From Zetaproteobacteria bacterium (GTDB lineage Bacteria; Pseudomonadota; Zetaproteobacteria; Mariprofundales; Mariprofundaceae): DNA of 64,000 nucleotides. Where the stretch lies: positions 1-64,000 of the forward strand of contig RFFT01000029.1 in assembly GCA_003696795.1 (NCBI GenBank), read 5' to 3'. The translations under genes and the position numbers were made by a program. The notes beneath the pieces are model-generated. The model worked only from the letters and a program-made list of their open reading frames with translations. It did not search any database and had not been told where the DNA came from. Positions 1-64,000 of the stretch are shown piece after piece (the stretch's first letter is position 1; every line of letters starts with the position of its first letter).

Positions 1-1016
1 ACAACTACCGCCTGCTGGACAGTCGGACGGATGCCCGGACGATGGCGGTGATCAAAGCCGACGCCTACGGCCATGGTCTGCGCGAAGTGGCCGGCGCACT
101 GCTGGAGGAAGGGTGCCGCGATTTTGCGGTCACCGATGCACGGGAAGGCGCCAGGCTGCGCGCCCTGCTTGCCGACCATTCGTCGCACATCACCTTGCTC
201 TCCGGCATCTTCGATGAGGAGGATGCGCGGCTCGCCAAGCGCTGGGCACTGCAGCCGGCCATTTATGACATCCGCCAACTCGACTGGCTCAAGCGCGCCG
301 CCTTTCGAGGCGATGTCTGGCTGAAGGTCGACACGGGCATGAACCGCTTGGGCGCTCAGGACATCGAGGACCTCTGCCAGCAGTGCACCCGCCAGGGCAT
401 CCGAGTGGCCGGACTGATGAGCCACTTGGCCTGCGCCGACCAACCCCAACATCCGATGAATCAGCGGCAGGCGGACATCCTTAGCGCGCTTGCCAAGCGC
501 ATGCGCCTTCCCGCCTCGCTACTCAACACGGCGGGCCTCGTCAACCTGCCTGATTATGCTCTGGACGCCGTGCGCCCGGGGATTGGGCTGTATGGCATCG
601 AACCGGTGGCCGGCAAGCCGCTGGGACTTCGCCCGGTGATGCAGTTTGGCGCTAGAATTGTGCATATGAGAAAGGTGCGTAAGGGGGAGAGCATTTCCTA
701 CGGGGCCTCGTTTGTAGCCAGGCGATCCATGCGAGTGGCAATCGTGGCCGCCGGCTATGCCGACGGCGTGCCACGCGCACTGTCCAACCGGGGGAGCGTG
801 ATGCTGCGCGGGCAACGGGCGCCCATAGTCGGCAGGGTATGCATGGATTATACCATGATCGATGTCTCCGCCGTGCGCGCCGCAACCGGCGACATGGTGG
901 AATTCTGGGGCGAAAGCTTGAACGCTGTCGAGGTCGCGGCAGCGGCGGGGACCATTGCCTATGAGCTTTTCACCGGCGTGGGCGCGCGGGTTGCGCGCGA
1001 GGTACGGGACGGATAG
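1..1016 (+). CDS. alr: Alanine racemase (5' end outside window)
   Basis: PLP-dependent racemase making D-alanine for peptidoglycan. The frame is already open at base 3, so the gene starts upstream of the window and about 337 codons are visible, nearly a full-length enzyme (usually about 360). The motif AVIKADAYGHG carries the lysine that binds PLP, and the ISYGASF and CMDYTMIDV motifs belong to the C-terminal domain that supplies the catalytic tyrosine and part of the dimer active site. The stop TAG lies 4 bases before mlaE, so it may be transcribed with the lipid-transport genes. The first in-frame ATG at 42 is internal, not the start. Confidence 0.96.
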   Translation, partial: NYRLLDSRTDARTMAVIKADAYGHGLREVAGALLEEGCRDFAVTDAREGARLRALLADHSSHITLLSGIFDEEDARLAKRWALQPAIYDIRQLDWLKRAAFRGDVWLKVDTGMNRLGAQDIEDLCQQCTRQGIRVAGLMSHLACADQPQHPMNQRQADILSALAKRMRLPASLLNTAGLVNLPDYALDAVRPGIGLYGIEPVAGKPLGLRPVMQFGARIVHMRKVRKGESISYGASFVARRSMRVAIVAAGYADGVPRALSNRGSVMLRGQRAPIVGRVCMDYTMIDVSAVRAATGDMVEFWGESLNAVEVAAAAGTIAYELFTGVGARVAREVRDG

Positions 1017-1020
1017 CGCC

Positions 1021-1779
1021 ATGCGTGGCGCAACGCCCATTCAGTCCCTATTGCTGCGGGCGGGGCTGTATCCCATGCTGTTCGGGCAAATGATTCGCCG
1101 CCTGCTGCGGCCTCCGTTCTATCTCCGCGAAACGCTCCTACAATGCGAGGAGGTGGGTGTACAGTCGCTGCCGGTCGTGCTGCTCACCGCCATCTTTACC
1201 GGTATGGTGCTCGCCTTGCAAAGTTATATCGCCTTTCACCGCTTTGCGGCGGAAAGCATGACCGCGACCGTGGTCTCGATGTCGATCCTGCGCGAGCTGG
1301 GCCCCGTCCTGGTCGGACTGATGGTGGCCGGGCGCATCGGCGCCGCCTTTGCGGCCGAACTGGGAACGATGCGCGTCACCGAACAGATTGATGCGCTGTG
1401 GACGTTATCCACCGACCCGATCCGTTACCTGGTGGTTCCCCGCTTTCTCGCCGCCCTGTTGATGTTGCCGTTGCTGGTCGTACTCGCCGACGCGGTCGGC
1501 ATCGCCGGAGGCTATCTGGTCAGCATCTATATGCTCGACCAAAACCCCACGACCTATTGGAACAATACCTTTCTGTTTTTGAAACAGATCGACTTCTATT
1601 CCGGGCTGCTCAAGGCGCTGGTCTTTGGCGGCATCATCAGTCTGGTCGGCTGCGCTGAAGGCTTCTACTGCGAAGGAGGCGCGGTGGGCGTAGGGGAAGC
1701 GACGACGCGAGCCGTGGTGCTGAGCGCGATGAGTATCCTCGTCGGCGATTACCTGCTCACCGCCTGGATCTTCCAATGA
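1021..1779 (+). CDS. mlaE: MlaE-family ABC transporter permease
   Basis: Inner-membrane permease of an MCE-type phospholipid transporter that works with an ATPase (MlaF) and an MCE substrate-binding protein (MlaD), both encoded next. The 252-aa protein has about five hydrophobic segments and the conserved central region with SMSILRELGPVLVGLMVAGR and the AAELGTMRVTEQIDAL segment typical of MlaE. I chose the ATG at 1021 because it follows the alr stop and gives the family length; an open frame extends upstream to 955 but lies inside alr. It overlaps mlaF by 4 bases (ATGA), so translation is probably coupled. Confidence 0.93.
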   Translation: MRGATPIQSLLLRAGLYPMLFGQMIRRLLRPPFYLRETLLQCEEVGVQSLPVVLLTAIFTGMVLALQSYIAFHRFAAESMTATVVSMSILRELGPVLVGLMVAGRIGAAFAAELGTMRVTEQIDALWTLSTDPIRYLVVPRFLAALLMLPLLVVLADAVGIAGGYLVSIYMLDQNPTTYWNNTFLFLKQIDFYSGLLKALVFGGIISLVGCAEGFYCEGGAVGVGEATTRAVVLSAMSILVGDYLLTAWIFQ

Positions 1780-2561
1780 GCAAGCAGGTGAAAATCGCCA
1801 CCCGTGGTCTATGCAAGTCCTTTGCCGGACGCCCCGTCCTTGACCACATCGACCTAGACATCATGACCGGTGAATCGCATGTGATTATCGGCCTATCCGG
1901 CGCCGGTAAAAGTGTGCTGCTCAAATGCATTCTGGGTCTGATCCGCCCTGATGCCGGCTCCGTATTCGTCAATGGAGAAAACTGGTGCGCATTGTCCGCC
2001 GAGGCGCGGTTATCGCGCATGCGCTGCATCGGCGTCGTCTTCCAGGGCGCGGCCCTGTTCGACTCGCTACCCGTATGGCGCAATGTTGCCTTCGTGCTGC
2101 TGCAGCAGGGCATGGCGGAAAGACAGGCGCGCGCCCGCGCGGAAGAGGTGCTGGACTGGGTGGGGTTGCCCAATATCGCGGACAAAATGCCGGCCGAACT
2201 CTCCGGCGGCATGAAGAAACGGGTGGGGCTTGCCCGCGCCTTTTGCCACCGTCCGGAAATCATCCTCTATGACGAGCCCTTAAGCGGCCTGGATCCGGTC
2301 ATGTCCGATGTCATCATCACCCTGATGACGAGGCTGCACGAGGAGCATCGGGTCACCTCGCTGACCATTGCCCACAATATGAATCTGGTTCGGAAGTTTG
2401 CCGATCGGGTCAGCATGCTCTACAACGGAAAGATACACCAGCAACTGCCCCGCGATCAGGTGGATCAATGCCAGGACCCCGTCTTCCGCCAGTTCGTCGA
2501 GGGGCGCGCGCACGGCCCGATGCAGGTGTTGACGGAAAAGCGGAAAGGAGGTTCACGATGA
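1776..2561 (+). CDS. mlaF: MlaF-family ABC transporter ATP-binding protein
   Basis: Cytoplasmic ATPase that powers the MlaE/MlaD lipid transporter. The 261-aa protein has Walker A GLSGAGKS at about residue 42, the ABC signature LSGGMKKR, and Walker B IILYDEPLSGLDP followed by the switch histidine in TIAHNM. It starts inside the stop of mlaE and ends inside the start of mlaD, both as ATGA overlaps, so the three genes form one unit. In E. coli the order is mlaFEDCB; here E precedes F and no mlaB (STAS) gene follows. Confidence 0.95.
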   Translation: MSKQVKIATRGLCKSFAGRPVLDHIDLDIMTGESHVIIGLSGAGKSVLLKCILGLIRPDAGSVFVNGENWCALSAEARLSRMRCIGVVFQGAALFDSLPVWRNVAFVLLQQGMAERQARARAEEVLDWVGLPNIADKMPAELSGGMKKRVGLARAFCHRPEIILYDEPLSGLDPVMSDVIITLMTRLHEEHRVTSLTIAHNMNLVRKFADRVSMLYNGKIHQQLPRDQVDQCQDPVFRQFVEGRAHGPMQVLTEKRKGGSR

Positions 2562-3445
2562 ATGCGCAAACGCGCCTGGGCGCCTTCCTGCTGCTTTCGC
2601 TGATCCTGCTGGGCGTGTTCAGCAGCAAGATCGGGCGCATCCATTGGTTCGAGGAAGAAGGGCAGCAAGTCGAGGCTTTGTTCCATGACGTGGCCGGTGT
2701 TGCGCAACGCACGCCGGTGCTCATGGCCGGGGTCAAGATTGGCACTGTCGAGCAAATCCGCCTGGAAGGCAATGAGGCGCTGGTCATCATGCGCATCGCA
2801 CCCAACATCCGCCTTCCCCGCTCCACCCACGCACGCATCGAAGGCGGGGGACTTATCGGCGAGAAATACATCGCCTTGAGCGCAGAACCAGGGGATGAAA
2901 CCCCCTTGGCAGGCCGGCGCATTCCCAGCGAAGAGACAGGCAACATGAATGCGCTCCTGAAAAAAACCGAGAATATCGCCAGCGATCTCCAGCGCCTGTT
3001 TGCAAGGATCGAAACGGTGACCGGCACGATTGACGCCATGCTGGACGAAAACCGCAAGCCGCTGCGCGATGGACTGCAAAGCCTGCGCAATGGTGCGCAC
3101 ACGCTATCCGACTTGCTTACCCGCCACCAGCGCGACCTGGACCGCTTGTTGCGCGAGCTGCCGGCACTGAGCCGGGAAAGCCAAACCTTCTTCAAGGAAG
3201 GTCGTGCCGTCATGCAGCAAGCGCGTGGCATCCTGACCGACAACCGCGAGAACCTTTACCGAACGCTGTTCGAACTGCGCAAGGCCTCGGAAAATCTCGA
3301 ACTATTGAGCGAAGACCTGCGCCTCAATCCGTGGAAGCTGTTGATCGAAAAGCCGGAGATCAAGCCTCCGCAACACCCGCACGAACACGATGAGGAACTG
3401 ATCATGACGACCGGGCATCTCGGGCCGGCTGAAAGGCAACGCTGA
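2558..3445 (+). CDS. mlaD: MlaD-family MCE protein, long C-terminal helix
   Basis: Substrate-binding MCE subunit of the lipid transporter, anchored by one N-terminal membrane helix (about residues 7-23) with the MCE domain in the periplasm (about 35-115). The ATG at 2558 is preceded by a strong ribosome-binding site (AAAGGAGG); a longer open frame from 2468 lies in mlaF. At 295 aa it is far longer than E. coli MlaD (about 180). The extra 170 residues are charged and helical, ending with the LRLNPWKLL motif seen in other long MCE proteins and a His/Glu-rich tail. The long helix may bridge part of the periplasm (inference). Confidence 0.9.
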   Translation: MNAQTRLGAFLLLSLILLGVFSSKIGRIHWFEEEGQQVEALFHDVAGVAQRTPVLMAGVKIGTVEQIRLEGNEALVIMRIAPNIRLPRSTHARIEGGGLIGEKYIALSAEPGDETPLAGRRIPSEETGNMNALLKKTENIASDLQRLFARIETVTGTIDAMLDENRKPLRDGLQSLRNGAHTLSDLLTRHQRDLDRLLRELPALSRESQTFFKEGRAVMQQARGILTDNRENLYRTLFELRKASENLELLSEDLRLNPWKLLIEKPEIKPPQHPHEHDEELIMTTGHLGPAERQR

Positions 3446-3448
3446 AGC

Positions 3449-4228
3449 ATGCGCGCGCACGCGACATTTCTGACACTCGCGGTGCTCGTCTCCGCCTGCG
3501 CAACCTCACTGCCGGGCAACGATCCCATCCAGCGGGCGGAAAGCCTGCGGCAACAGGGACGCATCGCGGAAGCGCGCCGCGTGCTTACCGATTACCTCGA
3601 ACGGCACCCCGAACAACTGGATGCCCGTTATAACCTCGCCCTCATCCATGCCCAGCAGGGAGACACCGACACCGCCATACGCCTCTATCGAGCGAACCTG
3701 GCACGAGCAGCCCATCTACCATCGAGCGTGAATCTCGCCCTGCTCTATCAACGGCGGCGGCTGTTTTCGGCCGCCCTGCAAGTGTTGCAGGACGCGGCGC
3801 GTGCCTATCCGCGGCGCGCACTACCTCGCTATCTGATTGGCATCATCCATTGGCAACAGGGCCAGCTGTCGGCGGCCAAGCAAGCCTTCCTACGGGCCCT
3901 TGCCGCAGAACCGGGAAACGGTTATGCCCATTGGCATTACGCGCGCTATCTTGCTTCCACTGGTCAGCGAACCGCCGCCCTTGCCGAAACCCGAAAGGCG
4001 GTGCACATGCAACCCGACTGCGCCAATTGCTGGCGCTTTTATGCGCAATTGCTTGCCGCGCAGGGGCGCCCGTACGACGCCATCGCGGCCTATCAACACA
4101 GCCTGGCCATCAGGCCCGATACTGCAACGCGACAGGCGCTGATCACCTTGTTTGAGCAAACCGGTGAACACAGACGCGCGCAACGCATGCGCCAAGCACT
4201 CACGCAATGGCAGGCAAGCCATGAATAA
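3449..4228 (+). CDS. TPR-repeat lipoprotein following the Mla genes
   Basis: A 259-aa predicted lipoprotein: signal peptide ending in the lipobox LVSAC (Cys about residue 17), then roughly six tetratricopeptide repeats, for example DARYNLALIHAQQGDTDTAI, with typical A/G-Y-L spacing. TPR proteins are protein-protein scaffolds. It starts 3 bases after mlaD, in the place where mlaC or a PqiC-type auxiliary lipoprotein often lies, so it may be an envelope partner of the MCE system (inference). PilF-like or other TPR lipoproteins are alternatives, but the pilus genes are elsewhere and on the other strand. Confidence 0.8.
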   Translation: MRAHATFLTLAVLVSACATSLPGNDPIQRAESLRQQGRIAEARRVLTDYLERHPEQLDARYNLALIHAQQGDTDTAIRLYRANLARAAHLPSSVNLALLYQRRRLFSAALQVLQDAARAYPRRALPRYLIGIIHWQQGQLSAAKQAFLRALAAEPGNGYAHWHYARYLASTGQRTAALAETRKAVHMQPDCANCWRFYAQLLAAQGRPYDAIAAYQHSLAIRPDTATRQALITLFEQTGEHRRAQRMRQALTQWQASHE

Positions 4229-5339
4229 GGGTCCGGCATCCTTTGACTTCAGGCCATCCGCGCCCGCCTCGACTGGGGTGGAAATGGAATGGATCCTCGT
4301 CGATCAGGCCACGGGTGCACAAACCCCGCTGGCTCCACAACTGCTCTCCAGCCTTGCGCCCTCACCGCGCATCAAGGCCGAACTGTTCACCTCGATGATC
4401 GAGGTGAACACCGCCATCCATCACAGCACCTCGGGATGCATGCATGAGCTCGATACACTATACACAACATTACACTCGGCGGTGACTCCGCTCGGCGGCG
4501 GATTGCTGGCCAGTGGCACGCATCCATTTTCGCACTGGCAGCAACAACAGATCAGCGGTGACCCGCGCTATGCCCGCTTGCTTGCCCGCCTGCAATGGAT
4601 GGCCCGCCGCTTCAACATCTTCGGCATTCATGTGCATGTCGGGATGCCGGACGGAGACAGCTGTATTCGTGTCATGAACCGCCTGCTGCCCGTGATGCCG
4701 GCCTTCCTGGCCATCTCGGCCAACTCCCCTTTCTGGCATGGACACGATACCGGACTGTCCGCCGCCCGGATCAAGGTGTTCGAAGGTCTTAGCCAAGGGG
4801 GCATGCCGTTCTATTTCAACGATTGGCGGGACTTCGAGCACTGCGCAGCGCGCCTGTTGGCCACCGGCAGCATCGATTCGATTCGTGATATCTGGTGGGA
4901 AATGCGACCGCACCCTGACTTCGGCACACTGGAGATCCGGATCGGCGATATGCCACTCACCCGCGCGGATACCGCTGCATACATCGCTTACGTCCGCGCG
5001 GAATGCATGGCAGCGCTATGCGATACAACAAACGGGAACCGCGTACATCCCTCCCTGATCCGGGAAAATCGCTGGCGCGCCTGCCGCCATGGCATGCATA
5101 TGGAATTCATCGACCCCGCAAGCGAGACGGCGTATCCTTTTCTGGACTGGCTGGATAAGCGCCTCGCATGGCTGGATGCCCATGGGGCAAGCCATGAGGA
5201 CCTCGCCATCGTACGCGGGCAACTGGCGCGGTGGCGACAGGACGGCGATGGCGCCACCCGCCAACGGGCGCTGCGCCAGAAACATGCCGAACCTGACAGC
5301 ATGATCGCGGCGATGCGTACCCAAGACGGTTGGGGATAA
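4221..5339 (+). CDS. ybdK: YbdK-type carboxylate-amine ligase (glutamate-cysteine ligase 2 family)
   Basis: Member of the GCS2/YbdK family, ATP-dependent ligases with weak glutamate-cysteine ligase activity in E. coli; the true substrate in most bacteria is unknown. The 372-aa length matches the family. Visible motifs include TGVEMEWILVD near the N-terminus, FTSMIEVNTAIH, the GIHVHVG stretch and EMRPHPDFGTLEIRIGD. The start at 4221 overlaps the end of the TPR gene by 8 bases; an upstream frame from 4152 lies inside that gene. An M20 amidohydrolase follows within 5 bases, so a peptide or amide metabolic pair is possible (inference). Confidence 0.85.
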   Translation: MNKGPASFDFRPSAPASTGVEMEWILVDQATGAQTPLAPQLLSSLAPSPRIKAELFTSMIEVNTAIHHSTSGCMHELDTLYTTLHSAVTPLGGGLLASGTHPFSHWQQQQISGDPRYARLLARLQWMARRFNIFGIHVHVGMPDGDSCIRVMNRLLPVMPAFLAISANSPFWHGHDTGLSAARIKVFEGLSQGGMPFYFNDWRDFEHCAARLLATGSIDSIRDIWWEMRPHPDFGTLEIRIGDMPLTRADTAAYIAYVRAECMAALCDTTNGNRVHPSLIRENRWRACRHGMHMEFIDPASETAYPFLDWLDKRLAWLDAHGASHEDLAIVRGQLARWRQDGDGATRQRALRQKHAEPDSMIAAMRTQDGWG

Positions 5340-5343
5340 CCAT

Positions 5344-6558
5344 ATGACGAATATGCTGCAGGAACACATCAATAACATCATAGATCAGGTCATCGCCTAT
5401 CGGCGACACCTGCATCGCCATCCCGAGCCTTCCGGTCGGGAAGAAGCCACCGCGCGCTGGCTGGCCACCCAATGCAGGCGGCTCGGTCTCATCGTCCGGG
5501 AACATATCGGCGGCCATGGCATTTGTGCGCGGATGCAACTCGATCCTGGACTGCCCTGGCTGGCGCTGCGCGCGGATATCGACGCACTACCGATTCGGGA
5601 GCAAACAGGACTTGCGCATGCCTCCTGCCATGACGGGCTTGCCCATGCCTGTGGCCATGACGCACACAGCGCGATGCTGCTGGGGGCTGCCGCCACCCTT
5701 CGCCAATTGCGCCAACATCTTCGCTGCAACCTGATGTTCATTTTCCAGCCCGCTGAGGAAACCTGTACTGGCGCCACCGCAATGCTTGCCGATGGTTTGT
5801 TCTCGGAGATCCAACCCGAGTTCATCTTCGCATTACACGTCTATCCTGACCTACCCGCCGGCACCGTCGGTCTGCGGCGCGGGGTCATGTGCGCTGCGGC
5901 GGACCTGTTCGAAGTGACCATCGAGGGGCGAGGCGGACATGCAGCCAGGCCGCATGAATGCACGGACACCATCCTCATCGCCAGTCATATGATCCAGGCA
6001 CTGCACCATATCATCAGCCGCCGCATTGATGCCCAGCATCCGGCGGTGCTAACCATCGGCGAAATCCATGCCGGTCACGCAGCTAACATTCTACCGGACA
6101 AGGCACGCTTCGCCGGAACGGTGCGCACCTTTCATCCTGAAATCCATGAAACCATCCGCGCGCATATGCAACGCATCATCCACCAGACCGCTGAATCCTG
6201 GGGCGCTACGGCGCACTTCTCGCTCAAACAAGCAAGCCCGGTGCTGGTCAATGATCCGCTACTGGTGGATGCATGCGCGGAAGTTTTTGCACAATATCTT
6301 CCTGCCTGCCGGCAAATTGAGCTTGACCAGCCATCGCTGGGCGGCGAGGACTTCGCCGAGTTCCTCCGAAAGATACCCGGTGCGCTGTTTCGCCTGGGGA
6401 CGGGCGCCGGTCCACAAACCCGCTATCCCTTGCATCATCCGCGCTTCGATATCGAGGAGAATGCGATGCGCGAGGGGGTTGGCCTCCTGTGCGCGTTGGC
6501 GCTCGCGTTTCCGCACTTGCAAAAGCGGACCGCATCCCCCATACATACGCTATGCTGA
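5344..6558 (+). CDS. M20 family amidohydrolase (HipO-like)
   Basis: Zinc-dependent M20D amidohydrolase, the family of hippurate hydrolase, N-acetyl-diaminopimelate deacetylase and IAA-amino acid hydrolase. The 404-aa protein has YRRHLHRHPEPSGRE at the N-terminus, LRADIDALPI, the metal-binding HACGHDAHSAMLLGAA, FQPAEETCTGA with the catalytic glutamate pair, the dimerisation-domain motif GRGGHAARPHECTD, and SLGGEDFAEFL near the C-terminus. It lies 4 bases after ybdK and overlaps fxsA by 7 bases. The substrate cannot be told from the sequence. Confidence 0.9.
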   Translation: MTNMLQEHINNIIDQVIAYRRHLHRHPEPSGREEATARWLATQCRRLGLIVREHIGGHGICARMQLDPGLPWLALRADIDALPIREQTGLAHASCHDGLAHACGHDAHSAMLLGAAATLRQLRQHLRCNLMFIFQPAEETCTGATAMLADGLFSEIQPEFIFALHVYPDLPAGTVGLRRGVMCAAADLFEVTIEGRGGHAARPHECTDTILIASHMIQALHHIISRRIDAQHPAVLTIGEIHAGHAANILPDKARFAGTVRTFHPEIHETIRAHMQRIIHQTAESWGATAHFSLKQASPVLVNDPLLVDACAEVFAQYLPACRQIELDQPSLGGEDFAEFLRKIPGALFRLGTGAGPQTRYPLHHPRFDIEENAMREGVGLLCALALAFPHLQKRTASPIHTLC

Positions 6559-6950
6559 AATTTTTCTTTTTTCTCTTCATCACCCTGCCGCTGGCGGAGT
6601 TATATGTCCTTATCGAAGTGGGTCGCGGGATCGGCGGGTTGCCGACCATCGCCCTATGCTTGCTGACGGCGGCGATAGGTGGATTGCTGATTCGCTGGCA
6701 GGGGCTAAACACGCTTATCGATGCGCGCCGCCGCATGCAATATGGCGAGTTGCCCGCGGAGCACGGGCTGCATGGTATCATGCTGGCCGTCAGCGGGTTG
6801 ATGCTGTTCACGCCGGGGTTCATCACCGATACGCTCGGTTTTTTATTACTTGTTCCACCCGTTCGCCGTTGGTTGATTCGGCACCTATTTGCCCCGCGGG
6901 ATGATGGCATCATCGATATCGATGTCATTGACCATCACCGTTTACGATAA
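6552..6950 (+). CDS. fxsA: FxsA family cytoplasmic-membrane protein
   Basis: Small membrane protein of the FxsA family, named for suppression of F-plasmid exclusion of phage T7 when overproduced; its normal role is unclear. The 132-aa protein has about three membrane helices and the family features: LPLAELYVLIEVG in the first helix, LRWQGL-like positions (IRWQGLNTL), a central GLMLFTPGFITDTLGFLLLVPPVR segment and a charged tail. I chose the ATG at 6552 because it begins with the hydrophobic helix; the longer frame from 6489 is inside the amidohydrolase. Confidence 0.9.
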   Translation: MLKFFFFLFITLPLAELYVLIEVGRGIGGLPTIALCLLTAAIGGLLIRWQGLNTLIDARRRMQYGELPAEHGLHGIMLAVSGLMLFTPGFITDTLGFLLLVPPVRRWLIRHLFAPRDDGIIDIDVIDHHRLR

Positions 6951-6970
6951 GATTGACAGGAGGTTTTGCC

Positions 6971-7630
6971 ATGTCTCTTTCCACCCTGACCGACAACCGC
7001 ACCCTCGATGCGCGTATCGCCTTTGTGGGCAAAACCTACGGCGCGCTCGCGCTGTGCATCATGGCAGGCACTCTGGGGGCCTATTTGTCGCTGGGCCTCT
7101 CCTTCCCGTATGAACATCCCTGGCTGATGCTGGGCCTACTGGTCGGCGGGATCATGCTGGTGCAAAGCGTCCGCCATGTGCGTGGTATCAACATGCTCGC
7201 GCTGCTGGGTTTCGGCGCACTGACCGGCATGGCCATCGCACCGCTGGTGGCAGTGGTGGCCGCCCGCTCGGAAATGTTGGTCGTACAGGCTTTCCTGAGC
7301 GCGGGCGTGGTCTTTGTTGCCCTCAGCGCCTACACCTTTATTACCCGCAAGGATTTCTCATTCCTGCAAGGCTTCGTCTGGACCGGTCTGGTCGGGGTGC
7401 TTGTGCTCGGATTGAGCAACTACTTCTTTTTCGAGTCCAGCACGCTACAGCTGACTCTTGCCGGAATCAGCGTTCTGCTGTTCTCCGCTTTCATCCTCTA
7501 TGACACTTCCGCCGTGTTGCGCACCTACCCCAACGATGAATACATTGCCGCCGCCCTAACGCTGTACCTCGACGTCTTCCTGCTGTTCGAGAATCTGCTG
7601 ACCTTGTTCGGCGTGATGGGCGACGACTAG
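6971..7630 (+). CDS. Bax inhibitor-1/YccA family membrane protein
   Basis: Seven-helix inner-membrane protein of the BI-1 (TMBIM) family. E. coli YccA, a member, interacts with and is degraded by FtsH. The 219-aa protein shows repeated hydrophobic segments and the conserved C-terminal FSAFILYDTSAVLRTY and YLDVFLLFENLLTLFG regions with the paired aspartates. The ATG at 6971 has an excellent AGGAGG 6 bases upstream. The 3' end overlaps aroB on the other strand by 4 bases, with no terminator visible between them. An accessory ftsH is encoded at 20250-22103 in the same window. Confidence 0.93.
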   Translation: MSLSTLTDNRTLDARIAFVGKTYGALALCIMAGTLGAYLSLGLSFPYEHPWLMLGLLVGGIMLVQSVRHVRGINMLALLGFGALTGMAIAPLVAVVAARSEMLVVQAFLSAGVVFVALSAYTFITRKDFSFLQGFVWTGLVGVLVLGLSNYFFFESSTLQLTLAGISVLLFSAFILYDTSAVLRTYPNDEYIAAALTLYLDVFLLFENLLTLFGVMGDD

Positions 7631-8724
7631 GCCCGGCGATAGCTGTCGATCAGCCGCCGTACATCCTGAGCACGAACATCGGCGCTGATGAATGCCTGGC
7701 CGATGCGCTTGAGTAGAACAAAACGGATTTGTGTACCAATGTTTTTCTTGTCATGGCCCATGGCATCCAGCCATCGCTCGGCGGGAAAAGCCGGCACCTC
7801 GGTTGGTAATGAAGCCCGCTTCAGGCACGCGCAAATCCGCGCCTCGATCGCAGCATCGGCATAGCCCATTTGCGCGGACATCCGCGCAGCCATCAACAAG
7901 CCCAACGCCACGGCTTCGCCATGCAGATAGCGTCGATAAGCGGTCATCGCCTCGATCGCATGGCCAAACGTATGCCCCAAGTTTAGTAGGGCCCGCATGC
8001 CCTGCTCCGTCTCATCGGCCATGACGACCTCCGCCTTGTGGCGACATGACTCGTGAATCAACTCGCTGACAACCATCGCATCCAACTGCAGGGCATCGGG
8101 CATATGGGCGTCAAGCCAGTCAAAGAAAGCCGCGTCGCGAATCAAGCCGTACTTGATGACCTCGGCCAATCCCGCCCGGACCTGCCGCGCGTCCAGCGTC
8201 CGCAACATCAGGGGGTCGATCCATACCAAGCGGGGCTGGTAAAAGGCGCCAATCATGTTCTTGCCGTGCTCATGATTGATCCCGGTCTTGCCACCCACAC
8301 TCGAATCCACTTGCGCAAGCAGGGTGGTGGGCACTTGCACAAATGGGATACCGCGCCGATAACAAGCAGCGGCAAAGCCCGCCATATCGCCGATCACGCC
8401 ACCACCGAGCGCGACGATCGGCTCATTGCGCGCAATCCGCGCCTCCATCAGCGCATCGAGAATCTTCGACCAGGTGCGCAGCGTTTTAAATTGCTCACCA
8501 TCCGGCAAGATGCATGCAGTGCTGTGCCATCCTCCTTCACGCAAAGATGCTTCCAACTGCTCAAGATACAGCGGGGCAACCGTCTCATTGGACACGACCA
8601 AACATCGTTCGGCATCGGGCAACAACGCGCGCATCGCCCGGCCCAACCGCGGCAAGGAGTCCGGTTCGATATGGATGTCATAGGAACGGGCTCCCAACTC
8701 GACCCGATAAACCTTCTCATGCAT
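7627..8724 (-). CDS. aroB: 3-dehydroquinate synthase
   Basis: Second step of the shikimate pathway, converting DAHP to 3-dehydroquinate with NAD and a metal ion. The 365-aa length is normal. Motifs include IVALGGGVIGDMAGFAAACY, the PTTLLAQVDSSVGGKTGINH stretch, LAEVIKYGLI, and LLNLGHTFGHAIE with metal-binding histidines. It follows pilQ by 38 bases on the same strand. In many gammaproteobacteria aroK lies between pilQ and aroB; here it is missing. Confidence 0.97.
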   Translation of the reverse strand: MHEKVYRVELGARSYDIHIEPDSLPRLGRAMRALLPDAERCLVVSNETVAPLYLEQLEASLREGGWHSTACILPDGEQFKTLRTWSKILDALMEARIARNEPIVALGGGVIGDMAGFAAACYRRGIPFVQVPTTLLAQVDSSVGGKTGINHEHGKNMIGAFYQPRLVWIDPLMLRTLDARQVRAGLAEVIKYGLIRDAAFFDWLDAHMPDALQLDAMVVSELIHESCRHKAEVVMADETEQGMRALLNLGHTFGHAIEAMTAYRRYLHGEAVALGLLMAARMSAQMGYADAAIEARICACLKRASLPTEVPAFPAERWLDAMGHDKKNIGTQIRFVLLKRIGQAFISADVRAQDVRRLIDSYRRA

Positions 8725-8762
8725 GCTGTAATCCTCAGTCCTAGCCTCGCCGCCGCACGGGC

Positions 8763-11168
8763 TTATCCACCCCGGCCGGACAATTGCTCGCCCGCGCTAC
8801 CCACCAGCGTCGGCGTAATAAACAGCATCAACTCCACCCGCGTATCCTCTTTCTGGTTGCGTTGGAACAACTTGCCCAACAGAGGAATCTCGCTGAAAAA
8901 TGGGACGCTGTTTTTCGTATGCCCCACCGTCTTGGAGTAAATACCACCTAGCACGACCGTTTCACCATTGTCCACCAACAGCTTCGTGGTCAGCAGTTTC
9001 TTATCGATAATCGGATCGCCCCCTGGCACAAGCGTATTCGCCTGTGGCGTATCCTTGTGAATCTCGAGATTCATGATGATCTTGTTGTCCGCGGTGATCT
9101 GCGGTGTGGCGATCAAGCTCAGCTTGGCCTCGCGGGTCACCGTTGACGTCACCAAAATTCCCCCTTGGGCCGTGGTCTGCGTGAACGGAATCTCGATAAT
9201 CTGCTCAATGCGCGCCTGTTGGTTATTGCTGGTCAGCACGCGTGGATTGGACAACACCTTGATCTTCTGGTCCGCCTCGGCCGCCGAAAGCTCTAGATTC
9301 AGATTCAGCGCATTGCTCAGGGTGCCCAGGCTATAGCTGATCGCACCCGCAGGCCCCTGCGCCGGCAAATCGACCAGGTTGCCGCCGATACCACCTGTCA
9401 GCGTATGGCCAAACCGCTTGCCCACGGCCGCCGGGTTGGCATACGTGCCCCCCCATCTGACCCCCAAATCCCGGGTAAAGGCGTTCGTCGCTTCCACAAT
9501 GCGCGCCTCGATCAGCACTTGCTGCACCGGCTTGTCCAGCTCGGCGACCAGCCGTTTGATGTTTTCCACCCGCCAGGCGGTATCCGTCACGATCAAAATA
9601 TTGCTGCGCTTGTCCATCAGCAAAGAACCGCGCGGAGAAAGCAATGCCATGTTGCTGCTCTCGCTGGTGCCCGGCGCGGGCGCACCGGAGGCGGCAGCCT
9701 GTTCCGCCTTGCCGCCTCCGCCCTGCTTTCGCGCGCTTTCCAGCATCGCCTTGATATCTTCCACCGAGGCATAGCCCAGATGAATGAATTCGGTAACCAA
9801 CGGCTCCATATCCTGTGTTGCTTCGCGCGCCTTCATCCGCTCCTTGTACTCGCGTTGCAGCACATCCAGCGGAGCGATGCGCAGCACATTGCCCTGTTGA
9901 ACCTTACCCAAGCCTTTGGCCGCCAGAATCAAGTCCAGCGCTTGATCCCACGGAACATCCACCAAACGCATGGTCAACCGTCCACCCACATCATCGCCCA
10001 TGATGATGTTCAAGTCGCTCATCTCCGCGATTAAACGCAAGGCGTTGCGTATATCGATATCCTTGAAGTCGAAGCTCACCTTGCGCCCGTGATATGGCAA
10101 ACGCTCGCCCACCTTGCCAACTTCCTGCACAGGATGGAACGTCAGCGTCAGGACATTACCTGACTGGAACGAGGTCACGCGCGCCTCTTCACGCAGACGC
10201 GCCACAACCCGCACACCCTTGCCATGCTGATAACTGTCGATCTGCCCGACCGGCCCGGGAAAAGCGGACACATCGAGCGTACGCTCCAGCTTGCGTGCCA
10301 GTTTTGCCGCGGCGATATCGACGATCACCAATCCCTTGCGCTGGTGGACGTTGATATTCGCATCCGTGGATGCAGTGCGGATCACCAACTTGGGACTGTT
10401 GCCATTGGGCACATAATCCACCGCCTCTACCTGTTGCCCGCCCCGCCCCTGCGGCAAGCGCGCACCAAGCTGCAACACCCATTCCCCTTCGCCGCGCGCA
10501 ATCTGGCGATGCGCCGGCGCCGGTGTCGCCAACGTCACGACCATGCGCAACCGCTGACGAGCGCTGCCTACGGTAATCGCGCGCACATACTTGTCATCAT
10601 AGGAGAAATGTTCGCGCGCCAAACGCGACTCGCCCTGCCAGAAATCAACGATGATGGACTTTCCATCCTCGGTGACAAACAGGTTGTGATTGACATTCAT
10701 ATGCTCACCGCGCACATGCACTTCCGTACCATGCCCGGTGTTGCGCAACACGATATCTTTGATGATCGCGTGACCACCACGCGCATGCGACTTACCCTCA
10801 GCCAGTCGTAACTCCAGGTCCGCGCCCTGCTCATGCACGCGATACTGCGCCGTTTCGCTTAGCGCAAGCTCGATTCGAACCCCTTGTTCATCCTGCCGCC
10901 AGCGAATGGACCGCAACGCACCGTGTTGCGAAACCACTGGCGGTTGAATTCGATCAGCAAGGGTGGCGCCCGGCAGACGCAACACCAAACGATGCGGCGC
11001 GGACAACTCATAAACCCGATACTCCTGCGCTCGATCGAGATGCAAGCGCAGCAATGTGGCACCGCCTTCCGTGCGTACATCCGCCCCCGCAAGCTGTGCG
11101 GCATCCGCACCCACGGCAAGGCTACATAATGCCACCAGCAGGCAGCCCAGCTGCCACCATCTCATCAT
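8763..11168 (-). CDS. pilQ: Type IV pilus secretin PilQ with three AMIN domains
   Basis: Outer-membrane secretin through which the type IV pilus passes. The 801-aa protein has a signal peptide ending in GADA, then three AMIN-like beta domains (about 24-125, 135-240 and 255-360) that bind peptidoglycan. A secretin-TonB short domain follows (SFDFKDIDIRNALRLIAEMS, from about 370), then an N-domain (ITEFIHLGYASVED) and a C-terminal secretin channel (VLIEARIVEATNAFTRDLG to VPFFSEIPLLGKLF). A Gly/Ala-rich linker lies between the N-domain and the channel. It follows pilO by 2 bases; pilP is absent and may be compensated by the extra AMIN domain (inference). Confidence 0.95.
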   Translation of the reverse strand: MMRWWQLGCLLVALCSLAVGADAAQLAGADVRTEGGATLLRLHLDRAQEYRVYELSAPHRLVLRLPGATLADRIQPPVVSQHGALRSIRWRQDEQGVRIELALSETAQYRVHEQGADLELRLAEGKSHARGGHAIIKDIVLRNTGHGTEVHVRGEHMNVNHNLFVTEDGKSIIVDFWQGESRLAREHFSYDDKYVRAITVGSARQRLRMVVTLATPAPAHRQIARGEGEWVLQLGARLPQGRGGQQVEAVDYVPNGNSPKLVIRTASTDANINVHQRKGLVIVDIAAAKLARKLERTLDVSAFPGPVGQIDSYQHGKGVRVVARLREEARVTSFQSGNVLTLTFHPVQEVGKVGERLPYHGRKVSFDFKDIDIRNALRLIAEMSDLNIIMGDDVGGRLTMRLVDVPWDQALDLILAAKGLGKVQQGNVLRIAPLDVLQREYKERMKAREATQDMEPLVTEFIHLGYASVEDIKAMLESARKQGGGGKAEQAAASGAPAPGTSESSNMALLSPRGSLLMDKRSNILIVTDTAWRVENIKRLVAELDKPVQQVLIEARIVEATNAFTRDLGVRWGGTYANPAAVGKRFGHTLTGGIGGNLVDLPAQGPAGAISYSLGTLSNALNLNLELSAAEADQKIKVLSNPRVLTSNNQQARIEQIIEIPFTQTTAQGGILVTSTVTREAKLSLIATPQITADNKIIMNLEIHKDTPQANTLVPGGDPIIDKKLLTTKLLVDNGETVVLGGIYSKTVGHTKNSVPFFSEIPLLGKLFQRNQKEDTRVELMLFITPTLVGSAGEQLSGRGG

Positions 11169-11170
11169 GA

Positions 11171-11821
11171 CTACCTCCTCTGCCTTTGCCGCGCGCCGTG
11201 CCTCTTTCCCTTGGCGGGGGCGGATTTCGACGGCTCCACGAAGCGATAGGTTACCACCTGCCCGGACACTTCCAACGCATCCCTGCCCTTGCCTCGCTGG
11301 ATCGACAGTTCCTTCACCTCGACGATGCGCGGCATCTCACCCACCCGCTTGAGAAACGACAGCAATTGCTTGAAGCTTCCCGACAACGAGATCGCAACCG
11401 GAACCTCGGCGTACAACTCCCGCCGCACCTCCGGCTGGGGCGCAAAGGTACTGAACTCCAACCCCGCATCCTTGCCCGCCCAGGACACATCCGCGAGCAA
11501 GGTATCAATCTGCGACTTCTTCGGCAGCATATTCAGCGCAAGCTGAAGGTCGTGTCGCAACTGCTCGTACTCTTGCTTCTTTTCCGGCAGCTTGCTGGCC
11601 AGCTTTTGATGGTGTGCAAGCTTGTCGCGCTGTTGCTGCACCTGCTCGCGCAGGGTATCCATTTCCTCCTGTAATGGCATCCAGAGCAAACTGTCATACA
11701 ATCCAGCAAGCAGAACCAGACCGACAAGCAACGCCAACACCTTCTGCCGCATCGGATAACCGAGCAAGGGCCGGCAAGCATCAAGCAGACGATCAAGCTG
11801 CGACGACAGGCGCTCCATCAT
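11171..11821 (-). CDS. pilO: Type IV pilus alignment protein PilO
   Basis: Inner-membrane, mostly periplasmic subunit that pairs with PilN in the pilus alignment complex between PilM and the PilQ secretin. The 216-aa protein has one N-terminal membrane helix (about 28-48), a coiled coil (REQVQQQRDKLAHHQKLASK) and a ferredoxin-like domain with SLSGSFKQLLSFLKRVGEMPRI, a PilO hallmark. The C-terminal 20 residues are Lys/Arg-rich. It overlaps pilN by 4 bases. Confidence 0.92.
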   Translation of the reverse strand: MMERLSSQLDRLLDACRPLLGYPMRQKVLALLVGLVLLAGLYDSLLWMPLQEEMDTLREQVQQQRDKLAHHQKLASKLPEKKQEYEQLRHDLQLALNMLPKKSQIDTLLADVSWAGKDAGLEFSTFAPQPEVRRELYAEVPVAISLSGSFKQLLSFLKRVGEMPRIVEVKELSIQRGKGRDALEVSGQVVTYRFVEPSKSAPAKGKRHGARQRQRR

Positions 11822-12399
11822 CGTACCTTTCCTTGCCGCGTTGCAACCTGCGTCTCCTTGCCGCCGGCACGGGAGAGCAGCAGCTTGAATTCTCGCACAT
11901 TGTGACCCGCGACCCGCTGACGGGTAATGCCTTGCAAGCGAACCTCGGCAAACAGCGCCGATGCATCCAGGCGACGCATCAGGACAGCCACCGCCTTGTT
12001 ACTCTCCGCTCGCCCCGTCAACTGGATATGGTGCCCCTGGTCCTGCAACGACAGCAGCCAAACATCGTCCGGTATGCGCCGCGCAATCTCATGCAGGGCC
12101 AGCAGGACACGGAACCGACCGGTTTGCAATTGATCCACCAAACGCAACTTGCTTTCCACTTCTCGGCGCAGGCGCTCAATATTCCTAATCTCTCCAATTT
12201 TGCGCTCAATCGCTCGGTTTTTGGCTTGCAGCGAGGTCAACTCCCTCTGCATGGCATCCATCCGCGCCTGAGAGAACAGATGCCAGCTTGTCAACAGCAG
12301 CAGAAAGATCAGCAGTACGCCACCACCCACCAACAACTCGCGAAGCACCTGTCGGCGGCGCAATGCCGCCCGATACGGCAACAGATTGATGCGAATCAT
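11818..12399 (-). CDS. pilN: Type IV pilus assembly protein PilN
   Basis: Bitopic membrane protein that binds PilM through its cytoplasmic N-terminus and PilO through its periplasmic part. The N-terminal IRINLLPYR motif is the conserved PilM-binding peptide. A membrane helix follows at about 24-42, then a coiled coil and a fimbrial-assembly domain. The 193-aa length is normal. It overlaps pilM and pilO by 4 bases each, indicating translational coupling. Confidence 0.95.
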   Translation of the reverse strand: MIRINLLPYRAALRRRQVLRELLVGGGVLLIFLLLLTSWHLFSQARMDAMQRELTSLQAKNRAIERKIGEIRNIERLRREVESKLRLVDQLQTGRFRVLLALHEIARRIPDDVWLLSLQDQGHHIQLTGRAESNKAVAVLMRRLDASALFAEVRLQGITRQRVAGHNVREFKLLLSRAGGKETQVATRQGKVR

Positions 12400-13457
12400 G
12401 GCTGCTCACCAGAGCGCAACGCCAACCCCAGCGCCTCAATCATGCGTGGCCCTTGGCGACGCACCTCAATCGGATCAAAGCCCTTGTCATTCGGCAAGGC
12501 AATCGTTGGGAACGGCTGTAGCAGATCCAGCTCAATGTCCAGCCGCATCGCCAGCGCCTCGATCAGATTCGGCTGCAAAGCCGCACCGCCACTTAGCAGC
12601 ATGCGCGACACCGGTTGAGAATGGTTCGCCGCATAGAAATCCAATGCGCGCAGGATTTCCGCGGCCACCTGCTCATGATAGCGCTCGGCAGCGGCTGCCG
12701 GAATGGCGGCGGGATCTTCCAGCTTCAACTGTTCCGCCTGCTGAAAACTCATTCCGGTTTCCTTTTGGATCGCTTGGGTTAGGTCATTCCCGCCAATAAA
12801 ATGATCCCGCACAAAGGTGGTGCGCCCATCAACCAGGATATTGACATGCAACAAGGCGCCGCCGATGTCCACCAATGCGATTGCCTGCCCCGCCCCCGCG
12901 CGCTGAGCATTCCCAATAAGCTCCGCCATATTCTGAATGGCCAACACAGCACAATCCACACACACGAGATCCAGTCCCGCAGAGTCAAGCAATTGCTGAT
13001 ATTCCTCGACCAGCCCTTTCTTGCACACGGCCAACAACACGTCCATATGCCCCTCTTCATGCTCGGATGGACCGAGCACATGAAAGTCGAGGTTCAATTC
13101 ATCAATATCATAGGGAACATACTGATCGGCCTCATAGGCGATCTGGCCTTCGAGGTCGAGTTCGCTCATTTCCGGCAGGGTGATGGTCTTGATGATCACC
13201 GCATTTCCGGACACACCTATCGCGACGCGTCGCGTCGTCGTACCGGCCTTATCAAGCACTCGGCGCACAGCCTCGCCGACCAACTGCGCATCTTTGATCG
13301 CGCTTTCCACAATCGCCCCGGGAGGCAAAGGCTCGATGGCGGCGGCCTCAAGCACATAACCGCCACCGGAACCATCGCGCAGCTCGGCAAGCTTGATGGA
13401 GGCTGCGCCAATATCCAGCCCCACCAATGGCTTGCCCTTGCCTGCAAACAATGACAT
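12396..13457 (-). CDS. pilM: Type IV pilus assembly ATPase-like protein PilM
   Basis: Actin/FtsA-like cytoplasmic protein of the pilus alignment complex. The 353-aa protein has the phosphate-binding LVGLDIGAASIKLAEL near residue 15, SELDLEGQIAYEADQYVPYD, LVDIGGALLHVNI and a C-terminal MLLSGGAALQPNL motif typical of the actin fold. The start at 13457 (MSLFAG) is preceded by a GGGAGGG run; an in-frame ATG 12 bases upstream at 13469 is an alternative. It is the first gene of the pilMNOQ-aroB run on this strand. Confidence 0.94.
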   Translation of the reverse strand: MSLFAGKGKPLVGLDIGAASIKLAELRDGSGGGYVLEAAAIEPLPPGAIVESAIKDAQLVGEAVRRVLDKAGTTTRRVAIGVSGNAVIIKTITLPEMSELDLEGQIAYEADQYVPYDIDELNLDFHVLGPSEHEEGHMDVLLAVCKKGLVEEYQQLLDSAGLDLVCVDCAVLAIQNMAELIGNAQRAGAGQAIALVDIGGALLHVNILVDGRTTFVRDHFIGGNDLTQAIQKETGMSFQQAEQLKLEDPAAIPAAAAERYHEQVAAEILRALDFYAANHSQPVSRMLLSGGAALQPNLIEALAMRLDIELDLLQPFPTIALPNDKGFDPIEVRRQGPRMIEALGLALRSGEQP

Positions 13458-13540
13458 CGACCCTCCCATCCCTCGCCATGCAGATCAGCGAAGCTCACGC
13501 AACATAACGCAGGAGGGAAGGCGACGTCAACGATAGTGGG

Positions 13541-14071
13541 CTATTGGCCGAGAATCGAACGAATCTCCCTTGGCGTGGCATGCGTACGGCTGCTGCCGCA
13601 TACCGTACCACCCGTGCCTACCTCCGAACTGCTCGTAGCATCATCCGACGACTTGTCTTTACCATCATCACTGTCCGACGACTTGTCTTTACCATCATCA
13701 CTGTCCGACGACTTGTCTTTGTCATCATCACTGTCCGACGACTTGTCTTTGTCATCATCGCTGTCCGATGACTTGTCTTTGCCATCATCGCTATCTGACG
13801 ACTTGTCATCCGACGTTGAACCACTGCCAGCACTGCTGCAGCCGGATTTGCCCAATGTGCCATCACTGCACACGCAATTCTCTATGCCGCTTGGGCACTG
13901 ACATGAGTAGCTGTCATCACTTTCGCTATCCTTATCGCTCGAAGCATCCGTACCCTTACCATCCTTCGACCCATCTGACGCTTGGGCCGGAGCGACCCAC
14001 TCGCCACCAACCGGATGCCAAGCCAAAAAACCCAACGCCAACATGGCCACGAACAGGAAACCTTGCTTCAT
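13541..14071 (-). CDS. Secreted Ser/Asp-repeat protein between the minor-pilin and pilM genes
   Basis: Not recognised as a known family. The 176-aa product has a signal peptide (hydrophobic to about residue 17, likely cleavage after APAQA), a Ser/Asp-rich segment, a Cys cluster (five Cys from CQCPSG to KSGC) and then five perfect-phase 10-residue repeats of the form KDKSSDSDDG/D. A C-terminal segment has one more Cys and ends in REIRSILGQ. A GGGAGGTGAAAC ribosome-binding site supports the ATG. Composition is extremely acidic and unlike its neighbours. It sits on the pilus strand where pilY1 or pilE is often found, so a surface or pilus-linked role is possible (inference). Confidence 0.75.
   Translation of the reverse strand: MKQGFLFVAMLALGFLAWHPVGGEWVAPAQASDGSKDGKGTDASSDKDSESDDSYSCQCPSGIENCVCSDGTLGKSGCSSAGSGSTSDDKSSDSDDGKDKSSDSDDDKDKSSDSDDDKDKSSDSDDGKDKSSDSDDGKDKSSDDATSSSEVGTGGTVCGSSRTHATPREIRSILGQ
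13651..13800 (-). repeat. Five tandem 30-bp repeats coding Ser/Asp decapeptides
   Basis: Five head-to-tail 30-base units at 13651, 13681, 13711, 13741 and 13771, followed by a truncated half unit to 13815. Units differ only by a few third-position changes (acc/gtc/gcc and atc/gct positions), so the array is recent or kept uniform by recombination. The length is a multiple of 3, so copy-number changes would preserve the reading frame of the secreted protein. Confidence 0.97.
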
Positions 14072-14139
14072 GTTTCACCTCCCGAGAGACATACTTGCAG
14101 GCAGCCTAACACTTTGGACATATTGAACCGTGATCCCGG

Positions 14140-15033
14140 TCACATTATCACCGCACGCAAAATGGAAACAGGGTGACCGTCCACATAACCAATCGCGTAT
14201 GCGACAAGACCATAACTGTTCAACCATTGTCCCGTGTGCGCATCACAGGCTTGTGCCTGCACAAACGCTGCATCCGCCGCGTTGCATGGACATGAAGGCA
14301 AACTCCCGCCCGCACACGCCGTCGGCTGTGTGCCGCCATACAACGAGGATGGATCCAGCGCAAAGATCTCGATATCCCTACTGGCCGTGCCTGCGGTCAA
14401 CCACACCACAGCGCCGTTGTTCGGCACATCCTCGCCCACGACAGGCGGTGAACGATGCGGCAAGCGGGGGATACTCGCGCTGATGACACCGGAACTATTC
14501 ATTTCCAGCTTGATGTAACGAGGCAAACGCGCACTAATCCCGTCCATGAGCGGCATCACCCGTTGATCGGGGGGGAGCGAGAAATCGATACAGTTGCTGA
14601 ACGAAGCCGAACTTTCCACGCAGACAGCCCGATCCTGCATCGGGGTATTGTCAAAGTACATAAGCTGCCCTTTCTTGCCTGCCCCCGAACTCGCAATCGT
14701 CGTTGGACCCGGATACCATGGATAGGCGAACAACTCGCTATAATCTCCAACGCTGCCGGCATTGGAGGGAAACGGCGGCTCGCCGAACGATGTCTGATAG
14801 GTTCCACCTGGACTATAGCTGTCCAGCTCTGCGTCATGATTCAATGCCCAGGCGAGATAATGGATGCCAGCCTCGGCAAAATAGAACCCCTGTGTTGCGC
14901 GCTGTGCCGCCGCACTGGTCTGCACGCCGGCACGACTCACGAAATACAGCCCGAGACCGAGCAAGGTAAGCAAGGTAAGAACAATCAACGACATGGGCAA
15001 CACAAACCCCGCCTCGCGTCGCATACCCCTCAT
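14140..15033 (-). CDS. pilX: PilX-like minor pilin / assembly protein
   Basis: Minor pilin-like protein with an uncleaved or class III-type N-terminus: MRGMRREAGFVLPMSLIVLTL followed by a hydrophobic helix and GFYFAEAG, the arrangement of the PilX N-terminal domain. The 297-aa protein is larger than P. aeruginosa PilX (about 195) and its C-terminal part contains several Cys pairs (CAGG, CPCN). The ATG at 15033 has GGAGGAATTAGC upstream; a frame extending to 15165 is in pilW. It is the last pilin-type gene of the fimT-pilV-pilW-pilX run. Confidence 0.82.
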   Translation of the reverse strand: MRGMRREAGFVLPMSLIVLTLLTLLGLGLYFVSRAGVQTSAAAQRATQGFYFAEAGIHYLAWALNHDAELDSYSPGGTYQTSFGEPPFPSNAGSVGDYSELFAYPWYPGPTTIASSGAGKKGQLMYFDNTPMQDRAVCVESSASFSNCIDFSLPPDQRVMPLMDGISARLPRYIKLEMNSSGVISASIPRLPHRSPPVVGEDVPNNGAVVWLTAGTASRDIEIFALDPSSLYGGTQPTACAGGSLPSCPCNAADAAFVQAQACDAHTGQWLNSYGLVAYAIGYVDGHPVSILRAVIM

Positions 15034-15034
15034 G

Positions 15035-15541
15035 CTAATTCCTCCTGCGCACCTTGAACGAAAGCGAAATCGTTCGCGGCTGTCGATCCTTGCCGATATA
15101 GCGCCCCTGCAAACTGATCGTCCAAGTGCTCGCCGATTGCGCCACTTGCAGACCGTTCGCACCATCGAGATCGCGGATCAGCTCCTGACACCCGCCTGCA
15201 AGGCTCGGTCGGTCCCAACAAATGCGGTTCTGTGCTGCATCCAGCCGAAACGCCCCGTTCGCACTAGCCACGCTATCACAGCCAGTCGGCAGGACGCTGG
15301 TCGAGTCCAACGGCTGATAAATCAATTCCGCATTCGTAGCGTTCCAACATATTCCCTGCGCGGTGCGCAATTCACCCTGCATGATTTGACTCGCAAGGTA
15401 TAGGTCACCCATACGCTCGTTGCGCGCGATCTCGGCGCGACCGCTGCCGGCGGCAGACACATACACCAGCACAATGCCACCCAGAATCACCACCCCCGCC
15501 AGCATGGCAACCAGCAACTCGACCAGGGTATATCCACGCAC
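15035..15541 (-). CDS. pilW: PilW-like minor pilin
   Basis: Minor pilin with a short leader cut after MRG, leaving a mature N-terminus YTLVELLVAMLAGVVILG with the conserved Glu5, followed by a membrane helix. The 168-aa length is short for PilW (usually 250 or more), but position between pilV and pilX and the PilW-like ERMGDLYLASQIMQGELR segment support the call. Four Cys residues could form disulfides. It starts 2 bases after the end of pilV on the minus strand and ends 1 base before the pilX start. Confidence 0.82.
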   Translation of the reverse strand: MRGYTLVELLVAMLAGVVILGGIVLVYVSAAGSGRAEIARNERMGDLYLASQIMQGELRTAQGICWNATNAELIYQPLDSTSVLPTGCDSVASANGAFRLDAAQNRICWDRPSLAGGCQELIRDLDGANGLQVAQSASTWTISLQGRYIGKDRQPRTISLSFKVRRRN

Positions 15542-15543
15542 GG

Positions 15544-16050
15544 CTACTTCACCTCCGAAACATGGAGCAGAAACACCGAATGAAGGCGACCCGCATCCTT
15601 GGAGGCATTCCCCGTCTTCTTGTGATACCAGGACACTTTGACTGTTTTCACCTTGGGCACCAAGGTCAGGCCGGCCACACCCGTCAACGCCGCAAGCGCC
15701 GGTGTGGCACCGGGCATCGGCGCACTCAACCCCTGCTCGTTCGCCTCAATATTAAAAGTCACATGCACCAAGGGAGAAATGCAACTGGACGTCAGCGGAT
15801 AGCTCGATGCGTTCTGGGCCGCCGCACTCGAACAATCGCTCCGCAACGAAGGAAAATTATCGTTCGCATCAGCCTGCCATTCCTCCAGCAACGATTCCGC
15901 AAGATGTACCGCCGCAATCCGCTCACGGGCCAGCTCGCCCTGATCCAGCATCGACAAGGTAAAAGCGCCCAAAGCCAACAGAGCAACCATGCTCACCAAC
16001 ATGGCAACCATCACCTCCACCAAACCAAACCCACGTATGTCCGCCGTCAT
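15544..16050 (-). CDS. pilV: PilV-like minor pilin
   Basis: Type IV minor pilin with leader MTADIRG and mature N-terminus FGLVEVMVAMLVSMVALLAL containing the conserved Glu5 and the VEVMVA signature of PilV. The 168-aa length fits. The 3' half has paired Cys residues. Overlaps the fimT-like gene by 4 bases. Minor pilins of this set prime pilus assembly in the inner membrane. Confidence 0.85.
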   Translation of the reverse strand: MTADIRGFGLVEVMVAMLVSMVALLALGAFTLSMLDQGELARERIAAVHLAESLLEEWQADANDNFPSLRSDCSSAAAQNASSYPLTSSCISPLVHVTFNIEANEQGLSAPMPGATPALAALTGVAGLTLVPKVKTVKVSWYHKKTGNASKDAGRLHSVFLLHVSEVK

Positions 16051-16532
16051 AGATAAGCCCTGCCAATCGCATTCAAGGTGATCTTACGCTGGGTGCCATG
16101 CACATCCAGCGTAATCGAGCCGAAATTCACGGTACCACGACTGGTGAACGTGCGCGTGGTCGTTGGAGACAGGCTGATCGCCGGATCAAACTGGGTCAAA
16201 TCGATGGACTGGTTCCGGCAACGCGTACAGCTACCCGTTGTATCCGCATCGAACACATAACCTTGACTGGTGAAGGTAATGCGCACCTGACGGTTTTCAG
16301 ATACGGCCAGCGACCTAGCCTGTTTCAGATGGGACAACAGCATGCTCGCCGCGCTGCGCACCGCCTGCTGACGCTGCCAAGATGCCACCGCTGGCAACGC
16401 GATGGCCAGCGCAATGCCAAGAATGGCCACCACCATCAGCAATTCCAGCAGGGTGAATCCATGTTCGCCTTGCCTGCCCCATGGCCTTCGGCCTAGATTC
16501 GCCGCAATGCGCATTTTCCTCATCATGTTCAA
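16047..16532 (-). CDS. fimT: FimT/GspH-like pseudopilin
   Basis: Prepilin of the FimT/FimU/GspH family: leader ending in GEHG, mature N-terminus FTLLELLMVVAILGIALAIA with Glu5, and a C-terminal GspH-like domain with CTRCRN and a Gly/Thr-rich end (TLDVHGTQRKITLNAIGRAYL region). Length 161 aa with the ATG at 16532; the in-frame ATG at 16514 would give a 19-residue leader and is also plausible. The 5' end overlaps the divergent ponA start (16507), so the two genes share a compact head-to-head region. Confidence 0.85.
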   Translation of the reverse strand: MNMMRKMRIAANLGRRPWGRQGEHGFTLLELLMVVAILGIALAIALPAVASWQRQQAVRSAASMLLSHLKQARSLAVSENRQVRITFTSQGYVFDADTTGSCTRCRNQSIDLTQFDPAISLSPTTTRTFTSRGTVNFGSITLDVHGTQRKITLNAIGRAYL

Positions 16533-18846
16533 GCTCGCTGCCGCTCTCCTGCTGGCCGGACTGATTGCCGGCGCCGTCGTTTACGCCTATTTTGCGAATA
16601 CTCTACCAGAACTGGATAGATTGGACAACTACCAACCCGCGCTGGCCACGCGCATCTTCAACAACGAGGGAAAGCTGCTTGCCGAATATGCGGATGAACA
16701 CCGCATCCTGGTGCCCTTTGACCGAATCCCACCGCGCCTGGTACATGCCTTTCTTGCCGCCGAGGACCAGCAGTTCTATGAGCATCCGGGTATCAATCCG
16801 GCACGGATTCTCTCTGCCGCCCTGGCCAACCTTCGCGCCGGGCATACCGTGCAGGGCGGCTCCACCATCACCCAACAGGTGGCAAAAAACTTCCTGCTCA
16901 CCCCCGAGCGTTCGCTGAGCCGCAAGATCAGAGAGGCCATCCTTGCCTATCGCATCGAACAGCGCTTCAGCAAAAACGAAATTCTGTACCTCTATCTCAA
17001 CCAAATTTACCTTGGTCGCGGTGCCTACGGGGTGGCTAGCGCCGCCTGGCGGTATTTTCACAAAACGCTGGACGAGCTGACACTCGCCGAATGCGCAATG
17101 CTGGCCGGGCTACCCAAGGCGCCAAGCAAGTACGCTCCCCACCGCAATCCAAGACTGGCAGTCAAACGCCGCAATACCGTCCTGCATCTGATGGCCAAGA
17201 GCCATTACGCCGATCCCGAGCAGGTCAAGCGCGCCCTGGCCGAGCCACTGCACGTCGCCCCCCTTGATCCGCCGTTGCTGCAGGACGCCTATGCCGATGC
17301 CGTTCATCGCCGGCTGGCCGCATTGTTTGGCGAACAAACCCTACGCCGCCAAGGGCTCACGGTGATTGTTCCCTACGATCCAGCAGCCGAGTCCGCAGCG
17401 ATCCACGCGGTGCGTCATGGCCTGCTGCGCCTGGAGCAGGAGCAATACTATCGCTATCCACCCCACCATGAACCGAACGAGTGGCCCCGTTTACTGCACC
17501 AGTGGCAACGTCAACGGAAACATGCGCACATTGGCGATGATGAGCTCGTACCAGCGCTGGTGGAGCAGGTTCGCGGCGACACCCTGCTGGTCAATGACGG
17601 GCTGCGTCGCTGGCGCATACCCAAGCCCCATTGGCAATGGGAGCGCAGCAAACCGCGTCCGCCCCGCCCGCGCACCTGGATTGCGGGCGATGAGATCATG
17701 TTACAAGGAGATGGAAAGGGCGGCGTCATCCTGACCCAACGCCCCTCTATCCAATCCGCACTCTACAGCATCGACCTGGAACGCGGTACGGTATTGGCCC
17801 GCGTTGGTGGCTTCGACTTTCAACCCGGCGGCTTCGACCGCGTAGGTCAGGCCAAGCGCCAACCAGGCAGCGCGTTCAAGCCGTTTCTGTATGTCACCGC
17901 GCTGGAAAACGGCATGACCCCGGCCTCGATCGTGATGGATACACCCGTCGTGTTCGGAGGAAAGAGCTTCGATGATTTCTGGCGCCCGGACAATTATAAA
18001 AACCAATTTGCCGGGCCCGTAACCCTGCGCGACGCGCTGGAGCATTCCCGCAACCTCGCCTCAATCAAACTGTTGCAAGACCTTGGTATCGACCGTTTCC
18101 GCGCCGCCTTGGAAAACTATCCCTTTGGGCGCACATTTCCCAAACAACTGTCCTTGGCATTGGGGTCCGCCGAAGTCTCCTTGGAGGCGCTCACGGAATC
18201 CTATGCCGTGTTGGCCACCGGCAAGCGTTGGAAACCCGTCTTGATCAGCCAGGTCCAGGATCGCAACGGCCACACGCTCCATCGCGCCGTCGCGGGCACC
18301 CGCTGCCAGACCTGTCACATGGACTCGGTGGGAGCGGCAAGCGACACGATGCGGCCAGCCATTCAGGTACTGGATCCCCCCCATGCCTATCTGATCACCA
18401 ATATGATGAAGGGCGTGATCGAGCGTGGCACGGGCAGACGCGCACTGGCCCTGCATCGGCCAGCAGCGGGCAAAACTGGAACGACGAACAAACAAGTGGA
18501 TGCATGGTTCATGGGCTACACACCCCAAGTACTTACCGGCGTGTGGACGGGGCGTGACACCCCCCGCAGCATGGGGCGCCGCCAGACGGGGGCGCATGCC
18601 GCCTTGCCCATTTGGTTGGAGGCCATGCAGGCCTTTCATAGGAATCGACCCGTGAAAGAATTTCCGATACCGGAGGGTGTTGAGATTGTGACCATTGACC
18701 GCAAAACCGGCAAGCTGGCCGATGCCAACACCCAAGATCGCTTGGATGAGGCGTTTATTGAAGGAACGGCGCCAAGCGCCCCCGCCCAACAGATGCCGGA
18801 AACGCCTCAGGACGATGAAACCCGATTTTTTGAGTTGGGCCTATAA
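16507..18846 (+). CDS. ponA: Penicillin-binding protein 1A (bifunctional)
   Basis: Class A PBP that polymerises and cross-links peptidoglycan. The 779-aa protein has an N-terminal membrane helix, a glycosyltransferase domain with EDQQFYEHPGI (catalytic Glu), GGSTITQQVAKN and RKIREAILAYRIEQRFSK. An OB-like insert follows, then a transpeptidase domain with the active-site serine in GSAFK, SRN as the SxN motif and KTGTT as the KTG box. The start at 16507 gives MRIFLIMFK before the helix; ATG 16525 is an alternative. It is head-to-head with fimT; this contrasts with P. aeruginosa, where ponA is divergent from pilM. Confidence 0.96.
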   Translation: MRIFLIMFKLAAALLLAGLIAGAVVYAYFANTLPELDRLDNYQPALATRIFNNEGKLLAEYADEHRILVPFDRIPPRLVHAFLAAEDQQFYEHPGINPARILSAALANLRAGHTVQGGSTITQQVAKNFLLTPERSLSRKIREAILAYRIEQRFSKNEILYLYLNQIYLGRGAYGVASAAWRYFHKTLDELTLAECAMLAGLPKAPSKYAPHRNPRLAVKRRNTVLHLMAKSHYADPEQVKRALAEPLHVAPLDPPLLQDAYADAVHRRLAALFGEQTLRRQGLTVIVPYDPAAESAAIHAVRHGLLRLEQEQYYRYPPHHEPNEWPRLLHQWQRQRKHAHIGDDELVPALVEQVRGDTLLVNDGLRRWRIPKPHWQWERSKPRPPRPRTWIAGDEIMLQGDGKGGVILTQRPSIQSALYSIDLERGTVLARVGGFDFQPGGFDRVGQAKRQPGSAFKPFLYVTALENGMTPASIVMDTPVVFGGKSFDDFWRPDNYKNQFAGPVTLRDALEHSRNLASIKLLQDLGIDRFRAALENYPFGRTFPKQLSLALGSAEVSLEALTESYAVLATGKRWKPVLISQVQDRNGHTLHRAVAGTRCQTCHMDSVGAASDTMRPAIQVLDPPHAYLITNMMKGVIERGTGRRALALHRPAAGKTGTTNKQVDAWFMGYTPQVLTGVWTGRDTPRSMGRRQTGAHAALPIWLEAMQAFHRNRPVKEFPIPEGVEIVTIDRKTGKLADANTQDRLDEAFIEGTAPSAPAQQMPETPQDDETRFFELGL

Positions 18847-18854
18847 ATGAGATA

Positions 18855-18871
18855 GGGGCCCGGCGGGCCCC
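18855..18871. terminator. Possible hairpin between convergent ponA and a small gene
   Basis: A perfect 7-bp inverted repeat GGGGCCC-GGC-GGGCCCC lies 8 bases after the ponA stop and before the end of the converging 67-aa gene. No T-run follows on either strand, so it may act as a pause or factor-dependent site rather than a classical terminator. Confidence 0.35.
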
Positions 18872-18892
18872 ATTGTCACCATAAAACCCGGC

Positions 18893-19096
18893 TCAGGCGG
18901 CCTGGCGCCGCAACTGCCGAGCCATCAGACGTAAACTGCCAAGGTCGACCAGGCGGCGCGCGCCGTTGCTCAAGTGGTGCAATACAACCTGCGTGCCACC
19001 CGTCCAGCGAACGCGAAGCTTGTTGCGCGCCTCGGGCCCATGGACCTGCTCAACCGCGTCCAAGTAATCCTCAATTTGCTTTTGCACTTGCTCCAT
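18893..19096 (-). CDS. Small protein of unknown function (67 aa)
   Basis: I do not recognise a family. The product is soluble, helical at the N-terminus (MEQVQKQIEDYLDAVEQVHG) with a basic C-terminus (RLMARQLRRQAA) and a central RWTGGTQVVLHHL stretch. A strong AAGGAGG ribosome-binding site lies 4-5 bases upstream of the ATG, and codon usage looks like the neighbours, so it is probably a real gene. It converges on ponA and diverges from the quinone oxidoreductase gene; the 163 bases upstream are AT-rich and may hold both promoters. Confidence 0.6.
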   Translation of the reverse strand: MEQVQKQIEDYLDAVEQVHGPEARNKLRVRWTGGTQVVLHHLSNGARRLVDLGSLRLMARQLRRQAA

Positions 19097-19259
19097 AACG
19101 ACCTCCTTATCTCATGTGATGTGCGCAGAATATCCATTCGTTCTTAGGTCTGGATGAGAAGACGCTGAAAAGTCTTTTATATTTCAATAAGTTTTGTGAC
19201 CTGGCTTACGCATTCGAGCACCGCTAGGCTTGGCGCAAACGTATCGCGAGGAGGAAGCC

Positions 19260-20249
19260 ATGCGCGCGGTGGTGATGCGCACAACGGGATCACCCGAGGT
19301 GCTTGAACTGAAACAATGTTCCCGCCCTGAACCCGCCGGGGATGAGCTCTTGATTCGTATCAAGGCAGCCGGTGTCAATCCCATCGATACCAAGCTGCGC
19401 AAGCGAGGGCTGTATTTTGGGAACCCGCCTGCGATTCTCGGCTGCGATGGTGCGGGCGTAGTCGAGCGTGTCGGTGATCGAGTCAACGGCTTCGGCGTCG
19501 GCGATCGGGTTTATTATTGCTTTGGCGGACTGGGACAGAGCTGCGGCAATTATGCGGAATACGCCGCCGTGCCCAGTCGCTATGTCGCGCATATGCCAAA
19601 CAACCTGGACTTCGCCCATGCCGCCGCAGCACCCCTGGTGCTGATCACCGCCTGGGAAGCGTTGTTCGACCGTGCCCGTATGCGCGCCGGCCAACGCGTA
19701 TTCATCCATGCCGGCGCCGGTGGTGTCGGTCATGTGGCTATTCAACTCGCCCGCATCGCGGGATGTTCCGTGGCCACCACGGTCAGTGACGACACCAAGG
19801 CGGAGCTGGTGCGCCACTTGGGTGCCGATTATATCATCCGCTATCGAGAACAAGATGTGACCCGCGCGCTAATGGAGTGGACGCAAGGAGAAGGGGTGGA
19901 TATTGCGCTGGATACCGTTGGCGGCGCGGCATTTCATGCGCTGGTTCCCGCCGTACGCATCTATGGCGACCTGGTCACCCTGTTGCAGGTGCCCGCAGAC
20001 ACGGACTGGAAAACCCTCCGCCTACGCAATATCCGCCTTAGCCAGGAACTCATGCTCAGCCCAATGGTGTTCGACCTGGATCGCGCCGCCCGTCATCAGG
20101 CACAGATTCTCAAGCAATGCGCCCAATGGTTCGAGCAAGGGCAATTATCCGTTCATCTGGCGGACATCCTCCCCCTTGAACACGCAAGCGAGGCGCACCG
20201 ACGTATCGAGACGGGACATATGTGCGGTAAGCTGGTACTGCAGCCCTAG
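19260..20249 (+). CDS. Medium-chain quinone oxidoreductase (QOR-like, NADPH)
   Basis: Medium-chain dehydrogenase/reductase of the zinc-free quinone reductase type. The 329-aa protein has KAAGVNPIDTKLRKRG near the N-terminus, the GCDGAGVVERVGDRV motif and the nucleotide-binding VFIHAGAGGVGHVAIQLA glycine-rich loop. No structural zinc cysteine cluster is present. The ATG at 19260 follows GAGGAGG. The gene ends with no spacer against the end of ftsH on the opposite strand. Substrate not predictable. Confidence 0.88.
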   Translation: MRAVVMRTTGSPEVLELKQCSRPEPAGDELLIRIKAAGVNPIDTKLRKRGLYFGNPPAILGCDGAGVVERVGDRVNGFGVGDRVYYCFGGLGQSCGNYAEYAAVPSRYVAHMPNNLDFAHAAAAPLVLITAWEALFDRARMRAGQRVFIHAGAGGVGHVAIQLARIAGCSVATTVSDDTKAELVRHLGADYIIRYREQDVTRALMEWTQGEGVDIALDTVGGAAFHALVPAVRIYGDLVTLLQVPADTDWKTLRLRNIRLSQELMLSPMVFDLDRAARHQAQILKQCAQWFEQGQLSVHLADILPLEHASEAHRRIETGHMCGKLVLQP

Positions 20250-22103
20250 CTATTCCTCTTCGCCCTGCAAGTCGCGGGTCAGCGAAGCCAGCTGTGCCTC
20301 ATCCAGGGTTTCCTGCTCAAGCAGCGCAGCGGCACAGCGGTCGAGAACCGCACGGTTGCGATGCAGAATCGCCTCGGCGCGGGCAAGCTGTTCATCGATC
20401 ATCTCACGCACGGCTTGGTCAATGCGTCGCGCGGTTTCCTCGCTGAACCGCTGCCCGGAGGCGGGCATTTCCATTTTCTGTTCCAGAAAAGACATGCGCG
20501 CCTGCTCATAGACCACCGATCCCAGTTCCTCATGCATGCCGTAACGCATGACCATATCCCGCGCAATATCCGTTGCCTTGGCCAAGTCGTCCGCAGCCCC
20601 CGTGGACAAGTGTCCGAAAACCAGACGTTCGGCAGCTCGCCCACCCAAAAGCACCGCAATCCGGTTCAACAATTGTTTGCGTGTAATCAAATAGTGGTCC
20701 TCGGTCGGCCGTTGAATGGTATAACCCAACGCACCCACTCCACGCGGCACGATTGAAACCTTGTGCACCGGATCGGCACCCGGCAAAGCCATGGCAACCA
20801 AAGCATGCCCCATCTCATGATGCGCAACCACCCGCCGCTCCTGCTCATCCAACAGGCGCCCCTTCTTCTCCAACCCGGCAATCAAGCGCTCGATCGCGCG
20901 CGTAAAATGACCCATGCCCACGGCCTTGGCATGCTCACGCGTCGCCAGCAGCGCAGCCTCATTGACCAGATTCTCCAGATCGGCACCGGAGAACCCCGTG
21001 GTCAACGCCGCCACCTTGGCGGCATCCACGTCTTCGTCCAAGGTCACCCGACGCATATGCACCCGCAAAATGGCTTCGCGGCCAAGCTTGTCCGGCTTAT
21101 CAACCAGAACCTGACGGTCGAAACGACCCGCGCGCAGCAACGCAGCGTCCAGTATCTCCGGTCGGTTCGTCGCGGCCAGAATCACGATGCCCGAGTCCGG
21201 ATCAAAGCCATCCATCTCAACCAACAACTGATTCAACGTCTGCTCACGCTCGTCGTGCCCTCCCACGGGCCCGCCAGCCGACCGCGCCCGTCCCAGCGCG
21301 TCCAACTCATCGATAAAGATAATGGCCGGCGCATGCTTGCGCGCCTGCTCAAACAGGTCCCGCACGCGTGCAGCACCCACGCCGACAAACATCTCCACGA
21401 ACTCGGAACCCGAAATCGAAAAGAATGGAACCCCCGCCTCGCCAGCAACGGCGCGCGCCAGCAGCGTCTTACCGGTACCGGGTGGGCCCACCAACAATAC
21501 CCCCTTGGGAATACGTGCCCCGAGCCGGCCCCACTCACGGGGATTCTTCAGAAACTCCACCGTCTCCATCAATTCCTGCTTTGCTTCATCCACGCCGGCG
21601 ACATCATCGAAGCTGACTCCGGTATGCTTCTCCACATAGACCTTGGCGCGGCTCTTGCCAATCGATACAAAGCCACCGCCTCCGCCCATGCCCTGCTTCT
21701 CCGCCAACCGGCGCACGAAAAACAACCAGATGCCGATGAAAATCAGGGTGGGCGCCACCCAAGAGAGCACATTTTCCAGCATATGGCTCTCGATCACCCG
21801 CGTATAGGTGACCCCATAGCGCCCCAGAAACGCCGCCAGCTCCGGCTCCACCCGCGCAGCCACCACCGCCCGCACATGATCGCCGCCCTTCAACTTGCCG
21901 GTCATATAACGATCACTGATGACCACGTCGGTAATGCGCCCGTCTTTCAGATATCGCTCAAATTCGCTGAACGGCACGGTCTGAGTCTCGGTCATCGAGT
22001 TGATCAACCATTGCTGCAGCAGAAAAATGCCCAGCATCGCCACCAGCACATAGCCGAAATTGATCTGCGCCTGTCGATTCACCTTGCCACCTCCGCGAGC
22101 CAT
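20250..22103 (-). CDS. ftsH: FtsH-type membrane AAA+ zinc metalloprotease (operon with F0 genes)
   Basis: Membrane-bound AAA+ protease that extracts and degrades membrane and soluble proteins. The 617-aa protein has a membrane helix at about 17-33, a periplasmic domain, a second helix at about 115-133, Walker A GPPGTGKT, Walker [12 protein letters not shown], an SRH region ([21 protein letters not shown]) and the zinc site HEMGH with a distal Asp region. It looks like an accessory FtsH rather than the rlmE-linked housekeeping copy. Its start overlaps the stop of the HtrA gene (TGATG), so the two are coupled downstream of F0 a, c and b genes. FtsH in E. coli degrades unassembled F0 subunit a. 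Confidence 0.95.
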
Positions 22104-23215
22104 CAGTGCATGCCCGCTTCGTGGGGCGCATCCAACGGAATTTCAAGCTCCCGCTGTTCCCCCTCCCGCCAGATGCGCAAGCGCACCGTATCGCCGACAT
22201 GCATATCCCGCATCACGGCCCGCAACTCCGCCATTGATCGCACCGGCTGCCCATTCAACGCAAGGATGATATCGCCCGGCACGATCCCGCCATCCCAACG
22301 CAAGCGCGCGGGCCTCAACCCAGCGCGGGCGGCGGGAGAACCCGGCTCGACACGCAGCACCAACACCCCTTCCAAACCCAGACGCGCAACGACCGCGGCG
22401 GAAAGCCGTGCATCGCTACCCACCCCCAAACGCGGACGAATCACGCGCCCATGCGCGATCAATTGCGGCACAACCTCATTCACCCGATCCGATGGAATCG
22501 CGAAACCAATGCCAGCATAGGCCCCGGAAGGGGAATAGATCGCCGTATTCACCCCGATCAAGCGCCCCGCGGAATCGAGCAGTGGCCCGCCGGAGTTGCC
22601 CGGATTGATGGCCGCATCTGTCTGAATCAGATGGCGTATAGTCTGACCTTCCGCGCGCAAGGTGCGCTCCAGCGCGGACACGATGCCGGTGGTCAGCGTA
22701 TGATCGAGGCCGAACGGATTGCCGATCGCAAACACCTTCTGTCCGACTTTGAGTGACGCGCTGTCCCCCAACGGAATCGGGGGCGGAGGATCGAACGGCA
22801 CCTTGATGCGCAACACCGCGAGATCATCGTCGGGGCTGCTCCCAACCAACACCGCGCGATAGGCGCGACCGTCATGCAAGCGCACGATCGCGGAGCTGGC
22901 ACCCTTGATCACGTGATAGTTGGTGACCACATGGCCGGCACGATCCCATATAAAGCCCGAACCAGTTCCGCGGCGCGTCTGAAATACGCGCAAACTCCAA
23001 GGATCGATGACCTGTTGAGTGGTCGAAATAAATACCACCGAAGGGCTGGCCTGCTCAAACAAGGCGATCGTGCTGCGCTCATCGGCGGCCAGATCTCCGC
23101 GCGGCACAACCGGGCGCGGCACAGGCGACGGAGATTGCAGCCAGGGACGCAGGAAAAAACCGGCAACCCCGCCCAGCAACAGGGCCGCCAACAGCATTGC
23201 GGTGCGTAGCCGCAT
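22103..23215 (-). CDS. HtrA/Deg-family serine protease with one PDZ domain
   Basis: Membrane-anchored periplasmic trypsin-like protease. The 370-aa protein has an N-terminal hydrophobic anchor (about 5-22) and a Pro-rich linker. The protease domain has catalytic His in NYHVI, Asp in SPDDDLAVL and Ser in NPGNSGGPLL; a single PDZ domain follows (about 265-355). One PDZ domain and an uncleaved-looking anchor resemble DegS or cyanobacterial HhoA more than DegP. It begins 12 bases after the b-subunit gene and overlaps ftsH by one base, so it is in the F0 transcription unit. Confidence 0.93.
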   Translation of the reverse strand: MRLRTAMLLAALLLGGVAGFFLRPWLQSPSPVPRPVVPRGDLAADERSTIALFEQASPSVVFISTTQQVIDPWSLRVFQTRRGTGSGFIWDRAGHVVTNYHVIKGASSAIVRLHDGRAYRAVLVGSSPDDDLAVLRIKVPFDPPPPIPLGDSASLKVGQKVFAIGNPFGLDHTLTTGIVSALERTLRAEGQTIRHLIQTDAAINPGNSGGPLLDSAGRLIGVNTAIYSPSGAYAGIGFAIPSDRVNEVVPQLIAHGRVIRPRLGVGSDARLSAAVVARLGLEGVLVLRVEPGSPAARAGLRPARLRWDGGIVPGDIILALNGQPVRSMAELRAVMRDMHVGDTVRLRIWREGEQRELEIPLDAPHEAGMH

Positions 23216-23227
23216 CAGGATGCCATC

Positions 23228-23746
23228 CTAGTGCAGCGTGGGTCGTTGCTCATCGGCGCGCAAATCCCGCAACATCTCCTCCACCGTTGCCGCCAGTTCC
23301 TCTTCGTTCACTTCCCGGCGCAATAGCCGCTCGGTCGCTTCCGCTACCAGGTCCGCAGTATGCTGGCGAATCTCACGCAGCGCCTGCTGCTTGGCAAGCG
23401 ACAAGTCCTCATGAAAGTCCCGCTCGCGTCGCTTCATCTCCGCCTGCCATTCGCGCATGGCCAACGCGCGCTGCTGACGAATACGATCTTCCGCTTCCTC
23501 CAACCTACGCCTCGCCTCTCGCTCAATCGTACGCAGCCTTTGCTCATATTCCCGTCGCTGCCGTTCCGCCTGCTGCCGCGCCGCGCGGGCCTGTTCGAGA
23601 TCCTCGCGTATCATGCGCGCCCGCTCCTCGATGGCGGCCACGATGCGCGGCAAGACATAGCGTCGGCACAAAAAAAGCAGCGCCGCGAAGGAAATCAGTG
23701 TCCAGGCGATTTCGGACGGAAAATGCGCAGTATCAAATTGCGGCAT
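23228..23746 (-). CDS. atpF: ATP synthase F0 subunit b, b'-like
   Basis: Peripheral-stalk subunit: short N-terminal membrane helix (about 12-30) and a long, highly charged helix (ERARMIREDLEQARAARQQA and onward). The N-terminus MPQFDTAHFPSEIAWTLISF and RYVLPRI resemble the b' subunit of alphaproteobacteria and photosynthetic bacteria rather than the E. coli type. The 172-aa protein starts at the ATG 23746, 2 bases after the c stop; a TTG at 23752 is less likely. No second b gene and no delta, alpha, gamma, beta or epsilon gene follows; the next gene is an HtrA protease. Confidence 0.88.
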   Translation of the reverse strand: MPQFDTAHFPSEIAWTLISFAALLFLCRRYVLPRIVAAIEERARMIREDLEQARAARQQAERQRREYEQRLRTIEREARRRLEEAEDRIRQQRALAMREWQAEMKRRERDFHEDLSLAKQQALREIRQHTADLVAEATERLLRREVNEEELAATVEEMLRDLRADEQRPTLH

Positions 23747-23748
23747 CG

Positions 23749-23976
23749 TCAACCCTTGCCCATGATGATGAACGCCAGCACCAACGCATACAGTGCGATA
23801 GCCTCAACCAACGCAAAGCCAATCCAGGCATACTTGGACAGCACCGGCTCGGCCTCCGGTTGACGCGCTACCGCCTCGATCATCTTGCCGAAGATGTAGC
23901 CAATGCCGATGCCTGAACCGGCCATGCCCACCGCCGCCAATCCCATGCCAATCAATGCTGCCGCCTGTGTATCCAT
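23749..23976 (-). CDS. atpE: ATP synthase F0 subunit c
   Basis: Ring-forming proteolipid, 75 aa with two membrane helices joined by the polar loop VARQPEAE. The second helix GFALVEAIALYALVLAFI has the essential proton-binding carboxylate as Glu (E. coli uses Asp61). The first helix has the close-packing GSGIGIGYIFG glycine motif. No obvious sodium-binding signature (such as Gln in helix 1 plus ES in helix 2) is visible, so proton use is more likely (inference). Strong GGGGGAG ribosome-binding site. Confidence 0.95.
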   Translation of the reverse strand: MDTQAAALIGMGLAAVGMAGSGIGIGYIFGKMIEAVARQPEAEPVLSKYAWIGFALVEAIALYALVLAFIIMGKG

Positions 23977-23994
23977 CAGCTCCCCCTTGCAGCA

Positions 23995-24705
23995 CTATAG
24001 CGCATCATCGATATAAACGCAGCTCAATACGGAAAAAATATACGCCTGCAACACAGCAATAAAGATTTCGATCGCATACAACGCAACCGACAAGCCGAGC
24101 GGCACCCATTGGATGAACCATGGCGCCAACAATCCGAAAAAGGCGATCACCCCCATCACCGTGTGTCCCGCCGTCATATTGGCAAACAACCGTACAGCCA
24201 ATGAAACCGGTCGGGCGAGAAATGACAACAATTCGACGGGCAACAGCAACGGCACGAGATAGCCCGGCACCCCATGCGGCAGAAATGTGCCCAGCATTCG
24301 CCAACCATGGCGGCAAAAGCGCAGCCACAACGAATACAGAAACACCATCAGCGCAAGCGTGCCGGTGACCACCAATTGCGCGGTCGCGGTAAACATGCCC
24401 GGCAGCATGCCGATTAGATTGGACGCCAGCACGAAGGTAAACAGGGAAAAGATCAGCGGCACGAAACGTTCGCCTTGACGAATATTGGCCAGCGTCAGCG
24501 TGCGTACAAAGATGTAGTATTGCTCCACCAGCAACTGCGGCCAACGTGGCAACAGCGCCGGACGACGTATGCCAAGCAACAACACCGCCACAGCCAGAAG
24601 CACCGCAAGCCACAGGGTCACCGCCGTATTGCTGATCGATAGGTCTAAGGCGCCAACATGCAGCGGCCAATAGACTTGGACCTCAAAGGCCCGCAGCGGC
24701 TGCAT
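23995..24705 (-). CDS. atpB: ATP synthase F0 subunit a
   Basis: Stator channel subunit that passes protons to the c-ring. The 236-aa protein has about five or six membrane helices, the essential arginine in SLAVRLFANMTAGHT and a C-terminal LQAYIFSVLSCVYI helix. The start at 24705 gives MQPLRAFEVQVYWPL followed by a GALDLSISN motif, which resembles the alphaproteobacterial N-terminus; in-frame ATGs at 24720 and 24750 overlap atpI and are alternatives. The gene lies 18 bases before the c gene. Confidence 0.93.
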   Translation of the reverse strand: MQPLRAFEVQVYWPLHVGALDLSISNTAVTLWLAVLLAVAVLLLGIRRPALLPRWPQLLVEQYYIFVRTLTLANIRQGERFVPLIFSLFTFVLASNLIGMLPGMFTATAQLVVTGTLALMVFLYSLWLRFCRHGWRMLGTFLPHGVPGYLVPLLLPVELLSFLARPVSLAVRLFANMTAGHTVMGVIAFFGLLAPWFIQWVPLGLSVALYAIEIFIAVLQAYIFSVLSCVYIDDAL

Positions 24706-24709
24706 GGAC

Positions 24710-24949
24710 TCAACCGTCATCGCCGCGCCTATCCCCCAGGCCCATTGCATGGTATAGGTTCAGAAAACCCGCCAGCACACCAAACAGGAACAACAACAAC
24801 ATCAGCCAGGGCCAGGTACCCAACCAATGATCCAGCCAGTAGCCCGCGCCCAGCGCCAGCATGGTCGAGGCCACTATTTCGGTGCCCACCCTCAGCCCCC
24901 AATGATGACCGGGATCGTGCTCATGCTTCCAACCGCCCATCCGACGCAT
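24710..24949 (-). CDS. atpI: AtpI-like F0 assembly protein
   Basis: Two-helix membrane protein of the AtpI/AtpQ group that precedes F0 genes and helps c-ring assembly or Mg uptake. The 79-aa product has GLRVGTEIVASTMLALGAGYW, a DHWLGTWPW turn and GFLNLYHAMG, matching alphaproteobacterial-style AtpI. The start at 24949 (MRRMGGW) is chosen for family length; the open frame extends to 25009. It lies 22 bases after speA and 4 bases before the chosen start of subunit a. Confidence 0.85.
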   Translation of the reverse strand: MRRMGGWKHEHDPGHHWGLRVGTEIVASTMLALGAGYWLDHWLGTWPWLMLLLFLFGVLAGFLNLYHAMGLGDRRGDDG

Positions 24950-24971
24950 CACCCCCAGCCGAGTATAGCAG

Positions 24972-26867
24972 TTAGTCCTCCAGATACGTGTAGCCCCTGA
25001 GCCCCTCACGATAAAAACGCAGGAATGCGGTCACCTCGCGCGCATTCAATCTCCCGCAATCACGCGCCCGATTCAGCTGGCGACGCCAGCGGTCCGACAA
25101 CACATCCTCATGAAACTGCACATAATCGAGCACCTCGGCCACCGACTCTCCAGCCACCACTTGCTCCAACTCGTATCCGTCCTCGTCCAGGCGCACATGC
25201 ACCGCATGGGTATCGCCGAACAGGTTGTGCAAGTCCCCCAGAATCTCCTGATAGGCGCCGGTCAGAAAAATACCGAGATAATACTCCTCCCCTTCCCGCA
25301 GGCGATGCAACGGCAGGGTGGGCTCACTGCCGCCGGCAAGCGGGAAACGCTCGATCTTGCCGTCCGAGTCGCAAGTCACGTCCACCAAGATTGCCTCGGT
25401 TTCCGGTCGCTCGTGCAAGCGCTGAATGGGCATCACGGGAAACACCTGGCCAATGCCCCAGGCATCAGGCAGCGACTGAAACAGGGAAAAGTTCAAGAAA
25501 TATCGGTCGGCCATCTGCCGATGAATTCCAGGCACCAGCGTTTCCGCCTCCTCGATATCCAATCGCTGGCGCAGCTTGGACAGCAAATGCCAATACAACA
25601 CGTCCCCCTGTGCGCGATGGACAAGCGAACAGTGGCCGAGGGTAAACAGGCGATGCAGGTCCTCGCGCAGCGCCAACACATCGTGCAGCGCTTCACGCGG
25701 TTCCATCTCCTCCAGATCCTGCCATGTCTGCCACAATTGGCGCAGTTGCAACGGCGCTTCGGCATCCGGCGCCTGCGGCGTCCGCCCCGCCAGCCGTTGG
25801 GAAACACCCAGCACATTGATGATTAATACCGCATGATGCGCAACCAATGCGCGGCCGGACTCGGATACGATATCCGGCTGGGGCAGTCGCGCCTCGTCGC
25901 AAACATCCTTCAAAGTCCAGACAATATCGTTCGCATACTCCTGCAGGGAATAATCCACCGAGGTGGCGGTACTGGAGATTGAACCGTCATAGTTCACCCC
26001 CAGCCCACCACCCACATCCATCACCTCGATGGGCGCCCCCATGCGCCGCAGCTCGACATAAAAACGCGCCGCCTCCTGCATCGCGGCCTTGATATAACGG
26101 ATCTGGGGAACTTGGGAGCCGATATGAAAGTGCAACAAGCGCAGACACCCAAGATAGCCGGCCTCGCGCAGCCGAGTCACGGCATCGGTAAGCTCAAGGG
26201 CGGACAGGCCGAATTTGGACCCATCTCCGGCGGAATCGCGCCACAATCCCTGGCCATTGGTAGTCAAACGACAGCGCAGACCGATCAATGGCTCCACGCC
26301 CAACCTTTCCGCCAGCGTAAGGATCAAGCCGAGCTCGTTCGGCTTCTCGACAACAATATAAACCCGCTTGCCCATCTTACGCCCCATCAGGGCCAGCTCG
26401 ATGAACTCACGATCCTTGTAGCCATTGCAAATAATCAGTCCTTCTACATCCTCGAGCATGGCGAGGGTGGCATGCAGCTCGGGCTTGGAGCCCGCCTCAA
26501 GCCCCCAGTTGTACGCCGCGCCGAACTCGACGATCTCCTCAACCACCTGCCGTTGCTGATTGACCTTGATCGGGTAGACGCCGAAATAGCGCCCTTGGTA
26601 TCCAGCCTCCCGCCGTGCATGCTCGAAACGCTGGTGAATCTGCGCCATGCGCGTGCGGAGGATGTCGGAAAAACGAATCAACAGCGGAGCGCTTAGCCCT
26701 TGCGCCTTCAATTCCTCCACCAAGCGCGCCAGATCGATTGCGCGCCTGCCATCCGGCAGAGCCTGCAAATGACCATCCGCATTGATCGCGAAAAAGCCAT
26801 TGCCCCACCCCTCAAGCCGATACAACGCGGCCGCACGCTCAATGTTCCAGGATGATGCGCGCGTCAT
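24972..26867 (-). CDS. speA: Biosynthetic arginine decarboxylase
   Basis: PLP enzyme converting arginine to agmatine for polyamine synthesis. The 631-aa length fits SpeA. Motifs include GVYPIKVNQQRQVVEEIVEFG with the PLP lysine, the HFHIGSQVPQI phosphate/histidine motif, MDVGGGLGVNYDG, SESGRALVAHHAVLI and VDVTCDSDGKI with the active-site Cys. No speB follows; the next genes on this strand are the F0 genes 22 bases away, possibly in the same transcript. Confidence 0.97.
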   Translation of the reverse strand: MTRASSWNIERAAALYRLEGWGNGFFAINADGHLQALPDGRRAIDLARLVEELKAQGLSAPLLIRFSDILRTRMAQIHQRFEHARREAGYQGRYFGVYPIKVNQQRQVVEEIVEFGAAYNWGLEAGSKPELHATLAMLEDVEGLIICNGYKDREFIELALMGRKMGKRVYIVVEKPNELGLILTLAERLGVEPLIGLRCRLTTNGQGLWRDSAGDGSKFGLSALELTDAVTRLREAGYLGCLRLLHFHIGSQVPQIRYIKAAMQEAARFYVELRRMGAPIEVMDVGGGLGVNYDGSISSTATSVDYSLQEYANDIVWTLKDVCDEARLPQPDIVSESGRALVAHHAVLIINVLGVSQRLAGRTPQAPDAEAPLQLRQLWQTWQDLEEMEPREALHDVLALREDLHRLFTLGHCSLVHRAQGDVLYWHLLSKLRQRLDIEEAETLVPGIHRQMADRYFLNFSLFQSLPDAWGIGQVFPVMPIQRLHERPETEAILVDVTCDSDGKIERFPLAGGSEPTLPLHRLREGEEYYLGIFLTGAYQEILGDLHNLFGDTHAVHVRLDEDGYELEQVVAGESVAEVLDYVQFHEDVLSDRWRRQLNRARDCGRLNAREVTAFLRFYREGLRGYTYLED

Positions 26868-26876
26868 CTTAGAAAA

Positions 26877-27512
26877 CTAGCCCCCCGGCTTGATGCGGGA
26901 AACGATATCATGCCCCTGGCGCTGGTGCAGAATCACCGCCAACACGTGTAGCGCCAGCAAAAACTCCAACACACCCACCATAGCTTCATGGAACTCGCCC
27001 ACCATCTCGATCCATTCGCTTTGCCGGCCATGCTCGTTCCAACCAAAAAACAGCAACACGCCGGCGGCCCCCACCAGCAAAGCGCTCAACAGCATCAACC
27101 CATGCACGCTTCGCGCCACGGACTCGCCTTCCTCGGGCGGTGCCAGACGCCCCTGCTTCCAACCCTCCATCTGGCTACCGATTTCGCGCGCCAACTGCGC
27201 CCGTCCGGCCGCAAACACCCAAGGCACCAAATGCCGCCAGTTCGCACCGGGCAGGTCGGTCATCGCCAACAGGACACGAATCAACAGCAGGGCCACAACC
27301 ACCAGTCCCAATGCCTCATGCAGCTCAAACATCCAGCTTTCTTTCACCATGCCGCCTTCCGCGCCATGGGCCCAAGCGACACCGAGCCAGCCAAGCGCTG
27401 ACGCCTCTTCCCCGGCACCCGGCACATCCATCAGCTCGCCGACAAGGAGCTGAACAACCATGCACAGCGCCAGCAGACTATGATTCCAGCGTATCGCAGC
27501 CGCATATCCCAT
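26877..27512 (-). CDS. Cytochrome b561 family membrane protein
   Basis: Four-helix b-type cytochrome of the b561/Ni-Fe hydrogenase cytochrome group. The 211-aa protein has His residues suited to haem ligation in RWNHSLLAL (helix 1), FELHEALGLVVVALLLIRV (helix 2), SVHGLMLLSALLVG (helix 3) and ALHVLAVILHQ (helix 4). The start at 27512 has GAGGAGG upstream; an upstream ATG at 27530 is less well placed. Partner not evident: no cytochrome c or hydrogenase gene is adjacent. It lies between dapB and speA on the same strand. Confidence 0.85.
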   Translation of the reverse strand: MGYAAAIRWNHSLLALCMVVQLLVGELMDVPGAGEEASALGWLGVAWAHGAEGGMVKESWMFELHEALGLVVVALLLIRVLLAMTDLPGANWRHLVPWVFAAGRAQLAREIGSQMEGWKQGRLAPPEEGESVARSVHGLMLLSALLVGAAGVLLFFGWNEHGRQSEWIEMVGEFHEAMVGVLEFLLALHVLAVILHQRQGHDIVSRIKPGG

Positions 27513-27522
27513 GACATCCTCC

Positions 27523-28335
27523 TCAGGCATTCAAGCTGAGCACATCCTGCATCGAGTACCAGCCGGGCCTTCGATCCCTGAGCCAAACCGCTGCACGCAA
27601 TGCGCCCTTGGCGAACACTGCCCGATCAGCGGCTACATGCGCAAGCTCCACCCGCTCTTCATCGGCGATAAACATGACCCGATGCTCGCCGACAATATTG
27701 CCGCCGCGCACCACCGAAAACCCGATCGCGCCACGTTCACGCGCGCCGGTAATACCCTCGCGGGCATAAACCGCCACCTCATCCAAAGCCACCTGCCGCC
27801 CCTCGGCCACCGCCTTGCCCATGGCCAACGCGGTACCACTTGGCGCATCCACCTTGTGCCGGTGATGCGCCTCGTAGATCTCGGCGTCGTAATCGTCGCC
27901 CAACACGCGCGCCGCCTGGCGGATGAGGTTGAGCGCCAAGTTGACACCCACGGAATAATTGGCCGCCATCACCACCGGAGCACCCGCCAAAGCGAGCCTG
28001 AGCTCGCCGAGCTGCTCAGCTGAAAAGCCGGTTGTCCCAATCACCATCGCCATACCCTGCGCCGCCACATATCGCGCATTCGCCAAGGTCGCGTTGGGCG
28101 TGGTAAAATCGATCAACACGTCAGCCTCGGCACAATCGTCCAGGCTGTCGACGATACGCACGCCAAGCGTGCCGGCATTGGCCAACTCGCCCGCATCCCG
28201 CCCAAGATACGCCGAGTCGTGGCGTTCCGTCGCACCCACCAGGCATGCCTGGCGATGCTCGGCAACGGCAGCGACCAGCATGCGTCCCATGCGCCCCGAC
28301 GCTCCGGCGACGATTACCCGCAACTGTTCAGCCAT
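27523..28335 (-). CDS. dapB: 4-hydroxy-tetrahydrodipicolinate reductase
   Basis: Lysine and diaminopimelate pathway reductase. The 270-aa protein has the nucleotide-binding GASGRMGRMLV at the N-terminus, the DFTTPNATLANARYVAAQG and GTTGFSAEQ segments, and the catalytic EAHHRHKVDAPSGTAL motif with paired His and Lys. It lies 3 bases after dnaJ on the same strand, so it is probably read from the heat-shock cluster as well as its own promoter. Confidence 0.97.
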   Translation of the reverse strand: MAEQLRVIVAGASGRMGRMLVAAVAEHRQACLVGATERHDSAYLGRDAGELANAGTLGVRIVDSLDDCAEADVLIDFTTPNATLANARYVAAQGMAMVIGTTGFSAEQLGELRLALAGAPVVMAANYSVGVNLALNLIRQAARVLGDDYDAEIYEAHHRHKVDAPSGTALAMGKAVAEGRQVALDEVAVYAREGITGARERGAIGFSVVRGGNIVGEHRVMFIADEERVELAHVAADRAVFAKGALRAAVWLRDRRPGWYSMQDVLSLNA

Positions 28336-28338
28336 ACG

Positions 28339-29478
28339 CTATTCCTCCCCAGCCAAATCATCCCAGAAACGCTTCACCCGATCGAGAAAGGAGGTGCGCT
28401 CGGGGTACACCTCATCACCTGCCTCCTCAGCGAACTGACGCAACAATGCTTCCTGCCGCGGCGTCAAATGCTTGGGCACCGCGATCTGCACCTTCACATA
28501 CAGATCGCCCTTCTGATTCGTTCGCACATCACGCACACCATGCCCGCGCAAGCGAAAAACGCGCCCGCCCTCGGTTCCGGGCGGAATACGGATGCGCACC
28601 TTGCCTTCCAGAGTGGGCGCCTCGACCTCCGCCCCCAACGCCGCCTGCGGGAACGTCACCGGCATCGTGCAGTACAGGTCCGCGCCATCCCGTTCGAAGA
28701 TCGGATGCGGCTTCAACGAAATCACGATATACAAATCGCCGTTCGGCGCCCCCTGCATGCCGGCCTCGCCTTCGCCCGCCACGCGCACCTGCGCGCCGTC
28801 GTACACCCCGGCAGGGATGCGCACCTTGACGGCTTTCTCCACTCGCACACGCCCTTGACCCGCACACTTCGGGCATGGTCTCTCAATCTTCCGCCCCGAG
28901 CCATGGCAGGCCGGACACGTGCGGCGAACGGCAAAGAACCCCTGCGACACCTGCACCTGCCCATGACCACCACAGGTCGAGCACGGCACCGGATGCGTGC
29001 CGGGACGCGCGCCACTGCCCCCACACACATCGCAGGTACCATGGCGCGGAATACGTAGCTCGACCTCCTTGCCGGCGGCAGCCTCTTCCAGGGTCAACTC
29101 CAGCTTGTAGCGCAGATCGGCCCCCCGACGCGCACCGCCCGGGCCACCAAAACCAAACATTTCACCAAACACATCGCCAAACAGATCACCGAAATCGCGG
29201 AACGCATGCGAATCCTGGAAGCCACCACGCCCCCAGAAGTCCTGCATCTGCTCATCCACGCCGGCATGCCCATATTGGTCATAGCGCGCGCGTTTCTCGC
29301 GGTCGGACAACACCTCGTAGGCCTCCGTGACCTCGCGAAAGCGCTCAGCCGCATCCTTGTCGTCCGGATTGCGATCCGGATGATATTTCATGGCCAGCTT
29401 GCGATACGCTCGCTTGATCGTGTTCTCATCGGCATCGCGCGGCACACCCAGCACTTCATAATAGTCACGTTTGCTCAC
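28339..29478 (-). CDS. dnaJ: Chaperone DnaJ (Hsp40)
   Basis: Co-chaperone of DnaK. The 379-aa protein has a J domain with HPD in [10 protein letters not shown], a Gly/Phe-rich linker, four CxxCxGxG-type zinc repeats ([32 protein letters not shown]) and the C-terminal substrate-binding domains. I chose the GTG at 29478 (V S K R D Y Y) with GGAGAG upstream; an in-frame ATG at 29499 would add seven residues (MAGRRAE) not typical of DnaJ. Separated from dnaK by a hairpin terminator. Confidence 0.95.
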
Positions 29479-29538
29479 TTCAGCTCTCCGTCCAGCCATT
29501 CATCATGAATACGAACCATACCCGCAGCTATAAAACAT

Positions 29539-29568
29539 AAAAGGAGCGGCGATGCGGGTCGCCGCTCC
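29539..29568 (-). terminator. Rho-independent terminator after dnaK
   Basis: Perfect 10-bp stem (29543-29552 with 29559-29568) with a 6-base loop, followed on the minus strand by TTTTATGTTTT. It lies just after the dnaK stop and before dnaJ, so dnaK transcripts are largely ended here and dnaJ-dapB need partial readthrough or their own promoter. Confidence 0.85.
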
Positions 29569-29588
29569 CTGCCCCCGTTCAGGCGGAC

Positions 29589-31487
29589 TTATTTCTTGTC
29601 ATCGACGACCTCGGCATCGACAACTTCGGCATCCTTCGCCTGCTTGTCATCTCCGCCGGCGGCGGATGCCTGTTGCTCCTGTTGCATCTGCTGGTAGATC
29701 ACCTCACCCAGCTTCTGGGCCTTCTCCGCCAGCGTCTGCTCTGCCGCCTTGATCTCGTCAACGCTGCCGCCGGCGATGGCCTTCTTCAATGCCTCCAGCG
29801 CGTCTTCAATGGAATTGCGCGTACTCTCATCCACCTTGTCGCCATGTTCCTTCAACGACTTCTCGGTGGAATATACCAAGGCATCCGCCCGATTGCGGGT
29901 TTCGATCTCTTCCTTCTTCTTGCGGTCCTCCTCGGCATGCGCCTCGGCGTCGCGCTTCATCCGCTCGATCTCCTCCTCGGACAAGCCGGACCCGGCCTCG
30001 ATACGAATCGACGCCTCCTTGCCCGTGCCCTTGTCCTTGGCATGCACATGCAGGATGCCATTGGCGTCAATATCAAAGGTCACCTCGATCTGCGGCACAC
30101 CGCGTGGCGCCGGCGCGATCCCCTCGAGATTGAACACACCGAGCAGCTTGTTGTGCGCGAAGATCTCACGCTCGCCCTGCGCCACCTTGATGGTCACGGC
30201 TGTCTGGTTGTCCGTCGCGGTGGTGTAGATCTGGCTCTTCTTGGTCGGGATTGTCGTGTTCTTGTCGATGATCTTGTTGAACAGACCGCCCTCGACCTCG
30301 ATACCCAGACTCAACGGCGTGACATCCAGCAACAGCACGTCCTTCACCTCGCCGGTGAGCACCGCGCCCTGAATCGCCGCGCCAATGGCCACGACCTCAT
30401 CCGGATTCACACCCTTGTGCGGCTCCTTGCCAAAGAATTCGGCCACCTTCTTCTGCACCAGCGGCATGCGCGTCTGACCGCCGACCAGCACAACCTCATT
30501 GATATCGGAGGCCTTCACACCGGCGTCCTTCAGCGCCTGCCGGCACGGCTCGAGCGACTTTTCAACGAGGTCGGCCACCAGGCTTTCGAACTTCGCGCGC
30601 GTCAACTTGATCAAGAGATGCTTCGGCCCGGACGCATCCGCCGTGATGAATGGCAGATTGACCTCGGTCTGCTGGCTGCTCGACAATTCGATCTTGGCCT
30701 TTTCGGCGGCCTCCTTCAGGCGCTGCAAGGCAAGCTTGTCGGCCAATAGGTCAACGCCATGCTCCTTCTTGAATTCGTCCGCCAGATACTGCAGCAGACG
30801 CTGATCGAAGTCCTCGCCACCCAGGAAGGTGTCACCATTGGTGGATTTGACCTCGAACACGCCATCACCGATTTCCAGAATCGAGATGTCGAACGTGCCG
30901 CCACCCAGGTCGTAGACGGCGATCAACTGATTTTCCTCGCTCTTGTCCAGCCCATAGGCCAGCGCCGCCGCCGTCGGCTCATTGACGATACGCAGCACGT
31001 TCAGCCCGGCGATCGCGCCGGCATCCTTGGTTGCCTGACGTTGCGAATCGTTGAAGTAGGCCGGCACCGTGATGACGGCGTCCTTGACCTCTTCGCCAAG
31101 ATAGTCCTCGGCCGTCTGCTTCATCTTCTGCAGCACGATCGCGCTGATCTCCTGCGGACTCATCTTCTTGCCGTCCAGCCCCACCCACGCGTCGCCATTG
31201 TCCGCCGCGACCACGGGATAGGAAACCAGCTCACGGTGGTGTTTGGCCTCGTCCGAATCGAACTTGCGGCCGATCAAACGCTTGACCGCATAAAACGTCC
31301 GCTCCGGATTGGTCACCATCTGCCGCTTGGCGGCCGCACCCACCAACCGCTCATCCTTGGTATAAGCCACCACCGACGGCGTCGTGTTGTCGCCCTCGCT
31401 GTTCGGGATCACCTTGGCTTGATCGCCTTCCATGATCGCCACGCACGAATTCGTCGTGCCCAAATCGATTCCGATTACCTTACCCAT
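29589..31487 (-). CDS. dnaK: Chaperone DnaK (Hsp70)
   Basis: ATP-dependent Hsp70. The 632-aa protein starts with [17 protein letters not shown], has [15 protein letters not shown], the [11 protein letters not shown] motif, the [10 protein letters not shown] linker-adjacent region and a C-terminal Gln/Ala-rich lid tail ending in Asp/Val repeats ([13 protein letters not shown]). The ATG at 31487 has AGGAG at proper spacing; the GTG 9 bases upstream is unlikely. Part of hrcA-grpE-dnaK-dnaJ. Confidence 0.98.
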
Positions 31488-31558
31488 CGTTGCCACTCCT
31501 GTTGTGCAATAAATTTGTTATCCGATTGCCCAGTGTATGGGGACCATGAACCACCGAT

Positions 31559-32167
31559 TCAAGCCTCTCCCTCATCCGGCTCCTTGACCTCTTCCGTCGG
31601 CCCGCTGGACACCAGCACCTTGGCCGGCCGGATCAAGCGACCATGCAACTTGTATCCCGCCACATGCTGCGCAATGATCGTACCCCGCGGCTCCTCGCTC
31701 GGCATCTGCGACAGCGCCTCGTGCACATGTGGATCGAATTGCTGACCGAGACCGTCGATACGCTCCAGATGAAACTGGCGCATCATCTTATGCCAGCTGT
31801 CCAACGTCAGGCGCACGCCCTCGCGCAAGCCCTGCTCATTGCCCTCGTCCACCTGCAAGGCGCGCTCGAGGTTGTCCATCACCTCCAGCACGGCAAGCGC
31901 GAACTTCTCCACGCCAAACTTGTGCGCATCCTCCACCTCGCGACGCGCGCGTTTCCGCACATTGTCCATCTCGGCATAGGCCCGCAGCAGCTTGTCCTTG
32001 AGCTCGGCAATCTCCTTCCGCGCCGCCTCAAGCTCCGCATCCGTCCGCGCGTCGGACTGTTCCGGTTGCGCATCCTCCCGTCGCGCCTGCGCATCAACCG
32101 CAACCTTCTGCTCCTGTGCCTTTTCCGCCTTTGCTTCTTCGGCCACTTTCTTTTTCTTCTTAGTCAA
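31559..32167 (-). CDS. grpE: Nucleotide exchange factor GrpE
   Basis: DnaK nucleotide exchange factor. The 202-aa protein has a Lys/Glu-rich N-terminal coiled coil, LLRAYAEMDNVRKRARREVEDA, and the C-terminal beta domain GQQFDPHVHEALSQMP and GYKLHGRLIRPAKVLVS. The start is a TTG at 32167 preceded by GGGAGG and overlapping the hrcA stop by 8 bases; no ATG suits. The rare start may keep its level below that of DnaK (inference). Confidence 0.95.
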   Translation of the reverse strand: MTKKKKKVAEEAKAEKAQEQKVAVDAQARREDAQPEQSDARTDAELEAARKEIAELKDKLLRAYAEMDNVRKRARREVEDAHKFGVEKFALAVLEVMDNLERALQVDEGNEQGLREGVRLTLDSWHKMMRQFHLERIDGLGQQFDPHVHEALSQMPSEEPRGTIIAQHVAGYKLHGRLIRPAKVLVSSGPTEEVKEPDEGEA

Positions 32168-33185
32168 TCTTGCCTCCCAACATTCTGCTCACCATTCGTG
32201 CCGTGCAATCCACAATCGGCAACACGCGCGCATAATGCATCCGCCTTGGCCCAATCACGCCCAGCGTGCCACACACCCGCTCCGGCCCCTCGTAGCGAGA
32301 AAGCACCACCGATACCTGCTCCATATTGACCAGCGCGTGCTCGCTGCCGATAAACACCTTCACACCATTGTCATGACGTTCGACCTGGCGCACCAATTCC
32401 AGCAATTGCTCCTTTTCCTCAAAGGCTGCCATGAGCGAACGCACTGTTTCGATCATGGCCAGCTCGGGGCGCTCAAACAACTGCCGCTGTCCGCTGACGA
32501 GCAAATGATCGTCCTCTTCTGTAGGGGCTTCCGACCAGCGTTTCAAGCCTTCCAGCAGTCTGCGCACACGCAATCGATCGGACAGGATCTCCGCGCGCAG
32601 CCTTCGCCGCACCTCGGCCAGGCTGCAATCACACAACAACGCATTCAGGCGTCTCGAAATCCGCTCCAATTGCGCATCCGTCACATGCTCCGGGCGATCA
32701 AGCAAGCGATTTTGCACCTGGTTGCCCTCGCCCACGATCACCGCCAGCACCTTACTGGCCGACAACGGAAGCAACTCCAAACGCCGCACTTTGGAGAAAT
32801 GCGGCTCCTGCACCCACACCACACCCGCGCAATGCGTCAACCTTGCCAATTCGTCGGACGCACGTCGCAACAATGCCCGCTTGCTGGTTTCATCGCTCAA
32901 GTCCCTGGCCAGGATCCGCTCCACCGCACGGCGCATATCGGCATCCACCACCATCAAGGCATCGACGAAATAACGCAAACCGCTGTCCGTCGGCACGCGC
33001 CCGGCGGACGTATGCGGCGAATGCAGATAGCCCTGGCGCTCCAGCTCTGCCATCACGTTGCGAATCGAGGCGGGACTCAAGCCCAAGCCACAGCGCTCGG
33101 CAAGCAACCGCGAACCCACTGGCTGCCCCGTCTCAAGATAAAGCGACACGATTTCGCCCAGAATGCGCTCCTGCCGTTCCTTCAT
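32160..33185 (-). CDS. hrcA: Heat-inducible transcription repressor HrcA
   Basis: Repressor that binds CIRCE operators of groES-groEL and its own operon and is released on heat shock through GroEL titration. The 341-aa protein has the winged-helix N-terminus MKERQERILGEIVSLYLE, PVGSRLLAE, LSPASIRNVMAELERQGYL and SAGRVPTDSGLRYFVD. The ATG at 33185 is chosen; the frame extends upstream to 33521 but that lies opposite xseB. A CIRCE element and a promoter are just upstream, so it is autoregulated. Confidence 0.97.
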   Translation of the reverse strand: MKERQERILGEIVSLYLETGQPVGSRLLAERCGLGLSPASIRNVMAELERQGYLHSPHTSAGRVPTDSGLRYFVDALMVVDADMRRAVERILARDLSDETSKRALLRRASDELARLTHCAGVVWVQEPHFSKVRRLELLPLSASKVLAVIVGEGNQVQNRLLDRPEHVTDAQLERISRRLNALLCDCSLAEVRRRLRAEILSDRLRVRRLLEGLKRWSEAPTEEDDHLLVSGQRQLFERPELAMIETVRSLMAAFEEKEQLLELVRQVERHDNGVKVFIGSEHALVNMEQVSVVLSRYEGPERVCGTLGVIGPRRMHYARVLPIVDCTARMVSRMLGGKID

Positions 33186-33202
33186 GCATGGCCCCCAGTT
33201 TA

Positions 33203-33229
33203 TTGGCACTCGTTTGTCACAAGTGCCAA
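33203..33229 (-). promoter_or_regulatory. CIRCE operator upstream of hrcA
   Basis: Inverted repeat TTGGCACTC-N9-AAGTGCCAA, one base off the perfect arm GAGTGCCAA, 18 bases before the hrcA start. It lies just after the -10 box of the predicted promoter, so HrcA bound here would block initiation. Confidence 0.93.
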
Positions 33230-33231
33230 AA

Positions 33232-33260
33232 ACCATACCATGCAGGTCATCGGCAGGCAA
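33232..33260 (-). promoter_or_regulatory. Sigma-70-like promoter of hrcA-grpE-dnaK
   Basis: On the minus strand TTGCCT (33260-33255) and TATGGT (33237-33232) are separated by exactly 17 bases, directly followed by the CIRCE element. Inferred from consensus only. Confidence 0.6.
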
Positions 33261-33323
33261 AGCGCGGTGCGGCCAATTGACCATGAACAGGCAACATCTA
33301 CAATCGGGCGCACGGGAGTCCAT

Positions 33324-33545
33324 ATGAACAGCAAACACATCGACGCCATGACCTTTGAACAGGCCCTGCAACGCTTGACCCAACTGGTGCAAAAGCTGGA
33401 GTCGGGTCAACTCCCGCTGGCCGAAAGTGTGGCCGCTTTCGAGGAGGGCGTCCTGTTGACCCGGCACTGTGAGAAGCTGTTGGACGATGCGGAGCAAACC
33501 CTGCACAAGCTCGGAGACCACAACCAGGCCGTAGCCGGCGAATGA
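33324..33545 (+). CDS. xseB: Exodeoxyribonuclease VII small subunit
   Basis: Small subunit of the single-strand exonuclease. The 73-aa protein has the signature MTFEQALQRLTQLVQKLESGQLPLAESVAAFEEG and a second helix LLTRHCEKLLDDAEQTL, matching the family in length and pattern. GGGAG ribosome-binding site. It overlaps ispA by 4 bases, the standard xseB-ispA-dxs order. An open frame running in from 31992 on this strand is antisense to grpE/hrcA and is not part of the gene. Confidence 0.96.
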   Translation: MNSKHIDAMTFEQALQRLTQLVQKLESGQLPLAESVAAFEEGVLLTRHCEKLLDDAEQTLHKLGDHNQAVAGE

Positions 33546-34429
33546 ACGCGCCTCCCTTCCTTAAGCACCATGCGCAGCATGTGGATGCACAGCTTGACGG
33601 CATGTTGCGTCGGCATCGTGCCGGCATGCCGGACAGGCTATGGCAAGCCATGCGTTATTCACTTCTTGCCGGCGGTAAACGCATCCGCCCCATCTTGCTC
33701 CTCGAAACCTTCCGCGCTTGCGGCGGCGATCCGCTTGACCACGCCATGCCCGCAGCCATAAGTCTGGAATGCATCCACACCTATTCGCTCATCCAGGATG
33801 ATCTTCCCTGCATGGATGACGACGAGCTTCGGCGCGGCCAACCCACCTGCCATCGCCGCTTCGACGAGGCAACGGCATTGCTCGCCAGCGACGCACTGCT
33901 GACCCTTGGACTGCAACTGTTGACCGAAGCCGATTGGCCCGCCGAGGTTCGCTTGCAACTATGCCAACGCCTGTGCCTGGCTGCAGGCGGCCAGGGCATG
34001 GTGGGCGGCCAACTGCTGGACATGGAAGCCAACGCGCGAAACATCACCAACGAATGTGAAATCGAACGCATTCATATCCATAAAACGGGCGCCCTGATTC
34101 GTTATGCCTGTGAGGCCGGGGCATGGATCGCCGGTGCAACGCCGACGCAGCGCGCGCACTGCATCCGTTATGGTCAGGCAATTGGCCTTCTGTTTCAGGT
34201 CGTGGACGACATCCTGGACGCCACCCAGAGCAGCGCAACGCTGGGCAAGAGCGCCGGCAAGGATGCGGCCCAAGATAAAGCCACCTATGTATCCCTGCTC
34301 GGTCTGCGCGCAGCGCGCGAGCTAGCCGATGAGCTGTGCGCCAAGGCGCAAAACGCATGTGCTCAGTTGGGTGCGGAGGCCGACCGCATGCTTCAACTGG
34401 CGCGATACATCCGCCAACGGGATCACTAA
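33542..34429 (+). CDS. ispA: Geranyl/farnesyl diphosphate synthase
   Basis: Short-chain prenyl diphosphate synthase that condenses IPP with DMAPP and GPP. The 295-aa protein has GGKRIRPILLL, the first Asp-rich motif DDLPCMDDD (with two intervening residues, as in bacterial FPP synthases), GQLLDMEA, and the second motif FQVVDDILD followed by LGKSAGKDA and KATYVSLLG. It provides FPP for undecaprenyl phosphate and quinones. Coupled to dxs with a 1-base overlap. Confidence 0.96.
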   Translation: MNAPPFLKHHAQHVDAQLDGMLRRHRAGMPDRLWQAMRYSLLAGGKRIRPILLLETFRACGGDPLDHAMPAAISLECIHTYSLIQDDLPCMDDDELRRGQPTCHRRFDEATALLASDALLTLGLQLLTEADWPAEVRLQLCQRLCLAAGGQGMVGGQLLDMEANARNITNECEIERIHIHKTGALIRYACEAGAWIAGATPTQRAHCIRYGQAIGLLFQVVDDILDATQSSATLGKSAGKDAAQDKATYVSLLGLRAARELADELCAKAQNACAQLGAEADRMLQLARYIRQRDH

Positions 34430-36285
34430 TGGGTTACCCCCTCCTGCAACGCATCCATGACCCGGCCGACCTCAAGCGCCTGCCGGAGGCGCAGCTGCCC
34501 GAGCTCGCGCGGGAAATGCGCCACTATTTGATCCAAACGCTGGCTCCGATCGGGGGACATCTGGGCGCCGGTCTTGGCGTGGTGGAGTTGACCATCGCCC
34601 TGCACTACCTGTTTGACTCGCCGCGCGACAAAATCGTTTGGGACGTCGGCCATCAGGCATATCCGCATAAAATGCTCACCGGTCGTTTATCGCGTATGCC
34701 AACCATCCGCCAATATGGGGGGCTTTCGGGGTTTACCAACCGAGATGAGTCGCCGCACGATCCGTTCGGCGCCGGGCACGCATCCACCTCGATCTCCGCA
34801 GCCTATGGCATGGCGTTTGCGCGTGACCTGCTTGCACAACACCACCACGTGGTCGCGGTCATCGGCGACGGAGCGCTCACCGGCGGCATGGCCTTTGAGG
34901 CGTTGAACCATGCCGGTGCCAACAACAATCGGTTGTTGGTCATCCTGAACGACAATGAAATGTCCATCGCCCCCAATGTCGGCGCGATTTCTTCATATCT
35001 TGCCCGAATCATCTCCGGCAAGCAGTACATCAACGCCAAGGACGTGGCCCGCCGTTTGCTGGAAAAGCTTCCCGGCGCGCTGGATGCCGCGAAACGACTG
35101 GAAGAGCATGTCAAGGGGATGATTGTGCCGGGCACCTTGTTCGAAGAAATGGGGTTTCGCTATATCGGCCCGATTGACGGACATGATTTCGACCATCTTT
35201 TGCCCACCTTGAAAAACTGCAAGGAGCTCGACGGTCCGATCCTGCTCCATGTGCTCACCCGCAAAGGCCTGGGCTTTTCCCCCGCCGAGGAGGACCCGGA
35301 AACCTGGCATGGCCTCGGCCCTTACGACCCCGCAACCGGCACACCCATCAAGACCAGCGGCAAGGCACCTTCCTACACCGAAGTCTTCGCCCAAACCCTG
35401 TGCGAACTGGCGACGGAAGACCGGCGCATCACCGCCATCACCGCAGCCATGCCCGGAGGCACGGGCCTATCCCTCTTTCGCCGTCAGCACCCTGAACGCT
35501 GTATTGATGTGGGCATTGCCGAGCAGCATGCGGTCACCTTTGCCGGTGGCCTGGCCGCCGCCGGCTTGCGTCCCGTGGTTGCCATCTATTCCACCTTTCT
35601 GCAACGCGCCTATGATCAAATTATTCATGATATCTGCATCCAGCGGCTGCCGGTGGTGTTCTGCCTCGACCGCGCGGGCGTTGTCGGCGCCGACGGCGCC
35701 ACCCATACCGGCATGTTCGACATCGCCTATCTGCGCTGCCTGCCGCACATGACCATCATGGCCCCCAAGGACGAGCAGGAGTTGCGCGATATGCTGGCCA
35801 CCGCCTTCACGATCAACGGCCCGGTGGCGATTCGGTACCCGCGCGGCCATGGCTATGGTGTGCCGCAACGCACGCCCAAAGCGTTGCCTGTGGGTAAGGC
35901 CGAATTGCTTACCCGTGGCAACGATGGCTTGGTGATCGCGATCGGCAGCCGCGTTCGCGATGCCTTGCAGGCGGTGGAGGCGTTCCGCAAACAAGAGGGC
36001 AAATCGTTCTCGTTGCTGAACCTGCGCTTCATCAAGCCGTTGGACGAACGTGCCATCCTTGCCCTGCTGTGCCCGGGCAAGCCCTTGATGGTCGTCGAAG
36101 AAGGCGCGCGCATCGGTGGCGTCGGCGAACAGATTCTGAGCGTTGCCGTAAGCAGCGGCTGGCATGGACCCTGGCGTCACATGGCCATGCCCGACGCCTT
36201 CCCCCCCCATGGCAGTCAGGCGGAAGTGTTGCACGCTCTTGGCCTGGACAAGGAAGGCATCGTTCAAGCGCTGCGCGCATTCTGA
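34429..36285 (+). CDS. dxs: 1-deoxy-D-xylulose-5-phosphate synthase
   Basis: TPP enzyme that begins the MEP isoprenoid pathway from pyruvate and glyceraldehyde 3-phosphate. The 618-aa protein has GGHLGAGLGVVELTIALHYLF, the GDGALTGGMAFEALNHAG TPP/Mg motif, FEEMGFRYIGPIDGHD, DVGIAEQHAVTFAGGLA with the catalytic Glu, and DGATHTGMFDIAYLR. Start ATG shares its first base with the ispA stop. ispA and dxs together supply prenyl precursors. Confidence 0.97.
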   Translation: MGYPLLQRIHDPADLKRLPEAQLPELAREMRHYLIQTLAPIGGHLGAGLGVVELTIALHYLFDSPRDKIVWDVGHQAYPHKMLTGRLSRMPTIRQYGGLSGFTNRDESPHDPFGAGHASTSISAAYGMAFARDLLAQHHHVVAVIGDGALTGGMAFEALNHAGANNNRLLVILNDNEMSIAPNVGAISSYLARIISGKQYINAKDVARRLLEKLPGALDAAKRLEEHVKGMIVPGTLFEEMGFRYIGPIDGHDFDHLLPTLKNCKELDGPILLHVLTRKGLGFSPAEEDPETWHGLGPYDPATGTPIKTSGKAPSYTEVFAQTLCELATEDRRITAITAAMPGGTGLSLFRRQHPERCIDVGIAEQHAVTFAGGLAAAGLRPVVAIYSTFLQRAYDQIIHDICIQRLPVVFCLDRAGVVGADGATHTGMFDIAYLRCLPHMTIMAPKDEQELRDMLATAFTINGPVAIRYPRGHGYGVPQRTPKALPVGKAELLTRGNDGLVIAIGSRVRDALQAVEAFRKQEGKSFSLLNLRFIKPLDERAILALLCPGKPLMVVEEGARIGGVGEQILSVAVSSGWHGPWRHMAMPDAFPPHGSQAEVLHALGLDKEGIVQALRAF

Positions 36286-37040
36286 TGACACGCGTGAACA
36301 AGCAGCGTCTCGACCATTTGGTCGCCTCTTGTGGAACGGTGGAAAGTCGCTCCCAGGCCCAACGACTGATCATGGCCGGCCTGGTGTACGTCAATGGCCA
36401 GAAAGCGGACAAGCCCGGCGCGCTGTTTACCGCCGATGCGCACATTGAGATCCGCGAACCTTTGCCTTATGTTTCGCGAGGCGGCCTGAAGCTGGCCCAC
36501 GCGTTGCAGACCTTTCCTTTCGATAGCGCCAACAAGGTATGCCTGGATGTCGGCGCCTCGACCGGCGGTTTCACGGACGTGCTGCTGCAGCATCACGCGC
36601 GCAAGGTCTATGCGGTGGATGTCGGACACGGGCAACTGCATTACCGCCTGCGCCGTGATCCACGGGTGGTCAATCTGGAAAAAACCCATGTACGGCTGCT
36701 CGACCGACACCTCATCCCTGAAGATGTCGACGCCCTGGTCATCGACACCTCATTTATCTCGCTGACCCGCGTGCTGCCCCATGCCTGGCCATTGTTGAAG
36801 GCCGGCGGTTGGTGTGTCGCGCTGATCAAGCCGCAGTTCGAAGTCGGTGCCAAACATTTACGCAAAGGTGTGGTGCGCAGCGCCGAACTCCGGCAGGCGG
36901 CCATCGACAAGGTGCTTGACTTCGTCCGCGCAGACCTGCCCGATGCGAAGGTAATCGGCGTGGTTGAGTCGCCAATCAAAGGACCGAAGGGAAACATTGA
37001 GTTTCTCCTCGGGCTGAGCAAGCGGGAGGGAATTGCATGA
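36285..37040 (+). CDS. tlyA: TlyA-family rRNA methyltransferase
   Basis: S4-domain plus FtsJ-like methyltransferase, the TlyA/hemolysin A family that 2'-O-methylates cytidines in 16S and/or 23S rRNA. The 251-aa protein has an N-terminal S4 domain (RLDHLVASCGTVESRSQAQRLI), SRGGLKLAHAL, the SAM site LDVGASTGGFTDVLL and VIDTSFISLTRVLP and LIKPQFEVG motifs. ATG overlaps the dxs stop (TGATG). The gene often follows dxs. Confidence 0.94.
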   Translation: MTRVNKQRLDHLVASCGTVESRSQAQRLIMAGLVYVNGQKADKPGALFTADAHIEIREPLPYVSRGGLKLAHALQTFPFDSANKVCLDVGASTGGFTDVLLQHHARKVYAVDVGHGQLHYRLRRDPRVVNLEKTHVRLLDRHLIPEDVDALVIDTSFISLTRVLPHAWPLLKAGGWCVALIKPQFEVGAKHLRKGVVRSAELRQAAIDKVLDFVRADLPDAKVIGVVESPIKGPKGNIEFLLGLSKREGIA

Positions 37041-37243
37041 ACATGGATGAACGCCTGATCGAGTTGGAAACGCGCCTTGCCTACCAGGAACGCGCCATTG
37101 AGGAACTCAATCAGGCGCTCACCGGGCAACAGCGTCAGCTCGATCAACTGTTGCTTCGGCTAAAGCGGATTGAAACCCATCTTCAGCAAGGAGGCGAGCC
37201 GATCGCGCGTCCGAACGAAGAGCCTCCACCACCGCATTATTGA
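37037..37243 (+). CDS. slyX: SlyX family protein
   Basis: Small coiled-coil protein of unknown function. The 68-aa product has the SlyX pattern RLIELETRLAYQERAIEELN followed by Gln-rich helix and a proline-rich PPPPHY tail, which is the family hallmark. It overlaps the tlyA end by 4 bases. Confidence 0.93.
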   Translation: MNMDERLIELETRLAYQERAIEELNQALTGQQRQLDQLLLRLKRIETHLQQGGEPIARPNEEPPPPHY

Positions 37244-37298
37244 TCCCTCGGCATAAGCGCATCAGAGTGTGGAAAACCGTGCAAGGAAGGGAATGCCC

Positions 37299-38330
37299 AT
37301 GAGCTACACGCACGCCCAGTCATCCAAAGCAAGTGCCGCCCTCGAACTGGTGGAAGACCTGCAGCAGCGCTTTGTCGCCGCCCTCGAACGCCTCGCCGGC
37401 AGCCAATGCTTCCAGGCCGTGCACTGGCGGCGCGACGAAGGCAGACATGGCGGCGGCATGCGCCTGGAAGCAGGCGAGGAAGGCATGTTTAATCGCGCCT
37501 CGGTGAACGTCTCGCAAGTTCATTATGACGACGATCCGGCGCGCCGATTGGGCTCGGCCACCGCCCTTTCTACGATCATCCACCCCGCTCATCCGCTGGC
37601 CCCTTCCGTACATATCCATATCAGCTACACCGAGCTGAAAAGCGGCGACGGATACTGGCGAATCATGGCCGACCTGAATCCGGCGATTGAGGATGCATCG
37701 AGCCGCGATCGTTTTCGGCAAACGCTGCAGGCAGCGGCCCCGACGCATTTCGAGGAGGCCATGGCCCAAGGCGAACGCTACTTCTTCATCCCGGCGCTGG
37801 GACGTCATCGGGGCGTCGCCCATTTTTATCTGGAACAGTTTACCAGCGGCGACTTCTCCGCCGACCTTGCCCTGGCGCGTGCGGTCGGCGAAGCCGCGAT
37901 CGACGGCTATGTCGCCATCCTGGCCGACATCCTGCCAGGCGCGACGCCACCAAGCGCAGCGCAACTACAGGCCCAACTCGCCTATCACACGCTATATTTT
38001 TTCCAGGTGCTCACCCTTGACCGAGGCACGACCGCTGGCCTGCTGGTGCATGACCAGAATGACATCGGCATTCTCGGCTCACTGCCGGCACGCATCGACC
38101 GCGCCTTGCTCGCCACATGGCGAAAACGCCTACCGAAACCACAAGATGCCCTACTGGATGCGCTGCTCTCCGTGCTGCCGAAAACATCGCCCACCCCCAT
38201 CGACCAAACAGCCAAGGCCAGACTGGCCCATGTGGTCCGCCAGCACTATCGCGCGCACCCGGAGGCGCTCAAACTGCAAGCTACGGGAAACACGACGCCC
38301 GCAACGGTCCAGCAGCATAACGCGGGCTAG
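37299..38330 (+). CDS. Divergent HemF-like coproporphyrinogen III oxidase family protein
   Basis: Recognisable but divergent relative of aerobic coproporphyrinogen III oxidase (HemF). Shared landmarks in order are a GGGMRLEAGEEGMFNRASVNVSQVH-type N-terminal block (positions about 45-75), the HPAHPLAPSVHIHISY region (HemF: HPxNPxxPTxHxN), YFFIPALGRHRGVAHFY (HemF: YFYLKHRxExRGIGG) and LDRGTTAGL near the C-terminus. The FGGGxDLTPxY block of true HemF is not present, so activity is uncertain. It is 343 aa with ATG 37299 after GGAAGGG; ATG 37293 is an alternative. Confidence 0.72.
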   Translation: MSYTHAQSSKASAALELVEDLQQRFVAALERLAGSQCFQAVHWRRDEGRHGGGMRLEAGEEGMFNRASVNVSQVHYDDDPARRLGSATALSTIIHPAHPLAPSVHIHISYTELKSGDGYWRIMADLNPAIEDASSRDRFRQTLQAAAPTHFEEAMAQGERYFFIPALGRHRGVAHFYLEQFTSGDFSADLALARAVGEAAIDGYVAILADILPGATPPSAAQLQAQLAYHTLYFFQVLTLDRGTTAGLLVHDQNDIGILGSLPARIDRALLATWRKRLPKPQDALLDALLSVLPKTSPTPIDQTAKARLAHVVRQHYRAHPEALKLQATGNTTPATVQQHNAG

Positions 38331-38632
38331 GAGCGAAGGTCGGAAACGCGCAAGCCGCGCAATCGTTCACGATACTCCCGTTTCCGCCCCAGCCAAAGGC
38401 GCGCCAGGAACAGGGCAACCTGCGGCAGGCGAAAAAGGATCAGAACCATCAAACTCGCGGAAATCGCCTGAAACCAGAGCCAGCTGCCAAGCCCGCGATC
38501 CACCAACTGCGCATAGGTGAAAAAATACAGTGATAGGGTAAGCGCGATCACTACCCCGATGATTACCGCGATGTTTTCCTGCAAGCGCCGCACCCTGTCC
38601 AGCAGGGGATCCTGTTCACCTTCCGCCATCAT
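38327..38632 (-). CDS. Small membrane protein of unknown function
   Basis: A 101-aa protein with an N-terminal charged coiled stretch, two or three hydrophobic segments (IAVIIGVVIALTLSLYFF and LWFQAISASLMVLILF) and a very basic tail (GRKREYRERLRGLR). I do not recognise a family. The 3' end overlaps the HemF-like gene by 4 bases tail to tail. ATG at 38632 or 38629. It is head-to-head with the sixA-like gene. Confidence 0.65.
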   Translation of the reverse strand: MMAEGEQDPLLDRVRRLQENIAVIIGVVIALTLSLYFFTYAQLVDRGLGSWLWFQAISASLMVLILFRLPQVALFLARLWLGRKREYRERLRGLRVSDLRS

Positions 38633-38706
38633 TCACCTCCATCGCATTCCTTGCCAGCCATGCTATCCTGCGCGTTGTGCAACATGAACCATCGACCGGA
38701 ACTGCG

Positions 38707-39159
38707 GTGAGTGTGCTGTTGATCCGCCATGCGGAGGCTGCCGTCGGCATCCCTGGCCAGCCTGATCGCTGGCGCGCACTCACCCGGCGTGGCAAAACGC
38801 AAGCGGCGACATTGGCCGACCAGCTGCAGCCCGCGCCCGAACTGATCCTGCACAGCCCCGCCAGGCGAGCGCGGCAAACTGCGGAAATCATCAATGCGCA
38901 TCTTCCGTCGCCAGCACGCCTTACCTGCGCGCAGGAGCTGTATCCCGGCGATATTGACTCCATGCAACGTTTGCTCGCCCAGCATGCGACATCGACCCGT
39001 GTTGCGGCTATCGTCGCACATAATCCGGCGATCAGCCTGTTTCTCGCGCATCTTTGTCCCGCCGAGGCAGTGGAATTGCCTCCCAGCGGCGCGGCCATCC
39101 TGCAATGCCAGGACTGGAACGTCCGGCGGGTAAGCCTGGTTCGACTTCTACTCCCCTGA
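38707..39159 (+). CDS. sixA: SixA-like histidine phosphatase
   Basis: Phosphohistidine phosphatase-type histidine phosphatase. The 150-aa protein has LLIRHAEAA at its start (catalytic RH), LILHSPARRARQTAEII and VAAIVAHNPAISLFL with the second His. E. coli SixA removes phosphate from HPt domains of ArcB and from NPr. GTG at 38707 gives the family N-terminus; the frame is open to a GTG at 38677. A REC-HPt protein lies just downstream on the other strand. Confidence 0.88.
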   Translation: MSVLLIRHAEAAVGIPGQPDRWRALTRRGKTQAATLADQLQPAPELILHSPARRARQTAEIINAHLPSPARLTCAQELYPGDIDSMQRLLAQHATSTRVAAIVAHNPAISLFLAHLCPAEAVELPPSGAAILQCQDWNVRRVSLVRLLLP

Positions 39160-39381
39160 CATGCTCCCCGGAGCATGCTTGAGGGCAAGATAGCGCTGAT
39201 ACTCTTCCAAGCTCATCTTGCCAAGAATGTACAACGCGTGGTCGGCCCGCATATCCTCATCCGGAACGATGCCCTGTTCCCGGTAGAACCGCTCCGCCTG
39301 CGCGCGCCGCCGCGCCACTTCCTGCTCATCGATGGTCGTAGGGCGGCACATCGCCTCCGCACGCCAGCGCGCCGCGTCCAT
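39148..39381 (-). CDS. Small protein downstream of the REC-HPt gene
   Basis: 77-aa protein of unknown function, Arg/Glu-rich and helical (EVARRRAQAERFYREQG) with a C-terminal ADHALYILGKMSLEEYQRYLALKH helix pair. Its start lies directly at the end of the response regulator gene (a GTG 12 bases upstream overlaps it), so it is likely co-transcribed. The C-terminal motif loosely resembles short antitoxin-like helices, which is not enough to name it. Confidence 0.55.
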   Translation of the reverse strand: MDAARWRAEAMCRPTTIDEQEVARRRAQAERFYREQGIVPDEDMRADHALYILGKMSLEEYQRYLALKHAPGSMSGE

Positions 39382-39382
39382 C

Positions 39383-40123
39383 TCAGACCACACCTTTGCG
39401 CATCAAGGTCTCCAGCGTATGCACCGTGTCATCTGCGATGCGCTCCAACGCATCGAGTGAAGCGCGCAGGTCTTTCGCATCCATGCCTTCCATGAGCGCA
39501 CATTGCTCGATCAACCGCTGAGCCCCCAGCGTCCCGCCCGCGCCCTTGATACCATGCACGATCATCCGACACTGATCCTCCTCGCCCGCTGCTGCGGCGC
39601 GGCGCAAGGCATGCATATTATCGCGTACACTCTGGATGAAGTTGCGCAAGATGCGATGCAGGTGCTCACGGGAAGGAAGCACGCGCGACAGGTTCTCGAT
39701 CACGCGCACATCAAGCAACATGCCCAACTCGCCATCGTCATGCAGCCAGTGCTTGCGCCGCTCATAGCGCTCAACGAGATCGATCAAAGCCACGGGCGAC
39801 ACCGGCTTGCACAGAAATTCGGTCGCGCCCGCCTCTAAACATTCGCGCCGCCATTCCTCGTTCTGCTCACCACTGAGCATCAATACGGGCACATGCGCAT
39901 AGTTCGGCATCGCACGGATACGCGCCAATACATCCAATCCACTTAGCCGAGGCAAATGAAGATCGAGCAGAATCAAGTCATAATCCTGCTTTTGCTCCAG
40001 GCATTCCACCGCCGCTATGCCATTGGTGGCCACATCCACCTGATGACCCTCGCCGCGCAGAAGATCCGCCATGATACCGTAGATCATGGGGTTATCTTCC
40101 GTCAGCAGTATCTTCAAAGGCAT
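39383..40123 (-). CDS. Response regulator with receiver and HPt domains
   Basis: The 246-aa protein has a receiver domain (about 1-120) with acidic pair ED near residue 9, phospho-acceptor Asp in ILLDLHLPRLSG and Lys in LCKPVSP, then an HPt domain (about 145-240) with the phospho-histidine in IVHGIKGAGGTLG. No kinase is adjacent, so it probably relays phosphate from a hybrid kinase elsewhere, possibly the one at 53046-56257. A 9-bp tandem repeat lies directly before its start. Confidence 0.9.
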   Translation of the reverse strand: MPLKILLTEDNPMIYGIMADLLRGEGHQVDVATNGIAAVECLEQKQDYDLILLDLHLPRLSGLDVLARIRAMPNYAHVPVLMLSGEQNEEWRRECLEAGATEFLCKPVSPVALIDLVERYERRKHWLHDDGELGMLLDVRVIENLSRVLPSREHLHRILRNFIQSVRDNMHALRRAAAAGEEDQCRMIVHGIKGAGGTLGAQRLIEQCALMEGMDAKDLRASLDALERIADDTVHTLETLMRKGVV

Positions 40124-40131
40124 ACACTACC

Positions 40132-40180
40132 TCTCTGGCCTCTCTGGCCTCTCTGGCCTCTCTGGCCTCTCTGGCCTCTC
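40132..40180 (-). repeat. Five tandem 9-bp repeats at the ribosome-binding region
   Basis: Unit TCTCTGGCC on the plus strand (GGCCAGAGA on the minus strand) repeats five times at 40132-40176 with a partial sixth unit (TCTC). The array lies 8 bases upstream of the REC-HPt start, and the last unit supplies AGAGAGG, the only likely Shine-Dalgarno sequence. Confidence 0.97.
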
Positions 40181-40305
40181 ACACCATGAAAGCGAAGCGT
40201 CACAACGGATCAACACGCATCTGCGGTTCATGTTCAGCTTAAGGCCATAAATACCGTAAGTCAATCGCCATGGCGCACCTTGTCAAGGCGGCATAGCATG
40301 CAGCC

Positions 40306-40920
40306 ATGCAACTGATTCGCCACCCTTGCATGCCTTACCCCGAAGCTTGCGCGGAACAGGAACAACTGGTCGAGCGTGTGCTCAAGGGCAAGGCGCATGG
40401 CTACCTGGTGCTCACCGAACATCCACCATGCTATACGATCGGCACCTCCGGCTCGGAACAGGACGTCCTGCATCGCAGCATCGGCAACGAAACCATCGCG
40501 GTGTTTCACAGCGGACGCGGCGGACAGGTCACCTATCACGGCCCGGGACAACTGGTGTGTTATGTGATCCACGATCTGCGGCAGGAACGCGATTTGCATC
40601 GCCACGTATGGCGGCTGGAGGAAATGATCATCCGCACCCTACGCGAATTCGATATCGAGGCGGGCCGCAGCGAACGCGGGATCGGCGTCTGGGTAGACGG
40701 CCTGAAAATCGCGGCCATCGGCGTACGCTGCCGCAAATGGGTCACCTATCATGGCGTCGCGCTCAACATTCACCCCAACCTCGCACATTTTCGTGGCATC
40801 GTGACCTGCGGCATGAAAGATCAACCGGTCACCAGCATGCGCCAACTTGGCGTTCATGCCACCCGCGCCATGCTTGAGCCGGTGATCGTCCGACACGCCC
40901 ACGCCCTGTTCGCGGCATAA
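40306..40920 (+). CDS. lipB: Octanoyl-(acyl-carrier-protein):protein octanoyltransferase
   Basis: Transfers octanoate from ACP to lipoate-dependent proteins. The 204-aa protein has SGRGGQVTYHGPGQLVCYVIHDL, the GVWVDGLKIAAIGVR motif with the catalytic Lys, and FRGIVTCGMKDQPVTSM with the acyl-thioester Cys. lipA is not adjacent. It converges on groEL. Confidence 0.96.
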   Translation: MQLIRHPCMPYPEACAEQEQLVERVLKGKAHGYLVLTEHPPCYTIGTSGSEQDVLHRSIGNETIAVFHSGRGGQVTYHGPGQLVCYVIHDLRQERDLHRHVWRLEEMIIRTLREFDIEAGRSERGIGVWVDGLKIAAIGVRCRKWVTYHGVALNIHPNLAHFRGIVTCGMKDQPVTSMRQLGVHATRAMLEPVIVRHAHALFAA

Positions 40921-40945
40921 AAAGGGCGGCCCATAAGGGCCGCCC
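40919..40945 (-). terminator. Rho-independent terminator after groEL
   Basis: Perfect 9-bp stem (40924-40932 with 40937-40945), 4-base loop, followed on the minus strand by TTTTTATG. It ends groEL transcripts and lies 3 bases past the lipB stop. Confidence 0.9.
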
Positions 40946-40964
40946 GCAACCGCCAATGCGGTGT

Positions 40965-42623
<1,659 letters not shown>

Positions 42624-42630
42624 TTATTGC

Positions 42631-42927
42631 TCAGGATTCGATCACGCCGAGGATGTCGTCCTCGCGCATCATCAACAGCTCTTCACCGTCCAGTTTGATC
42701 TCGGTGCCGGCGTACTTAGAAAAGATCACCCGGTCACCCTGTTTGACATCCAGAGGGCGAACCTCGCCATTCTCCAGAATCTTCCCATTGCCTACCGCCA
42801 GAACCTCACCCTGAATCGGCTTTTCCTTGGCCGAATCGGGAATGATGATACCGCCGGCAGACTTCTCTTCCTCGTCCAGACGGCGGACGATTACACGATC
42901 ATGTAAAGGACGAACCTTCGTTGTCAT
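42631..42927 (-). CDS. groS: 10-kDa chaperonin GroES
   Basis: Co-chaperonin of GroEL, 98 aa. Has [25 protein letters not shown] mobile loop and [31 protein letters not shown]. The ATG at 42927 has AGGAGTGAAAGCG upstream; the GTG at 42936 is an unlikely start. Two CIRCE operators lie upstream. Confidence 0.98.
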
Positions 42928-43018
42928 CGCTTTCACTCCTATGTATGCGTTGTTGTGGAACTGCTCTATAGGGGCGGCTTTTCACCCTTTCAACCCCTCT
43001 CTTGGCGCACGGGGAGCA

Positions 43019-43045
43019 TTAGCACTCTCCCGACGCGAGTGCCAA
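43019..43045 (-). promoter_or_regulatory. CIRCE operator 1 of groES-groEL
   Basis: TTAGCACTC-N9-GAGTGCCAA matches the CIRCE consensus with one arm change. It begins at the end of the predicted -10 box, 91 bases before the groES ATG. Confidence 0.96.
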
Positions 43046-43072
43046 TCATTCATTACGCCTCGCGGCTGTCAA
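43044..43072 (-). promoter_or_regulatory. Sigma-70-like promoter of groES-groEL
   Basis: Minus-strand TTGACA (43072-43067) followed 16-17 bases later by AATGAT/ATGATT. It lies exactly between the two CIRCE elements. Consensus-based inference. Confidence 0.55.
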
Positions 43073-43080
43073 GAAAAAAA

Positions 43081-43107
43081 TTGGCACTCTCGGGATGAGA
43101 GTGCCAA
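43081..43107 (-). promoter_or_regulatory. CIRCE operator 2 of groES-groEL
   Basis: TTGGCACTC-N9-GAGTGCCAA, a perfect inverted repeat. It is just upstream of the -35 box and 6 bases past the stop of the preceding gene. Confidence 0.95.
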
Positions 43108-43113
43108 TATGGA

Positions 43114-43500
43114 TCACGGCTTGATCAGGCCTCCACCAAGTTCGCCCCCTGCCAACCGGGAGACATCCTCGGCGCCGGGCACGACGATACCGGATGCCGC
43201 CTTGCGCCGATATTCCTCCAACTCACGGGCGGTTTCCTGTAGCGCTTGCTCGGCAGCCGCACCAAAACCGCGCACCGCTTCCGCCAGGTCTTTCGCATCA
43301 AGATCGAAGCTGATCGGCATCGGACCCGCCGGGGTCATCACTTGCGCCTGGCCGACAAAACGCCGCGCGCGCGTCACATCTTCTTCGCCATGCTCGTTCA
43401 CAGGAATCAGCATACGAATCGTGCCCAGACGCAAATCGGAGTAGATCTCCTCGCGATATAGTTCGTCGGACTTCATGTTCAGGTCTGTTGACTGGTTCAT
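43114..43500 (-). CDS. Conserved-looking cytoplasmic protein of unknown function
   Basis: 128-aa soluble protein. It has a mixed domain with RLGTIRMLIPVNEHGEEDV, VMTPAGPMPISFDLDAKDL and a helix LAEAVRGFGAAAEQALQETARELEEYRR. The GAGGAG ribosome-binding site supports the ATG at 43500. I do not recognise the family. Its end is 6 bases from a CIRCE element, so groES transcription may be affected by readthrough from it. Confidence 0.7.
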   Translation of the reverse strand: MNQSTDLNMKSDELYREEIYSDLRLGTIRMLIPVNEHGEEDVTRARRFVGQAQVMTPAGPMPISFDLDAKDLAEAVRGFGAAAEQALQETARELEEYRRKAASGIVVPGAEDVSRLAGGELGGGLIKP

Positions 43501-43573
43501 GGCCGTACTCCTCATGGCGCTGAATCGCGGCACCCTAGCAGGCTGTTCGGTTCAGGGGAATCATGCGGCAGCC

Positions 43574-43909
43574 CTACCAGCCGCCACCCCGCCCTGCCTT
43601 GATGCCTTCCGCCTGCAGCAAAGCCAGCAACTGCTCGCGATGGTCACCCTGAATCTCCAGCACATCCCCCTTGAGCGCGCCCCCTGTGCCCAGACGCTGC
43701 TTTAAACGCTTGAGCAATGCCTTCATCGCGGCGCGATCCGCATTCAACCCCTCGATCACGCACACCGTTTTACCGCCACGTCCCTTGCATTGCCGGTGTA
43801 CGCGCACCACGCCAGGTGAGCGGAGCGCCCCTTGCGCCGGCGGCTGCCGATCCTTCCGCTTGCGCAACGACCCCTGCGCGGTCGAATACACCAATCGTCG
43901 ATCCTCCAT
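43574..43909 (-). CDS. yciH: SUI1/YciH-family translation initiation factor-like protein
   Basis: Bacterial relative of eukaryotic eIF1. The 111-aa protein has the basic SUI1 domain with RQCKGRGGKTVCVIEGL, KRLKQRLGTGGALKGDVLEIQGDHREQLLALLQ and a Lys/Gly-rich end. It lies 2 bases after plsC on the same strand. Confidence 0.92.
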   Translation of the reverse strand: MEDRRLVYSTAQGSLRKRKDRQPPAQGALRSPGVVRVHRQCKGRGGKTVCVIEGLNADRAAMKALLKRLKQRLGTGGALKGDVLEIQGDHREQLLALLQAEGIKAGRGGGW

Positions 43910-43911
43910 CG

Positions 43912-44631
43912 CTAGCCTCCCAACGAGCGCGTTTCTTTCTCGATTTGTTGCTGCAATCGTTTCAGCACAGCCCCCCGCTTCTCAGCAGCGACGTCGTCTG
44001 GCGAAAGGTAGGGAAGAAAGCGAATGGTCACCGTTCCGGGATATTTCAAATAGCCCTTCTTCGGCCAGCATCGCCCCGCATTGTGCGCAAAGGGTAGAAT
44101 TCCCACACGCGCATGCTGCGCCAGCACAACCCCGCCGGGCTGATATTGCCCGCTCTCTCCCACCGCGGTGCGCGTTCCCTCGGGAAAGATCACCACCCAG
44201 CGTCCCTTGCGCAAAAATGCGCGCCCTTGCTCAAGCACCTGACGCATCGCCTCGCGCGGGCTGCCGCGTCGAATCGCGATCACGCCAATGCACCAGAGCG
44301 CCCAGCCAAACAATGGAATATACAGCAATTCCCGCTTCAGCACCCAGGCATACATCGGCACCAGCAACGGCATCATCACGGTCTCCAACGCCGATTGATG
44401 TTTGCCCATCACCACGCAGGGTTCCGTCGGCAGATGCTCCAGCCCTTCCACGCGAATATGAATACGGCAACAGACGCGCAACAGCCCGCGCACGCAAGCG
44501 GACCAGAGGCGCGCCCAACGCCAAACGACGCGCAAACCCAAGGGGCGGGTCAGCATAATCAGCAATGAGAACAAAGGGGTGATCGCAAAAAAGGCGAGAT
44601 TGAACAAAGTCGAACGAAGCAGCAGCATCAT
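43912..44631 (-). CDS. plsC: 1-acyl-sn-glycerol-3-phosphate acyltransferase
   Basis: Second acyltransferase of phospholipid synthesis, converting lysophosphatidate to phosphatidate. The 239-aa membrane protein has N-terminal hydrophobic helices, the catalytic GKHQSALET (HxxxxD-type block, here HQSALE), and IFPEGTR and GGVVLAQHA motifs. The ATG at 44631 (or 44628) overlaps the gmhB stop. plsY at 50077 supplies the previous step. Confidence 0.92.
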   Translation of the reverse strand: MMLLLRSTLFNLAFFAITPLFSLLIMLTRPLGLRVVWRWARLWSACVRGLLRVCCRIHIRVEGLEHLPTEPCVVMGKHQSALETVMMPLLVPMYAWVLKRELLYIPLFGWALWCIGVIAIRRGSPREAMRQVLEQGRAFLRKGRWVVIFPEGTRTAVGESGQYQPGGVVLAQHARVGILPFAHNAGRCWPKKGYLKYPGTVTIRFLPYLSPDDVAAEKRGAVLKRLQQQIEKETRSLGG

Positions 44632-45185
44632 TCCTCCAGCAACGCATCCACGGCGGCGGCCAGATCGTGATAGGCGCGAATATCGGGTTGCAACCGTTGC
44701 GCCTCGCGTAAAATGTGCGCCGCGTCGCCATAGCCAGTGCGCACCAGCATGGCCGGCACGCCCGCGGCACGGGCCGCGCCCACATCGCGCACAGAATCCC
44801 CGATCATGCATGCGCGATGCGCCGCACCTTGCAAGCCCACCGCCTGTAGACAAGCCAGCACGAGACCGGGACGCGGCTTACGGCAATCGCAGCCATGATC
44901 CGGCCCATGCGGGCAATAGGCGACATGGTCGATGCTCCCGCCAGCCGCCGCAACAGCCGCCATCATCTTCGCATGGATTGCCGCAAAACGCTGCTCATCG
45001 ATCATCCCTCGACCCAGCGCGGACTGATTGCTGGCGATGGCCACCTTGACCCCTACCGCCTTAAGCCGCGCAATCGCCGCTAGACTTCCGGGAATCGGGC
45101 GCCAATCATCCTCGTGCAAGATATAATCGGGCGAATCGAAATTGATCACGCCATCACGGTCAAGAATTACCAGCTCGGGTCTCAT
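44628..45185 (-). CDS. gmhB: D-glycero-beta-D-manno-heptose 1,7-bisphosphate 7-phosphatase
   Basis: HAD phosphatase of the ADP-heptose pathway for LPS. The 185-aa protein has the HAD motif VILDRDGVIN, SNQSALGRG, the zinc-binding CPHGPDHGCDCRKP and MIGDSVRDVGAARAAG. It overlaps plsC by 4 bases. Confidence 0.95.
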   Translation of the reverse strand: MRPELVILDRDGVINFDSPDYILHEDDWRPIPGSLAAIARLKAVGVKVAIASNQSALGRGMIDEQRFAAIHAKMMAAVAAAGGSIDHVAYCPHGPDHGCDCRKPRPGLVLACLQAVGLQGAAHRACMIGDSVRDVGAARAAGVPAMLVRTGYGDAAHILREAQRLQPDIRAYHDLAAAVDALLEE

Positions 45186-45225
45186 CGCCGCAACCTTATG
45201 CGCCCACCCCCCAAATGCAATCGGC

Positions 45226-45693
45226 CTACAACGCGCACCGCATCAGCAAGGCGTCCTCCCGCAGCTTACCGGCGCGCGGCTGATAATAGCCGGGCCGCCG
45301 TGCCAGCAGCTCGAAACCGCGCCGCAAATACAAAGCCCGCGCCGCCTCATTCGAGGCGCGCACCTCCAGACAGATGGCGCGTTGATGCCGTTTGTCACGC
45401 TTGAGGCATTGCAGCAGAACGCTGGCCATCCCACGCCGACGCCAGGCGCGCCGGACCGCCAGTTGCATGATATGCGTCTCATCCACCACATCCTGGCTCA
45501 GCAGATACGCCACAATCCGCCCCTGGAAGCGGCAAACCCGCAGCTCATAACCGGCGCGCAGCGACTGGCCCAACTGCGCCCGGGACCAATGCTCCGGCAG
45601 CGCCTCGCGCGCGATTTCATCCACTTCGGACAACGCCTCCTCACCGGCGCGTCCGACCCAGACATCCAAATCAGGCGGGTTCGCCGGCCTCAA
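45226..45693 (-). CDS. rimI: Ribosomal protein S18-alanine N-acetyltransferase RimI
   Basis: GNAT acetyltransferase of the N-terminal alanine of S18. The 155-aa protein has LAVRRAWRRRGMASVLLQCL acetyl-CoA loop, LEVRASNEAARALYLRRGFE and the C-terminal YYQPRAGKLREDALLM motif. I chose a TTG start at 45693 with a strong GGAGGG 6 bases upstream, overlapping topA by 23 bases. ATGs at 45744 and 45732 are alternatives deeper in topA. Confidence 0.9.
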   Translation of the reverse strand: MRPANPPDLDVWVGRAGEEALSEVDEIAREALPEHWSRAQLGQSLRAGYELRVCRFQGRIVAYLLSQDVVDETHIMQLAVRRAWRRRGMASVLLQCLKRDKRHQRAICLEVRASNEAARALYLRRGFELLARRPGYYQPRAGKLREDALLMRCAL

Positions 45694-47935
45694 CGCGCTC
45701 CCTCCAGTCACACCCTTCCGCGACACAGACATGTTCGGTCCCATGCCGCTTGGTTGTCTTCTCGGTCACGAAGGGGGCGCCGCATTGGGGGCAAGGGCGG
45801 GCAACCGGCTTGTTCCACAGCGCATTGTCGCACTTGGGATAGGTTGAGCAGGAATAAAACACCTTGCCCCGCCTGGACTTCTTCTCCAGGAACGTTCCCT
45901 TACCGCACGCCGGGCAAGGAATGCCGGTATCCTTCGGCTTCTCCAGCGGTTGAATATTCTTGCACTTCGGATAGGCCGAACAGCCCAGAAACTTGCCGTA
46001 GCGCCCATGCTTGATGACCATCGGCGCGCCGCATTTCTCGCATGTCTGATCCGTGGTTTCCGGCTCCTGCGCCTCCTCGCCGGCAAGCGGCCGGGTCACC
46101 TTGCATGCCGGATAACCGGTGCAGGCCAAAAACTTGCCGTAGCGCCCCAACTTGATCACCATCGGCTTGCCACATTCCGGGCATGTCTCCTCGGTTTGCT
46201 CGGCCGGACGCTCGGCGCGCATCGCCTCGTCCACATCCGCCTTGAACGGCGCCCAAAAGTCGCGCAGCAATGGCTTCCACTGTTGCTCGCCACGCGCCAC
46301 CGCATCCAAGCCATCCTCGATCTGGGCGGTAAACCCGGTGTTGATGATGTTCTGAAAGTGCTCGGTCAGAAACCGGTTCACCCACTCGCCGACGTCGGTG
46401 GGCACAAAACGCTTCTTTTCCATCGTCACATACTTGCGCTCGCGCAACACGTTCAAAATCGACGCATAGGTCGAAGGCCGTCCAATGCCGTGCCGCTCCA
46501 ACTCCTTGACCAGGGAAGCCTCGGTGAAGCGCGGTTTCGGCTCGGTGAAATGCTGACTCGCTTCGGCACGCTGCACCTCGACCGCATCCCCAACCCGCAA
46601 AGGCGGCAACATCCGCTCCTGCTCCGTGGCCTGCTCCGGTTCATCGCTTCCCTCGGTATACAGAATACGATAACCCGCAAACGCCAAGGAGGAACCGGTT
46701 GCGCGCAGGATCATATCCTCACCCTGCATGTCCACACGCATCTGGTCGAGCAACGCGGGGGCCATCTGGGAAGCCAGGGCCCGTTTCCAGATCAGTTCAT
46801 ACAGGCGCCAGGCATCCCGCTCCAGCATCGGGCGCAAACGATCCGGTGTACGTGCGATGGCGGTGGGACGAATGGCTTCATGCGCCTCTTGCGCGCTCTT
46901 GCTCTTGGTCTTGAACCGCCGCGCCCGCGCGGGCAGGAAGGCGGCTTCGAAATGCGCCGCGATATATTCGCGCATTTCGCTCAACGCATCCTCTGACAGG
47001 GATACGGAATCCGTTCGCATATAGGTGATCAAACCGACGCGATCGCCATCCAGGTCGATACCCTCATAAAGCTGCTGGGCCAACTGCATCGTCTTGCGCG
47101 CGGTAAACCCCAGCTTCCGCGCCGCCTCCATTTGCAATGTCGAGGTAATGAACGGTGGCGCGGGTTGCTGCCGCACCTGCTTCTTCTGAATGTCGGATAC
47201 CTGGAACGGCGTGTCCGCCACCTTCCGCGCCAGCGTTTTGGCGCTGACCCCGTCGCTGAGCGCAAACTTGCCCAGCGTCTTGCCATTCAGCGCCGAAAGC
47301 CTGGCCGCAAAGCGGGACGAACGGCCCGCCGGAACGCACTCGGCGTCAATGGTCCAGTACTCGCGCGGCTTGAATTCGCGAATATGCTGTTCCCGCTCGC
47401 AGATCAGGCGCAACGCAACCGACTGGACCCGCCCTGCCGACAGACCCGTGCGGATCTTTCGCCACAGCAGGGGCGAAAGCGTGAAGCCCACGAGGTAGTC
47501 CAATGCACTTCTTGCCTGCTGCGCATCGACGAGCCGCATGTTGATGTCCGTGGGATGCGCAATCGCTTCGCGGATGGCGCGCGGCGTGATTTCATTGAAC
47601 GTGATGCGCTGCACCCGCTTGCCCTCCAGCGCGCCCCGCTCGCGCAGCACCTCCACCACATGCCAGGCTATCGCTTCCCCCTCGCGATCGAGATCGCTGG
47701 CCAGAATCAGGGTATCCGCCTTTTTCAACGCCTTCTCGATCGCATCGATCCGCTTCTTTTTGTCTTCGAGCAAGGTGTACTGCAGCGCGAAATCGCGCTC
47801 GGGATCCACCGAGCCGTCGCGTTTGGGAAACGCGCGGACGTGGCCGTACGAAGCCAGCACCCGATAACCCTTTCCCAGATATTTTTCAATGGTTTTCGCC
47901 TTGGCTGGCGACTCCACGACAACGACTGCACTCAT
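45671..47935 (-). CDS. topA: DNA topoisomerase I
   Basis: Type IA topoisomerase that relaxes negative supercoils. The 754-aa protein has a Toprim domain (VVVESPAKAKTIEKYLG, SDLDREGEAIAWH), catalytic Tyr in LITYMRTDSVSLS and four C-terminal zinc-ribbon motifs beginning CPECGKPMV, CEKCGAPMV, CPACGKGTF and CPQCGAPFV. Its start overlaps dprA by 4 bases. Confidence 0.97.
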   Translation of the reverse strand: MSAVVVVESPAKAKTIEKYLGKGYRVLASYGHVRAFPKRDGSVDPERDFALQYTLLEDKKKRIDAIEKALKKADTLILASDLDREGEAIAWHVVEVLRERGALEGKRVQRITFNEITPRAIREAIAHPTDINMRLVDAQQARSALDYLVGFTLSPLLWRKIRTGLSAGRVQSVALRLICEREQHIREFKPREYWTIDAECVPAGRSSRFAARLSALNGKTLGKFALSDGVSAKTLARKVADTPFQVSDIQKKQVRQQPAPPFITSTLQMEAARKLGFTARKTMQLAQQLYEGIDLDGDRVGLITYMRTDSVSLSEDALSEMREYIAAHFEAAFLPARARRFKTKSKSAQEAHEAIRPTAIARTPDRLRPMLERDAWRLYELIWKRALASQMAPALLDQMRVDMQGEDMILRATGSSLAFAGYRILYTEGSDEPEQATEQERMLPPLRVGDAVEVQRAEASQHFTEPKPRFTEASLVKELERHGIGRPSTYASILNVLRERKYVTMEKKRFVPTDVGEWVNRFLTEHFQNIINTGFTAQIEDGLDAVARGEQQWKPLLRDFWAPFKADVDEAMRAERPAEQTEETCPECGKPMVIKLGRYGKFLACTGYPACKVTRPLAGEEAQEPETTDQTCEKCGAPMVIKHGRYGKFLGCSAYPKCKNIQPLEKPKDTGIPCPACGKGTFLEKKSRRGKVFYSCSTYPKCDNALWNKPVARPCPQCGAPFVTEKTTKRHGTEHVCVAEGCDWRERVEAGEPA

Positions 47936-49041
47936 TGATCCCGCAACTCCAAATTGAGCAGATAACGACCGCCGGGAAGGCGCTCCACGACCCCCCGCAG
48001 CTCAAGGGCGAGCAAGATGGGGGAAAGCTGCGGGATGGTCAACCCGCAAGTTTCCGCCAGTTGATCCAACGAACATGGGCCATGGCGCAATGCATCGACA
48101 ATGCGTTGCTGCTCACCGTCGAGCGAAACGGTCGCCGCTTCAGTCGCGGGTGCTTCGTCCTGCCAGCCCAGCGCCTGCAGGCATTGCTCAGCCGTCTCGA
48201 CCAGCAACGCGCCCTGACGAATCAGCGCATGACATCCCGCATGCCGATCGCTCAACACCGAACCGGGCACGGCCATAACCTCGCGCCCATAGTTCACGGC
48301 ATGCCGCGCGGTAATCAGCGCCCCCGAGCGCATGCCGGCTTCGATCACCAGCGTGCCGCGCGCAAGACCGGCGATGATACGGTTGCGCCGAGGAAAGTAT
48401 TCCCGCCGCGCCGCGGTATGGGGGAGAAATTCGCTCACCACGCATCCCGTGTCGGCAATGCGTTTGATCCATGCGCCATACCCACCCTCCGCCAACAGGC
48501 CATGCCCGAGCACGGCGACACTCGGCGCCTGTGCCTTGTACGCGCCTTCATGGGCCGCCTGATCGATACCCCATGCCAAACCGCTGACCACAACCACGCC
48601 ATGGCGGGCAAAGTAGCCCCCCCAACGCTCGGCCAGCAGCCGCCCTTCCCGGCTGGCCTTGCGCGCACCGACCACCGCGAGCATGCGCGCATGCGCAAGG
48701 CAGCGCACGCAACCCTGCGCAAACAACACCAACGGCGCATCGACAAGCCCTTGCAATGCGGGAGGATAAGCCGGATGGTCGGGATGCAGCAGCATGATGC
48801 CGTGCGCGCGACAAGCGGCGATCTCCTCGCGTACAGCCCGCGCATTCTGCTTACGCAATGCATGCAACAGCGCCGGACCAACCCCGCGCACGCCGGACCA
48901 AAATCCAGGATCATCCAGATGTCGCCAAATCGCGGCCACCCCACCCGCCGCTTGCGCCAACCGACGCCCGAGCACCGGACCAACCCCCGGCGTCATGGCC
49001 AGCCGCAGCCAGCCATGAGCGAGCTCGCTAGGCTCCCCCAT
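47932..49041 (-). CDS. dprA: DNA-processing protein DprA
   Basis: Loads RecA on incoming single-stranded DNA during transformation. The 369-aa protein has the Rossmann-like VVGARKASREGRLLAERWG, VVSGLAWGIDQAAHEGA, PRRNRIIAGLARGTLVIEA and GREVMAVPGSVL motifs, plus a C-terminal winged helix. ATG 49041 overlaps the LysM gene; ATG 49050 is an alternative. With type IV pili it suggests natural competence (inference). Confidence 0.95.
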   Translation of the reverse strand: MGEPSELAHGWLRLAMTPGVGPVLGRRLAQAAGGVAAIWRHLDDPGFWSGVRGVGPALLHALRKQNARAVREEIAACRAHGIMLLHPDHPAYPPALQGLVDAPLVLFAQGCVRCLAHARMLAVVGARKASREGRLLAERWGGYFARHGVVVVSGLAWGIDQAAHEGAYKAQAPSVAVLGHGLLAEGGYGAWIKRIADTGCVVSEFLPHTAARREYFPRRNRIIAGLARGTLVIEAGMRSGALITARHAVNYGREVMAVPGSVLSDRHAGCHALIRQGALLVETAEQCLQALGWQDEAPATEAATVSLDGEQQRIVDALRHGPCSLDQLAETCGLTIPQLSPILLALELRGVVERLPGGRYLLNLELRDQ

Positions 49042-50080
49042 CCCGGGCATCCACCCGTTCGGGACGACCGAGCACTTGATCGCCCACACGAATCGCCTTG
49101 CGTGAACGGGTCACCAAGGCCATTGCGCCCGCCCGTTGCACGGCCAACACCAACACCTCACCGATCTGTTCATCAGGCAAACGAACAGCACCGCCATCCA
49201 CCGGGTCACGCCGCATCCCGCCGGCCCGCATAATGCGCAGACGGGTACCCGGCCGCAAACCGTCGCGCGCCGAGAGCGAAAGACCCACCACCTGATTCTG
49301 CCCCGCCTCAGCGGCATCATCGCGAATGAACAAGACCACACCGCGATACGCTCGATCCGGCGCGCGCGCAACGATGCTCGGCGGCAATGCGCGCGCCGGC
49401 TTCAAACGATCGCCCCGGGCGATCTCGCGAAATGCCTTGCGCACCACCGCGCGATGCACCCCCACGCCACCCTGATCCCGCAGTTCAATCTGCCCGCGAT
49501 GAACCACCAAGACGCCAAGCACCTTGCCATTGCGCGGATCGATCACCTTGTCGGTGGCGCGGAACACATCGAAACGGCGCTGTCCGGGTCGCGCCTGCCG
49601 CAAGCGCACATAAACCTGGTCATGCGCGCCGTAATTCAGACGGCCATCGACGCCGTCGAGCACGTATCCCGCCCCATCCAACGCATCCAGCGCGATGAAA
49701 TCGAAGCGCTCCAGCGCCTTCAATGCCAAACGCGCATCCACCACCGGCTCCAGCCGCTGCACCGGTCGCGCCACCATAAGCGGCTTGGCGCGTACGACGC
49801 GCAAGCCTCCCCGCGCGCCCATGGCGGCATCGAACACGATGGTATTGCCGGGATAGATCAAATCAGGATTGGTAATGTAGGGATTGCGTTCCCAAATGCG
49901 CAGCCATGCCTCGGGCCGCTTGAAGAAATGCGCCGCAATATCCCACAGCGTATCCCCCGGCTGCACGATATAGGGGCCGGGCGTCGGTTCCTTGAGCGCC
50001 TGCTCGGCATGTCGCTCTGCGGCCTGGCACATCACCGGGGCGACGAGCAACAATAGGGTCAACAGCAACCATCTACTCAT
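49028..50080 (-). CDS. LysM peptidoglycan-binding domain protein
   Basis: Secreted protein of 350 aa with a signal peptide (cleavage near CQA/AE) and a LysM domain (about 36-85) with YIVQPGDTLWDIAAHFF and NPYITNPDLIYPGNTI. The C-terminal 250 residues, with VARGDRL-like turns (IARGDRLKPA), resemble the YgaU/LysM proteins found next to dprA in gammaproteobacteria. Likely periplasmic. Confidence 0.92.
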   Translation of the reverse strand: MSRWLLLTLLLLVAPVMCQAAERHAEQALKEPTPGPYIVQPGDTLWDIAAHFFKRPEAWLRIWERNPYITNPDLIYPGNTIVFDAAMGARGGLRVVRAKPLMVARPVQRLEPVVDARLALKALERFDFIALDALDGAGYVLDGVDGRLNYGAHDQVYVRLRQARPGQRRFDVFRATDKVIDPRNGKVLGVLVVHRGQIELRDQGGVGVHRAVVRKAFREIARGDRLKPARALPPSIVARAPDRAYRGVVLFIRDDAAEAGQNQVVGLSLSARDGLRPGTRLRIMRAGGMRRDPVDGGAVRLPDEQIGEVLVLAVQRAGAMALVTRSRKAIRVGDQVLGRPERVDARDGGA

Positions 50081-50694
50081 GCCTTTCCCTCCGCCGCGGC
50101 ACGCTCGCCCACGCGCGGCTCGGTGCCGGCACGCAAACGGCGAATATTGGCGTGATGCCGCTGGGTCATCAGCACCGCGAACACCAAACACGCCAGCACC
50201 TCCAGCCGGCTCAGTCCCAACCCCCATGCCGCCAGCGGCAGGCTCCAGCCGGCAATGATCGAAGCAAGCGAAACGTAGCGGGCAAGCTTCAGCACCAGCA
50301 ACCAGAACACGAACGCAATCACCGCCAACCACGGCTGCCAGGGCAGCAGCACGCCAAACATCGTAGCCACCCCTTTGCCGCCTCGAAAACGCAAATACAC
50401 CGGAAAAATATGCCCAATGAAGGCAGCCAGGGCCACGACCGGCACAAACCAGGCATGCGTTGAATGTAGCGACAACGCCAAAGCCACCGCCACACTTCCC
50501 TTGCCGATGTCGGCCAACAACGTCAACAGCCCCACCCGTTTGCCGCCAGCGCGCATGGCATTGGTTGCGCCAATGTTGCCGCTACCCACCTTGCGCGGAT
50601 CGCGCTTGGCAAGCCAGCGGGAAAAAATAAGGCCGAACGGGATCGCGCCCAGCAGGTAGGCGAGCACCACCAGGGCCAACTCAATGGAGGTCAA
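50077..50694 (-). CDS. plsY: Glycerol-3-phosphate acyltransferase PlsY
   Basis: Membrane acyltransferase using acyl-phosphate to make lysophosphatidate. The 205-aa protein has five or so helices, GSGNIGATNAMRAGGKRVG, HIFPVYLRFRGGKGVAT and QRHHANIRRLRAG motifs. I chose a TTG start at 50694 in frame with LTSIELALVVLAYLLGA and with GGAAGGG upstream; it overlaps the preceding gene's stop (TTGA). An ATG at 50748 would extend 18 residues into that gene. Confidence 0.93.
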   Translation of the reverse strand: MTSIELALVVLAYLLGAIPFGLIFSRWLAKRDPRKVGSGNIGATNAMRAGGKRVGLLTLLADIGKGSVAVALALSLHSTHAWFVPVVALAAFIGHIFPVYLRFRGGKGVATMFGVLLPWQPWLAVIAFVFWLLVLKLARYVSLASIIAGWSLPLAAWGLGLSRLEVLACLVFAVLMTQRHHANIRRLRAGTEPRVGERAAAEGKA

Positions 50695-51644
50695 AGGCCA
50701 CCCTTCCGATAATACCGCCGTGCTGCATCGAGCCGACGCTGAATCCACTCCCGTTGACTGCCATGGATGTAGGTGGGCAACACCTGCTCAAGTGGCGCTG
50801 GCTTGCCAAACAAGGCCGGGAATGGCTCGCCAGAAGCGACATTGTCGTGACGCAACAACGCAAGCTGATCCAGCGTCAACGGCGGCACCGGCAACCACTG
50901 GACCAAGCGCGCCAGCAGGCGCGCGGCCAAGGACGGCAGCGGTAACAATAGTCGCCTGCGCCCCAATTCGCGATGCAACAGCTCCAGCAACGCACGCATG
51001 GTGTACGGCTTGGGGCCGGCCAAGACAAAGCACTGGCCAAACGTGCGTTTATCCTCGATGGCCCGCACAAACGCGCGCGCAACATCCTCCACCCACACCG
51101 GCTGCAACCGCATCTCGGGGGCAATCACCGGCATGACCGGGAACCACGCCCCGATCGCCTTGAATCGATTGAAAAATGAATCGTGCTCGCCGTAAATCAC
51201 GGAAGGGCGGAACACCGTCCAGGCAAGATTTGCCGCGCGCACACGCGCTTCCGCCTCGCTCTTGCTGCGCGCATAGGCGCTCTCCGGCACCGCTCCTGCA
51301 CCTAGCGCGCTCATATGCACATAGCGGGGCACCCCCTGCTGCGCACACGCATCCAGCACGTGCTCTGTGCCATGCACATGCACGGCATCGAAGGTGAAAC
51401 GCCCCTTTTCGTAGAGCACACCCACAAGATTGATCACCGCATCTGCGCCTCTCAGCGCCGCATCAAGACCCTTGCCCGACGCAATATCGGCCCTGACCAG
51501 CCGCACTCCCTCAACCGTGAGATGGCGCGCCTTCTCCGGATGGCGGCAGGCCACCGTGACGCGATAGCCTGCGCGCGTCGCGCGGCGGACGATAGCTCGC
51601 CCGACGAAACCGCTCCCGCCAATCACGCATAGCCGTTTTTCCAC
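50691..51644 (-). CDS. NDUFA9-like NAD(P)-binding oxidoreductase
   Basis: Atypical short-chain reductase related to complex I subunit NDUFA9. The 317-aa protein has LCVIGGSGFVGRAIVRRATR (Gly-rich nucleotide loop), GADAVINLVGVLYE and SAYARSKSEAEARVRAANL with a YxxxK-like SAYARSK. A function in respiration or quinone metabolism is often assumed but not shown. Confidence 0.88.
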   Translation of the reverse strand: MEKRLCVIGGSGFVGRAIVRRATRAGYRVTVACRHPEKARHLTVEGVRLVRADIASGKGLDAALRGADAVINLVGVLYEKGRFTFDAVHVHGTEHVLDACAQQGVPRYVHMSALGAGAVPESAYARSKSEAEARVRAANLAWTVFRPSVIYGEHDSFFNRFKAIGAWFPVMPVIAPEMRLQPVWVEDVARAFVRAIEDKRTFGQCFVLAGPKPYTMRALLELLHRELGRRRLLLPLPSLAARLLARLVQWLPVPPLTLDQLALLRHDNVASGEPFPALFGKPAPLEQVLPTYIHGSQREWIQRRLDAARRYYRKGGL

Positions 51645-52005
51645 AGAGCCTCCTCACCGATGGTTGCTTGAAGTATGGGCGCCGCCGTTCCCAGGTCAAT
51701 GACGCGCAGAAGCGTTGGTGGCATCCATCAACTGCGGTAAAGCAAGAAAGACCATCGTGGGTCTCGATTCCGTAGGTATGAGTCAGGAAGAACCCAATCC
51801 GAAGGAAGAGACACCGTCGCCGAAACCATGACTGGTATCAAGGCCCGGATGCGCTTCCACAACGTCCAGCCCAGGCAGCAGGGGCTTGACAGCCCAACAC
51901 CGGATTCCGTCTACCAAGCTAGACCAAACACATGCCCCTAGTGACATGGCTCCAAATGAGAGGCCACACATACGCCACATCTCCAGAGAACAGTGACCAT
52001 TTCAA
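51645..52005. other. 360-base region with no firm gene
   Basis: Between the NDUFA9-like gene and the HD-GYP regulator. GC content looks lower than in the flanks, and no strong hairpin or palindrome was seen. The only candidate is a 62-aa minus-strand reading frame (see separate entry). Confidence 0.7.
51783..51971 (-). CDS. Possible small lipoprotein (62 aa)
   Basis: Weakly supported. The frame from ATG 51971 encodes MCGLSFGAMSLGACVWSSL with a lipobox-like SLGAC and ends Gly/Ser-rich. GGAG lies 9 bases upstream. There is no homology claim, and codon use does not clearly support expression. Confidence 0.25.
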   Translation of the reverse strand: MCGLSFGAMSLGACVWSSLVDGIRCWAVKPLLPGLDVVEAHPGLDTSHGFGDGVSSFGLGSS

Positions 52006-53049
52006 TCAATCACCCGGCACATCCTGAAACCGCTGCCGAATGGCCAGCACTTCATCGAGGCTCTGCAGGAATGCATCCACACACGCCGGATCGAAATGCG
52101 CCCCTGCATGCGTGCGTAACCAATCCTGCGCCTTATCCACCGGCCAGGCCTGCTTGTAAGGCCTGGCACTGGTCAGCGCATCGAAGACATCAGCCACGGC
52201 GACAATACGCCCGACCAACGGGATGGCATCGCCCTTCAACCCTCTCGGATAGCCAGCACCATCTACGCGCTCATGATGCGTCCAGGCAATCTCCGCTCCC
52301 ATGCGCAACAGAGGCGATGCGCTGTCGCGCAGGATCTGGTAACCGTACACGGCATGCTGCTTCATGATCTCGAATTCTTTCCGATCCAGCTTGCCCGGTT
52401 TCAGCAGGATCCGATCCGGAACCCCCACCTTGCCGATATCGTGCATCGGCGCCGCTTCCTGCAACAAATCCTGCTGTTCCTGAGATAAGCCGAGGTTGCG
52501 CGCGATGACCTGCGCATAATGGGCCATACGCAATAGATGCGCGCCCGTCTCCGGATCACGAAACTCCGCTGCCCGGGAGAGCATCACCACGGCCTCCAAC
52601 TCCCGCTTCCGCAGCTCCCGAGTAGCCTTGCGCACTTCGGACGCCAACCACTCCGCGCGATTAGCCAGTTGTTTCTGGGACTTGCGCAGGGTCAACATGT
52701 TCCTCATACGGGCCAGAAACTCCGTCTTGTCGATAGGCTTGTTCAGGAAGTCATTCGCCCCAACCTGCAATGCCTCATAGCGCACATCCCTGCTGTCATC
52801 CGCCGTAATCATGATGATCGGAATATCCCGTCCATGTGGCAGGGCGCGAAAACGCTGAATAAAGTCTATGCCGTCCAATTCTGGCATCATGTAATCGACC
52901 AAGACCATATCTGGCATGGTCTCGGCACATGTCGCCAGGGCCTCCAGCGGATGCTCATAGCAAATTGGCTCGCAATCCTGCAGCTTACGCACCATATGCC
53001 GGAGCAAGGCCAGATTGGTCGGGTTATCATCCACCAGCAGAATGTTCAT
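52006..53049 (-). CDS. Response regulator with HD-GYP c-di-GMP phosphodiesterase domain
   Basis: RpfG-type output protein. The 347-aa protein has a receiver domain (about 1-125) with phospho-acceptor Asp in MVLVDYMMPELDG and Lys in FLNKPIDK, a coiled linker, then HD-GYP (about 155-340) with AAPMHDIGKVGVPD, HHERVDGAGYPRGLKG (GYP) and VADVFDALTSARPY. Expected to hydrolyse c-di-GMP. It overlaps the kinase fragment by 4 bases. Confidence 0.95.
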   Translation of the reverse strand: MNILLVDDNPTNLALLRHMVRKLQDCEPICYEHPLEALATCAETMPDMVLVDYMMPELDGIDFIQRFRALPHGRDIPIIMITADDSRDVRYEALQVGANDFLNKPIDKTEFLARMRNMLTLRKSQKQLANRAEWLASEVRKATRELRKRELEAVVMLSRAAEFRDPETGAHLLRMAHYAQVIARNLGLSQEQQDLLQEAAPMHDIGKVGVPDRILLKPGKLDRKEFEIMKQHAVYGYQILRDSASPLLRMGAEIAWTHHERVDGAGYPRGLKGDAIPLVGRIVAVADVFDALTSARPYKQAWPVDKAQDWLRTHAGAHFDPACVDAFLQSLDEVLAIRQRFQDVPGD

Positions 53050-54377
53050 GATGCTTCCTCTATCAGGGTCTTGCGGGTCTGTTCCACTTCCTGCAGGGCC
53101 GTACGCAAGCGTTCCAAATTGGCGCGCAATCCCTCGACATCACCTTGCGCCGCCTGCGTCTCCACCTCGGCGCAAACCGCCGCAATTCCGGTTCCACCGA
53201 TACTCGACGCCGCACCTTTCAATTCATGGGCCAGCTCCCGCAACTCCTCGAAGGCGCCGCCATCCAGGGCCTGCGGCATGCGTTCCGCAACCAACGACCG
53301 CATCGAGACACAGAAGATATCAAGCAGTTCAAGCAGCACATCCGGATCATCACCCAGCAGACCACGCATGCGATCAAGTTGGAACATAGAACCTGTATCC
53401 TTTACCCCTGCATCTCCGCCTTCGTTGGCGGACGCTTCCGACGCCTCCCGAGGCAACCATTTGTCCAGGATACGACGTAGATCGTCTCGGGAAATCGGCT
53501 TGCTTAGATAGTCATCCATACCTGCACGCATGCAACGCTCGCGATCCCCTTTCATTGCATTGGCCGTCATAGCGATGATCGGAATATGCCCACCCCGTTC
53601 ACGCTCCAGGCGACGAATCTGCCGTGTGGCCTCGAAACCATCCATAATGGGCATCTGACAATCCATAAACACCAGCGCATATTTGCCAAATTCCAAAGCC
53701 TGCAAGGCCTCCTGACCATTAGCCACAACATGCACGGCATAGCCAAGCTTGTGCAGATGCATCTGCGCCACGTGCTGGTTGACCGCATTGTCCTCAACCA
53801 GCAACAGCAAGGCGCCCTGCTTCATCGCTTCCAAAACATCCGGACGAACCGCATCTTCGGATACATCATCTTCCTTGCGCATCGTTTCATGCCGAAGTTC
53901 CGGATACATGGCGCACGCGACAGCATCCAGCAGATGGGACATACACACCGGCTTGTGCAATACGTCGATAACGCCCAACTCGGCGGCTTCCGACCGAGCC
54001 TTCGGCGCATCGAACGCTGTGCACAGTACGACCGGAATCTTCGCCGTCTCCGGCGATGCCTTGAGCTTGCGCACTAACTCCAAGCCATCCATATGGGGCA
54101 TGCGCCGGTCAATAATAGCGACATCGACATGCGTATCAGGTGCCTGCACATACTCCAGCGCCTCCGCCCCACATTCCAGGGCCACGACATCCATTTGTCT
54201 TGCACGCAGATAATGGCTGAAGATTTCTCTGGCCACCTCATCATCATCGACAACCAGCACCTTCAGCCCGCGTAATTTTTCATCATCCACCGAAATATCT
54301 TGCTCCAAGGCGGCATCCCCAATCGGGAACTCGATCTCGAAGGAAAAACGCGATCCCTTGCCAGGCTCGCTCTCCAC
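53046..54377 (-). CDS. Hybrid histidine kinase, C-terminal part (REC-REC-HPt), frameshifted
   Basis: Downstream part of a hybrid kinase separated from the upstream part by a frameshift. From about residue 30 it holds a receiver (KVLVVDDDEVAREIF), a second receiver (LLLVEDNAVNQHVAQM, phospho-acceptor MDCQMPIMDG) and an HPt domain (LAHELKGAASSIGG). Its first residues (GTG then ESEPGKGSRFSFEIEFP) are the end of a HATPase domain that belongs to the upstream frame. Confidence 0.88.
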   Translation of the reverse strand: MESEPGKGSRFSFEIEFPIGDAALEQDISVDDEKLRGLKVLVVDDDEVAREIFSHYLRARQMDVVALECGAEALEYVQAPDTHVDVAIIDRRMPHMDGLELVRKLKASPETAKIPVVLCTAFDAPKARSEAAELGVIDVLHKPVCMSHLLDAVACAMYPELRHETMRKEDDVSEDAVRPDVLEAMKQGALLLLVEDNAVNQHVAQMHLHKLGYAVHVVANGQEALQALEFGKYALVFMDCQMPIMDGFEATRQIRRLERERGGHIPIIAMTANAMKGDRERCMRAGMDDYLSKPISRDDLRRILDKWLPREASEASANEGGDAGVKDTGSMFQLDRMRGLLGDDPDVLLELLDIFCVSMRSLVAERMPQALDGGAFEELRELAHELKGAASSIGGTGIAAVCAEVETQAAQGDVEGLRANLERLRTALQEVEQTRKTLIEEAS

Positions 54378-56245
54378 CTGAATCGCCCCCCCATCAGAGC
54401 CACGATGTGCTTGGAGATCGCCAGGCCCAGGCCTGTGCCGCCATATTTCCGTGTCGCACTGCCATCGGCCTGGACAAAGGGCTGAAACAGCTTTGCCTGG
54501 GTTTCCGGATCAATCCCAATGCCGGTATCCAAAACCGAGAATACAACGCGCACCCGATCGTCCGAGCGAGAAACCAAGTCCGCCCGCACAACCACGCAGC
54601 CTTCCTCCGTAAACTTGACTGCATTGTCTATCAGGTTGAGCAAGACTTGCCGCAACCGACCCGGATCGCCCCGCAGTACGGGCGGAATGCGCGGGTCCAC
54701 GAAGGAATACAAGGCCAGACGATCGTTTCTGCTCCGATGCGAGACAACGACAGAAGATCCCTCGACCACGGACAGCAGGGAAAAATCGGTCTCGTCCATT
54801 TCCATCTGGCCTGCCTCGAACTTGGAGAAGTCGAGGATATCGTTGATGATCCGCAATAGGGACTCGGACGAGGCACGGATGGCTGCCACGAACTCTTGCT
54901 GTTGCGGCGTCAATTCCGTATCGAGCAACAAATCGCCCATGCCAATAATCCCATTTAGCGGCGTGCGAATCTCATGGCTGACCGTACTGAGGAACATCGA
55001 CTTCATGCGCGAGGATTCCAAGGCCTCATCATGGGCGCGCTTAAGTTTCTGCTCCATGGTCTTACGGGCGGTGATATCCGTGCGAATAGCAATATAGCGC
55101 TCCGGCTTGCCGCCTTTGCCCGTGAAGGGAACGACGGTCGTATCCACCCAATAGAGCGAGCCGTCCTTGCGCCGGTTGCAAATCTCCCCTCTCCAGATAT
55201 GGCCCATGCCAATCGCTCGCCACATCTCGGCAAAAAATGACGGGGGATGATGGCCCGAGTTCAGGATACGGTGATCTTGTCCCAGCAGCTCCTCCCGGCT
55301 GTATTGCGAAATTTCGCAGAACTTGTCATTGGCATAGGTGATACGCCCGCGCTGGTCGGTCACAGCAACGATGGAATGCTGATCTAGGGCGTATTTCTGG
55401 TATTCAAGTTCCTGCAGCGCCTCCTTCAGGCGCTCCGAGATCTGCTGTTGCCTGCGCATGGTCACGGAAATCCACAGCAACAGTAGACCGGCCACCACCG
55501 CCAACAGCAAACGACTGGTATCCATTCTCGACAGCTGCGCGCGATGTCGCACCTTGTACGTGGCCAACATGGCATCGATGCGCTGCGCGCTCGGGACGGC
55601 AATCACCTTCCGGGCCAGTTCCAACAGATAGTCGCTCTTATCGAGCAAGACATTGATATGCCGGATCATGTTCTGCATTTCCGCCTGCAATGCCGACGCA
55701 AGCGGCCATGCTTCCATATCCTGGATCATGCTGCGGATATGGGCCTTACGCTCTGGTGAGGGCATGGACAGATAGAAATAAACATCCGCCTCCAGATCAT
55801 GCAGACGGGCTTGCCGGGCAGCATCCAGTTGTGTGCTGAGCTGACCGGCAACCACCCGAAGATAGCGCTGCGAATTCTGCAAGATGGCCTGGTCGGCCTT
55901 ATACTGTTCGATCATCGCGATCTTGCGCTCCATCAAATCGAACAACTCATCCAGATGCGATGCATGCCCATGCACGGCGAAATCCAGCCGCATCAGGGTT
56001 CGACGCAACTGACGAATGGCATGAATGATGCGCACCAGTTCATCGTAATTGCGCGTCATCATCGTGCGCACCATCAGCATATGCTCATTGAGGCGCACGT
56101 CCTGCTTCTTCAGTTCCATCCATGTGCGGGACCATTCCTGATAGGCGAGAAACTCCTTGCGACTGGCAAACGACCCATAGGTGGCTGCCGCGATCAGTAA
56201 GACGCCACTGGCGACAATGGCATAACGCACCAGATTGCTATTCAT
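54263..56245 (-). CDS. Hybrid histidine kinase, N-terminal part (sensor-PAS-kinase), frameshifted
   Basis: The upstream part has a membrane helix (about 10-26), a helical periplasmic domain of about 210 residues resembling the DAHL type, a second helix (LLLAVVAGLLLLWISVT), a PAS domain (about 285-400), HisKA with FLSTVSHEIRTPLNG and HATPase with VLDTGIGI and GGTGLGLAISKHIV. After ALMGG the frame is lost at a G7 run (54386-54392). The start is ATG 56245 or 56257, overlapping the peroxidase gene. Confidence 0.88.
   Translation of the reverse strand: MNSNLVRYAIVASGVLLIAAATYGSFASRKEFLAYQEWSRTWMELKKQDVRLNEHMLMVRTMMTRNYDELVRIIHAIRQLRRTLMRLDFAVHGHASHLDELFDLMERKIAMIEQYKADQAILQNSQRYLRVVAGQLSTQLDAARQARLHDLEADVYFYLSMPSPERKAHIRSMIQDMEAWPLASALQAEMQNMIRHINVLLDKSDYLLELARKVIAVPSAQRIDAMLATYKVRHRAQLSRMDTSRLLLAVVAGLLLLWISVTMRRQQQISERLKEALQELEYQKYALDQHSIVAVTDQRGRITYANDKFCEISQYSREELLGQDHRILNSGHHPPSFFAEMWRAIGMGHIWRGEICNRRKDGSLYWVDTTVVPFTGKGGKPERYIAIRTDITARKTMEQKLKRAHDEALESSRMKSMFLSTVSHEIRTPLNGIIGMGDLLLDTELTPQQQEFVAAIRASSESLLRIINDILDFSKFEAGQMEMDETDFSLLSVVEGSSVVVSHRSRNDRLALYSFVDPRIPPVLRGDPGRLRQVLLNLIDNAVKFTEEGCVVVRADLVSRSDDRVRVVFSVLDTGIGIDPETQAKLFQPFVQADGSATRKYGGTGLGLAISKHIVALMGGRFRWRASLARDRVFPSRSSSRLGMPPWSKIFRWMMKNYAG
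54386..54392 (-). other. G7 homopolymer at the kinase frameshift
   Basis: Run of seven G on the minus strand. Adding one G (G8) would join the HATPase of the upstream frame to its expected IQVESEPGKG continuation, restoring one kinase of about 1,065 aa. Confidence 0.9.
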
Positions 56246-57203
56246 GCGCATCTGCATCGTCCATCTTGCCTACGAGCGAATGCAGGAAGGCGATGATGTC
56301 GGCAATGTCCTCATCGGGAATATCCCGCCCCAGCTGATACTTGGCCATGACCCGAATGGCCTGATCCAGTGTCTCGGCGCTGCCATCATGAAAATACGGC
56401 GCGGTCAACACGACCAGCCGCAGGCTCGGCACCTTGAACTTGTGCCGGTCGCGCGCAAGCCCGGTGACATTGTACCGGCCAAGGTCGGCCTTAGTCTCGC
56501 CACCCCGATCGCGGAAATAGTCGCCAAACACCCCCATAACCTGGAACAGATTGCCACCGACATTCGCTCCCTGATGGCAAGAGACGCAACCATAAGAAAT
56601 GAACAAACGATAGCCTCGTTTCTGCACCTCGCTGATCGCCGTCGCATCCCCGCGCAGATAGCGGTCGAACGGCGAATCCACCGTCACCAGAGAACGTTCG
56701 AACTCTGCAATGGCTTCCTTGACGCGCGCCTCGGTGATCTTCCCGCCGAACACGCGAGCAAAGGACTCGACATAGGAGGCATCGGCCCGCAGCTTGGCCA
56801 ATACCTCCGGCCAGTTGGAGGCCATTTCAACCGGATTATGGATCGGGCCGTCGATCTGCTCCTCCAGAGTCGCAGCCCGGCCATCCCAAAACTGAGCCAA
56901 GTTCAGCCCGGCATTGTACACGGTCGGCGCATTGATCACGCCCTCGGCGCCACCAACGCCGTAGGAATGCGGTGTATGGTCTGCCCCGCCATGCGCCAGA
57001 TCATGGCAATGCGCGCAGCTGATCGAATTATCATGCGACAAGCGCGTATCATGAAACAGACGCCGCCCGAGACGGATTTTCTCGACGGACAATTCCTTCG
57101 GGCGTTCCAGCGGCACGATAGCCGCATCCGATATCTCCGCCGCCAAGGCCTGGACTTGCCCCAAGCAAAAGGCCCAAAACATAGTGATCACCATGCGCCA
57201 CAT
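56238..57203 (-). CDS. Dihaem cytochrome c peroxidase / MauG-like protein
   Basis: Periplasmic dihaem peroxidase family. The 321-aa protein has a signal peptide (ending ALAAE), LGRRLFHDTRLS, first haem site CAHCH, APTVYNAGLNLAQFWDGR, second haem site CVSCH and FKVPSLRLVVLTAPYFHDGSAETLDQAI. The ATG at 57203 has GGAAGGGAGGGG upstream. It overlaps the sensor kinase by about 8 bases, suggesting an operon with the kinase and the HD-GYP regulator. Confidence 0.93.
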   Translation of the reverse strand: MWRMVITMFWAFCLGQVQALAAEISDAAIVPLERPKELSVEKIRLGRRLFHDTRLSHDNSISCAHCHDLAHGGADHTPHSYGVGGAEGVINAPTVYNAGLNLAQFWDGRAATLEEQIDGPIHNPVEMASNWPEVLAKLRADASYVESFARVFGGKITEARVKEAIAEFERSLVTVDSPFDRYLRGDATAISEVQKRGYRLFISYGCVSCHQGANVGGNLFQVMGVFGDYFRDRGGETKADLGRYNVTGLARDRHKFKVPSLRLVVLTAPYFHDGSAETLDQAIRVMAKYQLGRDIPDEDIADIIAFLHSLVGKMDDADAHE

Positions 57204-57428
57204 GGCGCCCCTCCCTTCCGCGCAAACCGCTTGGTTTATCGGTAGGTCCCGATCTTCAGGCCGTGTGCAAAACACGTCAAGAAGAACGTGCATCCAAGGA
57301 AGGCGTACTGCCAACCCCACCGCTCAAAAACGGAAATTCCCACTTTGAGCACAGTCAATGCCGCGCCTTTGCCTCGCTGGGCGAATCCGTCTAGGCTGTT
57401 TGGCATCTGCAAGCGCGGAGGGCACGAC

Positions 57429-58292
57429 ATGGCCAGCGGATATGTGAACTACGATCTGATCACGGCAGCGGCAAGGGATGCGATGCGCCCACGGCTGATC
57501 GCCACCATGGCGCTGACCTTGACCGGCGCGGTGATGCTAGCCGGCTTGTTCAACGCCGGCGGCCACCATGCCTTGCCCGTGCAACTGCTCGGGGTGATAC
57601 TCAACCTGTGCTGGCTGCTGTTCGGCCTGACCGCCCTTGCGCACCAGATTCATACCATCATGTGCGGCGATTCGCCGCCCACAACACGCATGGCGCTGCG
57701 CTTCGCACGCCGCCGCCTGCGCAGCATCGTGATGCTTCCGCTGTGGGCGCTGGCCCTGCTGTTGCTGGCCGTGGCCGCCGAGCTGTTCCTGCTCTGGCTG
57801 GCGAACCTTCCCGGCATAGGGCTGGTTTGGCTTGCCGCGCTCGCCATCCCGCTGTTGTTGCTCAACACCCTGCTGCTGCTGGCCATCGTGCTGGGCCTGT
57901 TCAATCTCGCGGCCCGGGTCGCGATCAGCGGCGACAATGCCGATCAGGTTCGACGCAAGCTCTGGGCGCTGGCGCGCCAGCGCTGGTCCGAGTTGCTGAT
58001 CTACAATGTCGGCGGTCTGCTGGTCACCTTGATCGCGGCCGCACTGATCCTGGCCCCTCTTTGGGCGGGCTGGCGGCTGACCCTGCGCCTGATGGAAACA
58101 GCGGCCACGACACCCTGGCATCTGCTTTTGCATCCGAGCGGGTTCTGGAGCGGCATGGCCTACATGCTGGGACTCATCCTGTGCGGCCTGCTGGTGGCCG
58201 CTGTTGCAAGCATCCCCGCCATCGTGATCACACATGTCACCGTCGCCATCCATCGCGCGCTCGACCGCCTGCAGGAAGCCCCCCATGCCTGA
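57429..58292 (+). CDS. Multi-helix membrane protein of unknown function
   Basis: 287-aa protein with about six hydrophobic segments (for example MALTLTGAVMLAGLF, MLPLWALALLLLAVAAELFLLW, LLLLNTLLLLAIVLGLF), a pattern like ABC-type or DUF permease-like proteins but not assignable. GGAGGG precedes the ATG at 57429. Overlaps the acyl-CoA synthetase start by 8 bases. Confidence 0.7.
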   Translation: MASGYVNYDLITAAARDAMRPRLIATMALTLTGAVMLAGLFNAGGHHALPVQLLGVILNLCWLLFGLTALAHQIHTIMCGDSPPTTRMALRFARRRLRSIVMLPLWALALLLLAVAAELFLLWLANLPGIGLVWLAALAIPLLLLNTLLLLAIVLGLFNLAARVAISGDNADQVRRKLWALARQRWSELLIYNVGGLLVTLIAAALILAPLWAGWRLTLRLMETAATTPWHLLLHPSGFWSGMAYMLGLILCGLLVAAVASIPAIVITHVTVAIHRALDRLQEAPHA

Positions 58293-60045
58293 CACGTTCG
58301 ATATTCGTGCCATTCGCCATCTGCCTGAGGCGCTGTTCCGTCAAGCGGAGCTGCACCCCTACCAACCCGCGCAATGGCGCCGCAAGCATGGAACCTATCT
58401 TCCCATCACCTATATGGAACTGGCCACGCGCGTGCGGCGCCTGGCCTCCGGGTTGCTGCGCGAGGGTGTCGAGGCGGGCGACCGGATCGCGATCCTGATG
58501 GAAAACCGCCCCGAATGGGCGATCGTAGATTATGCGATTCTCAGCACGGGCGCAGTGTCCGTGCCCTTGTATTGCACCTACCGGCCTCAGGATATTGCCT
58601 ATGTGCTCAATGATGCGGGCGTCGGCATGGCCTTCGTCTCCGGCGGCAACCTGCTGACCCACCTGCTTGCGGCGCAACAGGATTGCCCGGGGCTGCGCCG
58701 CATCATCGCCCTGAATCCAGACGATGCGCGCCTTGCCCGCATGGAAGACCTCGAAGAAGGAGAAGTGCTCGAAGCGGCGCTCCAGGAACGTATGGCACAG
58801 ATCGATCGGAACGCGCTGGCCACCATCGTGTACACCTCGGGCACCACCGCCAACCCCAAGGGCGTCATGCTCAGCCATGGCAACATCCTGGCCAATCTCG
58901 ACGCCATTCCCGACATCATCGCATTCCAACGCGACGAGATGCTGCTCTCGTTCCTACCCTTAGCTCATGCGCTGGAACGCATGGCCGGGCATTTCCTCCC
59001 CTATTCGTTCGGCATTTCCGTAGCCTTTGCCGAACGTCCGGACACCGTGGCCAAAAACCTGGGCGAAGCCAGACCGACCTTGATGATCACGGTACCGCGC
59101 ATGCTGGAGGTCGTACGCAACCGCATCCTCGGCCAGATCGGCAAACAGGCGGCATGGAAACAGCGACTGTTCGGGCTGTTGCTCAAGCTAGCGGCGCGAC
59201 CGCAAAAGCCGTTCTGGCAACGCTGGCTGCACCGCTGGCTTGACCGCCGGATCGGGGATACGGTGCGGCAGCGTTTTGGCGGCAGACTGCGCATGCTGAT
59301 CTCCGGCGGCGCGCCGCTGAGCCAGGAAACCGGCGCCTTCTTCCATGCCCTTGGCATTCCGGTCATCGAGGGCTATGGCCTCACCGAGTCCGCCCCCCTG
59401 TTGACCGTCAACCCCATCGACGCGCCGCGCCTGGGCAGTGTCGGTCGTGCCATCGCCAATGTCGAACTGCGACTGGCCGAGGATGGCGAAATTCTTGCGC
59501 GCGGGCCGAACATCATGCAGGGCTACTGGCGGCAACCGGAAGCGACGCGCCAGGCGGTGGACGAAGACGGTTGGCTGCACACCGGCGACATCGGCCGCAT
59601 CGATGAGGACGGGTACCTGTACATCACCGACCGCAAGAAGGACCTGATCGTGAATTCGGGCGGCGAAAACATCGCCCCGCAGCGCATCGAGGCGCGCCTG
59701 ACCGGCGACGCGCTGATCGACCAGGTGGTGATCTACGGCGATCGCAAGCCCTATCTGGTGGCACTGGTCGTGCCCAACGAGGAATCCCTGCGCGCCTGGG
59801 CCAAGGAACAAGGCCTACCGGACACGGACTGGGCCTCGCTCTGCGCCTCACCGCTGGCGCGCAAGCACGTGCAGACGCGCATCAATGCCCTGCTGGCCGG
59901 CTTCAACCCGTTTGAACAAATCCGCCGCATTTTCCTGCTCGATGAACCGCTGACCATCGACAACGGCATGCTTACGCCAACCCTGAAGATCAAGCGGCGC
60001 CAAGTGCATGCCGCTTTTGCCGATCGCTTCGAGGCGCTCTACTGA
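58285..60045 (+). CDS. Long-chain acyl-CoA synthetase (AMP-binding)
   Basis: AMP-dependent synthetase activating fatty acids. The 586-aa protein has the AMP-binding motif TIVYTSGTTANPKG, EGYGLTESAP, GWLHTGDIGRIDEDGYLYITDRKKD and a C-terminal domain with the Lys region TPTLKIKRR. The FAA1/long-chain group fits. The ATG at 58285 is used; the frame is open from 58234 in the preceding gene. It ends overlapping the convergent kinase by 7 bases. Confidence 0.93.
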   Translation: MPDTFDIRAIRHLPEALFRQAELHPYQPAQWRRKHGTYLPITYMELATRVRRLASGLLREGVEAGDRIAILMENRPEWAIVDYAILSTGAVSVPLYCTYRPQDIAYVLNDAGVGMAFVSGGNLLTHLLAAQQDCPGLRRIIALNPDDARLARMEDLEEGEVLEAALQERMAQIDRNALATIVYTSGTTANPKGVMLSHGNILANLDAIPDIIAFQRDEMLLSFLPLAHALERMAGHFLPYSFGISVAFAERPDTVAKNLGEARPTLMITVPRMLEVVRNRILGQIGKQAAWKQRLFGLLLKLAARPQKPFWQRWLHRWLDRRIGDTVRQRFGGRLRMLISGGAPLSQETGAFFHALGIPVIEGYGLTESAPLLTVNPIDAPRLGSVGRAIANVELRLAEDGEILARGPNIMQGYWRQPEATRQAVDEDGWLHTGDIGRIDEDGYLYITDRKKDLIVNSGGENIAPQRIEARLTGDALIDQVVIYGDRKPYLVALVVPNEESLRAWAKEQGLPDTDWASLCASPLARKHVQTRINALLAGFNPFEQIRRIFLLDEPLTIDNGMLTPTLKIKRRQVHAAFADRFEALY

Positions 60046-60422
60046 ACCTGGGGCGCCAACGGCAGCCAGATCGAGCAACACGTGCCATGCCCCTGCCGGC
60101 TGGTGAGCGTCATCTGCCCGCCATGCGCGCGCACCACCCCCTGCGCCGACGCCAGCCCTATGCCGCGTCCCAGAAAACGCGTGGAATAGAACGGCTCAAA
60201 CGCGCGCGCCGCCACCTCGTCGCTCATGCCGTCGCCGTCGTCATGGATGTCGATGCGCACATACCGACCCGGCGACAGCGTGTCATGCCGCTCGATCTCG
60301 GTCAGCTGGGCACGAATGCGAATGCCGCGCGCGTTCGCCTCCAGCGCATTGGCCAACACGTGGGCGAAGACATCCTGCGACAACTGTTCCTCGCTGCCCA
60401 CAACCCGCCAGGCCGCATCCAT
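60039..60422 (-). CDS. Histidine kinase, C-terminal ATPase part, frameshifted
   Basis: Frame with the HATPase half of a kinase: N-box QDVFAHVLANALEAN, G1 DDGDGM and G2 GRGIGLASAQG. It starts with ATG 60422 but reads as the continuation of the upstream frame; the two are offset by one base at the GGG run 60423-60425. Confidence 0.85.
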   Translation of the reverse strand: MDAAWRVVGSEEQLSQDVFAHVLANALEANARGIRIRAQLTEIERHDTLSPGRYVRIDIHDDGDGMSDEVAARAFEPFYSTRFLGRGIGLASAQGVVRAHGGQMTLTSRQGHGTCCSIWLPLAPQVQ

Positions 60423-61234
60423 CCCTGCACGTCGACGCGCACATCCGCATCTTGAACGCCGGATATGGCCTTGCGCAGGCTCAAGCCAAGCGGCACCTTC
60501 ACCGGACGAAACACCATCTTTTCACCGGCATAGGCAAGCATATCGTTGGCATGCCCGCTTGCCTCCTCGGCCGCCCGCCGAATCAGCCTCAGCAACCGCG
60601 CATCGTCCTTGTTACCCTTGAGCATCGGCACAGCCATCAGGATCGCCGCCATCTTGTTGTTGATCAGATGCGCCACATTGCCCGCGAGCGTGCGTGAAAA
60701 GCTCTGCTTTTCCTTGTCAGCCAGCGCCTTGGTGAGTTGCTGCCGATAACCCAACAGCAGGCGATGATAGAGCAGAAAACCGATAGCCACGGCCAGATAG
60801 GCCAGAATCAGATTGCCCACGAACAACGCATCTTCCGTGCTTGCAACACGACCATGCGCGGCCAATGCGGCCAAGATGACCAGCAGCCCCGCACCATTCG
60901 CGCCCACCGCCGCCCGCTCGCGCAGCAGGATATGCGCGAGAAAGGGCAAGGTCAGCAACCACAACCCATCGGATAAATGGTGCACCATGGAGATGCCGGC
61001 GCCGCCATAAATTACGCCCAGGGTCAGCCAAGACAAAAGCTCGACCGGAAGAGAGCGGGAGACCAGCCAAACGCCGCCCGCCGCCAGGCCCAGCCCCGCA
61101 TCGATCCACAACTCCCACCGGTCGTTCAGCAACCACGCCGCCAACGTCAACGCACCGGCAATGCCGACGCAGAGCAACAACATGCCGCGCGCAAAACGGC
61201 GACGCAGTCCCTCGCTCAAGGCATAGCCAGACAT
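60302..61234 (-). CDS. Histidine kinase, N-terminal membrane part, frameshifted
   Basis: Upstream half, starting at ATG 61234 (overlapping engB end by 19 bases). It has about six membrane helices, a coiled coil (KEKQSFSRTLAGNVAH) and an H-box NVAHLINNKMAAIL. The remaining residues after VDVQG are out of frame. The stretch upstream to 61807 is antisense or in engB and is not part of it. Confidence 0.82.
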   Translation of the reverse strand: MSGYALSEGLRRRFARGMLLLCVGIAGALTLAAWLLNDRWELWIDAGLGLAAGGVWLVSRSLPVELLSWLTLGVIYGGAGISMVHHLSDGLWLLTLPFLAHILLRERAAVGANGAGLLVILAALAAHGRVASTEDALFVGNLILAYLAVAIGFLLYHRLLLGYRQQLTKALADKEKQSFSRTLAGNVAHLINNKMAAILMAVPMLKGNKDDARLLRLIRRAAEEASGHANDMLAYAGEKMVFRPVKVPLGLSLRKAISGVQDADVRVDVQGWMRPGGLWAARNSCRRMSSPTCWPMRWRRTRAAFAFVPS

Positions 61235-61827
61235 GCGTGCAACTCCCGAACAAGAGCATCGCGCAACGCCTGAATACCGAAACCCGTCGTGGCCGAGGTG
61301 GCAATCGGGGCAAGCATTCCACCCAATGCCGCACGCATCTCGCCCAACCGCTTGGCGCGCGCATTGCCCGATAGTTTGTCCGCCTTCGTTGCCACCGGCA
61401 GCCAACGTATGCCCGCCGCGTTCAACCATTCGATCAACTGTAGGTCGGAGGCCTTCGGACCATGACGCATATCGAGCAGGCACAACACCAGTGCCAATTC
61501 GCGATTGCCGCGCACATAGTCCTCGATCAAACGCCGCCAGCGCCGCTGTTCCTGTTTGCCGGCGCGCGCAAAGCCATAGCCCGGCAGATCGACCACAACG
61601 CAACCACCGGCCACCTCGAACACGTTGAGCAACCGCGTACAGCCCGGTTGCTTGGAGGTACGCACCAGCCCCTTGCGCCCAAACAGCGCGTTGAGCAGGG
61701 ACGACTTGCCGACATTGGAGTGCCCGGCCACCGCGATATGCGGCAAGCCGAGGGACGGAAACGCGTCGGCCGCCGAGACCGATGTCAGAAAACGCACCCG
61801 TGACCAATCGAGACTACGACCTTCCAT
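61216..61827 (-). CDS. engB: Ribosome biogenesis GTPase YihA/EngB
   Basis: Essential small GTPase of ribosome assembly. The 203-aa protein has the G1 loop AGHSNVGKSSLLNAL, switch region SKQPGCTRLLNVF, G3 DLPGYG and the G4 TKADKL. ATG at 61827 fits the family. It is divergent from dusB. Confidence 0.95.
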   Translation of the reverse strand: MEGRSLDWSRVRFLTSVSAADAFPSLGLPHIAVAGHSNVGKSSLLNALFGRKGLVRTSKQPGCTRLLNVFEVAGGCVVVDLPGYGFARAGKQEQRRWRRLIEDYVRGNRELALVLCLLDMRHGPKASDLQLIEWLNAAGIRWLPVATKADKLSGNARAKRLGEMRAALGGMLAPIATSATTGFGIQALRDALVRELHACLAMP

Positions 61828-61915
61828 TGCCCCAGTGTGGCAGCACGCGACGATTTCGACAAGATCGCTGGCCAACAGCAACGTCATGCCTATAATTGCC
61901 CATTTTTTAGGCAGC

Positions 61916-62944
61916 ATGACCATGACGCGAACGAACATCCTCCCGCCCCTGCGCCTGGGCGCGCATACCATCGACGTGCCATTGGTGCTCGCGCCCATGG
62001 CCGGCATCACCGATCTGCCGTTTCGCCGCATCTGTCGTCGTTTCGGTGTCGGGCTGACCGTCACCGAAATGGTGGCCTCCCGCGCTGTCGACATGAAACG
62101 CGCGCGTACCCAAAAAATCGCCCAGGTGGCGCCCGACGAACACCCGGTGGCCATTCAAATCGCCGGCTCCGATCCCCAATACATGCGTCAGGCCGCGCAA
62201 TGGGCCGTGGCGCAGGGTGCGGATTTCGTGGATATCAACATGGGCTGCCCGGTGAAAAAGGTGTGCAAGCAACTCGCCGGCTCGGCCATGCTGCGCGACG
62301 AGCGGCTGGTGCGCAGGGTACTCGATGCCGTGGTGCAGGCCGTCCAGGTGCCCGTCACCCTGAAGATCCGCACCGGCTGGGACGAACGCAGCAAGAATGT
62401 CGCAACCATCGCGCGCATCGCGGAAGATGCGGGGGTGCAGATGTTGACCGTACATGGACGCACACGCGCGCAAATGTTCCATGGCCATGCCTCGTGGGAG
62501 GACATCGGCCTGGCCAAGCAGGCGGTTTCGATTCCGGTGATCGGCAATGGCGACATTGTCGATGGGGCGTCCGCCCGCGCCATGCTTGCGGTATCCGGAT
62601 GCGATGGTGTCATGGTGGGGCGTGCCGTGCAGGGCAACCCCTGGGTGCTGGCCGAAGTGCGGGCCGCACTGTTGAACGAAACGCCGCCACCGCCGCCGAC
62701 CCCTGCCGAGCGCTGGCGCATCGTAGAACAGCATCTGCGCGAACTGTGCGCCCACCATGGTCAGCCCACAGCCTCCCGCCTGGCGCGCAAGCATGTGCCC
62801 TGGTACAGCAAAGGGCTACCCGGCTCAGCCGCGTTCCGTAGCCAGTTCCAACAACTGCACGACTGGCAGGCACAACTCGATGCCGCGCGCCGCTATTTCC
62901 TGTCCCTGCCGGAGGATGAACAACCCGTTGCCTATGCAGCCTGA
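61916..62944 (+). CDS. dusB: tRNA-dihydrouridine synthase DusB
   Basis: FMN enzyme reducing uridine in tRNA. The 342-aa protein has PLVLAPMAGITDLPFRRICR, FVDINMGCPVKKVCKQLAGSAML with the catalytic Cys, VTLKIRTGWDE, LTVHGRTRAQMF and GVMVGRAVQGNPW. A TATAAT box lies 20 bases upstream (61891), with no clear -35. In many gammaproteobacteria fis follows; here ntrB does. Confidence 0.95.
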   Translation: MTMTRTNILPPLRLGAHTIDVPLVLAPMAGITDLPFRRICRRFGVGLTVTEMVASRAVDMKRARTQKIAQVAPDEHPVAIQIAGSDPQYMRQAAQWAVAQGADFVDINMGCPVKKVCKQLAGSAMLRDERLVRRVLDAVVQAVQVPVTLKIRTGWDERSKNVATIARIAEDAGVQMLTVHGRTRAQMFHGHASWEDIGLAKQAVSIPVIGNGDIVDGASARAMLAVSGCDGVMVGRAVQGNPWVLAEVRAALLNETPPPPPTPAERWRIVEQHLRELCAHHGQPTASRLARKHVPWYSKGLPGSAAFRSQFQQLHDWQAQLDAARRYFLSLPEDEQPVAYAA

Positions 62945-63938
62945 ACAAGCCCCCTGGCTACCCTTGCCCTGGCTGCTGTTGGATAAGGAGGGAACCATCG
63001 TCGACTGCAATCTACTTGCACAAGAGACGCTGGGACGCTCGCAGCGCCGACTGCGCGGCCAATCGCTATGCTCGCTGTTCGCGCCAACCTCGACCGTCAA
63101 TCAACTGCTGGTCCGCCTGACACCCCATGCCGGTGTGTCCGCCCACCAGCTGCGCATACGCGCAACCGACACCCCCGCCTCGCTGCATCTGGGCATGTAT
63201 GAACACGGAATCTCCGCCGTGTTGGTTCCGGAAGCGCATCGCACCGAGATCGAACAGCAAAGCAAACGCCAGGAGATGGCGGAGGCCATCGCGCGCATCG
63301 CGCTGGAAATGGCGCACGAGGTCAAGAATCCGCTCGCCGCGCTTCGTGGAGCGGCGCAATGGCTGTCCGAACAGGTCGCCGAGCGGGAACAGCAGGAGGC
63401 GCTGCAACGCATTCTATCCAATGTCGATCGTATCCGTGACCGCATCGACGCGTTCCTGCAGGTCGGACCGCGCGCCGATGTCAACATGGAGCCGACCAAC
63501 ATCCACGCGCTGATCCATGAGGTCAGCTACCGATCGCCCGACATTCAGCTCAATCTAGTGTTTGATCCCAGCCTGCCGGAGCCCCTGCTCCATGCGGGGC
63601 GCATGCGACAAGCACTGGAGAATCTCTGGCAAAATGCGATCGAGGCCGGCCCGAGCTATATCGAATGGCAAACGCGGATGGCGCCCACCGTGCGCCTGCC
63701 CGGCCACAGCGGCAAAGTCATCGAGGTGCGCATTACCAATGACGGCGCAACGATTCCCGAACACCTGCGCGACCGCCTGTTCGAGCCCTATGTCAGCGGA
63801 AAAGCGCGTGGCAGCGGCTTGGGGCTGGCATTGGTCCAGCGCGTGATGTTGGAACATGGCGGCAGCGTTCATATCAAGGCTGAAACGGGCAGGACGAGCG
63901 TAATTTTGCACCTGCCGGTCAAAGGATCGCCACATTGA
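62934..63938 (+). CDS. glnL: Nitrogen regulation histidine kinase NtrB
   Basis: Sensor kinase of nitrogen limitation. The 334-aa protein has a PAS-like N-terminus, the H-box ALEMAHEVKNPLAALRGAAQWL, N-box QALENLWQNAIEA and GSGLGLALVQRVMLEHGG. The start is uncertain: ATG 62934 overlaps dusB by 11 bases and ATG 62916 is an alternative. The stop overlaps ntrC by one base. Confidence 0.92.
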   Translation: MQPEQAPWLPLPWLLLDKEGTIVDCNLLAQETLGRSQRRLRGQSLCSLFAPTSTVNQLLVRLTPHAGVSAHQLRIRATDTPASLHLGMYEHGISAVLVPEAHRTEIEQQSKRQEMAEAIARIALEMAHEVKNPLAALRGAAQWLSEQVAEREQQEALQRILSNVDRIRDRIDAFLQVGPRADVNMEPTNIHALIHEVSYRSPDIQLNLVFDPSLPEPLLHAGRMRQALENLWQNAIEAGPSYIEWQTRMAPTVRLPGHSGKVIEVRITNDGATIPEHLRDRLFEPYVSGKARGSGLGLALVQRVMLEHGGSVHIKAETGRTSVILHLPVKGSPH

Positions 63939-64000
63939 TGCATGCCCTGATCATCGATGACGACGACGATATCCGCTGGGTGCTCAAACGCGTCCTTCGC
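63938..64000 (+). CDS. glnG: Nitrogen regulator NtrC, cut by window end
   Basis: The first 21 codons of a response regulator. The receiver start LIIDDDDDIRWVLKRVL matches NtrC (acidic pocket, DIRWVL). The ATG shares its A with the ntrB stop. The remainder lies outside the window. Confidence 0.85.
   Translation, partial: MHALIIDDDDDIRWVLKRVLR

Follow-up and report, generated by a model that had tools for sequence, protein, structure and literature searches.

Secreted repeat proteins encoded next to pilX in Zetaproteobacteria, candidate partners of a minor pilin

The window, i.e. the whole stretch of 64,000 nucleotides that was analysed, contains a type IV pilus locus, where a gene for a small repetitive protein is found at the spot in which pilY1 normally lies. 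PilY1 is regarded as core of the tip and priming complex of type IVa pili; what occupies its place in this locus, and what does the occupant share with its relatives in other genomes? The host genome (1.55 Mb, 97.5% complete) belongs to the Mariprofundaceae, within the Zetaproteobacteria, a class of marine iron oxidisers, represented here by 78 genomes in three families.

The repeat gene and its locus

The genes of the locus are all on the minus strand, in the order fimT-pilV-pilW-pilX-[repeat gene]-pilM-pilN-pilO-pilQ. The four minor pilin genes are a fimT/fimU-like one (16047..16532, identified by GspH and N_methyl), a pilV-like one (15544..16050, N_methyl and synteny), a pilW-like one (15035..15541), for which synteny accompanies an N_methyl score of 18.3 bits, below the cut-off, and pilX (14140..15030), identified by PilX_N, homologues and an AlphaFold2 model. 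On the other side of the repeat gene, pilM (12396..13469; PilM_2, E 3.9e-76) starts the pilMNOQ group. Within 8763-13469 pilQ directly follows pilO, with no pilP between them, and the same is seen in the related loci read. A pilM-based scan of the genome contigs gave no match.

The repeat gene corresponds to a mechanically called open reading frame of 176 codons with an ATG start (13541..14071, minus strand). The ATG is preceded by GGGAGGTGAAAC, and a strong ribosome-binding site, GGGAGGTGAAACATG, lies ahead of the frame. The N-terminus of the protein, MKQGFLFVAMLALGFLAW...APAQA/SDG, appears by inspection to be a Sec/SPI-type signal without lipobox Cys (putative signal peptide at 13979..14071, predicted cleavage AQA/SDG). 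The mature protein, of 145 aa, contains 39 S, 34 D, 15 K and 6 C, with a pI of 4.1 and a net charge of -20. A Cys region, CQCPSGIENCVCSDGTLGKSGC, located approximately at 13832..13907 on the basis of alignment A1 (profile match 13814-13909), is common to the congeners and to much of the family described below. It is followed by an array (13644..13807; period 30 bp, 5.5 copies, 94% match, score 265), the top-scoring among the tandem repeats reported in the window by Tandem Repeats Finder, which encodes five decapeptides of the form SSDSDD[G/D]KDK (residues 91-140). The protein ends with IRSILGQ, immediately before the stop codon (13541..13564). Elsewhere in the window, at 40130-40180, a perfect 9-bp tandem repeat, CCTCTCTGG, is present in 5.7 copies.

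The signal peptide, the Cys-rich segment and the extreme acidity proposed in the initial annotation are thus all found. Five decapeptides are present, as had also been stated, but they are near-identical rather than identical: position 7 is G in three of them and D in two.

Two congeners encode close orthologues (E 1e-9 and 5e-8). Since these share the Cys motif and the tail, and hold the equivalent place in the locus, the frame is not a chance one. In both the protein ends with RSILGR, but the repeats are of SKDK type. Searches of Pfam, NCBIfam and PDB sequences with the window protein returned nothing or compositional noise. In particular, no Pfam match was obtained, neither for the PF05567 C-terminal beta-propeller domain nor for N_methyl, the type III signal of pilins, in place of which a classical signal peptide is present; the sequence contains no LPXTG or other wall anchor.

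A family located behind pilX

A scan of the PilX alignment against 84,980 species genomes produced 46 loci, almost all of them with titles that name Zetaproteobacteria, Mariprofundaceae, Mariprofundus (ferrooxydans PV-1, micogutta, erugo and others) or Ghiorsea; the odd titles are "uncultured proteobacterium" (L188) and Desulfuromonadales (L197). For 41 of the 46, all from different species, at least 700 bp are available behind pilX, and in 32 of these 41 readable loci a related protein, belonging to what is here called the CTM family, is encoded just downstream of pilX. The count includes 31 loci with a relaxed-tail frame and one, L159, read separately because the start of its frame is over-extended. 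Outside the host's genus, between one and four small exported proteins are encoded in the gap that follows pilX. Several of the exceptions harbour a member at another genomic site (G049, G053, G055, G058, G059, G061); co-location with pilX is not absolute, since in G049, G053, G055 and G061 the copies lie near a membrane partner, unlinked from pilX. In three loci the tail-family gene has relocated, and the gene immediately behind pilX encodes an outer-membrane transporter of FadL/OMPP1 type (L083:4317-5534, L084:5242-6486, L085:5383-6666). The association of the family with pilus genes, the absence of which had been indicated at the outset as grounds for discarding a pilus-related role, is strongly supported by these data.

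The family is almost confined to the class, as anticipated by the initial suggestion of a lineage-specific component. Profile A1 matches 44 of the 74 genomes of the host's taxonomic family (E<=0.1); in a phylum sample of 399 genomes, it matches 35 genomes of the same family and three of a second family of the order. The three matches obtained outside the class are weak (E over 3e-4), fall in reading frames of 23-61 aa and look like chance. The Desulfuromonadales-labelled contig carries, at L197:948-3072, pilX, an SD-repeat tail protein ending with FREILGK, and then the gene for TMA, a membrane protein described below; this order derives from either transfer or a binning error.

What the members have in common is an export signal, a CxC..CxC region and, most clearly, a C-terminal peptide, on which the initial annotation is silent: most of them (alignment A1; 61 members collected) end with x-R-[EST]-[IVLM]-x-G-[QEKRN]-COOH. 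Over the 46 loci, the strict tail is found in 32 of the 168 frames near and downstream of pilX, where 0.006 would be expected according to within-protein shuffling, and in only 2 of the 1086 frames located elsewhere, both of which encode family members at more distant positions in these loci (Fisher p 3e-27, a test that overstates independence, the genomes being related). The tail is not a single motif, because in five Ghiorsea loci, among the 32 with a member, the protein ends with FQ[AP]F, and several Mariprofundus genomes feature a second class of tail, R[SA][FY]-COOH, on their first paralogue. Many members also carry a TICHxPPGNPxNxxTLSV...AHLAHGDxxGxC segment, absent from the window protein, for which no Pfam family was matched (examples at L068:4778-5449 and L062:12002-12724).

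The repeat, in contrast, is the least conserved part. SKSD, DDDDKSK, NDNES, KDGKD and KYEDKSK types are found in other genera, as well as DN, and the repeats of relatives may be of SK, DN, KD or uncharged type; net charge per residue spans -0.22 to +0.06, with a median of -0.08. The proposal, made from the sequence of the window protein, that Ser/Asp repeats form a calcium-binding or extended adhesin stalk finds no support in its relatives. Because charge is not conserved, an acidic calcium- or metal-binding stalk cannot be the function of the family, and was dropped as such; it may be a specialty of the window member.

The family is undescribed: it has no Pfam, NCBIfam or PDB entry, and a literature search, over a partial library, found no paper describing either the tail family or the CHxPPGNP motif.

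PilY1, minor pilins and membrane partners

No PilY1 was detected by PF05567 in any of the 78 genomes of the class, the window genome included, so that the description of the spot as one normally occupied by pilY1 was apt. The searches of the window genome and of the class had an uninformative control, and were relied on only after the same model matched 76 of 299 phylum-sample genomes, which serve as positive control. A diverged PilY1, below the reach of the PF05567 model, may nevertheless exist in the class.

Two alternative minor-pilin cassettes are found at the pilX locus. Small PilX proteins, of about 250-400 aa, end with YAIGYVNGxxxxLIRxVI; giant ones measure about 670-1060 aa and, in several genomes, are followed by a gene named by inspection as DUF4124/cytochrome-like. 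Examples of the latter arrangement, in which a giant PilX of ~960-1030 aa precedes a small DUF4124/cytochrome-c-like gene, with no tail-family proteins, are L057:4171-7257, L064:5792-8713 and L065:8321-11218. A CTM member is present in 39 of the 51 small-PilX genomes and in none of the 11 giant-PilX ones (p 2.7e-6, from lists compiled by hand and taking no account of relatedness).

The PilX of the window, of 296 aa, is of the small type. It scores 25.1 bits against PilX_N, just under the cut-off of 25.5, and 35 of 42 homologues match the model. Its AlphaFold2 model (pLDDT 88.8) terminates with a two-strand hairpin (residues 274-283 and 286-294), YAIGYVDGHPVSILRAVIM, within which Y278 and R292 are invariant and G285 is conserved in at least 90%. 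Comparison of the PilX model with the PDB by Foldseek gave no significant match.

Two membrane proteins recur beside family members. TMA is a multi-helix protein of 272 aa with invariant NxAREDG, DD....HER, LDFxEG and HFxKxxEExLEM motifs (examples at L067:5619-6440, L131:4263-5081 and L204:7670-8470); it has no Pfam family, and Foldseek found no significant PDB match for its model (pLDDT 69.8). SPD, of ~950 aa, combines MFS-like, spermidine-synthase-like and TPR parts (examples at L062:8631-11438 and L071:8742-11549). Over 74 genomes, TMA is present in 18, SPD in 26, and both in none (p 1e-4 overall, 2.7e-4 within genus g11); neither is found in giant-PilX genomes. TMA lies beside CTM members at pilX as well as at sites unlinked from it (L131-L134), and SPD adjoins copies unlinked from pilX in L135, L136 and L138. 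Both are absent from the window genome, despite its 97.5% completeness, and from six further genomes with the family; unless lost in assembly gaps, they are therefore not essential to its basic function. A third membrane protein, of ~500 aa and GT-C-like by inspection, adjoins tail genes at L071:7180-8712, L141:3370-4869 and L172:7831-9309; it has no match in Pfam, and possibly glycosylates the Ser-rich repeats.

Docking on PilX and alternative readings

The reading preferred here, to which a probability of about 0.45 is assigned, is that CTM proteins are Sec-exported pilus-tip cargo or adhesins, standing in the place of PilY1, and that their C-terminal peptide docks on PilX. Prior to extension, and still in the periplasm, the R-[ES]-[IV]-x-G-[QEKRN] peptide would bind the beta-hairpin that terminates PilX; the docked protein would then exit through PilQ at the tip, or the pilus would release it. 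The array of repeats, acidic and of Ser/Asp type in the window member, would act as a disordered spacer of rapidly changing length and chemistry, and the Cys motifs probably form modules closed by disulphide bonds. We infer the secretion route, the docking on PilX, the location at the tip and the adhesion from sequence and gene arrangement. A single tip slot is hard to reconcile with the several paralogues, up to four, that a locus may contain.

Secreted proteins bound to minor pilins are already known. TcpF of V. cholerae and CofJ of ETEC dock on trimers of minor pilins through a short terminal peptide (PMC9565799). Like CTM proteins, in which the signal was recognized by inspection, these type IVb pilus proteins are soluble, Sec-exported and encoded with the pilus operon, and a short terminal peptide is the candidate signal for minor-pilin docking. 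Their T4bP-SS signal, however, is N-terminal and their bodies are folded; the mature N-terminus of CTM proteins runs into variable repeat sequence, the conserved peptide is C-terminal, most of the protein consists of repeats and the pilus is T4a-like. The likeness to PilY1/PilC lies in a gene adjoining pilX within the minor-pilin operon, and in an exported non-pilin, with a tip role and PilX as contact, both proposed on the CTM side; joining of PilX and PilY1 by beta-strand complementation has been predicted (PMC13190605). CTM proteins, in contrast, measure ~100-340 aa, are of low complexity and lack the PF05567 beta-propeller, while PilY1 exceeds 1000 aa. In the PilA-PilC pair of S. sanguinis, beta-strand complementation has been modelled, through which a minor pilin is completed by its small partner (PMC9934059); both proteins of this pair are pilins.

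The strongest competitor of PilX docking is that the C-terminal peptide serves as a signal for sorting or modification, recognized by a partner in the inner membrane (TMA, SPD or the GT-C-like protein), which would process, lipidate or glycosylate the CTM protein; the linkage to pilX would then reflect shared export or regulation. Since an extra membrane protein is usually present, the tail may indeed be read by it instead of PilX. The lack of overlap between TMA and SPD is consistent with such a role, as are the copies that, although unlinked from pilX, still lie beside one or the other, the GT-C-like gene adjoining copies in three loci, and the many invariant polar residues in or near the TMA helices. 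A short C-terminal signature on diverse exported proteins, with a co-occurring membrane protein, also recalls PEP-CTERM and MYXO-CTERM; yet CTM proteins have no hydrophobic C-terminal anchor or basic tail, their motif is at the extreme C-terminus, and TMA and SPD are not known sortases. As TMA has neither a Pfam family nor a significant fold match, and seven genomes with the family, including that of the window, contain neither TMA nor SPD, this reading is considered somewhat unlikely. Less credit still is given to a free extracellular matrix or mineral protein, whose acidic Ser/Asp repeats would bind Fe(III) oxyhydroxide or divalent metals, the pilus locus providing co-expression only. The iron-oxidising habit of the class, the pI of 4.1 and 34 Asp of the window member, and the acidity of many others (median -0.08 per residue) suit it; but acidity is not conserved, both the conserved tail and the exclusion from giant-PilX genomes would be left unexplained, and pili or pilins are nowhere mentioned in the pan-genome study of stalk genes of the class.

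Two further readings are highly improbable. Ser/Asp repeats recall the calcium-binding stalks of staphylococcal MSCRAMMs (ClfA/ClfB/Sdr), and the SD/SK repeat of one relative matches the ClfB and SdrD models by composition. These matches are far below the curated cut-offs and cover repeats only, the host is Gram-negative, and no Pfam match is found; membership is refuted by the lack of an IgG-like A domain and of LPXTG, and by an SD dipeptide that is not conserved among homologues. A non-functional or orphan repeat frame, suggested by the low complexity of the DNA and by close orthologues limited to two congeners, is opposed by the strong ribosome-binding site and by the conservation, across the class, of export signal, Cys motif, tail and position.

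A broader proposal is advanced only tentatively: the tip PilY1 of the class may have been replaced by modular small secreted repeat proteins, with a C-terminal docking or secretion peptide read by PilX and interchangeable membrane accessory enzymes. The tail signature is searchable, and provides an annotation for dozens of Mariprofundus and Ghiorsea proteins listed as hypothetical, plus two unnamed families of membrane proteins. The class, whose iron oxidisers are important in the environment, has no detected PilY1 but carries PilX-linked secreted proteins with a common C-terminal peptide, and offers a direct test of what a pilus tip requires; a disordered carrier with a short peptide might suffice.
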